DNA of 44,512 nt, from positions 1-44,512 of the forward strand of contig JAGAAW010000027.1 in NCBI GenBank assembly GCA_017615055.1, read 5' to 3'. The position numbers were made by a program, and so were the translations under genes. The notes beneath the pieces are model-generated. The model was given only the letters and a program-made list of their open reading frames with translations. It ran no database searches and was not told where the DNA came from. Source of the stretch: Fibrobacter sp. GTDB taxonomy: Bacteria; Fibrobacterota; Fibrobacteria; Fibrobacterales; Fibrobacteraceae. Of this stretch, positions 1 through 44,512 are shown one piece after another; within the stretch, counting starts at the first letter, position 1, and every line of letters starts with the position of its first letter.

Positions 1-323
1 GCCATCGGGCCTTCGAATGCGTCAACCACCAGAAGAACGCCATCGACAGTTCCCAAAACGCGTTCCACCTGGCCACCGAAGTCGGCGTGCCCCGGGGTAT
101 CGACGATGTTCACGCGGTAGCCCTTGTACATGACGCTCGTGTTCTTGCTGAGGATGGTGATGCCGCGTTCGCGTTCCAGGTTGTCGGAGTCCATCACGCG
201 TTCGTTTACTTCTTCGCCTTCGTGGAAGGTTCCGCACTGCTTGAGGAGCTGGTCCACCAGGGTGGTCTTGCCGTGGTCAACGTGGGCGATGATGGCGACG
301 TTTCTGATTTTTGATTGATCCAT
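1..323 (-). CDS. typA: GTPase TypA/BipA, N-terminal part (3' end outside window)
   Basis: This is the N-terminal ~107 residues of a translational GTPase. The start [20 protein letters not shown] contains the G1 P-loop (AHVDHGKTT). The switch I/G2 segment [11 protein letters not shown] and the G3 motif [14 protein letters not shown] follow. The spacing and the GITILSKN wording are typical of TypA/BipA, a ribosome-associated GTPase of the EF-G/LepA superfamily involved in stress and ribosome assembly, rather than EF-G or LepA. The ATG at 323 starts directly at the conserved N-terminus. A TAAATTTG box lies about 30 nt upstream, so this gene has a short leader. It is divergent from the receiver-like gene at 421. 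The remaining domains (G4/G5, EF-G-like domains, C-terminal domain) lie beyond base 1. Confidence 0.95.
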
Positions 324-354
324 AAAATCTGCCTGTGTTTGTAATTTTTGCGCG

Positions 355-362
355 CAAATTTA
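355..362 (-). promoter_or_regulatory. Candidate -10-type box TAAATTTG for typA
   Basis: On the minus strand TTCTAAATTTGCG lies about 32 nt upstream of the typA ATG. The same 13 bases occur upstream of purL near 43987-43999. TAnnTTTG matches the -7 element described for Bacteroidetes promoters. Assigning it as the promoter is inference from recurrence and position. Confidence 0.45.
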
Positions 363-405
363 GAAATTATGGCCCGAAATGGCAACGTTTGACATGCAGG
401 TTTAC

Positions 406-413
406 TATATTTG
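406..413 (+). promoter_or_regulatory. Candidate -10-type box TATATTTG, likely leaderless start at 421
   Basis: TATATTTG ends 7 nt before the ATG at 421, and no Shine-Dalgarno sequence lies between. If it is the -10 element, transcription would begin at or next to the start codon. The identical octamer precedes the lipoprotein gene at 12437. Confidence 0.45.
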
Positions 414-420
414 GGCTACT

Positions 421-873
421 ATGGCAAAAGAACAAGACGAATTTGAAAATGATGACGAGATGAGCGAGGAAGCGAAGGAGTTCTTCCCCGAGGAAGAAGG
501 CCTTGCCCCCGTTGTCCGCGACTACAGTGAACGCCGCATCTTGATTTGGGAAGAAGACGATGCCCGCCGCAACGCGTGCCTGGAAGTGCTTTCCGACGTG
601 CTTGTCGGGGCTTTCTTCAAGGCGGTGAAGACCGAGGCCGAGGCCATGGAGCAGATCGAGAACGACGACTGGGATACGTTCGTCGTGGATTTCTATACCG
701 AAGGGGTCTCTTCGAGCGACTTTATCAAGTGCGCGAACAACTACCCGGGTTCGATTCTCGTGGCCATCAACATGGCGCCGCTCACGCTCCCCGACGAGCG
801 CGACCCGGCCAAGACTGAACTCCTGCGCCGCCTTTTCGATATGGAAAAGCCGACAGTCCAACTGCACGGCTAA
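421..873 (+). CDS. Response-regulator receiver-like protein (150 aa)
   Basis: The first ~35 residues are strongly acidic. Residues ~38-145 look like a CheY-type receiver fold: strand RRILIWEEDDARRN with an acidic cluster (residues 44-46), then a helix, then DTFVVDFYTEG with Asp90 in the phospho-acceptor position, then SILVAINMAP, and finally MEKP with Lys143 where receivers have the conserved Lys-Pro. No output domain is present, so it would be a single-domain receiver or a degenerate partner-binding receiver. The ATG at 421 is chosen over an in-frame ATG at 379, because the extra 14 residues are encoded by the promoter-like sequence and are not part of the fold. No sensor kinase is in the window, so its partner is unknown. 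The receiver assignment is by motif pattern only. Confidence 0.6.
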   Translation: MAKEQDEFENDDEMSEEAKEFFPEEEGLAPVVRDYSERRILIWEEDDARRNACLEVLSDVLVGAFFKAVKTEAEAMEQIENDDWDTFVVDFYTEGVSSSDFIKCANNYPGSILVAINMAPLTLPDERDPAKTELLRRLFDMEKPTVQLHG

Positions 874-895
874 CCCTGAATTTTTTATAGGATTT

Positions 896-927
896 AAAAT
901 CAGGTCGGCACGCGCCGACCTGATTTT
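896..927. terminator. Bidirectional rho-independent terminator
   Basis: A perfect 14-bp stem (896-909 with 914-927) closes the 4-nt loop ACGC. The stem ends in A/T runs on both sides, so it can end both the receiver-like gene (+) and the lamin-tail lipoprotein (-). Its right arm is part of a 23-bp direct repeat that flanks the element at 936-1066. Confidence 0.8.
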
Positions 928-1089
928 CGTTTATAGCGGGTTATAGCACCGTAAGGTGCCCATGCACTAACACGCTAGACTGTTGTTTAATGCCTGCTTG
1001 GCGTGTTTGTGCGTGTCGGGAGGGTCTTAGGGAGGGCCGCCCGTGGCGCCCCTCCCTAGTCTCATTCGCCGACCTGATTTTCGTTTATA
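913..1089. repeat. 23-bp direct repeats (913-935 and 1067-1089) flanking element copy A
   Basis: The two 23-bp copies are identical and exactly 154 bp apart. The left copy is the right arm of the convergent terminator. The right copy contains the TAA stop (1085-1087) of the lamin-tail lipoprotein. Removing one copy plus the element would restore a simple layout of stop codon next to terminator, as expected for an insertion with target duplication. Confidence 0.8.
936..1066 (+). repeat. Dispersed three-hairpin intergenic element, copy A (131 bp)
   Basis: This element lies between two convergent genes and recurs at about 40171-40295 (copy B). It has three hairpins: GCACC-GTAA-GGTGC (946-959); AACACGC (969-975) pairing with GCGTGTT (1001-1007) around a loop containing TGTTGTTTAAT; and TAGGGAGGG (1028-1036) pairing with CCCTCCCTA (1050-1058). 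The hairpin loops and the first stem vary between copies, while the joining segments and other stems are nearly constant. No reading frame of note is present. It could be a non-autonomous mobile palindromic unit or a structured 3'-end RNA. Confidence 0.75.
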
Positions 1090-2326
1090 AACTGCCCGGC
1101 GTCGGGTTGCCCAGGCTCCAGTTCTCGGGATTCTCGCGGTCATCCCATGCGCCGACGTTCAGCTGGGAACTGCGGGGGACCGCTGCGGACGAACTGTTCA
1201 GGGGCACTGCGGCGAGGTGCAGGCTGTCCACTTTCCCGTAGTAGACGGAATCGAGCACATCGCCGTCGCAGTGGAACACGATGGACGATGCCGTCGAAGA
1301 ATTCGACTTGTTAAACTGCGGCATCTTGTCCACCAGCCGGAACTCCTCGGGAACCACCTCGCTGGAATCGCTCCCGATGGCAAGCGCCATGCGGGGTGGC
1401 AGTTCCACCGGGCGAATCGCGGCAGATTCCTTGAGGGCGGATGTCTTCCCGATAAAGCAGTCCTCGATGAGCAGCGTATCGTTGCTCCCGTTGTAGACCT
1501 CGATGAAGTCGTAGGCGGTGGAATCGTTTTTTGAATTCACGAGGAATTCACTGATCACGAGGTCGCCCTCCTTTACCTTCCTGCGGGTGGCGGGGAGTGC
1601 GAGCGGAATCTGGAGTTCCACGTCGTCTGCTACCTGCAGGGCGATTTTCGTCTTTGCCCGGAGGGAATTGATGGAGAGTTCCGGTACCGGCGTGTTCTCG
1701 TCGATGCGGATGGTATCGGAGATGCTGTAGATTGCCACACCCGCGGAATCCGTCAGGGAGAGCGTGACCGCGTAGTCAAACCCGAGCGGAATCATCTCGC
1801 TCCGGAATGTGGCGTTCATGCCGTCAGTTTCCATCGGGTAGGTGAACGTGCCCTGCGCGGAGGCGAGCGTGAGTGTGCCCGAGGCGACGCCTGCCGGATT
1901 GCCGAACCCGAGGGGGATTTCTACGTACACGAAGCCGACGAGGGCGTGCATCGGGATGGAGATATCCACGGTGGTTCCGGCCTCGAGTTTCATCTCCACT
2001 TCGCCTTTTTGCATCAGGGCGCCGTTCGCGTAGAGCCTTGCCCTGAACTTCCAGTGGTCGTGCGGGAAGAGGTCGAGGTCAAAGCGCGCATCCTTCGCGC
2101 CTGCCGTGAGGTGGAGCGAATCCGCGCCGATGCATTCCACGACAATGCTATCCATCAGGGGAACATCGGCATGGGTGAGGCGGAGCGCCACGCTCGCGGT
2201 TTTCGCCTCGAGCGAGCCAGTCGGCGTGTCTTCGGGCGAATTGGAACCGCAGTTCCAGAACGGGACTGCGCATACGGCCATGGCAAGCATGCCCACGGCC
2301 TTCTTGATCATTTTGGTAGGACTCAT
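1085..2326 (-). CDS. Secreted lamin-tail-domain protein, probable lipoprotein (413 aa)
   Basis: The N-terminus MSPTKMIKKAVGMLAMAVCA is a signal peptide leading to FWNC-GSN, an atypical lipobox, followed by a Ser/Thr/Pro/Asp linker. Residues ~30-230 form beta-rich sequence without a recognised domain. Residues ~245-413 look like a lamin-tail (LTD) domain: GDLVISEFLVNS, DFIEVYNGSNDTLLIEDC, and the ending WSLGNPTPGSL, which resembles the G-x-P-G-xP end of bacterial LTDs. Such domains occur on exported proteins, often nucleases or surface proteins. No catalytic domain is seen here. The ATG is preceded by a strong AGGAGG Shine-Dalgarno sequence. The gene is transcribed towards the receiver-like gene, with a shared terminator and the repeat element between them. 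Lipidation is uncertain because of the poor lipobox. Confidence 0.7.
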   Translation of the reverse strand: MSPTKMIKKAVGMLAMAVCAVPFWNCGSNSPEDTPTGSLEAKTASVALRLTHADVPLMDSIVVECIGADSLHLTAGAKDARFDLDLFPHDHWKFRARLYANGALMQKGEVEMKLEAGTTVDISIPMHALVGFVYVEIPLGFGNPAGVASGTLTLASAQGTFTYPMETDGMNATFRSEMIPLGFDYAVTLSLTDSAGVAIYSISDTIRIDENTPVPELSINSLRAKTKIALQVADDVELQIPLALPATRRKVKEGDLVISEFLVNSKNDSTAYDFIEVYNGSNDTLLIEDCFIGKTSALKESAAIRPVELPPRMALAIGSDSSEVVPEEFRLVDKMPQFNKSNSSTASSIVFHCDGDVLDSVYYGKVDSLHLAAVPLNSSSAAVPRSSQLNVGAWDDRENPENWSLGNPTPGSL

Positions 2327-2412
2327 AAAACCTCCTGTGTTGGGTGGTCCTACCCTTAAAACGGTTTAAAACGAAAAATGAGCCAAATTGGCGAAAAATT
2401 TTTTTGTGGCAA

Positions 2413-2439
2413 TAAAAAAGCGCCCACAAGGGGGCGTTT
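2413..2439 (-). terminator. Rho-independent terminator after the release-factor-like gene
   Basis: The stem 2418-2425 / 2432-2439 has eight pairs, one of them G-U. On the minus strand it is followed by CTTTTTTATT. It lies about 55 nt past the stop of the gene ending at 2494 and before the lamin-tail gene. Confidence 0.8.
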
Positions 2440-2493
2440 AATCAATCATTAATCACTTGGTTTAATCGGCGGCGCAGTTTAAGATTAACGAAT

Positions 2494-2985
2494 TTACAAT
2501 TTCAGTTTCGCCTTTCCGCCGGCAACCCTCTGTGCCTGCAGTTTTTCTGCACAGGCCTTGTCTTGCCTAAGTATCTTCACGAGTGCGCTCGGGCTTATGC
2601 CGAACGCCTGTGCCGCCGCCTTCGTGTCTCCGTTCTTGGTCGCCATGATGTCGAACACGTGTGCCACGAACAGTGGGAACAGCGCGTTGCTGGTCTGTAT
2701 GTGCCCGTTGCTCACGGGGAAGGGGATTTCTGCCGCAGGAGGCGTCTCCCGCACGTTCAGGGCAAGTGCCATCTGCATGCGGTGCAGTGCATGGGTCTTA
2801 TTTTCCTTCGCGCTCCTCGCTTCGCAGGATTTGATTTCTAAATTGTACTGAGGAAGGTTCAGCTGGACTCCGGTGTTGGTCTTGTTGCGGTGCTGTCCGC
2901 CCGGGCCAGACCCCTGGAAACCCTTCTGGGTGCAGGCGGCGAGCAGCTGGTCCAAAGTCATTCTGAGGTAGGTATCGCGATGCAT
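2494..2985 (-). CDS. Peptide chain release factor-like protein with GGQ motif (163 aa)
   Basis: The segment GSGPGGQHRNKTNTGVQLN (near residue 25) is the GGQ loop of class I release factors. The flanking HRNKTNTGV pattern is typical of stand-alone GGQ proteins such as ArfB/YaeJ and RF-like hydrolases, which cleave peptidyl-tRNA on the ribosome. The codon-recognition domains of RF1/RF2 are absent. The C-terminal half (ALHRMQMALALN ... RVAGGKAKLKL) is helical and ends in a basic tail, which in ArfB-type proteins enters the mRNA channel. The start at 2985 is preferred: its ATG is 6 nt from a TATTTTT box and adds only eight residues before the alternative ATG at 2961. The ATGs of this gene and the divergent lipoprotein overlap in one ATGCAT palindrome. 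The choice between ArfB-like rescue factor and another RF-like family is not settled. Confidence 0.8.
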   Translation of the reverse strand: MHRDTYLRMTLDQLLAACTQKGFQGSGPGGQHRNKTNTGVQLNLPQYNLEIKSCEARSAKENKTHALHRMQMALALNVRETPPAAEIPFPVSNGHIQTSNALFPLFVAHVFDIMATKNGDTKAAAQAFGISPSALVKILRQDKACAEKLQAQRVAGGKAKLKL

Positions 2986-3717
2986 GACCTGAAAAATAAA
3001 ATAGTTGTGGCGCTTGTGGCTCTGCTTGCGCTTGGTTTTGTTGCCTGCGCGGGTACAAGCGAAAACTCTGGCGCAAAGAATGCCGAACCGGCTGTGGGCG
3101 AGGTTTCTGCCCAGGAGAAGAATGCCCAGTACGAGGGCCAGCAGCAAGATAAGCAGGCCCTGCTCGAAGCCATGTTCAACAACTTTATCGCGGCCGTGCG
3201 CGAGGGTGCCCCCGCCGATACGCTTTACGCCTACCTGACCGATACTTCGGAATACTGGCTCGATACGCTCGAGAACCATGCGCGCGTCTACAAGCCCGAG
3301 GATATCGATACCTGCCAGTTCTACGAGGCTTATTCGATTATCCTCTACCGCCTTTACGAGCGTGAGCACCTGTGGGCCACCGACGAGGACCGCATGCTGT
3401 TCATGATGCTCAGCAAGAGCGGAATGTTTGACAGGTTCACAAACCTGCCGCTTGGCTCCATGAAGGTGAAGAACGACCGCGGGAGCGTTGGGCTTGCCAA
3501 GAGCCCCGAGGTGCCCATCATGATTTTCGAATGGGACGACAAGGAGTGGAAACTCAACTTGCCCGAAACGATACCGCTCATTACGAAGGGCATTGAATCC
3601 ATCGCGGTCAAGAAGAACTGGACGGCGAAGAAGTTGGCGCTCTACTGGATAGAGAAGGAATACCGCATGACGTATTCCCGCCTTGACGAGAGCCTGCTCG
3701 AGCCTATCGGATTCTAG
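2980..3717 (+). CDS. Lipoprotein of unknown function (245 aa)
   Basis: MHDLKNKIVVALVALLALGF is followed by VACAG, a good lipobox (cleavage before Cys), and then a Ser/Gly/Asn/Ala-rich tether. The body (residues ~45-245) is acidic and helical with many Tyr and Trp residues (for example YAYLTDTSEYWLDTLE and YEREHLWATDEDRMLF). It ends with EYRMTYSRLDESLLEPIGF. I recognise no family. The start is set by the signal peptide; a longer frame to 2890 would run inside the release-factor-like gene. Weak SD-like AGG stretches lie 8-15 nt upstream. Its TAG stop touches the ATG of the next gene, so the two are translationally coupled. They lie directly before the PorU-like peptidase, so a cell-envelope or secretion-related role is possible, but this is inference from position. 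Confidence 0.7.
   Translation: MHDLKNKIVVALVALLALGFVACAGTSENSGAKNAEPAVGEVSAQEKNAQYEGQQQDKQALLEAMFNNFIAAVREGAPADTLYAYLTDTSEYWLDTLENHARVYKPEDIDTCQFYEAYSIILYRLYEREHLWATDEDRMLFMMLSKSGMFDRFTNLPLGSMKVKNDRGSVGLAKSPEVPIMIFEWDDKEWKLNLPETIPLITKGIESIAVKKNWTAKKLALYWIEKEYRMTYSRLDESLLEPIGF
2992..2998 (-). promoter_or_regulatory. Candidate -10-type box TATTTTT, likely leaderless start at 2985
   Basis: On the minus strand TATTTTATTTTT ends 6 nt before the ATG at 2985. No Shine-Dalgarno sequence is present. The box lies inside the 5' coding end of the divergent lipoprotein gene. Confidence 0.4.
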
Positions 3718-4557
3718 ATGCGTATCGTTTTTCTCTTATTGCTTGCCGCCATCTGTGTGCATGCCGCTCCGGCAAAGCTGATCGGGGCGGTCGACTCGAA
3801 GGCGGAATTCAGCGGGAACCGCCTCTTTGCTGTGCTTGATTCCGTGGGCGGCCCCGGAACCTGGATGGAATGGGATGTGAACGGCATCCGCGACCCCTCC
3901 GTGATGGACGTGCTCGATCCGCTCCTCAAGTCATCGAACAAGCCGAAGATGGTGTGGGTGCTTTCGGAACGCAAGCTGCCGCTCCTGTGCGTGCTGCTCC
4001 CGAAGGGTATGGGCGAGGTGCTCGTGTTCTACGAACTCAAGGCTCTCGATGCAAAGCCCGTGCCGCTCGAGATGAACCGCGTGTTGAGCCCCGAGGTGGT
4101 TTTCCGCGACTACCGGCAGGTGGGCGCATCCGAGTTCGTACACCTGGACAGGCCGAACCTGAAGGTGTCGGCGACCGACAAGTACATCCGCTTTAGCTAT
4201 TCCAAGCCCGATGCGACTCCGCTGCGCTTTGACCGCGATTTCGAGAAGAAGACTACCGTCGAGAAGCGTACCGAGATAAACAACTACCGTGCGTTTTTCG
4301 ATTACGAGTACGCCCTGATGCTCCGTGCCTTTGTGCAGTCCACCCGCGCGCTGTTCAACTGGCAGGCGTGGCACTGGTACATGCCCGCGTTCAACGCGAA
4401 GGCGATGATTTCGGATACCGAACTCACGGCGATTTTCAAGAAGGGCGTGCCTCCGCAGTCGTACACCATATTCCGCACGAAGGCGGTGGGCGGCCAGTGG
4501 GTGGAATTCAGGACAAACGGCAACGGTTTTTACGAGATGCTCATCACGAACCCATAA
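3718..4557 (+). CDS. Secreted protein of unknown function (279 aa)
   Basis: MRIVFLLLLAAICVHAAPAK is a classical Sec signal peptide with cleavage after AHA/AAP. The mature part has mixed alpha/beta character and no motif that I can name. Features include WMEWDVNGIRDPS, a hydrophobic strand-rich centre (PLLCVLLPKGMGEVLVFYEL), and a Trp/Tyr-rich stretch (LFNWQAWHWYMPAFNAKAM). The start codon follows the upstream stop without a gap, which points to one operon with the lipoprotein at 2980. A new promoter-like box follows at 4578, so the peptidase may also be expressed on its own. It is probably a periplasmic or surface accessory protein, with no confident function. Confidence 0.65.
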   Translation: MRIVFLLLLAAICVHAAPAKLIGAVDSKAEFSGNRLFAVLDSVGGPGTWMEWDVNGIRDPSVMDVLDPLLKSSNKPKMVWVLSERKLPLLCVLLPKGMGEVLVFYELKALDAKPVPLEMNRVLSPEVVFRDYRQVGASEFVHLDRPNLKVSATDKYIRFSYSKPDATPLRFDRDFEKKTTVEKRTEINNYRAFFDYEYALMLRAFVQSTRALFNWQAWHWYMPAFNAKAMISDTELTAIFKKGVPPQSYTIFRTKAVGGQWVEFRTNGNGFYEMLITNP

Positions 4558-4577
4558 TTTTTCAAGAGCCTATTTTG

Positions 4578-4584
4578 TATTTTT
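4578..4584 (+). promoter_or_regulatory. Candidate -10-type box TATTTTT before the PorU-like gene
   Basis: TTTGTATTTTTAGAAA runs directly into the GTG at 4590, and the box ends 5 nt before it. The same TTTGTATTTTTAG wording precedes the minus-strand gene starting at 14196. No Shine-Dalgarno sequence is seen. Confidence 0.4.
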
Positions 4585-4589
4585 AGAAA

Positions 4590-7500
4590 GTGAAGTTTAA
4601 GTCGTCCATAATAGCGGTTTTGCTCCTGGCTGTAGCCTCTTTCGCCATGAATGTGGTGGAGGATTCCCGTTCGCGCTTTGTAGCCGACGACGAGGTGCTC
4701 GATGCCTCGGTCTACGGGTGTATCGACGAGCAGGGCAAGGCTGTTCCGGGTAGCCGGTTTGTTCCCGAGAATTCGACACTCGCCGATTCGAGTGATGTCC
4801 CGTACCGTATTTACCGCGTGGCTATTCCTGCGGGTGCAAGGCCACGGGTGTCCGTTTCCGTCAAGAAGACTATCCCGCTGGGGGCGTCTTACTGCGAGGG
4901 CGCTATCCTCAAGTTTTCGCCGGTAAGGGCGTCTGCCCCGTTCATGAAGGACGGCCTCTGGATGGTGGACGTGCGCGTTCCCCTCTATGAGCGCTCCGGC
5001 TCTTCGGTAAGGCTCCGCAAGAACTTCCGCTTGGAGGTGGATTTTGGCACGACGGGCTCGGGCACGAACCCCGGTAAGCGCGCCGTCTCGCGGGTCGTAA
5101 ATGAGAAGGGGGCTGCCCGCTTTGGCATATCGCAGAATGCCCAGCGCAAGTCGCTCCGCAAGTCGGTGGGCGGTGACTATTCCGACGTGCAGTTCCTCGC
5201 GCGGTTCCTTGTAGGCGACAGGAATATGGACAATGTGGCGTCGCATGCTTCCGATGGTCTCTATGCGGTGCCGTTCAAGACGATTTTCAACGCCATGCCC
5301 TATACGCGACAAGATAGCCTGAACGGCATTCCGCTCGAGAAGCTTCGGCTGTACGGCGCCTCTCCCGATACATTGCCGGCGGTGGTTCCTGGTGCGGCTG
5401 GAATCGTTCCCTCGCATATCTTTGAAATTCCTATCGAGATTCGCGACCATTCCAAGAGGGGCAATGGTCCTGCCAACGGCATTTTCGACGATGGTGATAC
5501 TATTGTTTTTGTCGGGTACGGCCCTTCGTTGTGGAAGCGGGCTGATTCCGTCTATTACCATTCTGTTTCGCCGTATTCGTTCTACCAGCATTTCCAGCTG
5601 GCCAGGAAGGATTCGGGCGAGGGACTTCGCCTGGGCAAGACTCTCCCTGCATACAAGGGGAGTGCGAAGGATATCTCCCTGATGCATTACCTTCGTGCCG
5701 AGAAGGACTTGCTCCTGAGGGATACTTATTATGGCAAGGGCATCGAGTGGGACGAAGCTTCGGGCAAGGAATGGTTCTGGCTCTGGCATTGCCGTCTAGA
5801 TACCATGGCGAATGTGGCAGTTTCCATGCCGCATGTATCGAAACTCCCTGGTCGCGTTGATGGCGGCAAGAATCTTCTCCAGGTGTCGTTCTTCCCGCAC
5901 CGTTCCGTGTGGGATTCCTATGTGGAGCGCGAGAAGGACCAGGTGCCCAATGCGCTTCTTTCGACATACAGCATGTACGATCGCATGAAGGAAATCCGCT
6001 TCTCGTTCTCCGTGAACGGGAAAAGCTATTCGGATAATGAACTTAAAGTCGTTGCCGATGGTGCGATGCAGGTTGCTGACGTGCCTCTTAAGGATTCCGG
6101 TAACGAGTACATGCTGACGATGCTCCCGAACTCGAGACAGTACGACCGCTTTGACGGTTATACGATTGCCTACGAGTGGAAACCTGTGGTCGACAGTGCG
6201 GAATGGTACCTTCCGGGTAAGGTCTCGGGCCTTATCCGCATGCCGGTGCCAAACGGTGTAAGCCTGCTCAAGTTCCGCGATATGCAGCCTGTGGGTATCC
6301 TTGCAAGTGAGGATGGATATGCGGTTGATAGCGTGGATGCATCCGAAGATGTGCGCTACCTCGCGTACAGAAATGAAGTCTACCGCACGTCTATAAGTGT
6401 GGAAGGGCTCCCGGAATCGAACGCCGACCTGCTGAAGGATATCTCGAAAATCAATTCCAAGACGGAATACCTTATAATTTCTGCAGCCGAGTTTGTGGAG
6501 GGCGCTGTCGCCCTGGGGCGTTTCCGTTCGGAAGGGAAGGCGATCTCTACTTACGCGACAACCGTTGTGAATGCCGATGATATATACCGCTACTATACGG
6601 CTGGTTCACCGTCTCCGATAGCCATAAGGAACTACATTGCATACGCTTATTCCCTGTGCCCCGATCTCAAGTATGTGCTTCTGGTAGGCTCGGGCCATTA
6701 CGATTATCGCGGAACCAAGGGCAAACTGGGCAAGTGCTTTATGCCGCCCTACGAAATGGAAGACAACGTAACCGAGGATTTCTTTGCCGTTCTCGATTCG
6801 GGCGAAATGGTACGCAAGGGCTTTTATGATTTGGATGTTGCTGTCGGGCGCTTGTCAATCAGTACGCCTTACGAGTTTTCCGTATATCTCGAAAAGGCCA
6901 AGGACTATGACATGCTCGAAAGGTTTGACCACTCCGAATGGCGCAATACGCTCCTTTTGACTGCAGATGATGCGAAAAACGGTACGGGCATTGATAGAAC
7001 TGGGCACACGACTTTGCAGGAAGCTCTTTCGCGCTCGATTGATTCGCTTGCAAACGAGCTTAACTATCATTGGAACCAGAAAAAGGTCTACTTGCTTGAT
7101 TATGAGGAAGACGCCGCGGGGCAGAAGAAGACTGCGACGGAAGACCTGCTGAATATCTTGAATCAGGGAGCCTTGATAACGACATACTTTGGGCATGGCT
7201 CCAAGACGGACTGGGCCGCGGAAGGCTTGCTCAAGCCTAGCTACCTGTCAAGGATCTCCAATACGGGTCGCTACACGATCTTGAATTCGTTCTCCTGCAT
7301 CGTGGGCCGCTTTGACGAGGGCGGAAAGCGTTCCCTTTCCGAAGAATTCCTCCTGGCACAGGCGAAGGGTTCGATAGCCTCGATCGGTGCTGCCCGCGAG
7401 ACGTTTGCGACAAACAACGAACGCTTTGGCCGGAATTTCATATTCAATCTGCTTGGTACTGATGGTATTACCGTGGGCGAGGCTTTCAAGCGTGCAAAAA

Positions 7501-8681
7501 ATACGGATGCACAGGCGGTGACTTCGTTGAACGCTGCGACCAATTATAGGCAGCGCTACAATAACGAGCATTATGTGCTCTTTGGTGAACCTGTCGTGCA
7601 GATGCTTCACAATGGCTTTGATGTTTCGCTCGACCAGAAGATCGATACCCTGAAGGCTCTCGAAAAGGTCAAGCTTTCTGGAAGCGTTTCGGGAATGGAT
7701 GATGGCGTGATTGAAATCTCCATGCGTGAAAGTCGCAAGAGCAAGAAGCTCTTCAAGGGTGACCCCGAACTGCCGGACGATTCCCTAGATGTGGTCTATG
7801 ACGGTACTCTGGTCTATTCCGAAAAGGTCCCTGTTGTTGGTGGCCGTTATGAGACGGAATTCATTACACCGCGCAAGATATCGTTTGGCGATACGGCAGT
7901 CGAGTTTACCGCATGGGCGTATTCTGCGCGTGACCGCGCTATCGGGCGTTTCAGGGCGGGTGAAATAACGATTTCCGGGTTCTCTTCGTATGCGGATTCC
8001 ATACAGGATACTATCCCTCCGATGATTTCTATCGAAAATTGCTATGCGGGCAGGGTGGAAAATTCCTATGCGGACGGCCAGACGGTTCGCTTGCAGACGC
8101 CTGCTTGCCTGCAGATTACTATCGAGGACTCTACGGCTCTTGATTTCCGCGAGTATGCGGACGAGGGTATATCGCTTGAGGTCGAGGGTGTCGAGTATCC
8201 TTACCATCCGTACCCGTACCTGGAACAGTCTTCTAAGCGTGCGGTGGTGCGTAAGTCGTTTGTTGCGGAGTCGTACCCGGAAGGCACATATAAGTTCAGG
8301 GTGCGTGCTCTTGACGTGCTGGGCAATTCCTCTGTAAAGACACTGAATATTGAAATTACCGAAGACATGAAGTCTGGGCTTGCCGACGTGTTCAACGTGC
8401 CGAATCCGGTAGGGAAGAAGGGAACTACGTTCTACTTCAAGAACCTGGCGGTGGGCCGCGAATCGACGGTAGATATATTCATCTACAACCAGCATGGCCG
8501 TCTGGTTAAGGTTATCAAGGATGCTGTTTCGGGCGTGACCCATTGGGATGGCACGGATAACTTCGGCCGTAAACTGGCTAATGGCCTGTATCATTATGTT
8601 GTTCGCAGTGAGGTTGCCGCATCGGGGAACTTCAAGGCGAAAACTTGGACCAAGAAGCAGAAACTTTTAATTTCGAGGTAG
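4590..8681 (+). CDS. Gingipain-fold C25 cysteine peptidase, PorU-like T9SS sortase candidate (1363 aa)
   Basis: The protein starts with a GTG and a signal peptide (KFKSSIIAVLLLAVASFA). Residues ~20-590 are a beta-rich N-terminal region. The C25 peptidase core spans ~610-1000: YLIISAAEF, KYVLLVGSGHYDYRG, VGRLSISTPYE, the catalytic His869 in TTYFGHGSKTDW and Cys903 in NSFSCIVGRFDEGG. The 34-residue His-Cys spacing resembles gingipains. A beta-sandwich region follows, then a C-terminal Ig/FlgD-like domain (FNVPNPVGKKGTTFYF, THWDGTDNFGRKLANGLYHY). Length and architecture fit PorU, the outer-membrane peptidase that removes T9SS sorting domains and attaches cargo to the surface. It could instead be a secreted C25 protease cargo. 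The giant T9SS cargo at 19369 would be a natural substrate if the PorU assignment is right. Confidence 0.85.
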   Translation: MKFKSSIIAVLLLAVASFAMNVVEDSRSRFVADDEVLDASVYGCIDEQGKAVPGSRFVPENSTLADSSDVPYRIYRVAIPAGARPRVSVSVKKTIPLGASYCEGAILKFSPVRASAPFMKDGLWMVDVRVPLYERSGSSVRLRKNFRLEVDFGTTGSGTNPGKRAVSRVVNEKGAARFGISQNAQRKSLRKSVGGDYSDVQFLARFLVGDRNMDNVASHASDGLYAVPFKTIFNAMPYTRQDSLNGIPLEKLRLYGASPDTLPAVVPGAAGIVPSHIFEIPIEIRDHSKRGNGPANGIFDDGDTIVFVGYGPSLWKRADSVYYHSVSPYSFYQHFQLARKDSGEGLRLGKTLPAYKGSAKDISLMHYLRAEKDLLLRDTYYGKGIEWDEASGKEWFWLWHCRLDTMANVAVSMPHVSKLPGRVDGGKNLLQVSFFPHRSVWDSYVEREKDQVPNALLSTYSMYDRMKEIRFSFSVNGKSYSDNELKVVADGAMQVADVPLKDSGNEYMLTMLPNSRQYDRFDGYTIAYEWKPVVDSAEWYLPGKVSGLIRMPVPNGVSLLKFRDMQPVGILASEDGYAVDSVDASEDVRYLAYRNEVYRTSISVEGLPESNADLLKDISKINSKTEYLIISAAEFVEGAVALGRFRSEGKAISTYATTVVNADDIYRYYTAGSPSPIAIRNYIAYAYSLCPDLKYVLLVGSGHYDYRGTKGKLGKCFMPPYEMEDNVTEDFFAVLDSGEMVRKGFYDLDVAVGRLSISTPYEFSVYLEKAKDYDMLERFDHSEWRNTLLLTADDAKNGTGIDRTGHTTLQEALSRSIDSLANELNYHWNQKKVYLLDYEEDAAGQKKTATEDLLNILNQGALITTYFGHGSKTDWAAEGLLKPSYLSRISNTGRYTILNSFSCIVGRFDEGGKRSLSEEFLLAQAKGSIASIGAARETFATNNERFGRNFIFNLLGTDGITVGEAFKRAKNTDAQAVTSLNAATNYRQRYNNEHYVLFGEPVVQMLHNGFDVSLDQKIDTLKALEKVKLSGSVSGMDDGVIEISMRESRKSKKLFKGDPELPDDSLDVVYDGTLVYSEKVPVVGGRYETEFITPRKISFGDTAVEFTAWAYSARDRAIGRFRAGEITISGFSSYADSIQDTIPPMISIENCYAGRVENSYADGQTVRLQTPACLQITIEDSTALDFREYADEGISLEVEGVEYPYHPYPYLEQSSKRAVVRKSFVAESYPEGTYKFRVRALDVLGNSSVKTLNIEITEDMKSGLADVFNVPNPVGKKGTTFYFKNLAVGRESTVDIFIYNQHGRLVKVIKDAVSGVTHWDGTDNFGRKLANGLYHYVVRSEVAASGNFKAKTWTKKQKLLISR

Positions 8682-8683
8682 TT

Positions 8684-9535
8684 ATGGATTTGCGTGAAAA
8701 ACCGGGTAAGGTGCAGAACTTTTTGGAACTGATGCTCCGTATTCGCCTGATTGCGGTGGTGGTCATGGTTATTGTGACGGTAACTGTGCTTGCCAAGGCA
8801 TGGAATGGTGTTGTCGGGTTGCCGATTGCTGCCTCCGAGGGCCTGGGCATGTGGCTTGCGGGTGTCGAGAACGTTCAGAGCCTCTGGGCTTCTTCGCAGT
8901 ACCTTGCGGTTGCATCACTTGCCAGCCTCGTGATGTTCTTTGTGTTCGGTGGCGTGCGTGCCGGTATCGCTTCGGTTGTTTCTGCCGCACTTCTTGGCGG
9001 TGCACTCATGGTGATGGGCGGTAGCGAGGATCTGGCTCTCCCGATGTACGGGATTCTGGCTCTCGTTTCGCTCCTTTTGCTCCTGTTCGCTAAGCTTTCT
9101 GTTGCCTGCGTGCTATTCCCGTTTGCGCTGGCTTGGCTGCTCCTGAGCGCGGTTTTGACCGCAATCCCGTGGCCGGCAGAAGAGCCCATGAACCTGGTCT
9201 GGGGCGTTTACTCGGCCTTCGGTTTTGCCTGCTCGATGGCGTTTGCGCTTGTCGCGGGTAAGCATCTCGGTGCGGGCGCTCCGCAGAATGGTGCCATCGT
9301 GAAGGCGGCACGCCAGATGTTTGCTCCGGTAATTATCGGTGCGTTCCTGCTAGAGGCTGCGATAACCGTGGATATGCTCGGGAAGGCGAACGTTATCTAC
9401 GGTATCCTCAGGTACCTGGTGTTTGTCGCCTGGTTCTTCGTGTTCGTTATTCCGGTATCTTCATTTGCCCCGTGGGAACGCCTGCGTGCAGGCTCCCGCC
9501 GCGTCGAGATGAAGAGCAAGAAGAAAAAGAAATAG
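8684..9535 (+). CDS. Polytopic membrane protein of unknown function (283 aa)
   Basis: It begins MDLREKPGKVQNFLELMLRI and has about seven hydrophobic segments: near residues 20-40, 70-90, 93-112, 120-160 (two), 175-200, 215-235 and 250-270. It ends with a very basic cytoplasmic tail (EMKSKKKKK). No transporter or enzyme motif is visible. The ATG is 2 nt after the stop of the PorU-like gene. Its GAGG Shine-Dalgarno sequence overlaps that stop, so the two are co-transcribed and probably co-translated. The tight linkage suggests a role near the secretion peptidase or its envelope complex, but this is inference. A terminator follows at 9551. Confidence 0.75.
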   Translation: MDLREKPGKVQNFLELMLRIRLIAVVVMVIVTVTVLAKAWNGVVGLPIAASEGLGMWLAGVENVQSLWASSQYLAVASLASLVMFFVFGGVRAGIASVVSAALLGGALMVMGGSEDLALPMYGILALVSLLLLLFAKLSVACVLFPFALAWLLLSAVLTAIPWPAEEPMNLVWGVYSAFGFACSMAFALVAGKHLGAGAPQNGAIVKAARQMFAPVIIGAFLLEAAITVDMLGKANVIYGILRYLVFVAWFFVFVIPVSSFAPWERLRAGSRRVEMKSKKKKK

Positions 9536-9550
9536 TATTAAATGAAATAA

Positions 9551-9576
9551 AAAAGTGGCGGGTCGAAAACCCGCCA
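9551..9576. terminator. Rho-independent terminator between convergent genes
   Basis: The stem GGCGGGT (557-563 of this kilobase, i.e. 9557-9563) pairs with ACCCGCC (9569-9575) around CGAAA. On the minus strand it is followed by ACTTTTTTATTT, which makes a strong terminator for yicC. On the plus strand the T-run is weak. The 63-bp element at 9613 sits between this terminator and the yicC stop. Confidence 0.75.
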
Positions 9577-9596
9577 TAATTGTTTGTACTAGAATG

Positions 9597-9691
9597 TCGC
9601 CTTATGCGATATGGCGCTACTTCGTAGCGCACCTCGCTCGGCTCGGTCATGCCCATGCAAGCATGGGCGCGACGCTCGCCTTATGCGATAT
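9597..9691. repeat. 63-bp double-hairpin element flanked by 16-bp direct repeats
   Basis: The direct repeats TCGCCTTATGCGATAT (9597-9612 and 9676-9691) are identical. The right one carries the TAA stop and last codons of yicC. Between them are GCGCTAC-TTC-GTAGCGC (9614-9630) and GCCCATGC-AA-GCATGGGC (9651-9668), both perfect stems. The arrangement (stop codon in one repeat, element, other repeat, terminator) parallels 913-1089, although the element sequence differs. Confidence 0.8.
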
Positions 9692-10562
9692 TAAGCGACT
9701 GCTCGCGGATGCACTCGATCTCGTTCTTGAGCTCGATGGCAAGCGCTGCGATGTCTGCGCTCTGGCACTTGGTCCCGAGGGTATTCGCCTCGCGGCCCAT
9801 TTCCTGAAGGATAAACCCGAGGTTCTTGCCCTGGGCGCCGCCTTTCTTGAGTGCGTCGAGGAACAGTTTGTTGTGGCTGTGGAACCGCGTGATTTCTTCG
9901 TGGATGTCCAACTTGTCGGCCATGATGCAGGCTTCTTGCAGCAGGCGCACGTCGTCAATCTCGCTGTCCTTCATCAGGGCGTCAATGCGTTCCTTGAACT
10001 TGACCTTCCAAGTCTCGATGCGCTGCGGGTCCAGCACTTCGACCTTCGCAAGCACGTCTTCCAAGTGGGCAACACGCTTTTCGAGGTCGGCAGCGAGGTT
10101 CGCTCCTTCCTTCTCGCGCATGGCGATAACACCGTCGAGCGCCTTGTCAAGTTCTGCCTTCAGGAACTTTTCCCAGGCTTCGTTGTCGGCGCCTGCATCG
10201 GTAAACTGCAGCACTTCGGGGATGGTGAGGATATGGTCGAGCGTGATTTCGCCTTTGATACCGAACTTAGCCTGCATGGCCTTCGTGATATCCACGAACT
10301 TGCTCACCGCCGTATCGTTGTAGCATACGGGAATGTTCCCGACATTGCCCTCGCCGAGTGTGATGGAGAGGTTTACCGAGCCGCGGGCGAGCTTTTCCTT
10401 GATTTGTGCCTTGAAGTCGTTCTCGAGGTAGGCGAAGTTCTTCGGAATCTTCGCAGAAATTTCAAGGAACCTGCTGTTCACGCTGCGCACTTCGATAACG
10501 CAGGTGGTTCCGTTCAGGGTGGATTCGCTCTTGCCGAACCCGGTCATAGAAATGATGGACAT
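9681..10562 (-). CDS. yicC: YicC/YloC family endoribonuclease (293 aa)
   Basis: MSIISMTGFGKSE is the hallmark N-terminus of the YicC/YloC family (MTGFG). VIEVRSVNSRFLEIS and LARGSVNLSITL follow, both conserved family blocks. The C-terminus contains GAQGKNLGFILQEMGREANT and the ending DIAALAIELKNEIECIREQS, also diagnostic. The family consists of oligomeric RNases involved in small-RNA and mRNA turnover. The length matches family members. The start at 10562 is chosen because it begins at the conserved motif; a nine-residue longer frame would reach into the upstream gene. It lies one base after the metX-metW stop, so the two are probably co-transcribed. The last codons and stop fall in a 16-bp repeat flanking the element at 9613. 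Confidence 0.93.
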   Translation of the reverse strand: MSIISMTGFGKSESTLNGTTCVIEVRSVNSRFLEISAKIPKNFAYLENDFKAQIKEKLARGSVNLSITLGEGNVGNIPVCYNDTAVSKFVDITKAMQAKFGIKGEITLDHILTIPEVLQFTDAGADNEAWEKFLKAELDKALDGVIAMREKEGANLAADLEKRVAHLEDVLAKVEVLDPQRIETWKVKFKERIDALMKDSEIDDVRLLQEACIMADKLDIHEEITRFHSHNKLFLDALKKGGAQGKNLGFILQEMGREANTLGTKCQSADIAALAIELKNEIECIREQSLNIA

Positions 10563-10563
10563 A

Positions 10564-12363
10564 TCAAACCTTCTTGCTGATGGTCGCAATCACGTGTTCT
10601 GCGCCGAAATTCTTGAGGCCAACTGCGGTGAGAAACTTGCTCAGCGTGTGGTCGCTCTGGTAGTTGATATTCTCGATGCGGAACCCTTCCTTGTCGCAGA
10701 GCGTGTAGAAGTCCTTGAGGGTGAGCACGCGGATGTTCGGCGTGTCGTACCACTCGTAGGGCAGTTCCTTGGACTTGGGCATGCGACCGTGGAGCATGAG
10801 GCTTCCGCGGGTGGTCCAGTGTCCGAAATTCGGGAACGTGACGATGGTCTTCTTGGCAACGCGCAGGAGTTCGTTCAGGAGAGCCACCGGGTCGCGGATT
10901 TCCTGGATAGTGCGGTTGATAATCGCGTAGTCGAAACTTCCGTCCTTCAGGTCCGAGATCCCGCTCTCGTCCAGGTCGCGCTGGATAACCTGCACGTCCT
11001 TCTCGATGCAGTCCAGAATGCCGGTAATGCTCTTCTCGATGCCGAAACCGGTCGCCTTCTTCTTGTGGGCGAGATAGTCGAGCAAGTCGCCACTACCGCA
11101 ACCGAGGTCGAGCACGTGGCTGCCTTCTTTCACGAGCTTGCCGAGCAACTTGAAGTCGCTTTCTTCATGGAATACGGGTACGGCCTGCGTGCCCTGCTGC
11201 GGGATAATCTTGGAATCGAGGAAACGTCCCACGGCCTTGCCGAGTTCGCCCACTTCGATGAGGAATCCGTCATGTCCGAACTGCGTGTCGAGTTCGAGGC
11301 TTGTGACCGTCTTGCCCACGTTCAAAAGCGCGCTCGTGATGCGGCGGCTCTCGTGCGGCGGGAACAGCCAGTCGGTGGAGAGGTTCACGTTCAGCACTTC
11401 GGCGCCGATATCCTTGAAGGCGTTCTCAATGCTGCCGTATTCCGTTTCCAAATCAAATGCGTCGGTCGCGTGTGCGATATGCAGGTAGCTGTTCGCGTCA
11501 AAGCGGTCTACGAACTTTGTTCCCTGGTAGCGCAGGTAGCTTTCGATAGGCAGGTTCAGGTCGAACGGCGTGGAGTACGTGACGGCGTGGTTCTTGTTCT
11601 CCTGCGCCTGTGCACGCTTGAACTTCTGTTCCATGCCGATAGCTGAAAGGTACGTGATGTGCGCGAGCTTGCGGGCGTTCGCGAGGCCAACGTCGGGCTT
11701 TGCTGTGCCATCGCCGTAGAAGTCGCCGTTGTTGTAGTTCGGGTCCTGCGTAATCACGTCGCGTGCCACCACTTCGAAACCGAGCGCCTGGCTCGAGAAG
11801 CGCGGGGAACTTGCGATAATCACGATGCGCTTGACCTGCGTGGGGTAGTAGATGGCCCACTTCATCGCCTGGAAGCCGCCCATCGAGCCGCCCAGGACGC
11901 AGTAGAATTCCTTGATGCCGAGACCGTCGGCGAGTTCCTTTTGCGCATGCACCATGTCGCCGATGGTGATGGTGGGGAAGGTGCTCCCGTAGGGCTTGCC
12001 CGTACGCGGGTTCACGCTCGCGGGGCCGGTAGTGCCCTTGCAGCCGCCCAAAATATTACTGCAGACCACGAAGAAGCGGTCCGTGTCGATAGCCTTGCCG
12101 GGTCCGATGAGTTCGTCCCACCAGCCGGGCTTCTTGTCGCTTTCGGTGTACCAGCCGGCGGCGTGTGCGTCGGCGGTGAGCGGCGAGCAGACCCACACCG
12201 CATTGTCGGCAGTGGCGTTCAGTGTGCCGTAAGTCTCGTAACGGATGGTAAGCGCGGGGAGCGTCTTACCGTTTTCCAGCGCAAAACCGGCCTCGCCATA
12301 GTCCTTGACGAAGTCCTTCGGCTCCACTGGGCCGATGCTGGATTTATGCAAATATTCACTCAT
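10564..12363 (-). CDS. Fused homoserine O-acyltransferase (MetX) - MetW methyltransferase-like protein (599 aa)
   Basis: Residues ~1-375 are an alpha/beta-hydrolase MetX: LPALTIRYETYGTLN, NILGGCKGTTGPASVNPRTG, the nucleophile Ser in VLGGSMGGFQAM (near residue 160), Asp in NLSTDWLFPP and His in FGHDGFL. Residues ~395-599 are MetW: the SAM-binding-like motif VLDLGCGSGDLLDYL, IQRDLDESGISDLKDGSFDY, and TFPNFGHWTTRGSLMLHGRM. MetX activates homoserine by O-acylation for methionine synthesis. MetW is usually a separate partner encoded next to metX. Acetyl versus succinyl specificity cannot be read safely. The ATG at 12363 (MSEYLH) is preferred over 12369 because it lies 6 nt from a TATATTT box; the other directly touches it. 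No leader is available for a SAM riboswitch. Confidence 0.9.
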   Translation of the reverse strand: MSEYLHKSSIGPVEPKDFVKDYGEAGFALENGKTLPALTIRYETYGTLNATADNAVWVCSPLTADAHAAGWYTESDKKPGWWDELIGPGKAIDTDRFFVVCSNILGGCKGTTGPASVNPRTGKPYGSTFPTITIGDMVHAQKELADGLGIKEFYCVLGGSMGGFQAMKWAIYYPTQVKRIVIIASSPRFSSQALGFEVVARDVITQDPNYNNGDFYGDGTAKPDVGLANARKLAHITYLSAIGMEQKFKRAQAQENKNHAVTYSTPFDLNLPIESYLRYQGTKFVDRFDANSYLHIAHATDAFDLETEYGSIENAFKDIGAEVLNVNLSTDWLFPPHESRRITSALLNVGKTVTSLELDTQFGHDGFLIEVGELGKAVGRFLDSKIIPQQGTQAVPVFHEESDFKLLGKLVKEGSHVLDLGCGSGDLLDYLAHKKKATGFGIEKSITGILDCIEKDVQVIQRDLDESGISDLKDGSFDYAIINRTIQEIRDPVALLNELLRVAKKTIVTFPNFGHWTTRGSLMLHGRMPKSKELPYEWYDTPNIRVLTLKDFYTLCDKEGFRIENINYQSDHTLSKFLTAVGLKNFGAEHVIATISKKV

Positions 12364-12369
12364 ATGCAT

Positions 12370-12376
12370 AAATATA
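12370..12376 (-). promoter_or_regulatory. Candidate -10-type box TATATTT for metX-metW
   Basis: On the minus strand TTTTACTATATTT is followed by ATGCATATG. A -10 here places the transcription start around the ATG at 12363, so the mRNA would be leaderless. It is divergent from the box at 12398. Confidence 0.4.
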
Positions 12377-12397
12377 GTAAAACGGTAGACATTATTC

Positions 12398-12405
12398 TAT
12401 ATTTG
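12398..12405 (+). promoter_or_regulatory. Candidate -10-type box TATATTTG for the FISUMP lipoprotein
   Basis: TTCTATATTTGGGG lies about 31 nt before the ATG at 12437. In contrast to the leaderless group, a clear GAAGGAGAATC Shine-Dalgarno region follows it. Confidence 0.45.
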
Positions 12406-12436
12406 GGGAGGAAAAAGGATTCGAAGGAGAATCAAA

Positions 12437-13210
12437 ATGCGCTTTGGGGTTAAATTCCTGTTTGTTTCGCTTGTGTTTGCGTTCCTCGCTGGCTGCGGTG
12501 ACGATGATTCCAACAACTTCATTAAGGGGGACGGTTCCACGGACATAGAGTCCTCCAGTTCGGCGAGGCTTTCAAGTTCGTCTAGAAAGGAAGTCCCTCC
12601 GGCGGTTCCCTGCAGGACGGACAGTACGGATGACTGCGTGTACGGCACCCTGGTTGATGAACGCGATGGGCAGGTATACAAGACCCTTGATATCGCCGGT
12701 TACACGTGGATGGCCGAGAACCTGAATTACGCATATCTGGAACTCTTTGATGATGGCGATACCGGTAGCGTGTGCTTTAATCATGATCCGGAATACTGCG
12801 AAAAGTACGGTCGCCTTTACAGGTGGGAGGCGGCTATGGCAAGTTGCCCCTCCGGTTGGCATGTGCCAGATACTTTGGAATGGAGAGACCTTGTAATATC
12901 AGCGGGAACTTCTCGGTCGGTCCCTAAACTTCGGTCATCATATGACTGGGCTCCGGATTCCCATGGAACAAAGAATGGAACAGACGATTTCGGCTTCACG
13001 ATCTTGCCTGCAGGCGCTTATAGGGATGAATACGGCGGGTTTGAAAATGTGAATAGTTGCGCTTATTATTGGACTTCTGTTAGGTATTTGGGCAATCCAT
13101 TTGAACGTGACCAGGTCAATAATGTGGTCTTTGATTATCGGTCGGACCTCATTGTGGGTTATGGCCCTAGGACCATAAATATGCATTCGGTCCGCTGCGT
13201 GAAGGACTAG
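12437..13210 (+). CDS. Lipoprotein with Fibrobacter major paralogous (FISUMP-type) domain (257 aa)
   Basis: The signal peptide FLFVSLVFAFLAGC has a good lipobox (LAGC) and is followed by GDDDSNN and a Ser-rich tether (ESSSSARLSSSSRK) typical of Fibrobacter lipoproteins. The domain begins at YGTLVDERDGQVYKTLDIAG and continues with YTWMAENLNYAY, YGRLYRWEAAMASCPSGWHV, GFTILPAGAYRDE, YYWTSVR and SVRCVKD. This is the wording of the large paralogous family seen in Fibrobacter succinogenes and relatives. Members are exported, and their molecular role is unknown; six conserved-looking Cys residues may pair. The start has an AAGGAG Shine-Dalgarno sequence. The stop overlaps the convergent gene's stop in one CTAG tetranucleotide, so no terminator separates them. 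Confidence 0.9.
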   Translation: MRFGVKFLFVSLVFAFLAGCGDDDSNNFIKGDGSTDIESSSSARLSSSSRKEVPPAVPCRTDSTDDCVYGTLVDERDGQVYKTLDIAGYTWMAENLNYAYLELFDDGDTGSVCFNHDPEYCEKYGRLYRWEAAMASCPSGWHVPDTLEWRDLVISAGTSRSVPKLRSSYDWAPDSHGTKNGTDDFGFTILPAGAYRDEYGGFENVNSCAYYWTSVRYLGNPFERDQVNNVVFDYRSDLIVGYGPRTINMHSVRCVKD

Positions 13211-14196
13211 AATTCCTTGCGGTAAATCAGGTTCAGCATGGCCTTTGCGCCAAGCGATTCCTTGAACTTGAACAGGGGGAGGTTCAGGCTGCCCCCTGCC
13301 ATGCCGTTGGAAGTACCCCACGAGAATTTCTGGATGCCGTCGTTTGCTGCCTCGCGCATCACGTTTATGTACATGGCGGTGGTGGGCTGGAATTCGCGGA
13401 TTTCCTCGTTCGGGGCTATGTACTGCGCGTGCCTTACCTTCACGTTTGCAAAGTCAAAGAGCATCATGCCGGCGACAAACGTTTCTTTTTTTGCATCGTT
13501 CGAGTCGCGCATCCACAGGGCGCGGAACTTGACCTCGTTGGTAATGCGGTTGTGGCGCAGGTCCTGCAGTTCCTCGAGCGTATGGACGGGCTTGGTGCTG
13601 AACTTTGATTCCAAGTTACAGAGGTGCCTGTAGAATTCGGGCATCTCCGCGTCGCTCATTTCGCGGTATTCAAGATTGAAGTTTTGCGACTTGCGGAACA
13701 CCGAGCGGCATGTCTTTTCGCAGTTTTCGAGCGGGTCGATGCCTGCGTCGAGTGTGCATACGGCGCTCAGTTCGGAATTGCGCGTGTACCCGCGATGCTC
13801 CATCACGTATTCCAGGAGGGCAGTCGAATCCAGCGAGAACAGGCTCGAGGTCGGGCGCATCCTGACCTTCTTGCAGATGCCCTTCAGGTATTCCTCCGCA
13901 CATTCCAGGATGAGCATAACCCGCTCTGCGGTGTAATAATTCTTGGAAATCACGGGCCCGCCGAAAGTGGAACCCTGGTGCGAAACCCATTCGCCTTCAT
14001 CGGTCAGGTTGCCGGGGAATGCGGCCACGATGGTTCCGCTCGATTCCAACACAAAGGAGGCATCCTTGAAGCGGCCCTGCGGGTGGTAGTTCAGGAACCT
14101 ACGCGTCTGCAGGAACGTGCCGTTCACCGATTCGCTCATCACGAACCGGTCCCAACGCGCCTCCAGGTGCGAATCGTATGGTAAAACGCTGAACAT
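13207..14196 (-). CDS. FemAB/GNAT-like acyltransferase (329 aa)
   Basis: The protein has two GNAT-like halves. Near the N-terminus are FLQTRRFLNYHPQGRFKDAS, IVAAFPGN and HQGSTFGGPVI. The second half has CRSVFRKSQNFNLEYREM, FVAGMMLFDF, QYIAPNEEIREFQPTTAMYI and GIQKFSWGTSNGMAGGSLN. This layout matches peptidoglycan-bridge or FemAB-type acyltransferases and the BioF2-like acetyltransferases found in polysaccharide loci. The donor and substrate are not readable. It is divergent from the ketoisomerase operon and may act on the same glycan. TTTGTATTTTTAGGGC runs into the ATG, with no Shine-Dalgarno sequence. The C-terminus overlaps the FISUMP gene by 4 nt in opposite orientation. Confidence 0.75.
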   Translation of the reverse strand: MFSVLPYDSHLEARWDRFVMSESVNGTFLQTRRFLNYHPQGRFKDASFVLESSGTIVAAFPGNLTDEGEWVSHQGSTFGGPVISKNYYTAERVMLILECAEEYLKGICKKVRMRPTSSLFSLDSTALLEYVMEHRGYTRNSELSAVCTLDAGIDPLENCEKTCRSVFRKSQNFNLEYREMSDAEMPEFYRHLCNLESKFSTKPVHTLEELQDLRHNRITNEVKFRALWMRDSNDAKKETFVAGMMLFDFANVKVRHAQYIAPNEEIREFQPTTAMYINVMREAANDGIQKFSWGTSNGMAGGSLNLPLFKFKESLGAKAMLNLIYRKEF

Positions 14197-14201
14197 GCCC
14201 T

Positions 14202-14208
14202 AAAAATA
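14202..14208 (-). promoter_or_regulatory. Candidate -10-type box TATTTTT for the FemAB-like gene
   Basis: The box ends 5 nt before the ATG at 14196 on the minus strand. The surrounding TTTGTATTTTTAG is identical to the sequence before the GTG at 4590. Confidence 0.4.
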
Positions 14209-14236
14209 CAAAAAAAGCGTTGAGCGATGAATAATA

Positions 14237-14305
14237 ATTGATGATTGATAATTGATGATTGATGATGATTATCCATCATCCATTATCCATTATACATTAT
14301 ACATT
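14237..14305. repeat. Heptanucleotide repeats in inverted arrangement between divergent promoters
   Basis: Four tandem ATTGATR heptamers (14237-14264) are followed by a 6-nt centre and five ATMCATY heptamers (14271-14305). The reverse complement of the right arm reads ATGGATR/ATGTATR, so the two arms are imperfect inverted copies made of the same 7-nt unit. The array lies between the FemAB-like gene and the polysaccharide operon. Confidence 0.8.
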
Positions 14306-14334
14306 GCGCCGCAGGCGCATGAAATTTGTATATT
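14306..14334 (+). promoter_or_regulatory. GC hairpin and candidate -10 box (TATATT) before the polysaccharide operon
   Basis: GCGCC-GCA-GGCGC (14306-14318) directly follows the heptamer array. TTTGTATATT follows it, with the TATATT box at 14329-14334, 11 nt before the ATG at 14346. The hairpin occupies most of the spacer where a -35 region would end, so it may act as an operator. Function is inferred from position only. Confidence 0.35.
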
Positions 14335-14345
14335 ACTTTCGTATT

Positions 14346-14759
14346 ATGCCGAATTTTGAAGAAAAAGCGCAGATTATTCAGTTGCCCAAGTTCCTCGACG
14401 AGCGGGGTAACCTGAGCTTTCTGGAGTCGGGGAAGCATATCCCCTTCGAAATCCGGCGCACCTACTGGATTTATGACGTGCCGGGTGGCTGCCTGCGCGG
14501 GAGCCATGCGTTCAAGACGGAGAAGGAATTCATCGTCGCGCTTTCGGGCAGTTTCGACGTGGTCGTGCATGACGGTACCGAAGAAAAGCGCTACTCGCTT
14601 TCGCGCTCCTACTACGGGCTCTACCTGCCCCCGATGCACTTCAGGACCCTCGACAACTTCTCGACCAACTCGCTTGCGCTAGTGGTATCTTCGGCAGATT
14701 TTTCCGAGGAGGACTACATCCGCGACTTTGACGAGTTTATCCGCGAGGTACGCAAATGA
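14346..14759 (+). CDS. FdtA-like dTDP-sugar 3,4-ketoisomerase cupin, first copy (137 aa)
   Basis: This is a single cupin domain of the WxcM/FdtA family: IIQLPKFLDERGNLSFLE, HIPFEIRRTYWIYDVPGG, a GSFDVVVHDG turn, YYGLYLPPMHFRTLDNFS and DYIRDFDEFIREV. Family members isomerise dTDP-4-keto-6-deoxyglucose to the 3-keto sugar that a DegT-type enzyme then aminates. Here the family's RGGHAHK active-site segment reads RGSHAFK: His54 is kept, but the second His is Phe56. The activity may therefore be altered, or the protein may work with the second copy. The ATG at 14346 is chosen because the longer frame reads through the heptamer array. The stop overlaps the next ATG (ATGA). It is the first gene of the operon. 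Confidence 0.85.
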   Translation: MPNFEEKAQIIQLPKFLDERGNLSFLESGKHIPFEIRRTYWIYDVPGGCLRGSHAFKTEKEFIVALSGSFDVVVHDGTEEKRYSLSRSYYGLYLPPMHFRTLDNFSTNSLALVVSSADFSEEDYIRDFDEFIREVRK

Positions 14760-15190
14760 ACGAGCAGGACCTGAAAAACGCACGTATCGACATGTGCTCG
14801 CTCATTGAACTCCCGAGGATCAGCGAACGTTCCGGGAGCCTGACGCCTATCCAGAACTCGAAGGAGATTCCCTTCGACATCAAGCGCGTTTTTTACCTGT
14901 ACGATATTCCCGGCGGCGTGACGCGTGGCGGACACGCGCACAAGGAATGCCACCAGTTGCTGGTTGCGGCGAGCGGTGCCTTTGACATCAAGGTTTCCGA
15001 TGGCGAGAACGAGAAGGTCTACCGCCTTGACCGTCCGTATTTCGGGCTGCACATTCCGCCCGGAGTCTGGGCCGAGGAACTCGGGTTCTCTTCGGGTTCT
15101 ATTTGCCTGGTGCTCACCTCGCACGAGTTTGACGAGAGCGACTACTGGCGTGACTATGGCGATTATCTCAAGTTCAAGAAGGGGCGCTAG
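14756..15190 (+). CDS. FdtA/QdtA-like dTDP-4-keto-6-deoxyglucose 3,4-ketoisomerase (144 aa)
   Basis: This is the second WxcM-type cupin, with an intact RGGHAHKECHQL segment (His60, His62). Family landmarks are IPFDIKRVFYLYDIPGG, LLVAASGAFDIKVSDG, YFGLHIPPGVWAEELGFSSG and VLTSHEFDESDYWRDY. The expected reaction is conversion of dTDP-4-keto-6-deoxyglucose to dTDP-3-keto-6-deoxy-hexose, the step before 3-amination. Whether the product has the galacto (Fuc3N) or gluco (Qui3N) configuration cannot be told. It overlaps the first copy by 4 nt and precedes the aminotransferase by 2 nt, so the pathway order is followed in the operon. The nucleotide-sugar precursor genes rmlA and rmlB are not in the window. 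Confidence 0.9.
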   Translation: MNEQDLKNARIDMCSLIELPRISERSGSLTPIQNSKEIPFDIKRVFYLYDIPGGVTRGGHAHKECHQLLVAASGAFDIKVSDGENEKVYRLDRPYFGLHIPPGVWAEELGFSSGSICLVLTSHEFDESDYWRDYGDYLKFKKGR

Positions 15191-15192
15191 CG

Positions 15193-16377
15193 ATGAAGAT
15201 TCCGTTCCTTGACCTGAAGCAGGTGAATGCGCCCTACATGGATGCCTTGAAAGATGCCGCGGTGGCGGTTGTCGAATCCGGTTGGTATATCCGCGGTTCT
15301 TACTGCGAAAAGTTCGAGAGGGAATTTGCTGCCTACTGCGGTTTTGCCCATGGGGTTGGTGTCGGGAACGGTCTCGATGCCCTCACGCTCATGCTCCGTG
15401 CATCCATTGAACTTGGTCGGCTTAAGACGGGCGACGAGATTCTTGTTCCGTCGAATACGTATATCGCGACCGTGCTTGCCGTGAATGCGGCGGGCCTCGT
15501 TCCCGTGCTCGTGGAGCCCGACGAAAGGACATTCAACATTGATCCGGCAAGGCTTGCCGATGCCTGCTCGCCAAAAACGCACGGGATTCTGGCGGTTCAC
15601 CTGTATGGGCGCCTGGCCGACATGCCCGCAATTTGGGAATTTGCCAAGACGCGCGACCTTCTCGTGTTCGAGGATGCGGCGCAGTCCCACGGCGCTAGGT
15701 TGTCGTCGGGTCCGCAAGAGTGTCATCCTGAGCGGAGGGCGCAGCCCGCAGTCGAAGGATCTAGAAGCGCGGCCGTCGCCTACAGTTTCTACCCGACGAA
15801 AAACCTCGGGGCGCTTGGCGATGCGGGCATGGTCCTGACCGACGACGCTGAACTTGCCCGCGTCGTGCGGATGCTCGGCAACTACGGTTCCGAGAAGAAG
15901 TACGTGAATATGTACCGCGGTGTCAATTCCCGCCTGGACGAGATACAGGCCGCGTTCCTGCTGGCGAAACTCCCGCATCTCGATGCCTGGAACGAGCGCC
16001 GCAGGGCGATTGCCGCCCGCTATGTACGCGAGGTCAACAACCCGCTATTGCAGTTGCCCGAAATTCCGGCGGACCCGCGGGAGCACGTGTGGCATGTGTT
16101 TACCCTGCGTACGCCCGATGGCAAGACCCGCGATGCGTTGCAGAAGCATCTTGAATCCCGCGGTATCGGGACGCTCATCTTTTACCCGATTCCTCCGCAC
16201 CTGCAGCAGGCTTACGCGGCCGGGCCCGAGGGGGAATGTGCCTTGCTGCCGGTGAACCCGAAATTCCCGATTGCAGAGAAAATGGCCGAAACTGTCCTGA
16301 GTGTCCCCGTATCGCAGGTGCTTACGGACAGTGAGGTTACCGAAATTATAGGAGCGCTGAATGAGTTTGGTCGCTAG
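15193..16377 (+). CDS. DegT/DnrJ/EryC1 family sugar aminotransferase, FdtB/QdtB-like (394 aa)
   Basis: This is a PLP enzyme. Landmarks are IPFLDLKQVNAPYMD at the N-terminus, GVGNGLDALTLMLRA, EILVPSNTYIATVLAVNAAG, VFEDAAQSHGA, the PLP-lysine segment SFYPTKNLGALGDAGM (Lys203), and NYGSEKKYVNMYRGVNSRLD. Placed after two ketoisomerases, it most likely makes dTDP-3-amino-3,6-dideoxyhexose from the 3-keto sugar. Residues 176-191 are unusual: this loop before the PLP lysine is encoded exactly by a dispersed palindromic element (15718-15766) and is absent from the family pattern, which normally runs directly from the GAR...GR loop to the SFYP strand. The reading frame stays open. The end overlaps the next gene by 17 nt. 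Confidence 0.92.
   Translation: MKIPFLDLKQVNAPYMDALKDAAVAVVESGWYIRGSYCEKFEREFAAYCGFAHGVGVGNGLDALTLMLRASIELGRLKTGDEILVPSNTYIATVLAVNAAGLVPVLVEPDERTFNIDPARLADACSPKTHGILAVHLYGRLADMPAIWEFAKTRDLLVFEDAAQSHGARLSSGPQECHPERRAQPAVEGSRSAAVAYSFYPTKNLGALGDAGMVLTDDAELARVVRMLGNYGSEKKYVNMYRGVNSRLDEIQAAFLLAKLPHLDAWNERRRAIAARYVREVNNPLLQLPEIPADPREHVWHVFTLRTPDGKTRDALQKHLESRGIGTLIFYPIPPHLQQAYAAGPEGECALLPVNPKFPIAEKMAETVLSVPVSQVLTDSEVTEIIGALNEFGR
15718..15766 (+). repeat. Palindromic dispersed element inserted in frame in the aminotransferase
   Basis: GAGTGTCATCCTGAGC begins the element and CGAAGGATCTAGAAG ends it. The outer stem ATCCT/AGGAT (15725-15729 with 15756-15760) encloses the hairpin GGGC-GCA-GCCC (15737-15747). 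A longer member of the same family is at 42064-42164 on the other strand. The element encodes 16 residues beginning ECHPERRAQP without a stop. Confidence 0.85.
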
Positions 16378-16969
16378 ATTCATCCGCAAATTGGTGCGTA
16401 CCTCGCGCGTGCGCTTCTACAGGTGCATTTCGACCGCGAAGCCCGAGGGCAAGTTCTGCTCCATCGCTCCCGTGCTCTGCGAGGGCAAGGGCCGTATATC
16501 GGTAGGCGAGGGAACTACTTTCGGCTTTATCGAGGATGCTGATTTCTGGACGTCTTACGAATTTTTGAACCCGCGTAACGCTGACTCGAAAATTTCCATC
16601 GGCAAGAACTGCCAGATTTGTAACCGTTTTACGGCGGTTTCCGAAGGCGAAGGCATCGAGATTGGCGACAACGTGCTTGTCGGCTCTTCCGTGACCGTGC
16701 TCGATAGCGACTTTCACGAGATTGACCCGGAAAAGCGCATCGGTGGTACACCCAAGACAGGGAAGGTCGTCATTGGCGACAATGTCTGGATTGGCGACCG
16801 CGTGATGATTCTGAAGGGCACGACCATCGGCCAGAATTCCGTGGTGGCCGCAGGGGCAGTCGTTTCGGGCGAGTTCCCGGCGAACGTCGTTATCGGCGGG
16901 GTGCCTGCGCAGGTCATACGAGAAATAAACGATAAAACAGCGCGCGAAATAAACGGGGAAAAAGGCTAA
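16361..16969 (+). CDS. Left-handed beta-helix (hexapeptide) acyltransferase (202 aa)
   Basis: Imperfect hexapeptide turns run from ISVGEGTTFG to VIGDNVWIGDRVMILKG, TTIGQNSVVAAGAVVSG and the ending VVIGGVPAQVIREI, typical of WcaF/maltose-O-acetyltransferase-like enzymes. LDSDFHEIDPEKR carries a His in the position of the catalytic residue. In this operon it may be the acetyl-CoA-dependent N-acetyltransferase (FdtC/QdtC role) that finishes the 3-acetamido sugar, or an O-acetyltransferase acting on the glycan. The start at 16361 overlaps the aminotransferase by 17 nt. The N-terminus RFIRKLVRTSRVRFYR is basic and may touch the membrane. Confidence 0.8.
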   Translation: MSLVARFIRKLVRTSRVRFYRCISTAKPEGKFCSIAPVLCEGKGRISVGEGTTFGFIEDADFWTSYEFLNPRNADSKISIGKNCQICNRFTAVSEGEGIEIGDNVLVGSSVTVLDSDFHEIDPEKRIGGTPKTGKVVIGDNVWIGDRVMILKGTTIGQNSVVAAGAVVSGEFPANVVIGGVPAQVIREINDKTAREINGEKG

Positions 16970-16971
16970 TA

Positions 16972-18240
16972 GTGGAACATTCCTCGAAAATCTGGAAACT
17001 GTTCTTTGGCTCGGGCTCGGTGACGCTCTTCAATACGCTCCGTGCCTTTGTCATTAACAAGCTGCTGGCCGTATTTTTGCCGCCAGCCGCTTTTGCGTGC
17101 GTGGGCCAGTTCATGAACTGGATGAGCATCGGGCAGGCGACTTCTACCCTTGCCATGCAGAACGGCTGGGTAAGCCTCACCGCACAGAATAAGGATAACC
17201 TCAAGAACCTGCATGGTATCTGGCGCGGCGGCTTTAGGCTCACGACCTTTGCGTCCTTGTTTACCTGCTTTGCGGCAGCCGTCTTCTGCTTTGTTGCCCC
17301 GCTAGAAAAGATGCTGCCCGGAATCCACCCGCGTCTTGCACAGGCGGCTATCCTCTTTGCCCTTCCGGGGATCATCGCGACAAACATGGTCACCATCTGC
17401 TCTGCGGTAATGAACGGCCTCGGGCTTGTCCGCCGCTGGGCGGCTATCCAGATTGTGGCGTCGCTCTTCCAGATGCTCTGGGTGGCGTTCTTCCTTTATA
17501 CCGGTCGCCTTTCGGTGCTCTCTATCATTGCCACGCAGTCCGTGGTTGCAGGCATATTTGCCGCCCGCATTGCCGCACGTGCGGGCTTTAGTCTTAGTGC
17601 TTTCCGGCAGTCCGTTCTCGATACGCGCGGGCCATGGATGTCGTATGCCATCATGGGGCTAGTGCCGATGATTGTCGCCCCCCTGGTCCTCATGTTCGTG
17701 CGTTCGCTCGTGGGCGCTGAACTCGGCTGGAATGCCGCAGGCATATGGCAGGGTGTCTACAAGATTTCGGACTTCTTTGCCTCCATATTCTCGGCAATCC
17801 TCGGCGTGCTTATATTGCCGCGCATCAGTCGTGACATGACACGTGGAAGTTTCCGCAGGGAATTCTACCCGATATTCCTGCGCATGATGGGCTTTACGCT
17901 TGTGTTCTGCGCGGTGCTTTATTTTGGCCGCAGCCTTGTGGTGGCTATCCTCCTTTCGGGTACGTACGCCCCCGCGGCGGACTACATGCCTATCCAGTTG
18001 CTGGGCGATTTCTTCCGTTCGGGTGGGTGGTGCTTCGGCATGGTCCTTATCGCCCGCCGCGAGACAAAGGCCTTCCTCATCATCGAGGTGGGCGCGAACC
18101 TGCTCTTTGCGGTCGGCACTTTCGTCGGGATTCGCCTGTTCGAGATGAACGGCCCGATGTTTGCCTATGCGCTTGAAAACTTCGTCACGCTCGTCGCGCT
18201 TGCCATAACTGTCGGGAGGCTCAAGTGGAATACTCCATAA
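16972..18240 (+). CDS. Wzx-type O-antigen/lipid-linked oligosaccharide flippase (422 aa)
   Basis: This is a polytopic membrane protein with about twelve hydrophobic helices. The N-terminal segment SSKIWKLFFGSGSVTLFNTL, then FMNWMSIGQATSTLAMQNGW and GIWQGVYKISDFFASIFSAI, fit the MOP/WzxE-like flippases that turn lipid-linked repeat units to the periplasmic side. Basic loops (RREFYPIFLRM, IARRETKAF) separate the helices. The start is a GTG with a GGGGAAAAAGG region upstream. The position after sugar-synthesis genes and before a glycosyltransferase supports a role in exporting a polymer or O-unit built with the amino sugar. It overlaps the next gene by 16 nt. No Wzy polymerase or ligase is seen nearby. 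Confidence 0.85.
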   Translation: MEHSSKIWKLFFGSGSVTLFNTLRAFVINKLLAVFLPPAAFACVGQFMNWMSIGQATSTLAMQNGWVSLTAQNKDNLKNLHGIWRGGFRLTTFASLFTCFAAAVFCFVAPLEKMLPGIHPRLAQAAILFALPGIIATNMVTICSAVMNGLGLVRRWAAIQIVASLFQMLWVAFFLYTGRLSVLSIIATQSVVAGIFAARIAARAGFSLSAFRQSVLDTRGPWMSYAIMGLVPMIVAPLVLMFVRSLVGAELGWNAAGIWQGVYKISDFFASIFSAILGVLILPRISRDMTRGSFRREFYPIFLRMMGFTLVFCAVLYFGRSLVVAILLSGTYAPAADYMPIQLLGDFFRSGGWCFGMVLIARRETKAFLIIEVGANLLFAVGTFVGIRLFEMNGPMFAYALENFVTLVALAITVGRLKWNTP

Positions 18241-19190
18241 CGAACATGTTCGCCGAAAAAATAGACGAGAATGTCTACGTGAAGGCGTTCGTGCAGGGCT
18301 CCGAAACGGAACAGCGCGAAATGCCCCCGCTGGTATCGGTCCTGATGGCGAGTTACAACCACGAAAAGTTTGTGGAGGCCGCCGTCCGTTCCGTGATGGC
18401 GCAGAAGGGCGTGGCCTTCGAACTCATTGTGGTCGACGACGGCAGTACGGATTCCTCGCCAGAGATTCTTGAAAGGCTGCAGGCCGAACTCAAGTTTACC
18501 TACGTGCACCGCCCCAACAAGGGCGTGGTGGCCACGATGAACGAACTCGTGTCCATGGCGCGGGGCAAGTACTTCTGTTCGTTCGCTTCCGACGACATGA
18601 TGCCGCAGGGGAGGCTCGAAAAGCAGAGCGCCTACCTGGAATCGCACCCCGAGGACCCGCTGTGCTTCGGGCAGATTGTCCTTATGGACAAGGACGGCAA
18701 TCACGGTGAGGAATGCGACCCGCGATACACGCGCTCGATCCCGCGAGTCACTTTCGATGAGTTCTTCATGGGCAAAAAAGAGGTGCACGGCTGTTCCGAG
18801 ATGATCCGGCTCGACTTTTTCCGCGAGCATGGTGCCTACGATGCGGAATTCCCGTTTGAGGATTTTCCGCAGTGGCTCAAGTTCTTCAAGATTTGCGGGT
18901 CGCTGCCGGTATTGCCCGTAAAGTGCTGTTATTACCGCCAGCACGGCAACAACATGTCGCTCGATAACACGCTCATGTACGGCACGTTCCTGAAGGTTTT
19001 GGCCCGCTATAGCGATCACCCGCGATACAAGGAGGCTGTCAACATCTGGAAGTCCCACTGGTTCTCGATGCTTGCCTATCGCGACAAGAAGGATGCCCTC
19101 CGCAAGCTGCCGCAACTCTGGTCGTTCTCGCTCCCGTTCCTGAAGCGGTTCCCCAAGCTGTTTATCCCGCGTTTTTTGCTAAAGCGGTAA
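18225..19190 (+). CDS. Family 2 glycosyltransferase (321 aa)
   Basis: This is a GT-A fold inverting transferase. PLVSVLMASYNHEKFVEAAV begins the Rossmann part. ELIVVDDGSTDSSPEIL has the nucleotide-binding DDGS, and FCSFASDDMM the metal-binding SDD. The acceptor side includes FPFEDFPQWLKFF and CCYYRQHGNNMSLDN. The C-terminus is basic and hydrophobic (FLKRFPKLFIPRFLLKR) and may lie on the membrane. The start is GTG at 18225, preceded by GGGAGG at a good spacing, and overlaps the flippase end. It is the last gene of the six-gene operon and probably adds one sugar to the lipid-linked unit. Donor and acceptor are unknown. Confidence 0.88.
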   Translation: MEYSITNMFAEKIDENVYVKAFVQGSETEQREMPPLVSVLMASYNHEKFVEAAVRSVMAQKGVAFELIVVDDGSTDSSPEILERLQAELKFTYVHRPNKGVVATMNELVSMARGKYFCSFASDDMMPQGRLEKQSAYLESHPEDPLCFGQIVLMDKDGNHGEECDPRYTRSIPRVTFDEFFMGKKEVHGCSEMIRLDFFREHGAYDAEFPFEDFPQWLKFFKICGSLPVLPVKCCYYRQHGNNMSLDNTLMYGTFLKVLARYSDHPRYKEAVNIWKSHWFSMLAYRDKKDALRKLPQLWSFSLPFLKRFPKLFIPRFLLKR

Positions 19191-19216
19191 AATATCGCAA
19201 ATTTCGGCTATTTTGT

Positions 19217-19243
19217 GTAACTCGTTGATACTCAATGAGTTAC
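19217..19243. terminator. 12-bp hairpin, possible terminator of the polysaccharide operon
   Basis: GTAACTCGTTGA-TAC-TCAATGAGTTAC pairs over its full length with one G-U and is followed by T-rich sequence. A related hairpin (19 of 24 arm bases identical) follows the operon ending at 43859. It also lies where a -35 region for the box at 19255 would be, so an operator role is an alternative. Confidence 0.5.
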
Positions 19244-19254
19244 GTATTTTATCG

Positions 19255-19262
19255 TATATTTT
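19255..19262 (+). promoter_or_regulatory. Candidate -10-type box TATATTTT for the giant gene
   Basis: CGTATATTTTACG lies about 107 nt before the ATG at 19369, which would leave a leader of about 100 nt. This contrasts with the leaderless genes. The leader contains no structure I can name. AGAGGA at 19358-19363 is the Shine-Dalgarno sequence. Confidence 0.35.
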
Positions 19263-19368
19263 ACGTCTAAACTTGCTACTTTGTTTAAACAAGGCTGCGT
19301 GTGCAGGTCGGACATCTTGGTTTCGCTTTTCTAATTTTTTCCTTGTAAAAAAATTACAGAGGATACTT

Positions 19369-22300
19369 ATGAGAACGAAGATCCGCTCAATTACCTTGCT
19401 GGTCCTGTTCACCCTTATCGCGACAATGGCGTGGGCTGAAAACGTGACGTTGAAGACCGATATCGAAACGGGCGAACTCTATATCAACTTCCCTACGACA
19501 GGTACCGATGTCGTGGAGATTCCTGATGATGTGACCGAATTCAGGGTCTATAGCGATGGCGGAAAAGACGGATATTACAGTAGCAACGCTGATGGCTATC
19601 TTCGGCTGGTTGCTCCGGAAGGTCGTACTCTAAGTTTGAGCGGCTCTGTGCAGACGTCCAATCAGCATAAACAGTGCTTTTCTGCATATGACGGAACGAC
19701 GGACTCTCCGAAACTTCTTGATTCCTTGATGACTATTCTATATGGTACTAATCGTCACATTAGTTCTCTTGCGAGTTCTGGCAATGTTATGACGCTTTAT
19801 TTTGGTTCTGTGAGTTCGACTGGTTACACAGGACCAAGTTTGACTGTTACAGTCAATCAGCCGGAAAATACTGTTTCAGTTGCTGCGTCTGCTGTTGGCG
19901 GAAGCGCACAAGCCAATAAGACCTTAGCGGCAGTGGGTGAGAAGGTAACGCTGACGGCCACGCCAGAAACGGGGTACATGTTAAGTGGCGCCACGTTTGA
20001 TGATGGTAATGGGAATTCTATCAATGTGAATACAGATGTTGATTGGACTTCCAATATTCTTACGTTTTCTATGCCCAATTCTAGTGTGACGGTTACGCCC
20101 ACGTTTACTCAGGATTACTCTGCTAATGGGGGACTTCATCTCAATATGCCCCGGTTTGGGATGAAATCGATAGACATTCCCGCCTCGGTGAGTTCGTTCA
20201 AGGTGTACGAGGATGGCGGTAAAGAAGGTTATTACAGTACAAATTCGAAAGGGTATCTGAAGTTGACAGCCCCGGAGGGCTCATTGCTGTATGTTTCAGG
20301 GACTTTTTCGGGGAATGACTATAGTTATAGTGCCGAACTGACCATATTTGATGGAGATACGACTGCCTCGGATAAGTTGTTGGATCAAGAAAAAGGATCT
20401 TCGAAAAATGTCGGACCCTTAATGAGCACTGGGCGTGAAATAACGTTCTATTTCCGCAATAATTATGATGAAAGTCGCCCGGGAATAAACGTGACCGTAT
20501 TGGTCGTGTCTCCGAGAAATATTACTGTTGTATCCCCGGTAACGGGAGGTAGTGCGCAAAGCGATAAAACACAGGCCCTGTTAGATGAAACGGTCACGTT
20601 GACTGCTACGCCTGATGCCAATTATCTTGTGAAAGGTGTCAGTCTTGAGGATGTGAACGGGAATGCCTTAAGTACAAACGTTACGCAGTTTTGGTACAAG
20701 AATCAAGTCTCGTTCTCCATGCCGAATAAGGATGTTCGTGTTACGCCTGTGTTCACGGACGATTGGACTGTTGCAGGTGGGTTGTATGTGAACATGCCTG
20801 TTACTGGGACGGAAACAGTCAATATACCGGACGGGGTTGCTTCGTTCAAGGTTTATGACGACGGTGGCTCTTCGCGCTCTTATAGCGCTAATGCCGATGG
20901 GTACCTGGAATTGCACGCTCCGGCTGGATATACGCTGCGGGTAGAGGGTAAGGTGGGTACAGATAACATCAGCAATACGGATTTCTTGACAATATATGAT
21001 GGAAATGCCGAATCGCAGAAACTGCTGGATGGATTTTATTCGAAAACGTATGGCGAAACATCGAATATAGGGGAGGTTGTGAGTTCCGGTAACGTCATGA
21101 CTCTTTATTTCCATTCGAATGATACCCGAAATGATTTTACGGGGCTGAATCTGAGTGTTACCCTGAATCCTCCCAAAAACATTTCTGTTGCCTCTGTCAG
21201 TGGTGGTAGTGTCGTCAGCGATAAGGCTCAGGCGACATACGATGAATTGATAACCTTGACAGTGACGCCAGAAACGGGATACATGTTGAGCAGCGTCCAG
21301 GTTACGGATGAGTCTGGAGCGTCATTTGTCTTGGACAATGTCTGGGGCTCCAGTGTTGTTACGTTCCCCATGCCTAGTTCGGATATTACCGTTACGCCGG
21401 CATTTACCAATGAATATACTGCACAGGGTGGACTGTTTATCAATATGCCTGTGACAGGGGCAAAGACTGTCAATATCTCGGAAGAAATCCTTTCTTTCAA
21501 GGTCTATGATGATGGAGGAAGTTCTTCGGCATATAGCAATAATGCGGCGGGACGTTTGGACCTGGTTGCTCCTGACGGCTATATAATGCTGGTGAGCGGG
21601 AGTGCCTATACGCAGCAAAGTTATGACTTCCTGTATATCTATGATGGAGAATACCAAAATTCGACACTCTTGGTGGATGGATTGTCCGGGAGTAAAAATG
21701 TTAATGTTGCCAGTACGGGCAATACCCTGAGCATTTATTTTAGTTCAGATGCAAGTTCCAATCGCGATGGTCTTGACCTCACTGTTACGTTAATAAATAA
21801 AACCATTACGTTCGATGTCACTATTCCTGATGGGGTGGTTGGAGGAACTATCACAAGGGACCCGCAGAGTGGTGCATATGGCACCGCGGTCACGTTATCG
21901 GCAGTGCCTGATGAAGGGTATATTCTCACGTCCCTTGCGGTCACGTCTAATGGATCCACTGTTGCTTACAACGACATATCGTGGTACAACTATCACGATG
22001 TCACGTTCAATATGCCGTATGCGGATGTTGTTGTTACTCCCACGTTCAGCAATGTATTGACAGCAGAGGAAGGCCTGTCTGTCAACGTGCCCGCTTCGGG
22101 AACGAAAACCGTTAACGTTCCTGACGGTGTCACTTCGTTTAAGGTGTACGATCATGCGGGTGGATCTTCGTCATATAGCAATAACGTAAAAGGCTACCTT
22201 GTGATTAATGCTCCGGAAAACCGCATATTGCAGATAACGGGTACCGTAAATACCTATGGTTACAATGATTATGTCACCATATATGATGGCGTTTCTACGA

Positions 22301-25300
22301 GTTCGATGACTTTGCTGGGTAGAACGTATTACAACCGGAATGTTGGAACATTGGTTAGTTCCGGTAATAGCGTGATGATATATTTCACTTCAGACGGCTC
22401 CAATGTGAGCGATGGCCTGGACCTTACGGTGACTCTGCTCGATGCTACGGTGCCCCATGCGGTATCTGTTGCCGAAGATGTGGCGGGGGGCACGCTCGTT
22501 GCAAATCCTGTAAACGCCGTCTTGAACACGGAAATAACGGTTTCTGCGACTCCGGCAGAAGGCTTTGCCTTGACGAGGGTGTATGTTGAAAAGCCAAATG
22601 GGTATAGGGTTACCGTAACAGGCGGGGATTGGACTACTGGGAATACGGCTACCTTTGTTATGCCTTATTCCGATGTTACCGTCACGCCTGTATTTACAGC
22701 ATTAATCGATAACCTTTCTATCAATATGCCTTCGTCCGGAACGCATGAAATTGACATTGCCCCGGGAATAACATCGTTCAAGGTGTATGATGACGGTGGC
22801 TCGGACTATGCCTATACAACCAATGCTTACGGCTACCTCGTATTGAGAGCCCCTGAGGGCTATGCCTTGCAGGTGACAGGAACCGTGAGTACGGATGTTG
22901 GTGGAGACTACCTGACCATCTATGATGGGGATTCTGATTCGGCTCCGGAAATTTTGTCGCAAAAGTCAAGTACGTCCTTAGGCAAGGCTGTCGATATTGG
23001 TGTGCAGACGAGTTCTGCCAATGCCATGACGCTCTATTTCCATTCTGACAACCAGTATCAATTTGATGGCATTGACCTTACCGTGAAGGTAATCCCTCCC
23101 AAGGCGGTGTCTGTTGCTCTCGTTCAGGGTGGTTCTGTTTCGGCGGTGAGTTCGGCATATTCGAGCCAAACGGTTACATTGACCGCGACGCCTGACGAGG
23201 GCTATGTTCTTGATGGCTTTGTCGCGTATTCCGACGGGAATGCCGTAGATGTGAATTTCAGGAAGTGGAACAACACGGCAACATTCGTGATGCCGGACGA
23301 AGCGGTCACGGTGACGCCTGTATTTGCGCCTGTAAATGAACTGTTTGTGAATATGCCTGTTTCTGGGACGGATACTGTTGTTATTCCTGAGGGCGTTAAA
23401 TCCTTCAAGGTTTACGATGATGGTGGCAGTTCGGCGAACTACAGCAATAATGCCAATGGCTACGTTGTGCTGGTCGCTCCAGAAGGTCACTTGCTGCGGG
23501 TGAGTGGCACATTGACCGCCGAAGGCACCAAGAGGGACAACCTGACTATTTACGATGGCAGTAATAGCGCATTGCTGCTTAACTCGTTTGCTGGAGCGTC
23601 CAACGGCATCGCTGCCGATATAGGTACTGTATGGAGCTTGAGCAATACCGTCAAGTTGTACTTCAAGTCGGACAATACGGTGAATTTTGCCGGCCTTGAC
23701 CTGACTGTGATGGTTGAAGATGCGACAATCCCGTATACGGTAACGCTGAACTCGGCAGAGGGTGGCAGCATGGTCTCGAGCAATGGGGCTGCATCTGTTA
23801 CTGTGGGTACGTTGATTATGCTGACCGCTACCCCGCAGACGGGGTATATTCTCACGGGGGTCTCCGTGCTTGATGCTGATGGCAATACGGTGGAGGTTTC
23901 TGGCAATAACTGGTATTCTGGCAATGTTGCGCAGTTCTTGATGCCAGCCTCGAATGTTACTGTCACGCCTGTTTTCTCCGATAAGGTGACAGCGGAAGAC
24001 GGCCTCTACATCAATATGCCGGTGACTGGGACGCTTGTGGCCCAGATTCCTGAAAATGTCGTCTCGTTCTCGGTTTATGATGATGGTGGCGCAGATGGAA
24101 ACTATAGCAATAACTCTGAGGGTTATCTTGAACTGATTGGCGTAGACATTAAACGGTTCTCCGCTAACCTTGTGATGAGTTCAATAGACTATTCCGATGA
24201 GGGATTGCGCTTTGATAGGGGTGATGGCACGTGGTACAGTTTGTCGGGTAGTCTGAAAAGTATTCGCAATACACTGAAGTTGCGCTTCAGTTCGGATATG
24301 TCGCAAAATGATGAAGGCTTTGAAATTGCAGTAACACAGACCCCTGCAGACTCTGTTACGGTTACACCTGTTGAGGGCGGGTCTGTTGTTTGCGACAACC
24401 GTTATCCTGCCGCAAATTCTACGGTTACCTTGACCATAACGCCGGCAGAAAATTACTACTTGAAAGGAATCTCTGTTGTAGATGTTGACAATAATTCGAT
24501 TCCGCTAAATGGGGTGTGGTCTTTGACCAATACGGTGACTTTTGATATGCCGTATACTAGCGCGACGGTAGTTCCTGAATTTACAAATGACTTGCAAGCG
24601 GCAGGGGGCATGTTTGTCAATATGCCGCATACGGGTACGCAGATAGTCCAAATCCCTGCAGGAATTGCGGCGCTCAAGGTGTATGATGATGGTGGTGCGG
24701 ATGGTGTATATTTTAATAATTCGAATGGCACTCTTGAACTCGTTGCTCCGGAAGGTTACGTGCTGCAATTGAGCGGTAGCATGGTTGCAGAACAGAAACG
24801 CTACGATCACTTGACTATTTCCGATGGAACAACGACGTTCCTGTCTAATGCGGGAACATCAACCAGCGGATCTACTTACACGGTGGGGTCCTTTACGAGT
24901 AGCGGTCAGTCCATGACGGTGTCTTTCCACTCAGATGGGTCAGGCGCTTATGCGGGGCTTGCTTTGGATGTTACGCTCATAAATCTATTTGAAGAATGGA
25001 CCGTTACGATGGGCTCCTATGCAAATGGAACGATTTCTGCAGATCCTGAAACAGCATTAGAAGGGGCTACGGTTACCTTGACCGCAGAGCCGGATGAAAA
25101 TTATGTGCTTAACGGGATTACTGTCGTTGACGGTTCTGGCAATAACGTGCCGGTTTCCGGAGGTTCTTGGCTGGACGGTGTTTCTACGTTTGTCATGCCT
25201 GCCTCAAATGTTACGGTTACGCCTACATTCCTGACCAATGCCACTGCAGATGATGGGCTGTATGTCAATATGCCTATTACGGGAACGCGCGTTGTTAATA

Positions 25301-28300
25301 TCCCTGGAAGTGTACAATCGTTCAAGATTTACGATGATGGTAATGGTATTAGTGGGGACTATAGTAATAATGCCGATGGCTCGATTGAATTTGTTGCTCC
25401 GGAGGGTTACCTGCTTCAGGTGACGGGCTCCATGGCCGTTGAATACAATTCTGGCGATATTCTGACGCTCTATGATGGCGACCTGTCGGCTTCTAGAAAA
25501 ATGTCCAGAAACTTTACTAACAGCACGATAGATTTCTTGACCTCGGGTAACAAGTTGGCTGTTTCTTTCGTGACGAATGAGTCTGAAGCCAGATCGGGCC
25601 TTGATTTGACGGTTACGGTTCTCGCAGCGAATACTCCTCATAATATTACGGTTCAAAATGTATCTGGCGGCTCCGTTAGCGTTACAGAAACTTCTGTTGC
25701 TTCTGGCACAGAGGTGGTTGTGACGGCCACTCCCAATGAGAACTACGTTCTTACAAATGTGAATGTGGTTAACTCCGATGGGGCTAGAGTTGAAGTGACT
25801 GGCGGAACATGGACTTCGGGTGGCGTGGCGACATTTGTGATGCCTTTCTCCGATGTTACCGTGACACCCGTGTTTGGCACGAATTTGACGGCAAATGATA
25901 AACTGTACCTTGAAATCCCTTATATCGGAACGGAGTCTGTCACGATTCCTGCGGGAGTGCGTTCGTTTAAGGTGTACGATCATGGTCATGACCGCACCGG
26001 TACCAATGATGCGGCGGATTATTATTCCAATAATGCCGATGGGTATCTGGAATTGACTGCTCCAGAAGGGCATATTTTCCAGGTGACAGGAAAAAGATGG
26101 ACACATTCTAATGACTTCCCGATAATTTACGACGGAATCAACACGTCTGCTATAATTTATGACTATAGAGTTGAAGCGGGAATGTATGGTACACCTATCG
26201 GAGCCCCGACGACTACGGGTAATACGATGACGATTTATTTTTCGACAAATTATTCGAATATAGACAGGGGCTTGGATTTTACCGTATGTGTGTTTAAACC
26301 TTCGGATGAGCATGCAGTTTCTGTTTCTTCAGATATTACTGGCGGTACAATTACGCCATCTGTGGCTGCGGCACCGTTTGGGTCGACGGTTTCTATAAAT
26401 GTGACTCCGGCTACGGGCAATCTGCTCTCTAGCATTGTCGCCAAGGATGAATTTGGCAACAACATGAAAATAGAGGGAGATTGCGTATTCTCGGGTGAAT
26501 GCCGGTTCAAGATGCCGCCTTCGGACGTGAAGATTTCGGCACAGTTTACCAGCGATTGGTCTGCGGACGGAGGTCTTTATGTCAACATGCCGTTTACTGG
26601 AACGCAGGTAGTCAATATTCCTCAGGGCGTGAAGTCCTTTAAGCTTTATGATGATGGCGGTAGTGGAATCTATTGTACCACCCTTGCCGATGGTTATTTG
26701 CAGTTGGTTGCGCCTAGCGGTCTTGTATTCCAGGTGGCGGGAAAGGTGGAACTGACCGATGATGGGGACAAGCTTATTGCCTATGATGGTGCAGACTCTA
26801 CGGCACGGACGCTTTTGAAGACTCCGTATGGTAGTTACAATTATTCGAGCAATTACCAGATTGACACGCTGATGAGTTCGCAGAATGTCCTGACATTGCA
26901 CTTGATCACGGATGCCGATTCCATTTTGGATGATGTAGATTTGACAATAACGCTTGTGGACCCCTCCATAGTGCATACGGTGACATTGTCTGAGGGTGTG
27001 TCTAATGGAACGGCTTCGATTGAACCTTCCAGTGCTCCCTATGGAACCTCCGTTACAATGACAATGACTCCTGAAGAGGGATATTTCCTTGACAGTACGG
27101 TTGCTACTGATGAAAATGGCAGTGCCGTCCCGTTAACGGGTGGAGCATGGTATTCTGGTACCAATGTGGTAGAATTTTCCATGCCTAATTCGGACGTTGT
27201 GGTTGCACCGGGATTTTCTAATGATTTGACGAATTTGTATGTCAACTTCCCCTTGACCGGGAAGAAAACCGTGCATATTCCTGCCAACGTGAGCACGTTC
27301 AAGGTTTATGATGACGGAGGCAAGGATGGTAAGTATACCCTTGGCGCCAAGGGTACCGTAGAACTGGTCGCACCTGCGGGCAACGTCTTGCAGATTAGCG
27401 GAGTTATGGTTCAAGGCTATTCGTGTGCAGACATGTACATTTATGATGGTACGTCTACATCAACGCAGTTCTCGCCTGCTTTGGTAGCCCCTGCTGAAAC
27501 AGGAGGGGACTATACCATCGGTCCGTTTACGAGTTCGGGTCAAATCATGACCTTGACATTTACGACAAGCTGCCTGAGCGGCGGCGGTTATGATGGGCTT
27601 GATTTGACGGTGACGCTTGTCCCGTCTACTGAAACCCACCATGTGACAATCAATGATGCTGAAAATGGTACCATGGTCAGCGATAATGATGAGTTTATGA
27701 TTGGCGAAGTCGTTACGTTGACGGCATCACCCGATGATGGATACATCCTGTCGCAGGGTACTGCGGTTCTTGGCTGTGACGACAAGCCTTTGTCCTATTC
27801 TGGCGGATGGTATACGGGTAACCAGTTAACCTTCGTTATGCCTGCATGCGATGTGACGATAACGCCGGCATTTGCTACGGAATACTTTATCAATATTCCC
27901 CAGAATGGAACGGTTGCTATAGATGTGCCCTCTAGTATAACCTCGTTTAAGGTTTATGACGATGGAGGTAGCGATGCAAACTATAGCAGTAAGGCTGACG
28001 GGTATCTCAAGCTGTCCCTGCCAGAAGGCTATGGGGTGCGCGTTACTGGAACCGTTTATACGGAGTGGCGCGACTTTGTCACTATTTTTGATGGTGATCT
28101 CTCGTCTCCAAAATTACTGGATATGTTTGCTGGTTCTACCAGTATCGATGTCGTTGGCTTAAATGATGCCATAACATTCCATTTGACTTCGGATAATTCG
28201 TCGCAATATAGTGGCGTCAATTTTACCGTAACCCTATACAACAAGGTCCAGTCTCATACGGTGACCCTTGCCGACGGGGTGCAGAATGGAACAATCTCTG

Positions 28301-31300
28301 TAGACCATACTCCTGCCCTTTGGCTTGATACCATCAGTGTGACTGTGGCTCCGAACACGGGCTATTACCTTGACGGCGTTGAAGCCTTCGATGAAGATGG
28401 AAATTCCTTGAAAGTATTTGACGGCTACTGGTTTACCGACAACAAGGCCACGTTTGTGATGCCTTCTTCGAATGTTACGGTTGAACCCCATTTTGTCCTG
28501 GGTACGGTAACGGCAGGGAACGAATATGTCAATTTGCCGGTAACGGGGAGGAGAATTGTCAACATCCCCGAAGGAGTCTCCACGCTTCATGTGTATGACG
28601 ATGGTGGGGTAGATGGCAATTATAGTATCGGGGCTAATGGCGTCCTTACGCTTATTGCTCCAGAAGGTTATGTGCTTCAGGTGGAGGGCATTGTTGATAT
28701 CGTTGAGAGTGACTATCTGGCGCTCTACAATGGCGATAGCACAAAATTTGCGGATTGTTTCTTCGCTCAGTCGTCGAACTTTGGATCGATGATGACTAGT
28801 GGACGCGCAATGACGGTAAAGCTCGTTGATTATAGCTCAGATAATGCTTCTGGCTTTGACTTGACGGTTTCGCTTGTTGCGGCTGCCGATGTGCCGGAAT
28901 TGACTGTTGCGGATGGTGGCGAGGTGACCGTACCTAGGTTCGGACGTGCCATAGTGCCAATTGCCGACGGTGTCAATTCGTTCCATGTCTATGATGATGG
29001 CGGCAGCGCGAATGACTATTCCGACCATGCCAACGGGTACCTTGAGTTGATTGCTCCTGAGGGCAAGGTGCTCCAATTGAGCGGAAATCTGGAAACGTAT
29101 AACTACTCTGACAAGTTGACGATTTTTGATGGCGATTCAACTTCGACCAAAAAGTTCTTGAATGGTTCGTACGGGTCCGTCGAGTTGGGCACTGTTGCAA
29201 GCAGCGGTCGTGTTGTTACACTCCATTTTACTTCAGATTATTCGAACGAAGCGTCTGGCTTTGATTTTGAGGTGAATGTTGTTGCCCTGGATATTCCGTA
29301 TACCGTCTCCGTTTCAACTGCAGAAAATGGCAGTATGGATCTCGTTGGCGAAAACCAGTTCTATTTCGGCGATACGGTCACCTTGTCTGCTCACCCGAAT
29401 AGCGGTTATCTGCTGAAATCAATCTCTGTAGATGCCAACGGCAAGCATGTTGATCTTGTTGAGGATGGCCATTTGGAGGAATATGGTACGGCAAGATTTG
29501 TTATGCCGGCTACCGATGTGACCGTTATTCCGGAATTTTCAACTACGCTGTCTGCGGAAGATGGACTTTTCGTCACGACACCTGAGGTTGGGCATAAGAA
29601 GGTTGATATACCTGCAGGCGTTACGTCGTTTAGGGTTTATGACGATGGTGGAGCAGAAAATTATAGCAGCAAACTGACTACGGGCGTTCTTGAATTGACT
29701 GCACCCATAGGATATGGTTTCTACATAACGGGTTCTGTGTTCCTGAATACGAGTTATTCGTGTGTCACGGAAGGCTGTTACAACTACTTACAAATTACTG
29801 AGACGGGTCATAGCATTTATAACAATTCAACAGGATCTTATCAATCCATTAACCTGGGTTCTTTGGTAAGCAATACCAATAGCATCGCTGTGGAATACCA
29901 TACGAATTCACGTAGCACAGATGGAAATCTCGATATGTTGGTTCAAATTGTATATATCGGTGCCGATTACCACGTGACGTTCGACTTGGAACCGATTAAG
30001 GACAGGGATTCTTATATTGTCATGGGTCATGGTGATCTCTGGAAAAACGAGAATCTTACAAAGGACATGAATTCGGAAGAAAACGGGGCGTTCGTACACC
30101 TTTATGAATTCTTTGAAAACGATGACCACCTTACTGGATTTAGAACCTTCAAATGGAGCCCGGTTCCTGAAGCAGAAGAGAATAATAATGCAATATTGGC
30201 TTCGTACACGTTGACTCCTGCTATTGTGGCGACCGCGTCTACCAATGAAGATCCTCTGAGTATTAATCTCTATCCCTCCTTTGCTGGGTCGGTTACTATT
30301 GCGAATGTTGCAGAAATCCCGGTTTATGCGTATGCGAACGGGAATCGTGTACAGGAATTCCTTGATTATCATGGAAAACTCGTGCTGTCGCAGACTTTGG
30401 GCGGTAAGGACTATGCTCAGAAATCCTTCGAAGTATGGGCTGCCGATGATGACGATGTCGATCATCATGCTCTGTATATTCCGTATTCAGTGGATTATGG
30501 CGATACGTTGGTGTACGATGTCTCTACTGAGGCTGATCCTGGCTACGTAATGGTCGTTGACGGTTTTGTCGGTACTTGGCAGGATCCGACTGGTGTGGAT
30601 GTCCAGGACCCGCCGGAAGGGGAAGGCTGGGGCTACGATTTCGATACAAGGACCGTGAAGATTGCTCCGGAATACATGCCGAGTATGGAATTTAAGGTTC
30701 ACTATGAGTTGCTGCCTTATAATGTGACGTTTGACGTTCCTTCTTCCAATTCTGGCGTATTTGTTGCCAACGAAATGGCCAACAACACTATCGCTATGGA
30801 TTGGTATGATAGCTATACCGGCTTGACTATGGATAATGCTCCTGCTCCGGCCGTGTACAATGCCGATGGTTGCCGTATTGCATGGAAACTCAAGGGGCGC
30901 GATGTCGAGGTTCGTGAGAACTATGAACTTGTAGAGGAAATTCCCTTCATGATTTCGACGGCGGATAATGCATCTGCAGTGAATGCTCTTGAATTGGATT
31001 TGCAGCACCCTGTCTGCCCCAATATGGATAATGGGTCGGGTCCGGTGCATGTGCAGACGTTACAGGTGGATGAAGGTAGCGGTAAACTGGTGTTTATCCA
31101 GACGGTTGCCGATACTGTCATTACCCACGAGTTTACGGACAACCAGATGGGCGTGCCTGTGCATCTGGGTGCCAACTCGCAACAAGAAGTGGGTGTGACG
31201 CTGAAGGTTGTCGCGATACCTGATCCGGGATACGTGCTGAAGCAGATGACCTATGACATGGTAGTTGATGGCAACAACGTTACGGCATTGCTGCAAGACA

Positions 31301-34300
31301 GTACTAGTGTCAACGTGAAGCAAGACCTTACATGGCATGTGAGGTTCTCTAGTTACGAGCCGGTCTATGTTGCGTACGATCTCTCGTTGGGTGCGGAAGA
31401 TAGTTCTGAAGTTTGGCTGCCTGCCAATGCGGCGTGGAGCGAATCGCTTCCTATTCCGTACGACGGCTCTGCCACCGAAATGTGGAAGCCTTTCCGTGGT
31501 GACCGTTGCTTTGCGGGCTGGACCAAGGATTTGAATGACGCCGATGCTCCGGTTTATACGGACGTTGATTTCATGCATTCGGGTGAATTCAGCAAGAACG
31601 CTGCAGAACCTACAATGCTTTATGCCTTGTGGATGCCGTATGGAAGTGATTGCAGCTATCCGACGGCTTATGTGAACATCTATCCGCGTTACTTTGAAAA
31701 TATAAGTGACCCGTCTAGCTATATAGACATGTTTGTCGATACGCTTGTTGTGACGCAGAAATTGGACAATGTCGTGTTTACGCACAAGGACGCGTCCATA
31801 AGTTTTGGCACTAACCCGTCTGGCTACAGGGTGTCGCTTGATGTCTTGCCTGGTTCCAACCATGAACTCGATACGCTAGAGCGTTCGCTGCAGGTTACCA
31901 TGAAACAGGGGGATGCCCTTGTCACCCTTTCTGGCGATAATGATGGTTTGTTTACTCTGGGCTCTAGAGATGCCAATGAAGAATACTATGCGGGCTACAA
32001 GGATGTGACCGAATACAAGGTTGTTCTTTCGACGAATGCGGGCGATGCTACCGTGTTTTACGGCGGGAACTGGAATACTTCGGCAATTATTCGTATTGGC
32101 GGTGTTCTGCCCGATGGTAGTATTGCTCGCATTGACGCCTGCTTCACGGGTTGGTCTTTTGACCCCGATGAACCTGCAAACAGAAGTTTCGATTATGATT
32201 ATAGACGCAAGACTTTGGGAACTTCCTTGCTGCAGCAGCGTGCGGAAAGGCTTGCAATGGGCCTGAATGTCGACACGCTGTATGTAAAGTGGGAAGACGA
32301 TTATTGGAGTTGCGCTGCTGGAGATGCAGATGTTTGGTTGGATGAAGAAATCAGTAAGAATGTAACTGTTGCGCTGTATCAGGAAGTCGATGGTTCCGAT
32401 GTCAAAGTCCTCGAACTAGGGTATGATGCCAGGGTTCCGACGTCGATTAATGTTTCCCATGGTGATAATAGCTATACGGATAATGTCTACTTCACAAAGG
32501 CTGTTGTCACGCCGAAGTCGGGTGCAACGCTTAGCGATGACTACCAGTTGTCCTTTGTGAATCCGTACGATTCCGATGAACCCGAATACGTAATTACGGA
32601 TGAGCCGTTCACCTTCTCGAGTGGTGCTGTGTTACACCTGCAGGGCTTGACCAAGAATACCTACAATGTCGTTTACCATGAAAATGCTGGCGACGCGAAT
32701 GTGTTCTATGGCGAAAACTGGAGTTCAGAAGTTTCTCTCACTACCGATGATGTCCTGAGCGTTAGCCTGTTCCGTGCAGACAGGTGTCTCGCCGGTTGGT
32801 CCTTCGAGGGCGACCAGACGAAGTACATGGTTGCCGATGCTGAATTTATCGCTGCATACGAAGCGCGAGTGGCTGACGGAACCTCTACGGACCTCTATGC
32901 GGCCTGGTCGGATGACATGGATGAGTGTGGCCCGGTTGAAACGGTCGAGGTTTCGCTCGCGGCAGAACTGAAGAATTTTGCAACTGCTGAACTCATCCAG
33001 ACCGTGGGTGGCGAGCCTAAGGTTGTCGCAACTGTCGGCGCCGACGGACTCATGATTCCGAAGATGAAGGCAGTGGAATATATTACCGAGGGCTCGGTGA
33101 TTGTAGTTGGCGAGAATGGTTACTTCTCGGGTATCCGCATTGTGCCTGCTCCGGGCTATGAACTTGTGGCGGGTGTCAACCCCTCGTACAAGATTGGCGA
33201 TGCCGACGCAGTAGAGGTTACGGATGCAACACCTGCCTGGGCCATGCTCGAAGAAACTGTGCTCTCGGGTGCCGTGGCTATTATAGGTTACAAGGTTGCC
33301 TACCACGAGAATGTGGGTGACACGAACGTATTCTACGGCGAAAATTGGAGTGCCGTGGGTACGGCCAAAGTGGGGCTTGCCCTGAGTATGAGCCTGTTCC
33401 GCACCGACAAGTGCCTTGCGGGCTGGAGTTTCGTGGCGAACTCCAGTGAAGCGGCGGTCTACATGGATGTTAATCCGGAATTTATTGAGGAATATGCTGC
33501 CTTTGCCGATGGCGATGAACCTGTGGACCTATACGCCGTCTGGAGTGCGGACGATGAGGACTGCGGCAACACGGTTCAGAACGTAGATATCTCGCTCTCC
33601 GATGACTTGAAGGGCGTGGCTACTGTGGAACTCATCCAGACTGTGGATGGCGAGCCTAAGGTTGTTGCGACTGTCGGCGAAAATGGCATCTTGATTCCGA
33701 AGATGCGTGCTACGATAGTGAGTAGTAACGAAGCTATGGTCATTGTCAATGGCGAAAACGGCTACTTCTCGGGACTCCGCGTTGTGCCTGCTCCGGGCTA
33801 TGAACTTGTGGAAAATGTTAACCCCTCGTACAAGATTGGCACTGCCGATGCTGTAGAGGTTACGGATGCAACGCCTGCTTGGCTCATGACCGAAGAAACT
33901 GAACTCTCGGGCGCTGTGGCTATTACTGGCTACACGGTCACCTTCGACGAGAATGGTGGCAAGGCGAACGTGTTCTATCCGGCAGATTGGTCCGAGACGG
34001 AATCGTACAATATTGTAGATAATGACGGGACGGCGTTCCCGAAGCTTTACCGCACCGACAAGTGCCTAGTGGGTTACGGGTTCGACAAGGACGCCTCTAG
34101 GGAACAGTCCTTCCTAAAATTCGATACAAACTTCGTGAATGCTTACGACTCCGTGGTTGCCGCGGGTGTTGCTAGCCCCGTGCTCTACGGTGTGTGGAAC
34201 GAATGTACGCAGGCGCTCTACAAGGTTACCCTGAACGATATTGCCGAGGGTACGCTCGTGCTGAGCCACAACGGCAAGGTCTACAACGTGCCTTCGACGG

Positions 34301-37300
34301 GCTTCGTGGTTCCTGAGGCTACTCCGGCTCTCGAATTCGGGCTTGCGTTCACGCCGAACCTGGGTTACAAACTCAGTGATGAGGGCTCGTTCAACCTGGT
34401 CAACGAATCTGGCGTAATACAGTCCGTCGTAGAAGACAACACACTTGCCGTCGATGGCGACAAGATTGTGGATGCACCGGCGGTGACGCTCGAGAATACC
34501 TTCGCGTTCGTCACGAATGCGGGTGACGCGGTCCTGTTCTACGGTGACGATTGGGTCGAAAGTGCAGCTTATAGCCTCGATGCCCAGAATGTCAACTTCC
34601 CGAAGGGCATCTACCGCGTGGATAGCTGCTTCACGGGTTGGGCGCTCAATACGGAATCGGATCGCACTCACTTGCAGTTCAATACCGACTTCCTCGATGA
34701 TGTCGAGGCGACAAAGAATGCTGGTCTCCCGGTCGACAGGCTCTACGCCATTTGGGGTGCTTGTGAAACTGAGCAGACGATTGTGACGGTCGCTAACGCC
34801 GATCCGCTCTCCGGTACGTTCACGCTCAGCCGCACGGTCTCGCAAACGGCCAAGACCTACACGGTGGCCGGTACGGCCCTGCAGGTGCCTGCCGATGAGT
34901 CGCTCGCGTTTGCGGTCACGTTCGTGCCGAATAAGGGCTATACCTACGACGAGACTGTCGGGATTACTGCCGTGGATGCAACGGATGCTCCGGTCTCTAT
35001 GAATGCGGGTGAACTGGTGGTGGCGACCTCGCTGACGCTCTCGGCAGCGGCTACCGCCGATACCTACACCTTCGCGCTTAACGAGAATGCGGGCGATGCG
35101 AACGTGTTCTATACGGGTAGCCTTGCAACGGAATTCACCGCCAAGGTGATTGACGATGCGGATACGAGGGCTATCCCCATGAACCTCTATCGCGGCGATG
35201 CCTGCCTTGAGGGCTGGAACTTCAGTGCAACGGCAATGGTGGGCTTCTCGCAGTTGGATGACGAGTTTGTGGATGCCTATAACACATACGTTGCCGCGGG
35301 TAACGAAGCCCCGACAACGCTCTACGCTGTGTGGAATGAGGACTGCCGCCAGACTCTCTATACGGTTTCCTCTTACGACAAGCGCAAGGGTACGCTCACG
35401 CTTGCCCAGGGCAGCCGCGAGTTTGTGGTTGATACTGCCGGCCTGAAGGTCCCGTCTGTTGCGGGCGGGCTTGCCTTTACGGCTACGTTCATGCCTGCTG
35501 TGGGCTATGATTACGATGCTACCCAGGGTCTCGAAGCCTTCAACAATATGTCTCAATCCATGGGCGTCCTTACGGATGGCGCTCTGACGGTTACCAAGAC
35601 GACGGTTCTCAAGGCGGTTTCGCTCACGGCTTCTACGTATGAACTCGCGTTCAACGTGAATGCGGGCAATGCTACCGTGTACTATGGCGATGCATGGCGC
35701 ACCGGTACGGAACAGACCTCGTTCTCGCTTGCCAATGCGGGCGACTTCCCGAGTGATATCTACCGTACGGATTCCTGCCTTGCGGGTTGGACGCTTTCTA
35801 CGAGCGAGACGGCGGGCATCTTTACGGAATTCACCGGCGAGTTTGTCGACTCGGTTGCCGCGATGGATAACTTCGATGGCAAACTGTTCGCGAAGTGGGG
35901 CAACTGCATTGCGGTAAACAATGTGACCGTCGCTCAGGTTAACTCTGCTGCGGGTACCATGACGCTCAAGCAGACCGATGCCGCGGGTAACGTGCTCAAC
36001 ACTCTTGATATTGATGATGCCGAAGTGACGCTCCCGCTGGGCGATGGCGATGTAACGTTCGATGTGTCGTTTACGGTGGGCGAGGGCTACTCGCTTGTCG
36101 ATGGCGACTACTTCTACACGGTCAATGCCAGCGGCAAGAACGTTCAGGCCCTGCTGGGCAACAAGCTCACGCTTGCGGGCAATACGCTCCTGCGTGCGCC
36201 GGTCCTCTCCGACGCCTACACGATTACGTTCAACACCAATGCGGGTGACGCAAATGTGTTCTACGGTGCGGGCTGGGCTTCGGAAGGTCAGTACGCGATG
36301 GAAATGAGCGAGGTTGCTCGCACGTTCCCGACGGAAGTCTACCGCGTGGGCTACACGCTTGCGGGCTGGTCGCTTACTCCGGCAGAAAACAGCGGAGTGC
36401 GTGACTACATGTTCAATACCGACCTCGCGACGGCGCTCAAGGAATCGGGCAAGACCCAGGTTACCCTGTATGCCGTGTGGGCTGCCGCAACGAGCCAGCA
36501 GACTTATACTATCACGCTTGCCGATGCCGCTGCGGGCTACCTCACCGCATCGCAGACTGTGGGCAAGACAACCGCTTCCTTCAGGGTCGGCGAAGAAGGC
36601 CTTGAAGTCCCGGCCGTTACGGGCGGTCTCGCGTTTGACGTGACGGCGACCATGAATGCGGGCTACTTTGCGGATGGCGAAAAGCTCTACCTGCTGGCTG
36701 CGGGCGGTGCTCGTGTTGACTCCCTTGCCCGCGAAAACGGCGAACTCGTCGTGGATGGCAACAAGATTGTTGAAATCCCGTACGAAAGCGATGGCGCAGA
36801 GTTTGCATTCAGCGTAAATACGGATGCTCACGTGTTCTATGAGGACGGCTGGACCGGTTCGGGCGCTTTTGCGCTTAACGGCGACACGGCATTCCCCACG
36901 GGAATCCTCCGTACCGAAGGCAAGTTGCTGGGCTGGGCGCTCTCTCGTACCAGTACCAAGTACTACACGGCCTATAACGGCACGTTCGTGAAGGACCTGA
37001 AGAACTACAAGGCGCTTGGACTCCCGACCGGTACGCTCTATGCGGTCTGGAACGAATATGGCCTGTTCGATAACGTGAACGTGACTAACGGGAACGACAA
37101 GAACGGCTCCTTCGTGATTACCCAGACGGTGAACGGCGTAGAGACCGAGCCCATTACGGTTAATGCGGACGGTATCCAGATTCCGTATAGCGAGAAGGGC
37201 CTTACGTTCAACGTGAAGTTCGAAACCAAGCCGGGCTACTACTTCAATGCCGAACAGGCTATCTCCGGTGCGAATGCCGCCGGTGCCTCGATTGGCAATG

Positions 37301-40074
37301 CAGTGAACGGTGGTGCGCTCGTGTTCAAGTCCAATACGGATGTGGTCCTCAGCGCCTCCGTGGATGCGAACCGGCTCAAGTTCAACTACAACGTGAACGG
37401 TGGCGATGCTTACGTGTTCTACGGTTCGGATTGGTCTAGCACCGGCGAGAAGTCGCTGAACGACACCTCGCTGGTGTTCCCGGCTAATATCTACCGCAAC
37501 GACGCTTGCCTCCAGGGCTGGTCCATCGATCCTGCGGACTCTACGGGCTCCACGCTCCTGACCTCCGACTTCATTGCGACACTTGACCGCGTGCAGAACG
37601 TGAATACGCTCTATGCCGTGTGGAAGGAATGCGAAGTCGAGACATACACCGTCACGTTCGAGAACACGAACGTGGGTAGCCTTGTGCTCTCGCAGGATGT
37701 AGACGATTCGCTTGTGACTTTCGCTGTGGCAGAGGATGGCCTCAAGGTGCCGGTGGTTCCGGGTGGCCTCAGGTTCAGGGCTGCGTACACGCTCAATGCG
37801 GGCTATGCCGGCAATACGGATACGCTCTACGTGGTGGACGATATCACTGGTATCCTGACGACTCTCGCCGACAACGCGCTCACTGTGAACGAAAACATTA
37901 CGCTTGCCATCCCGACCGTGGGCGAAACCTTCAAGCTCGTGTTCGACGTGAATCGCGAGGGGAGGCTGTTCTACGGTTCTGACTGGATTGATAGCGCAAT
38001 ATACATGCTGAGCGACAAGAAGTCGGTCATTCCGCTGCCGAACTATGTGTACACCTCCGAAGCCTGCATGGTGGGCTGGAGCGTGGAACGTACCGGTGGA
38101 GAGACCTACCTCAAGTTCAATACCGACCTCGCAGCAGCATTGCTCGAGAACAAGTCCGCGGACAGCACATATAAACTGTACGCCATCTGGGGCAAGGGCA
38201 CGGATTGCGACGATCTCTATGACCGCGTCACGTTCACCGGCAACCACGGTACTGTCCACCTGGCGGAAGCCCCGCGTGGCGACAAGACCGAGTTTATCGA
38301 GCATGAATTCATGAGCGATGGCACGATGATCTTGCCCAAGACGATGAACGGTAACTATATCCGCGTGTTTGCGGTGCCGGATTCGAGCTACATGCTTGAT
38401 TCCCTCGTGATGACCCGCAATGGTTCCGACGAGGAACGCCAGGTGTTCTTCGAGGGCGATGCGCTCGTGTACAACCTGATGGACGCCCAGTTCGAAGCGT
38501 TCTTCGGCAAGTCGAACCGCACAGAGGTCGCATTCGTGAAACCTATGCTTACCCTGTCGGGTAATGCTATGCGCTTCTCGTTCACGACCAGTATGTACGA
38601 AATCACCCGCAAGGTGGGCGCCAGCGTGCGTCTCGAAACGATTGACGGCGAGCTCGTTGACGAGGCGGACCTTCTCGATTCCATTGTGCCTCCGTACAAC
38701 GGAAAGTGGGAAAAATTCCCGCTTGCTGCAGGCAGGTACGTGCTGAAGGCGACTATTGGCGATGACCGCGAAACCGACGTGTTCGATACCGTGTTCGATA
38801 TAGTTGCCGAAATCGCCGCCGTGTCCGAGAATGCATGGCAGATGATTTCGATCGGCAACCTCGACAAGGATGCGATGGTTTGGGATGGCGATGCCATCTT
38901 CTACTGGTGGGATGAAGCTAGCGCTTCGGGCGAATACTGGCAGTATAGGGAATATGACCCGAATGACGATATCGTGCCCACTCGTGGTTACTGGTACAGC
39001 TCTATTGAAGGTCGTCCGCTGGTGCTGAAGGCCGAAGTCGAGGAAACTGTCGCCGACAAGGTCGAATGGAAACTCGATAACGTCAACAGTGGCTGGAACC
39101 TTGTTGCGAACCCCTACGGATTCGCCCTCAACCTCTATGGCGACCATCCGGCAGAAAATGTTGAGGCATCCGAGGAATCTGGCGTCACGTTCTGGAGCTG
39201 GAACCCCGAAATTGCCGACTATGAGCAGGTAGATGTCGTGAGCCCCTACGGCGCAGTGTGGGTGAAGGTGACTGCACCTACCGACTGGACCATACCGGTT
39301 GCACCGCGGTTCGATACGGATAATCCGGACAGCGAGTTTGAGGAAGATTCTAGTGACGTGACGCTCAAGGCTCTTGCCAAGGCCCGTCGCCTTACGAAGG
39401 CGAACGGGAAGAACGATTGGAGGCTCCAGATGGTGCTTTCCGATGCGAAGGGCCACAAGGATTCCTGGAACATGCTTGGCGCAAGCCACAATGCGTTCAC
39501 GACCGAAGAGCCTCCTGAGGGCATGGGTGACCATGTGAAGCTATCCATCGTGGAAGGCAACCGCATGCTTGCGAAGTCCGTGAAGGCCCCTGCCGAAGAA
39601 CAGGATTGGAAGATTGCCCTGAGTGCAAATTCCGAACGTTACGGCGAACTGAGTTTCAAGGGAGTTGATGACATCAATGCGCTTGGGCTCAAGGTGTTCG
39701 TGACGGTCGACGGCAAGACTACCGAGATGCACGACGGCATGACGCTTCGCGTGCTCCTGAAGTCGAGCGCGACGAAGGCCACCGTGCGTGTCGCGAAGGG
39801 CCCGAGGGTGGTCGCCGACCTGCACATCGACGGTCTCCGCTCCGTGCAGTCCGGCAGCAGCCTGAACGTCTCGTTCGTCGCGAGCGCCGACCTCGCCGGC
39901 ACTCGCACCGTGGTCGAAATCCTGAACATGGACGGCAAGGTGATTGCCAGCAGGAGCGCGAAGACCCTTGCGGGTACGAACGCCTTCGCATTCGATGCTC
40001 CGCGTGGCGGCATTTACCTGCTCCGCGTACGTGCGGGTAGCCAGATTAAGGCCGGCCGCATTATGGTGCGGTAG
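19369..40074 (+). CDS. Giant T9SS-secreted repeat protein with CUB-like, InlB-like and Listeria-Bacteroides-type modules (6,901 aa)
   Basis: The signal peptide is MRTKIRSITLLVLFTLIATM with AWA cleavage. Residues ~25-3530 hold 17 CUB-like modules (SFKVYDDGG, YSNNADGYL, APEGY, LTIYDG, TLYFHSD, GLDLTVTL), 15 of them followed by an InlB-type small beta module (VTLTATPDEGY, FVMPSSDVTVTPVF). A linker containing one degenerate unit leads to 12 further units of Listeria-Bacteroides type (NAGDANVFYG, YRTDKCLAGW, LYAVW) up to ~6,280. A unique region (GWNLVANPYGFALNLY) and a T9SS sorting domain (from ~6,818, ending KAGRIMVR) close the protein. The start is fixed by the signal peptide and AGAGGA; the frame extends upstream to 19213 without coding character. 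It is a probable surface adhesin or matrix protein of roughly 700 kDa. No catalytic domain is seen. The downstream terminator is at 40100. Confidence 0.9.
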   Translation: MRTKIRSITLLVLFTLIATMAWAENVTLKTDIETGELYINFPTTGTDVVEIPDDVTEFRVYSDGGKDGYYSSNADGYLRLVAPEGRTLSLSGSVQTSNQHKQCFSAYDGTTDSPKLLDSLMTILYGTNRHISSLASSGNVMTLYFGSVSSTGYTGPSLTVTVNQPENTVSVAASAVGGSAQANKTLAAVGEKVTLTATPETGYMLSGATFDDGNGNSINVNTDVDWTSNILTFSMPNSSVTVTPTFTQDYSANGGLHLNMPRFGMKSIDIPASVSSFKVYEDGGKEGYYSTNSKGYLKLTAPEGSLLYVSGTFSGNDYSYSAELTIFDGDTTASDKLLDQEKGSSKNVGPLMSTGREITFYFRNNYDESRPGINVTVLVVSPRNITVVSPVTGGSAQSDKTQALLDETVTLTATPDANYLVKGVSLEDVNGNALSTNVTQFWYKNQVSFSMPNKDVRVTPVFTDDWTVAGGLYVNMPVTGTETVNIPDGVASFKVYDDGGSSRSYSANADGYLELHAPAGYTLRVEGKVGTDNISNTDFLTIYDGNAESQKLLDGFYSKTYGETSNIGEVVSSGNVMTLYFHSNDTRNDFTGLNLSVTLNPPKNISVASVSGGSVVSDKAQATYDELITLTVTPETGYMLSSVQVTDESGASFVLDNVWGSSVVTFPMPSSDITVTPAFTNEYTAQGGLFINMPVTGAKTVNISEEILSFKVYDDGGSSSAYSNNAAGRLDLVAPDGYIMLVSGSAYTQQSYDFLYIYDGEYQNSTLLVDGLSGSKNVNVASTGNTLSIYFSSDASSNRDGLDLTVTLINKTITFDVTIPDGVVGGTITRDPQSGAYGTAVTLSAVPDEGYILTSLAVTSNGSTVAYNDISWYNYHDVTFNMPYADVVVTPTFSNVLTAEEGLSVNVPASGTKTVNVPDGVTSFKVYDHAGGSSSYSNNVKGYLVINAPENRILQITGTVNTYGYNDYVTIYDGVSTSSMTLLGRTYYNRNVGTLVSSGNSVMIYFTSDGSNVSDGLDLTVTLLDATVPHAVSVAEDVAGGTLVANPVNAVLNTEITVSATPAEGFALTRVYVEKPNGYRVTVTGGDWTTGNTATFVMPYSDVTVTPVFTALIDNLSINMPSSGTHEIDIAPGITSFKVYDDGGSDYAYTTNAYGYLVLRAPEGYALQVTGTVSTDVGGDYLTIYDGDSDSAPEILSQKSSTSLGKAVDIGVQTSSANAMTLYFHSDNQYQFDGIDLTVKVIPPKAVSVALVQGGSVSAVSSAYSSQTVTLTATPDEGYVLDGFVAYSDGNAVDVNFRKWNNTATFVMPDEAVTVTPVFAPVNELFVNMPVSGTDTVVIPEGVKSFKVYDDGGSSANYSNNANGYVVLVAPEGHLLRVSGTLTAEGTKRDNLTIYDGSNSALLLNSFAGASNGIAADIGTVWSLSNTVKLYFKSDNTVNFAGLDLTVMVEDATIPYTVTLNSAEGGSMVSSNGAASVTVGTLIMLTATPQTGYILTGVSVLDADGNTVEVSGNNWYSGNVAQFLMPASNVTVTPVFSDKVTAEDGLYINMPVTGTLVAQIPENVVSFSVYDDGGADGNYSNNSEGYLELIGVDIKRFSANLVMSSIDYSDEGLRFDRGDGTWYSLSGSLKSIRNTLKLRFSSDMSQNDEGFEIAVTQTPADSVTVTPVEGGSVVCDNRYPAANSTVTLTITPAENYYLKGISVVDVDNNSIPLNGVWSLTNTVTFDMPYTSATVVPEFTNDLQAAGGMFVNMPHTGTQIVQIPAGIAALKVYDDGGADGVYFNNSNGTLELVAPEGYVLQLSGSMVAEQKRYDHLTISDGTTTFLSNAGTSTSGSTYTVGSFTSSGQSMTVSFHSDGSGAYAGLALDVTLINLFEEWTVTMGSYANGTISADPETALEGATVTLTAEPDENYVLNGITVVDGSGNNVPVSGGSWLDGVSTFVMPASNVTVTPTFLTNATADDGLYVNMPITGTRVVNIPGSVQSFKIYDDGNGISGDYSNNADGSIEFVAPEGYLLQVTGSMAVEYNSGDILTLYDGDLSASRKMSRNFTNSTIDFLTSGNKLAVSFVTNESEARSGLDLTVTVLAANTPHNITVQNVSGGSVSVTETSVASGTEVVVTATPNENYVLTNVNVVNSDGARVEVTGGTWTSGGVATFVMPFSDVTVTPVFGTNLTANDKLYLEIPYIGTESVTIPAGVRSFKVYDHGHDRTGTNDAADYYSNNADGYLELTAPEGHIFQVTGKRWTHSNDFPIIYDGINTSAIIYDYRVEAGMYGTPIGAPTTTGNTMTIYFSTNYSNIDRGLDFTVCVFKPSDEHAVSVSSDITGGTITPSVAAAPFGSTVSINVTPATGNLLSSIVAKDEFGNNMKIEGDCVFSGECRFKMPPSDVKISAQFTSDWSADGGLYVNMPFTGTQVVNIPQGVKSFKLYDDGGSGIYCTTLADGYLQLVAPSGLVFQVAGKVELTDDGDKLIAYDGADSTARTLLKTPYGSYNYSSNYQIDTLMSSQNVLTLHLITDADSILDDVDLTITLVDPSIVHTVTLSEGVSNGTASIEPSSAPYGTSVTMTMTPEEGYFLDSTVATDENGSAVPLTGGAWYSGTNVVEFSMPNSDVVVAPGFSNDLTNLYVNFPLTGKKTVHIPANVSTFKVYDDGGKDGKYTLGAKGTVELVAPAGNVLQISGVMVQGYSCADMYIYDGTSTSTQFSPALVAPAETGGDYTIGPFTSSGQIMTLTFTTSCLSGGGYDGLDLTVTLVPSTETHHVTINDAENGTMVSDNDEFMIGEVVTLTASPDDGYILSQGTAVLGCDDKPLSYSGGWYTGNQLTFVMPACDVTITPAFATEYFINIPQNGTVAIDVPSSITSFKVYDDGGSDANYSSKADGYLKLSLPEGYGVRVTGTVYTEWRDFVTIFDGDLSSPKLLDMFAGSTSIDVVGLNDAITFHLTSDNSSQYSGVNFTVTLYNKVQSHTVTLADGVQNGTISVDHTPALWLDTISVTVAPNTGYYLDGVEAFDEDGNSLKVFDGYWFTDNKATFVMPSSNVTVEPHFVLGTVTAGNEYVNLPVTGRRIVNIPEGVSTLHVYDDGGVDGNYSIGANGVLTLIAPEGYVLQVEGIVDIVESDYLALYNGDSTKFADCFFAQSSNFGSMMTSGRAMTVKLVDYSSDNASGFDLTVSLVAAADVPELTVADGGEVTVPRFGRAIVPIADGVNSFHVYDDGGSANDYSDHANGYLELIAPEGKVLQLSGNLETYNYSDKLTIFDGDSTSTKKFLNGSYGSVELGTVASSGRVVTLHFTSDYSNEASGFDFEVNVVALDIPYTVSVSTAENGSMDLVGENQFYFGDTVTLSAHPNSGYLLKSISVDANGKHVDLVEDGHLEEYGTARFVMPATDVTVIPEFSTTLSAEDGLFVTTPEVGHKKVDIPAGVTSFRVYDDGGAENYSSKLTTGVLELTAPIGYGFYITGSVFLNTSYSCVTEGCYNYLQITETGHSIYNNSTGSYQSINLGSLVSNTNSIAVEYHTNSRSTDGNLDMLVQIVYIGADYHVTFDLEPIKDRDSYIVMGHGDLWKNENLTKDMNSEENGAFVHLYEFFENDDHLTGFRTFKWSPVPEAEENNNAILASYTLTPAIVATASTNEDPLSINLYPSFAGSVTIANVAEIPVYAYANGNRVQEFLDYHGKLVLSQTLGGKDYAQKSFEVWAADDDDVDHHALYIPYSVDYGDTLVYDVSTEADPGYVMVVDGFVGTWQDPTGVDVQDPPEGEGWGYDFDTRTVKIAPEYMPSMEFKVHYELLPYNVTFDVPSSNSGVFVANEMANNTIAMDWYDSYTGLTMDNAPAPAVYNADGCRIAWKLKGRDVEVRENYELVEEIPFMISTADNASAVNALELDLQHPVCPNMDNGSGPVHVQTLQVDEGSGKLVFIQTVADTVITHEFTDNQMGVPVHLGANSQQEVGVTLKVVAIPDPGYVLKQMTYDMVVDGNNVTALLQDSTSVNVKQDLTWHVRFSSYEPVYVAYDLSLGAEDSSEVWLPANAAWSESLPIPYDGSATEMWKPFRGDRCFAGWTKDLNDADAPVYTDVDFMHSGEFSKNAAEPTMLYALWMPYGSDCSYPTAYVNIYPRYFENISDPSSYIDMFVDTLVVTQKLDNVVFTHKDASISFGTNPSGYRVSLDVLPGSNHELDTLERSLQVTMKQGDALVTLSGDNDGLFTLGSRDANEEYYAGYKDVTEYKVVLSTNAGDATVFYGGNWNTSAIIRIGGVLPDGSIARIDACFTGWSFDPDEPANRSFDYDYRRKTLGTSLLQQRAERLAMGLNVDTLYVKWEDDYWSCAAGDADVWLDEEISKNVTVALYQEVDGSDVKVLELGYDARVPTSINVSHGDNSYTDNVYFTKAVVTPKSGATLSDDYQLSFVNPYDSDEPEYVITDEPFTFSSGAVLHLQGLTKNTYNVVYHENAGDANVFYGENWSSEVSLTTDDVLSVSLFRADRCLAGWSFEGDQTKYMVADAEFIAAYEARVADGTSTDLYAAWSDDMDECGPVETVEVSLAAELKNFATAELIQTVGGEPKVVATVGADGLMIPKMKAVEYITEGSVIVVGENGYFSGIRIVPAPGYELVAGVNPSYKIGDADAVEVTDATPAWAMLEETVLSGAVAIIGYKVAYHENVGDTNVFYGENWSAVGTAKVGLALSMSLFRTDKCLAGWSFVANSSEAAVYMDVNPEFIEEYAAFADGDEPVDLYAVWSADDEDCGNTVQNVDISLSDDLKGVATVELIQTVDGEPKVVATVGENGILIPKMRATIVSSNEAMVIVNGENGYFSGLRVVPAPGYELVENVNPSYKIGTADAVEVTDATPAWLMTEETELSGAVAITGYTVTFDENGGKANVFYPADWSETESYNIVDNDGTAFPKLYRTDKCLVGYGFDKDASREQSFLKFDTNFVNAYDSVVAAGVASPVLYGVWNECTQALYKVTLNDIAEGTLVLSHNGKVYNVPSTGFVVPEATPALEFGLAFTPNLGYKLSDEGSFNLVNESGVIQSVVEDNTLAVDGDKIVDAPAVTLENTFAFVTNAGDAVLFYGDDWVESAAYSLDAQNVNFPKGIYRVDSCFTGWALNTESDRTHLQFNTDFLDDVEATKNAGLPVDRLYAIWGACETEQTIVTVANADPLSGTFTLSRTVSQTAKTYTVAGTALQVPADESLAFAVTFVPNKGYTYDETVGITAVDATDAPVSMNAGELVVATSLTLSAAATADTYTFALNENAGDANVFYTGSLATEFTAKVIDDADTRAIPMNLYRGDACLEGWNFSATAMVGFSQLDDEFVDAYNTYVAAGNEAPTTLYAVWNEDCRQTLYTVSSYDKRKGTLTLAQGSREFVVDTAGLKVPSVAGGLAFTATFMPAVGYDYDATQGLEAFNNMSQSMGVLTDGALTVTKTTVLKAVSLTASTYELAFNVNAGNATVYYGDAWRTGTEQTSFSLANAGDFPSDIYRTDSCLAGWTLSTSETAGIFTEFTGEFVDSVAAMDNFDGKLFAKWGNCIAVNNVTVAQVNSAAGTMTLKQTDAAGNVLNTLDIDDAEVTLPLGDGDVTFDVSFTVGEGYSLVDGDYFYTVNASGKNVQALLGNKLTLAGNTLLRAPVLSDAYTITFNTNAGDANVFYGAGWASEGQYAMEMSEVARTFPTEVYRVGYTLAGWSLTPAENSGVRDYMFNTDLATALKESGKTQVTLYAVWAAATSQQTYTITLADAAAGYLTASQTVGKTTASFRVGEEGLEVPAVTGGLAFDVTATMNAGYFADGEKLYLLAAGGARVDSLARENGELVVDGNKIVEIPYESDGAEFAFSVNTDAHVFYEDGWTGSGAFALNGDTAFPTGILRTEGKLLGWALSRTSTKYYTAYNGTFVKDLKNYKALGLPTGTLYAVWNEYGLFDNVNVTNGNDKNGSFVITQTVNGVETEPITVNADGIQIPYSEKGLTFNVKFETKPGYYFNAEQAISGANAAGASIGNAVNGGALVFKSNTDVVLSASVDANRLKFNYNVNGGDAYVFYGSDWSSTGEKSLNDTSLVFPANIYRNDACLQGWSIDPADSTGSTLLTSDFIATLDRVQNVNTLYAVWKECEVETYTVTFENTNVGSLVLSQDVDDSLVTFAVAEDGLKVPVVPGGLRFRAAYTLNAGYAGNTDTLYVVDDITGILTTLADNALTVNENITLAIPTVGETFKLVFDVNREGRLFYGSDWIDSAIYMLSDKKSVIPLPNYVYTSEACMVGWSVERTGGETYLKFNTDLAAALLENKSADSTYKLYAIWGKGTDCDDLYDRVTFTGNHGTVHLAEAPRGDKTEFIEHEFMSDGTMILPKTMNGNYIRVFAVPDSSYMLDSLVMTRNGSDEERQVFFEGDALVYNLMDAQFEAFFGKSNRTEVAFVKPMLTLSGNAMRFSFTTSMYEITRKVGASVRLETIDGELVDEADLLDSIVPPYNGKWEKFPLAAGRYVLKATIGDDRETDVFDTVFDIVAEIAAVSENAWQMISIGNLDKDAMVWDGDAIFYWWDEASASGEYWQYREYDPNDDIVPTRGYWYSSIEGRPLVLKAEVEETVADKVEWKLDNVNSGWNLVANPYGFALNLYGDHPAENVEASEESGVTFWSWNPEIADYEQVDVVSPYGAVWVKVTAPTDWTIPVAPRFDTDNPDSEFEEDSSDVTLKALAKARRLTKANGKNDWRLQMVLSDAKGHKDSWNMLGASHNAFTTEEPPEGMGDHVKLSIVEGNRMLAKSVKAPAEEQDWKIALSANSERYGELSFKGVDDINALGLKVFVTVDGKTTEMHDGMTLRVLLKSSATKATVRVAKGPRVVADLHIDGLRSVQSGSSLNVSFVASADLAGTRTVVEILNMDGKVIASRSAKTLAGTNAFAFDAPRGGIYLLRVRAGSQIKAGRIMVR
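19480..29960 (+). repeat. Array of 17 CUB-like modules alternating with InlB-type modules
   Basis: The YDDGG landmark recurs near 19545, 20200, 20845, 21499, 22138, 22776, 23403, 24069, 24675, 25321, 25966, 26635, 27298, 27946, 28585, 28983 and 29631. Spacing is about 605-670 nt except 28585 to 28983 (about 398 nt), where the InlB-type module is missing. The last unit is also not followed by one. CUB-like pattern: beta strands with DYLTIYDG and a C-terminal SSGNxMTLYFxSD strand pair. The cysteines of animal CUB domains are absent. Confidence 0.85.
30720..38220 (+). repeat. Array of 13 Listeria-Bacteroides-type units
   Basis: The GW landmark (CLAGW or variants) recurs near 30885 (degenerate), 31515, 32150, 32790, 33420, 34070, 34635, 35210, 35785, 36365, 36935, 37520 and 38075. 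The first units are about 630-650 nt apart, the later ones about 555-585 nt. Each unit ends in LYAVW or similar. Between units lies a second beta module with the pattern GTLTLSQ ... GLKVP ... LAFTVTFxPxxGY. Confidence 0.85.
32983..33930 (+). repeat. Recent internal duplication within the giant gene (639-nt offset)
   Basis: 32983-33291 and 33622-33930 are closely similar at the DNA level, including runs such as GCCTGCTCCGGGCTATGAAC and ACCCCTCGTACAAGATTGGC. Protein blocks ELIQTV-GEPKVVATVG, PAPGYELV and NPSYKIG-ADAVEVTDATPAW are shared. Other neighbouring units are much more diverged. Confidence 0.75.
39820..40071 (+). other. C-terminal T9SS type A sorting domain of the giant protein
   Basis: From residue ~6,818 the sequence has LHIDGLRSVQSGSSLNVSF, VVEILNMDGKVIAS, and APRGGIYLLRVRAGSQIKAG. 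It matches the type A sorting pattern: a strand, ILNMxGKxV, a G-rich turn, GxYLLRV, and a short basic end. In T9SS organisms this domain directs outer-membrane translocation and is removed by PorU. Confidence 0.85.
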
Positions 40075-40099
40075 AGCTTAGGGTCCATTAAGCAATAAG

Positions 40100-40125
40100 G
40101 CGGGTCGCGATTGCGACCCGCTTTT
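40100..40125 (+). terminator. Rho-independent terminator of the giant gene
   Basis: The stem GCGGGTCGC (40100-40108) pairs with GCGACCCGC (40113-40121) around GATT and is followed by TTTT. It lies 26 nt after the TAG stop. Confidence 0.85.
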
Positions 40126-40137
40126 CATTTTTAGAAA

Positions 40138-40295
40138 GGGGCCGTCGTGCGAGCCCCGCCCTAGTCTTATGCACACCGAAGGTGTGCGCATGCTCTAACA
40201 CGCTGATATGATGTTTAATAAGGGCACGGCGTGTTTGAGCGTGTTGGGAGGGTCTTAGGGAGGGGCCGTCGTACGAGCCCCTCCCTAGTCTCATT
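40138..40295 (+). repeat. Dispersed three-hairpin intergenic element, copy B, with a duplicated end hairpin
   Basis: 40171-40295 aligns with copy A (946-1066): hairpin GCACACC-GAA-GGTGTGC, AACACGC (40197-40203) with GCGTGTT (40229-40235), and TAGGGAGGGGC (40256-40266) with GCCCCTCCCTA (40277-40287). The first stem is longer than in copy A but still pairs perfectly. A partial extra copy of the last hairpin (40138-40170) matches 40262-40294 at 30 of 33 positions, so the element is again bounded by direct repeats, here 124 bp apart. The end overlaps the stop of the convergent GT32 gene. Confidence 0.8.
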
Positions 40296-41034
40296 ATTTA
40301 AGAATTTTCCTGATTGTCCCGCGCAACCCGAGCGTCGTGAGGTTTGTCCATAGGGCAAGCGGTATCGTGAGCGCCTTTGCCAGCGGGCGAGGGAAGGTCG
40401 CGAAAAGCGCCTGCCTGCGGCGAATTCCCCTGCGAACCGATTCAGGTCGCCAGTCGCTACTGAAGTGGTGGATGCAGTAGGTTTCTTCTGTCGCGCGAAT
40501 CTTCCCGTCGATGTAACTCTTGGGCGAGAACGCGCTCTCGGGCAATATCTCCAGGTTGAATTTCCCGAAGGCCTCGCGCAGTATATTCGGGAGCACCATC
40601 TGGTCGACCTCTCCCTCCGAGTACAGGAATGCGTGTGCCTTGTAGTATTCCAGCGCCGCCGCTACCGGCTCGCATCCCGGTTCGCAACCCATTACGGCAC
40701 CCTCGATTCGCTTGGAGCCGTTCTCGTAACCAAAGAAGTACGGGCGTTCCAGCAGGTCGCCAAAGGGGCGCAAAACTTCTACATCGGTATCCAGGTAAAT
40801 GCCGCCTTCCGTCCAAAGTGCATAGAGCCGCACGGCATCGGCGGCGAATGCCCACTTCTTTTGCTCGAGTGCTTCCAGCACCCAGGGGATTCCCGTGGCG
40901 CGCGCCTTCGTGGCATCCCAGTGGACTAGTTCAAAATCGGGCAGGTGCTTGCGCCAACTATCCATACAGCGCTGGACGCTTTCGGGGTAGGCCTCTCCGG
41001 AGAACCAGCAGAAGTGTATCTTCTTCGGGATCAT
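40294..41034 (-). CDS. GT32-type glycosyltransferase with DXD motif (246 aa)
   Basis: MIPKKIHFCWFSGEAYPESV is the typical start of Och1/capsule-type family 32 transferases. Also present are WAFAADAVRLYALWTEGG and IYLDTDVEVLRPF, with the DTD metal/nucleotide-sugar motif. Further blocks are FFGYENGSKRIEGAVMGCEP and EETYCIHHFSSDWRPE. The enzyme would transfer a hexose to a surface glycan at the inner membrane; donor and acceptor are unknown. The ATG at 41034 overlaps the stop of the upstream GT2 gene (ATGA). A 43-residue longer frame would read through that gene and lacks domain content. The stop falls at the edge of repeat copy B. Confidence 0.88.
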   Translation of the reverse strand: MIPKKIHFCWFSGEAYPESVQRCMDSWRKHLPDFELVHWDATKARATGIPWVLEALEQKKWAFAADAVRLYALWTEGGIYLDTDVEVLRPFGDLLERPYFFGYENGSKRIEGAVMGCEPGCEPVAAALEYYKAHAFLYSEGEVDQMVLPNILREAFGKFNLEILPESAFSPKSYIDGKIRATEETYCIHHFSSDWRPESVRRGIRRRQALFATFPRPLAKALTIPLALWTNLTTLGLRGTIRKILK

Positions 41035-42059
41035 CCGTGCCTCCGTAGCGCCTTCACGAGCGCTGCCCTGCCGGCAAAAGAAATCAGGGCTGCCGCCTTG
41101 TTCCGGCAGCGTGTCCGCGGGTTGAGCAGTGCACCCAGTCGCAATTCCCGGATGTGCTTCCACGCGCGGTCGCGGTAGTCAGCGAATTCGGGCGTATCGC
41201 TCGTGCGCATCAAGATACTGCAGCTTGCGCTAAAGAGGTTGCTCCTAGCAGCCCTCATGAGCCCAGCGCCCTTGCCTGCGATCAGGTCACAAACCGCTTC
41301 TGCAATGTCCAGGAGTTCTGCCTTCTTGCAGTCGTATGCGGTCGCGAGAATGCTCGCGGAGTGCCTGCGGTTCATGTAGAGCGGTTCGGGCACGAACGCA
41401 ACGAGTCTCGCGTCCAAAAATACCTGCGGGATAGTCGCCATGTCCTCGAAGTACTTGCCTGCGGGGAACCGGCGCGTTTTCCAGAGGCGCGTCGCATAGA
41501 GCTTGTTCCATGCGGAATAGTCGGGCTTGTCGTTCTGGTACAGCGCGTTTGCAAGCGCCTTGGCAGGGGAGAGTGCAGCGTGCGTTTTTTTTCCAGGCAG
41601 TCTTTCTCCCGCGGGCATCCCGATACCAGAATCAGCGAACATCCCGATACCAGAATCAGCGAACATCCCGTTGCCCGCAACTAGATTGCCCTCTCCAAAG
41701 AAATGCTTGGCACAGCACGCAATGTCTGCGCCGGTTTGCATGGCCGCATTGAAGAGCGCCTGCAGAAAGTTCGGTGCAATCATGTCGTCGCTATCAACGA
41801 AGGTAATCCAGTCGCCCTCTGCGACTTCAATTCCGGCGTTCCTCGCTTCCGAAAGGCCCTTGTTCGCTTGGCTTACGATGCGGAAGCGTGGATCTTCCTT
41901 GGCGAATTCCTTCGCAATGCCGGTGCTCCCGTCCGTAGAGCCGTCATCGACGATGATGGCCTCGAAATCCTGGAAAGTCTGCCCGTGAATGCTCGCAAGG
42001 CAGTCCGCGATATACGACTCCGTGTTATAGACCGGGATGACGACACTGATTGTTGACAT
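41031..42059 (-). CDS. Family 2 glycosyltransferase (342 aa)
   Basis: The N-terminal GT-A domain has MSTISVVIPVYNTESYI, EAIIVDDGSTDGSTGIA, GLSEARNAGIEVAEGDW and the DSDD metal site in FVDSDDMIAPNF. The C-terminal part is helical and basic. The start at 42059 is chosen at the conserved beginning. The frame stays open for 15 more residues (to 42104), but those are encoded by a dispersed palindromic element. Near residue 140 is an in-frame tandem repeat (GMFADSGI twice, 24 bp) in an otherwise diverged loop. It is coupled to the GT32 gene by a 4-nt overlap, so they form a two-gene glycosyltransferase unit, perhaps serving the same glycan as the operon at 14346. Confidence 0.88.
   Translation of the reverse strand: MSTISVVIPVYNTESYIADCLASIHGQTFQDFEAIIVDDGSTDGSTGIAKEFAKEDPRFRIVSQANKGLSEARNAGIEVAEGDWITFVDSDDMIAPNFLQALFNAAMQTGADIACCAKHFFGEGNLVAGNGMFADSGIGMFADSGIGMPAGERLPGKKTHAALSPAKALANALYQNDKPDYSAWNKLYATRLWKTRRFPAGKYFEDMATIPQVFLDARLVAFVPEPLYMNRRHSASILATAYDCKKAELLDIAEAVCDLIAGKGAGLMRAARSNLFSASCSILMRTSDTPEFADYRDRAWKHIRELRLGALLNPRTRCRNKAAALISFAGRAALVKALRRHG
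41616..41663. repeat. 24-bp in-frame tandem repeat inside the GT2 gene
   Basis: Two identical 24-bp copies (41616-41639 and 41640-41663) are followed by a partial third (CATCCCG). They encode MFADSGIG twice. Because 24 is divisible by three, copy-number change would keep the frame. Confidence 0.85.
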
Positions 42060-42063
42060 ACCT

Positions 42064-42164
42064 TTTCTAGATCCTTCGACTACGGGCTGCGCCCTTCTAC
42101 TCATAGAGCATAACTCAACTAGTGAACTAAAGTTCTAAGTTTCGTTTAGCTCAGGATGACACTC
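42064..42164 (-). repeat. Dispersed palindromic element, long form, overlapping a gene end
   Basis: Read on the minus strand it begins GAGTGTCATCCTGAGC and ends AGTCGAAGGATCTAGAA, with the GGGC-GCA-GCCC hairpin near the end, as in the element at 15718. About 55 extra bases lie in the middle, including ACTAGT-centred palindromic sequence. It supplies the last five codons and the stop of the gene ending at 42146 and lies directly upstream of the GT2 start. Confidence 0.8.
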
Positions 42165-42655
42165 TGTGTCACTTCCATCCAGCCGGCCTGAACAAATGCG
42201 CCCGCCCGGACCAAGTCCGCCTGTTCCTTTTCGTAGGCCTTCAGGAGCGTGTTGTAGTCACGCGAGTCACGGACCAGTTTGGCGTCGTGGTGGATTTTCT
42301 TGTAGAGCATGTCCTGCTTCCACTGCGCAATGTCGGCAAGCCCTACGCAACTCTTGTCCAGCGCCTCGAGGTAGGCGGGTACTGCGTCCAGGAATGCTTT
42401 TTCAAAACTTTCGGCCTTTTCCTTCGCCACGATGACTAGGTTCTGCTGTGCGATGATGTTCTTGCGGATCTCGCTCATCAGGCGCACGATGCGCTCAAAG
42501 TCGACTTGCGGCCAAATGCGGTTGAACGGCCACATCTTTTTCCAGTGGAACTTGAAAATGGATTCGTGTGCGGCGTTCTTGGCTCGCAGGAATTCCTTCA
42601 GGTTTTCAAAAATGATCTGCGACGGCAGTTTCTGGGTTTCGGTAGTATCGGTCAT
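42146..42655 (-). CDS. Helical cytoplasmic protein of unknown function (169 aa)
   Basis: There is no signal peptide, membrane segment or recognisable motif. The sequence is predicted mostly helical with many charged residues, for example FENLKEFLRAKNAAHESIFK, FERIVRLMSEIRKNI and LLKAYEKEQADLVRAG. A Trp/Pro segment (FHWKKMWPFNRIWP) lies near residue 40. The last residues SVILS and the stop are read from the palindromic element at 42064-42164, so the original C-terminus has probably been replaced or extended. TTTGTATATTTTTCCGTAGA precedes the ATG, and there is no Shine-Dalgarno sequence. It may share a transcript with the two glycosyltransferase genes downstream; a functional link is not supported. 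Confidence 0.65.
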   Translation of the reverse strand: MTDTTETQKLPSQIIFENLKEFLRAKNAAHESIFKFHWKKMWPFNRIWPQVDFERIVRLMSEIRKNIIAQQNLVIVAKEKAESFEKAFLDAVPAYLEALDKSCVGLADIAQWKQDMLYKKIHHDAKLVRDSRDYNTLLKAYEKEQADLVRAGAFVQAGWMEVTQSVILS

Positions 42656-42664
42656 TCTACGGAA

Positions 42665-42671
42665 AAATATA
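42665..42671 (-). promoter_or_regulatory. Candidate -10-type box TATATTT before the gene at 42655
   Basis: On the minus strand TTTTTTGTATATTTTT ends 7 nt before the ATG at 42655. No Shine-Dalgarno sequence is present. It belongs to the same group as the boxes at 2992, 4578, 12370 and 14202. Confidence 0.4.
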
Positions 42672-42724
42672 CAAAAAAGTGCGTTCTTTGCCTAAATTCG
42701 CCTTTTCGGGGGCTTTTTTTTCTA

Positions 42725-42732
42725 TAAATTTG
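42725..42732 (+). promoter_or_regulatory. Candidate -10-type box TAAATTTG for the operon at 42795
   Basis: TTCTATAAATTTGC lies about 62 nt before the ATG and resembles the boxes of typA and purL. The leader ends with GAAGGA as the Shine-Dalgarno sequence. Confidence 0.4.
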
Positions 42733-42794
42733 CTTGCTTTTTTCAAATTAAGTATTATTTTCATTGTAAACCATTCTCTTTCGAAGGAATTTAT

Positions 42795-43349
42795 ATGGAT
42801 AAGAAAAAGTTCAAGATTTTGGCCATTGTCGATGGCGTGCTCATTGTGGCCCTTGTGGTCTTCATGTTCGCGCTCAAGGGTCAGTACAACGACCAGGCAC
42901 AGAGCTCTGTCAAGGAACAAGTCGGTGCGTACAAGGCTATCGTCAATACTGCCTTGCAGGACCAGTGGAAGTCCATGGACCAGTACGGCATGGCCTGGAA
43001 GCTCGTCTACGCGACCGTCACGGGAGCAAAGACCGAGGCTGCCTTCAATGCCAACGTCCAGAAGATTTTTGACGACAAGGATGCCCGTTTCAAGCAGCTT
43101 TCTTACATGTACACGGCGGCAAGCATTCCGGCTCAGGTGCAGAACGATATCGCTGCGATTGGCCTTGCCGAACAGTTCCTCCTCAAGGACGAGGGTGGCG
43201 TGAAGGAAATTGCATGTGGCAAGAACTGCGTGGCAAAGTTCACGTTCGTCAAGGGCAAGCTCAAGGAGAGCGACTACAAGGCTCTTGTCGAATACAAGTT
43301 TGCGGATAACTTCAGCATCGCTGCCCCGGCGGCATTCAAGTTTGAATAA
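42795..43349 (+). CDS. Single-pass membrane-anchored protein of unknown function, first of a related pair (184 aa)
   Basis: A short basic N-terminus (MDKKKFK) and one transmembrane segment (ILAIVDGVLIVALVVFMFAL) are followed by KGQYNDQAQSS and a helical periplasmic domain. Near residue 140 is a close Cys pair (ACGKNCVAKF). No family is recognised. The next gene has the same layout and a matching KG-Y-DQA junction, so the two are probably diverged duplicates working together, for example as subunits of one envelope complex. A good GAAGGA Shine-Dalgarno sequence precedes the ATG. The spacing to the next gene is 12 nt. Confidence 0.7.
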   Translation: MDKKKFKILAIVDGVLIVALVVFMFALKGQYNDQAQSSVKEQVGAYKAIVNTALQDQWKSMDQYGMAWKLVYATVTGAKTEAAFNANVQKIFDDKDARFKQLSYMYTAASIPAQVQNDIAAIGLAEQFLLKDEGGVKEIACGKNCVAKFTFVKGKLKESDYKALVEYKFADNFSIAAPAAFKFE

Positions 43350-43361
43350 GGAGATTTGAAA

Positions 43362-43859
43362 ATGAATATCAAGAATATATCTATCGTTCTGACCGTTCTC
43401 CTTGTTTTCATCGCGGCGCTGGTCCTTATGCAGAAGGGCAACTATGTTGACCAGGCTACGGAACATTACAACAAGACGACCGAAGCCTCTTTCAAGGGTG
43501 GCAAGAAGATTCTCGAATACGTGAACAACTCTGTTGACGTGAACAAGCTCGTGTGGGCTATGGCTGTCGAAGCGAACCAGACGGTGAAGACTTCGCAGGA
43601 CATGGCTAAGCTCGAAGCCAAGTACTTCCCGACAACGAAGGGCTCCAACAGCATCGCTCAGAAGACCCGCCGTTTCGAGGCTACTAGCGCTTACTTCATC
43701 GTGTCCACTTTCGACAAGGTCGATGAGGACAAGAAGACCAACCTCAAGACCCTTTCGGGCCTCAAGTCTATCGATGTCGGCGCCCTGATGGGTGAGGCTC
43801 CGGTGGCTCAGGAAGAGGAAATGCCTGAAGGCGAAGAATACGAAGAAGGCGAGGAATAA
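43362..43859 (+). CDS. Single-pass membrane-anchored protein with acidic tail, second of the pair (165 aa)
   Basis: MNIKNISIVLTVLLVFIAAL is a membrane anchor followed by KGNYVDQATEH, which matches the first gene of the pair. A Lys-rich helical domain follows (KLEAKYFPTTKGSNSIAQK), and the C-terminus is extremely acidic (EEEMPEGEEYEEGEE), which may bind cations or a basic partner. The ATG at 43362 has AAGGAG 8 nt upstream; a TTG six bases earlier is less likely. No family is recognised. A hairpin and a strong terminator follow. Confidence 0.7.
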   Translation: MNIKNISIVLTVLLVFIAALVLMQKGNYVDQATEHYNKTTEASFKGGKKILEYVNNSVDVNKLVWAMAVEANQTVKTSQDMAKLEAKYFPTTKGSNSIAQKTRRFEATSAYFIVSTFDKVDEDKKTNLKTLSGLKSIDVGALMGEAPVAQEEEMPEGEEYEEGEE

Positions 43860-43861
43860 TC

Positions 43862-43888
43862 CTAACTTCTTGATTCTCAACGAGTTAG
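43862..43888. other. Hairpin related to that at 19217
   Basis: CTAACTTCTTGA-TTC-TCAACGAGTTAG forms ten Watson-Crick pairs, one G-U and one mismatch. It shares the AACTCGTTGA/TCAACGAGTT core with the hairpin at 19217-19243. It sits 2 nt after a stop codon and before the terminator at 43903. Confidence 0.6.
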
Positions 43889-43902
43889 AAAAACAACTCC
43901 AA

Positions 43903-43930
43903 CGACCCGCCCCGCGGGCCGTTTTTTTTT
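43903..43930 (+). terminator. Rho-independent terminator
   Basis: The stem CGACCCGC (43903-43910) pairs with GCGGGCCG (43914-43921) with one mismatch, around CCC. Nine T residues follow directly. It ends the two-gene operon at 42795-43859. Confidence 0.9.
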
Positions 43931-43938
43931 GTTCTTGT

Positions 43939-43976
43939 TGTCATTCTGGAGGGGCGAAGCCCCGATAGAATCCATG
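43939..43976 (+). repeat. Palindromic element related to 15718 and 42064, third member
   Basis: TTGTCATTCTGG begins it and GATAGAATCCATGG ends it. The hairpin GGGGC-GAA-GCCCC (43951-43963) is enclosed by ATTCT/AGAAT (43943-43947 with 43967-43971). Compared with the other members (ATCCT/AGGAT), a C-G pair has become a T-A pair, so pairing is kept. Confidence 0.6.
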
Positions 43977-43988
43977 GCTTTTTTTTTC

Positions 43989-43996
43989 TAAATTTG
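43989..43996 (+). promoter_or_regulatory. Candidate -10-type box TAAATTTG for purL
   Basis: TTCTAAATTTGCG is identical to the sequence before typA and lies 31 nt before the purL ATG. No purine riboswitch fits in the short leader. Confidence 0.45.
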
Positions 43997-44027
43997 CGTT
44001 GGAAAAATAAACTCAACCGAGGTTAAA

Positions 44028-44512
44028 ATGCTCATCTTACGTGGTACGCCGGCTCTGTCGACTTTCCGTCTCCAGAAACTTTCTTCCGATTTCACGGCTG
44101 CGGGGCTCTCTGTCGCTTCCGTCTATGCCGAATTCCTGCATGTGGTGGACCTGTCCGCCGACCTGACCGACGCAGAAACTGAAAAGCTCAAGAAAGTGCT
44201 GCATTACGGTCCGGCCCGCGAACCCAAGCCGCTCGAAGGCGAACTCTTTGTGGTCTGCCCCCGTCCGGGTACCATCAGCCCCTGGAGCTCCAAGGCAACA
44301 GACATCGCCCACATCTGCGGTCTCCCGGCTATCAAGCGCATTGAACGCGCCATTGCCTACTACGTGAAGTTTGAAGGTGCAGTACCGGCCGGTGCCCGCG
44401 AAACAATCTCGGCCAAGATTCACGACCGCATGACACAGGCCGTTTTCGCCGACACCGCTTCCCTTGAAGTTCTATTCAGCAAGGAAGAACCGCGTCCGCT
44501 GAACGTGATTCC
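44028..44512 (+). CDS. purL: Phosphoribosylformylglycinamidine synthase PurL, N-terminal part (3' end outside window)
   Basis: MLILRGTPALSTFRLQKL, YAEFLHVVDLSADLTDAE, LHYGPA, and CPRPGTISPWSSKATDIAHI are the N-terminal PurS-like and linker blocks of the large single-chain PurL found in proteobacteria and related groups. The enzyme converts FGAR to FGAM with glutamine and ATP in purine synthesis. IERAIAYYVKF and KIHDRMTQAVF continue the family pattern. The ATG has a GAGG Shine-Dalgarno sequence 5 nt upstream. About 160 residues are visible. The synthetase and glutaminase domains lie beyond the window. Confidence 0.95.
   Translation, partial: MLILRGTPALSTFRLQKLSSDFTAAGLSVASVYAEFLHVVDLSADLTDAETEKLKKVLHYGPAREPKPLEGELFVVCPRPGTISPWSSKATDIAHICGLPAIKRIERAIAYYVKFEGAVPAGARETISAKIHDRMTQAVFADTASLEVLFSKEEPRPLNVI

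Follow-up and report, generated by a model that had tools for sequence, protein, structure and literature searches.

Short REP-like palindromes lie in frame within a predicted disordered loop of a Fibrobacter sugar aminotransferase, and different repeats occupy the same loops of core enzymes across the genus

The window, a 44,512-nucleotide stretch of contig JAGAAW010000027.1 from the Fibrobacter sp. assembly GCA_017615055.1, encodes at 15193..16377 on the plus strand a QdtB/FdtB-like sugar aminotransferase of 394 aa, of the DegT/DnrJ/EryC1/StrS type (Pfam PF01041, E = 6.5 × 10−94). Its closest sequence relative in the PDB is QdtB, PDB ID: 3frk (E = 2.9 × 10−98), and by fold it matches 7n63, 5u1z, and 3frk. 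Pfam identifies two FdtA-domain genes upstream and a hexapeptide acetyltransferase downstream, the usual company of dTDP-3-amino-sugar synthesis. The FdtA-domain genes (PF05523) adjoin each other at 14319-15187 on the plus strand, directly 5' of the aminotransferase. Also on the plus strand, 19213-40074 is a single ORF of 6953 aa, built of direct repeats in two blocks, one with a period of about 650 bp and the other of 570-640 bp, and it looks like a giant surface protein.

Residues 176-191 (E176-R191, ECHPERRAQPAVEGSR) of the aminotransferase are encoded by 15718..15766 of the plus strand, a near-perfect in-frame copy of a short palindrome that we call element A, with GTGTCATCCTGAGCGGAGGGCGCAGCCCGCAGTCGAAGGATCTAG at 15720-15764 (plus strand) as the core repeat. 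Sequence searching finds about 42 dispersed copies in the source assembly, and the insert copy scores 69.5 bits with the element A covariance model (R1). The original prediction, that these residues come from a dispersed palindromic element also found outside genes, was borne out, and the resemblance is carried by the DNA itself, in a strong match to intergenic copies: the best other copy in the assembly is 98% identical to the insert over 44 nt, with E = 3.7 × 10−15. The insert starts 9 residues past EDAAQSHG and stops 11 residues ahead of the PLP-binding lysine K203 (codon at 15799..15801, plus strand, 12 codons beyond the final insert codon, in the motif SFYPTKN), so it does sit just before the PLP-lysine segment as had been claimed. 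The enzyme was likewise said to have kept its frame and catalytic motifs, and in the orthologue alignment D161, Q164, S198, K203, and N245 are all present and invariant. The dN/dS against relatives is 0.07-0.10, similar to that of insert-free pairs, and is 0.054 between two species with a common insert in this gene. By these sequence comparisons the gene is under purifying selection, which may predate the insert. The source assembly is a metagenome-assembled genome of 170 contigs, 77% complete and 4.5% contaminated, as might raise the thought of an assembly or binning artefact, or of a pseudogene. Against the former, independent assemblies, several near complete, have repeats in the same loops, and against the latter, the frame, the catalytic residues, and the low dN/dS are all intact; we give an artefact or a pseudogene hardly any credence.

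Next to the insert, residues 168-175 (15694..15717, plus strand) are a hypervariable left flank of the loop that lies outside the repeat in the table of orthologue loops. Alignment with orthologues gave a divided answer. Fibrobacter orthologues without the window insert do exist, as the prediction would have it, but a clean insertion is not what they show: species differ in loop length even where no repeat is present, and the difference from the closest relatives that lack an insert (11 residues versus G060) is smaller than the number of residues that element A encodes. Judged from this alignment, the insert is not a simple clean insertion. The insertion step is one that we infer, because no orthologue shows a clean empty site or target duplication at the QdtB loop. 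The AlphaFold2 model has a mean pLDDT of 91, and pLDDT falls below 50 in one segment only, residues 172-189, flanked by strands 157-161 and 194-198. A relative with a different repeat in the same loop has its predicted disorder at residues 172-188 only. The insert is then a predicted disordered loop; the proposal in the original prediction that the loop is on the surface draws on the disorder and the neighboring strands, which make an exposed position probable.

The alignment of 28 copies from the source genome reads T/CGTC-ATCCT-GAGCG-gAG-(hairpin)-GAAGTCGA-AGGAT-CY with almost invariant ends, and the layout of element A can be given as T/CGTC-ATCCT-GAGC-(variable hairpin)-TCGA-AGGAT-C, with a length of 42-53 bp. 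Nearly every one of the 28 has TGTC or CGTC ahead of the stem, and the tail is GGATCCAG in some copies and GGATCT in others. The outer stem ATCCT/AGGAT is paired in 27-28 of the 28. In the inner hairpin, the sequence is free to vary while the pairing is kept, one inner-stem position being G-C in 9 copies, U-A in 8, C-G in 7, and A-U in 4. Single copies have ordinary folding energy, no better than shuffles (z of −0.1 to −0.8), so structural conservation rests on the paired changes between copies. The covariance model finds element A in every one of the 80 Fibrobacter genomes and in six from two further genera of the family; its matches in the rest of the phylum are only stray. An Rfam search with element A returned no match at E up to 1. 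Mobilization by a RAYT/Y1 transposase was considered as a requirement and rejected. Y1_Tnp (PF01797) occurs in only 27 of the 80 Fibrobacter genomes, and is missing from the source assembly and from the near-complete genomes G033, G045, and G068, each with at least 71 element A copies. Copy counts come from searches that considered up to 76 candidates per genome in one case and up to 36 in another. On this genomic evidence, the presence of element A needs no Y1/RAYT transposase.

Intergenic copies that lie between co-directional genes are on the gene strand in 29 cases versus 1 on the opposite strand. The count for the source genome alone, 18 versus 0, is the safer one, because some sites in the larger count are orthologous between species. 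Most intergenic copies begin 0-50 bp past the upstream stop codon. The strand bias is strong and not absolute, since reverse-oriented A-like pieces are found in three EF-G-like loops and a reverse-oriented repeat of type B in TopB. A bias of this kind, together with the outer stem present in all copies and the inner stem kept by paired changes, is what would be expected if the inserts were retained for a function, either as mRNA hairpins tuning operon expression or as protein loops altering the enzyme. The ordinary folding of single copies goes against this, as does the disorder of the loop in the AlphaFold2 model, and sister species have the same enzyme with unrelated repeats or none in the loop; we consider retention for function unlikely. 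The window has a second, intergenic copy of element A on the minus strand at 42065..42170, found as an inverted match in two parts (42065-42095 and 42149-42165) with its 5' half split by about 60 bp. It lies just upstream of the start of a glycosyltransferase-like ORF, and is adjoined by a TGACAC..GTGTCA inverted repeat that is seen beside other element A copies too.

Three known systems bear comparison. Rickettsia palindromic elements, described by Ogata et al. (2000; 2002, the latter via PMC3733652), lie between genes and also in frame within many conserved genes that are unrelated to one another. The likeness drawn to them in the original prediction is apt at the level of behavior: both are short dispersed palindromes, in frame in unrelated conserved genes and also intergenic, in enzymes presumed functional, and in the source genome the palindrome is in frame in five unrelated genes. 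The likeness is one of description, and the differences are that Fibrobacter is a free-living gut bacterium of another phylum, that element A has a hypervariable inner hairpin within its 42-53 bp, and that several unrelated repeat types re-use the loops. The CGTC-tagged REP superfamily, which includes RPE-4, RPE-6, and dRS3 (Di Nocera et al. 2013, PMC3733652), has an unpaired CGTC tag (or TGTC/CCTC) at one end and a stem of 8-9 bp closed by a loop of 4-5 nt; that account offers one same-site case, in recB of two Xanthomonas species, and Fibrobacter is absent from it. Element A has the T/CGTC tag and a stem beginning with AT, and like CGTC-REPs it is mostly intergenic near gene 3' ends and sometimes intragenic, with no dedicated transposase. 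CGTC-REPs frequently have a CCA tail, where element A ends in GGATCCAG in part and in GGATCT in the rest. Its stem architecture is unlike theirs, in that the outer stem is 5 bp long, internal loops are present, and the variable hairpin is separate, and so we do not class it as a member. GTAG REPs with RAYT transposases are also short palindromes in tens of copies that are mostly extragenic, but element A has no GTAG tag, and the Y1 transposase is absent from the genomes noted above.

A codon-usage scan that asks for coding sequence to either side of the element in a single open frame places about 5 of 30 copies in the source genome (~17%) inside genes. With the gene density of other bacteria as the yardstick, element A strongly avoids coding sequence if this genome is equally gene-dense. 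The five genes are QdtB, glutamyl-tRNA reductase HemA, an EF-G-like GTPase, a class I/II aminotransferase, and topoisomerase III (TopB), and in all five the element is read forward, in the CHPER or VILSG frame. Left out of this count for weak coding scores are L284 (reverse), L286 (forward), and a second copy in L004 (forward).

The QdtB loop was read between EDAAQSHGA and AYSFYPTKN in 75 Fibrobacter orthologous genes (90.6 kb). With motif patterns for four repeat types defined in this analysis, 24 of 24 matches in QdtB genes from 16 species fall in this one loop, which is 5.2% of the sequence; these cross-species counts are not independent, some inserts being common by descent or recombination. 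The repeats in the loop are dispersed within their own genomes, for which a control with reversed patterns gave 0. Four species (G000, G035, G073, and G037), at four positions in the tree, have distinct copies of element A that differ in sequence, one of them in another frame. Elsewhere the loop holds other, unrelated repeats, also in frame, namely a GTCATTGCGAG..GCAATC palindrome and tandem arrays of the 7-bp GACGAGA, together with a TTCGACAAGCTCA motif that occurs nested within them. By species, two have a CGTCATTGCGAGC..GCGAAGCAATC palindrome with a TTCGACGAGCTCAGGG motif nested inside, four have GACGAGA repeats in which a TTCGACAAGCTCACCAACC-type motif is nested, a related mix occurs in one more, and tandem TCTCGTC arrays occur in five. 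In the close pairs G072 versus G015 and G030 versus G010, the loops differ by exactly three 7-bp units, a change of 21 bp that keeps the frame. Among the relatives aligned from outside Fibrobacter, most have a short loop. Identical loop inserts of 50-57 bp are seen in L064 (G057) and L137 (G063), and also in L036 and L037. The tracts around common inserts have 93-100% identity, in genes otherwise about 78-90% identical (about 78% for G057 versus G063), which suggests that QdtB loops also move between species by local recombination.

By the same sequence searches, HemA, topoisomerase III, and the EF-G-like GTPase follow the QdtB pattern of different repeats in the same loops. The repeat matches in HemA orthologues, 14 of 14, are in one 15-residue window, and those in TopB orthologues, 41 of 41, in three windows, both sets of windows having been drawn after the matches were known. 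The EF-G-like loop was set beforehand from the copy in the source genome, so its 21 of 21 matches within residues 405-435 (30 orthologues) are a forward test. The EF-G-like gene of G018 (L314) has an in-frame loop of about 45 residues, of DERRETRDERR type, that is almost wholly encoded by GACGAGA. One way to obtain such confinement is for the loops to be insertion hotspots at the DNA level, by target sequence, by local structure, or by repeats seeding repeats, with tolerance secondary. The occurrence of repeat inside repeat in several loops (type D in A, B, or C), the short tracts of raised identity centered on common inserts, and the growth in place of 7-bp units in the two pairs above are in keeping with this. 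Counting against it, the QdtB, HemA, TopB, and EF-G-like loops have no obvious flanking DNA in common, unrelated repeat types enter one and the same loop, and most copies are just past stop codons, outside such loops. We put hotspots somewhat ahead of function, as a possibility that we doubt.

The explanation we favor, with good confidence, is that transposase-less REP-like elements insert in frame at permissive loops, where they are tolerated, with purifying selection as the filter. Fibrobacter genomes hold several families of short repeats, and a REP-like palindrome, element A, would have entered the aminotransferase gene in frame and along the direction of transcription, at a loop that probably tolerates almost any sequence. 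Selection would remove copies that arrive out of frame or within the folded regions of a protein, and in-frame copies would be kept in a few disordered loops, hence the QdtB, HemA, topoisomerase III, and EF-G-like loops refilled by different repeats. Once there, repeats nest in one another, grow in steps of three 7-bp units, and at times seem to cross between species in short recombination tracts. The simplest account of their source is that short repeats, mobile now or in the past, arrived again and again. The dispersal, the frame, the confinement to fixed loops, the predicted disorder, and the purifying selection on the gene are what the data show; that the repeats came by mobility, that the insert is neutral, and that selection brought about the confinement are what we infer. 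A broader idea, which we offer tentatively, is a standing turnover of protein loops in Fibrobacter: fixed loops of many core enzymes would serve as common landing pads where unrelated short repeats insert, nest, expand, and swap between species by recombination, and new loop sequence in the proteome would come mainly from repeat DNA.

Literature searching with the repeat sequences gave only chance matches in unrelated papers, and a search for repetitive extragenic palindromic repeats of Fibrobacter found nothing relevant. Recurrent colonization of fixed loops by multiple repeat families across a genus appears to be undescribed, in a literature search that covered few of the subscription papers. 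Evidence for selfish repeats building working protein has so far come largely from Rickettsia and scattered REP cases, and the QdtB insert is one clear example of a genus-wide pattern in which repeat DNA makes up stretches of presumably working proteins. The 80 related genomes have the same core-enzyme loops with different repeats, and so provide many natural replicates, with which, given laboratory enzymes and a cultivable genus, tolerance, hotspot targeting, and adaptive use can be told apart. A transposase-less palindrome with strong strand and position bias is also a lead on how CGTC-like repeats move. An additional palindrome, GTCATGCCGACTCAGGTCGGCATC, is present in the HemA loop of G054 (L235). 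Compared as sequences, GTCATGCCGACTCAGGTCGGCATC, GTCATCCT/AGGATC, GTCATTCT/GAATC, and GTCATTGC/GCAATC give hints of one superfamily of the form GTCAT-stem-ATC with exchanged outer stems.
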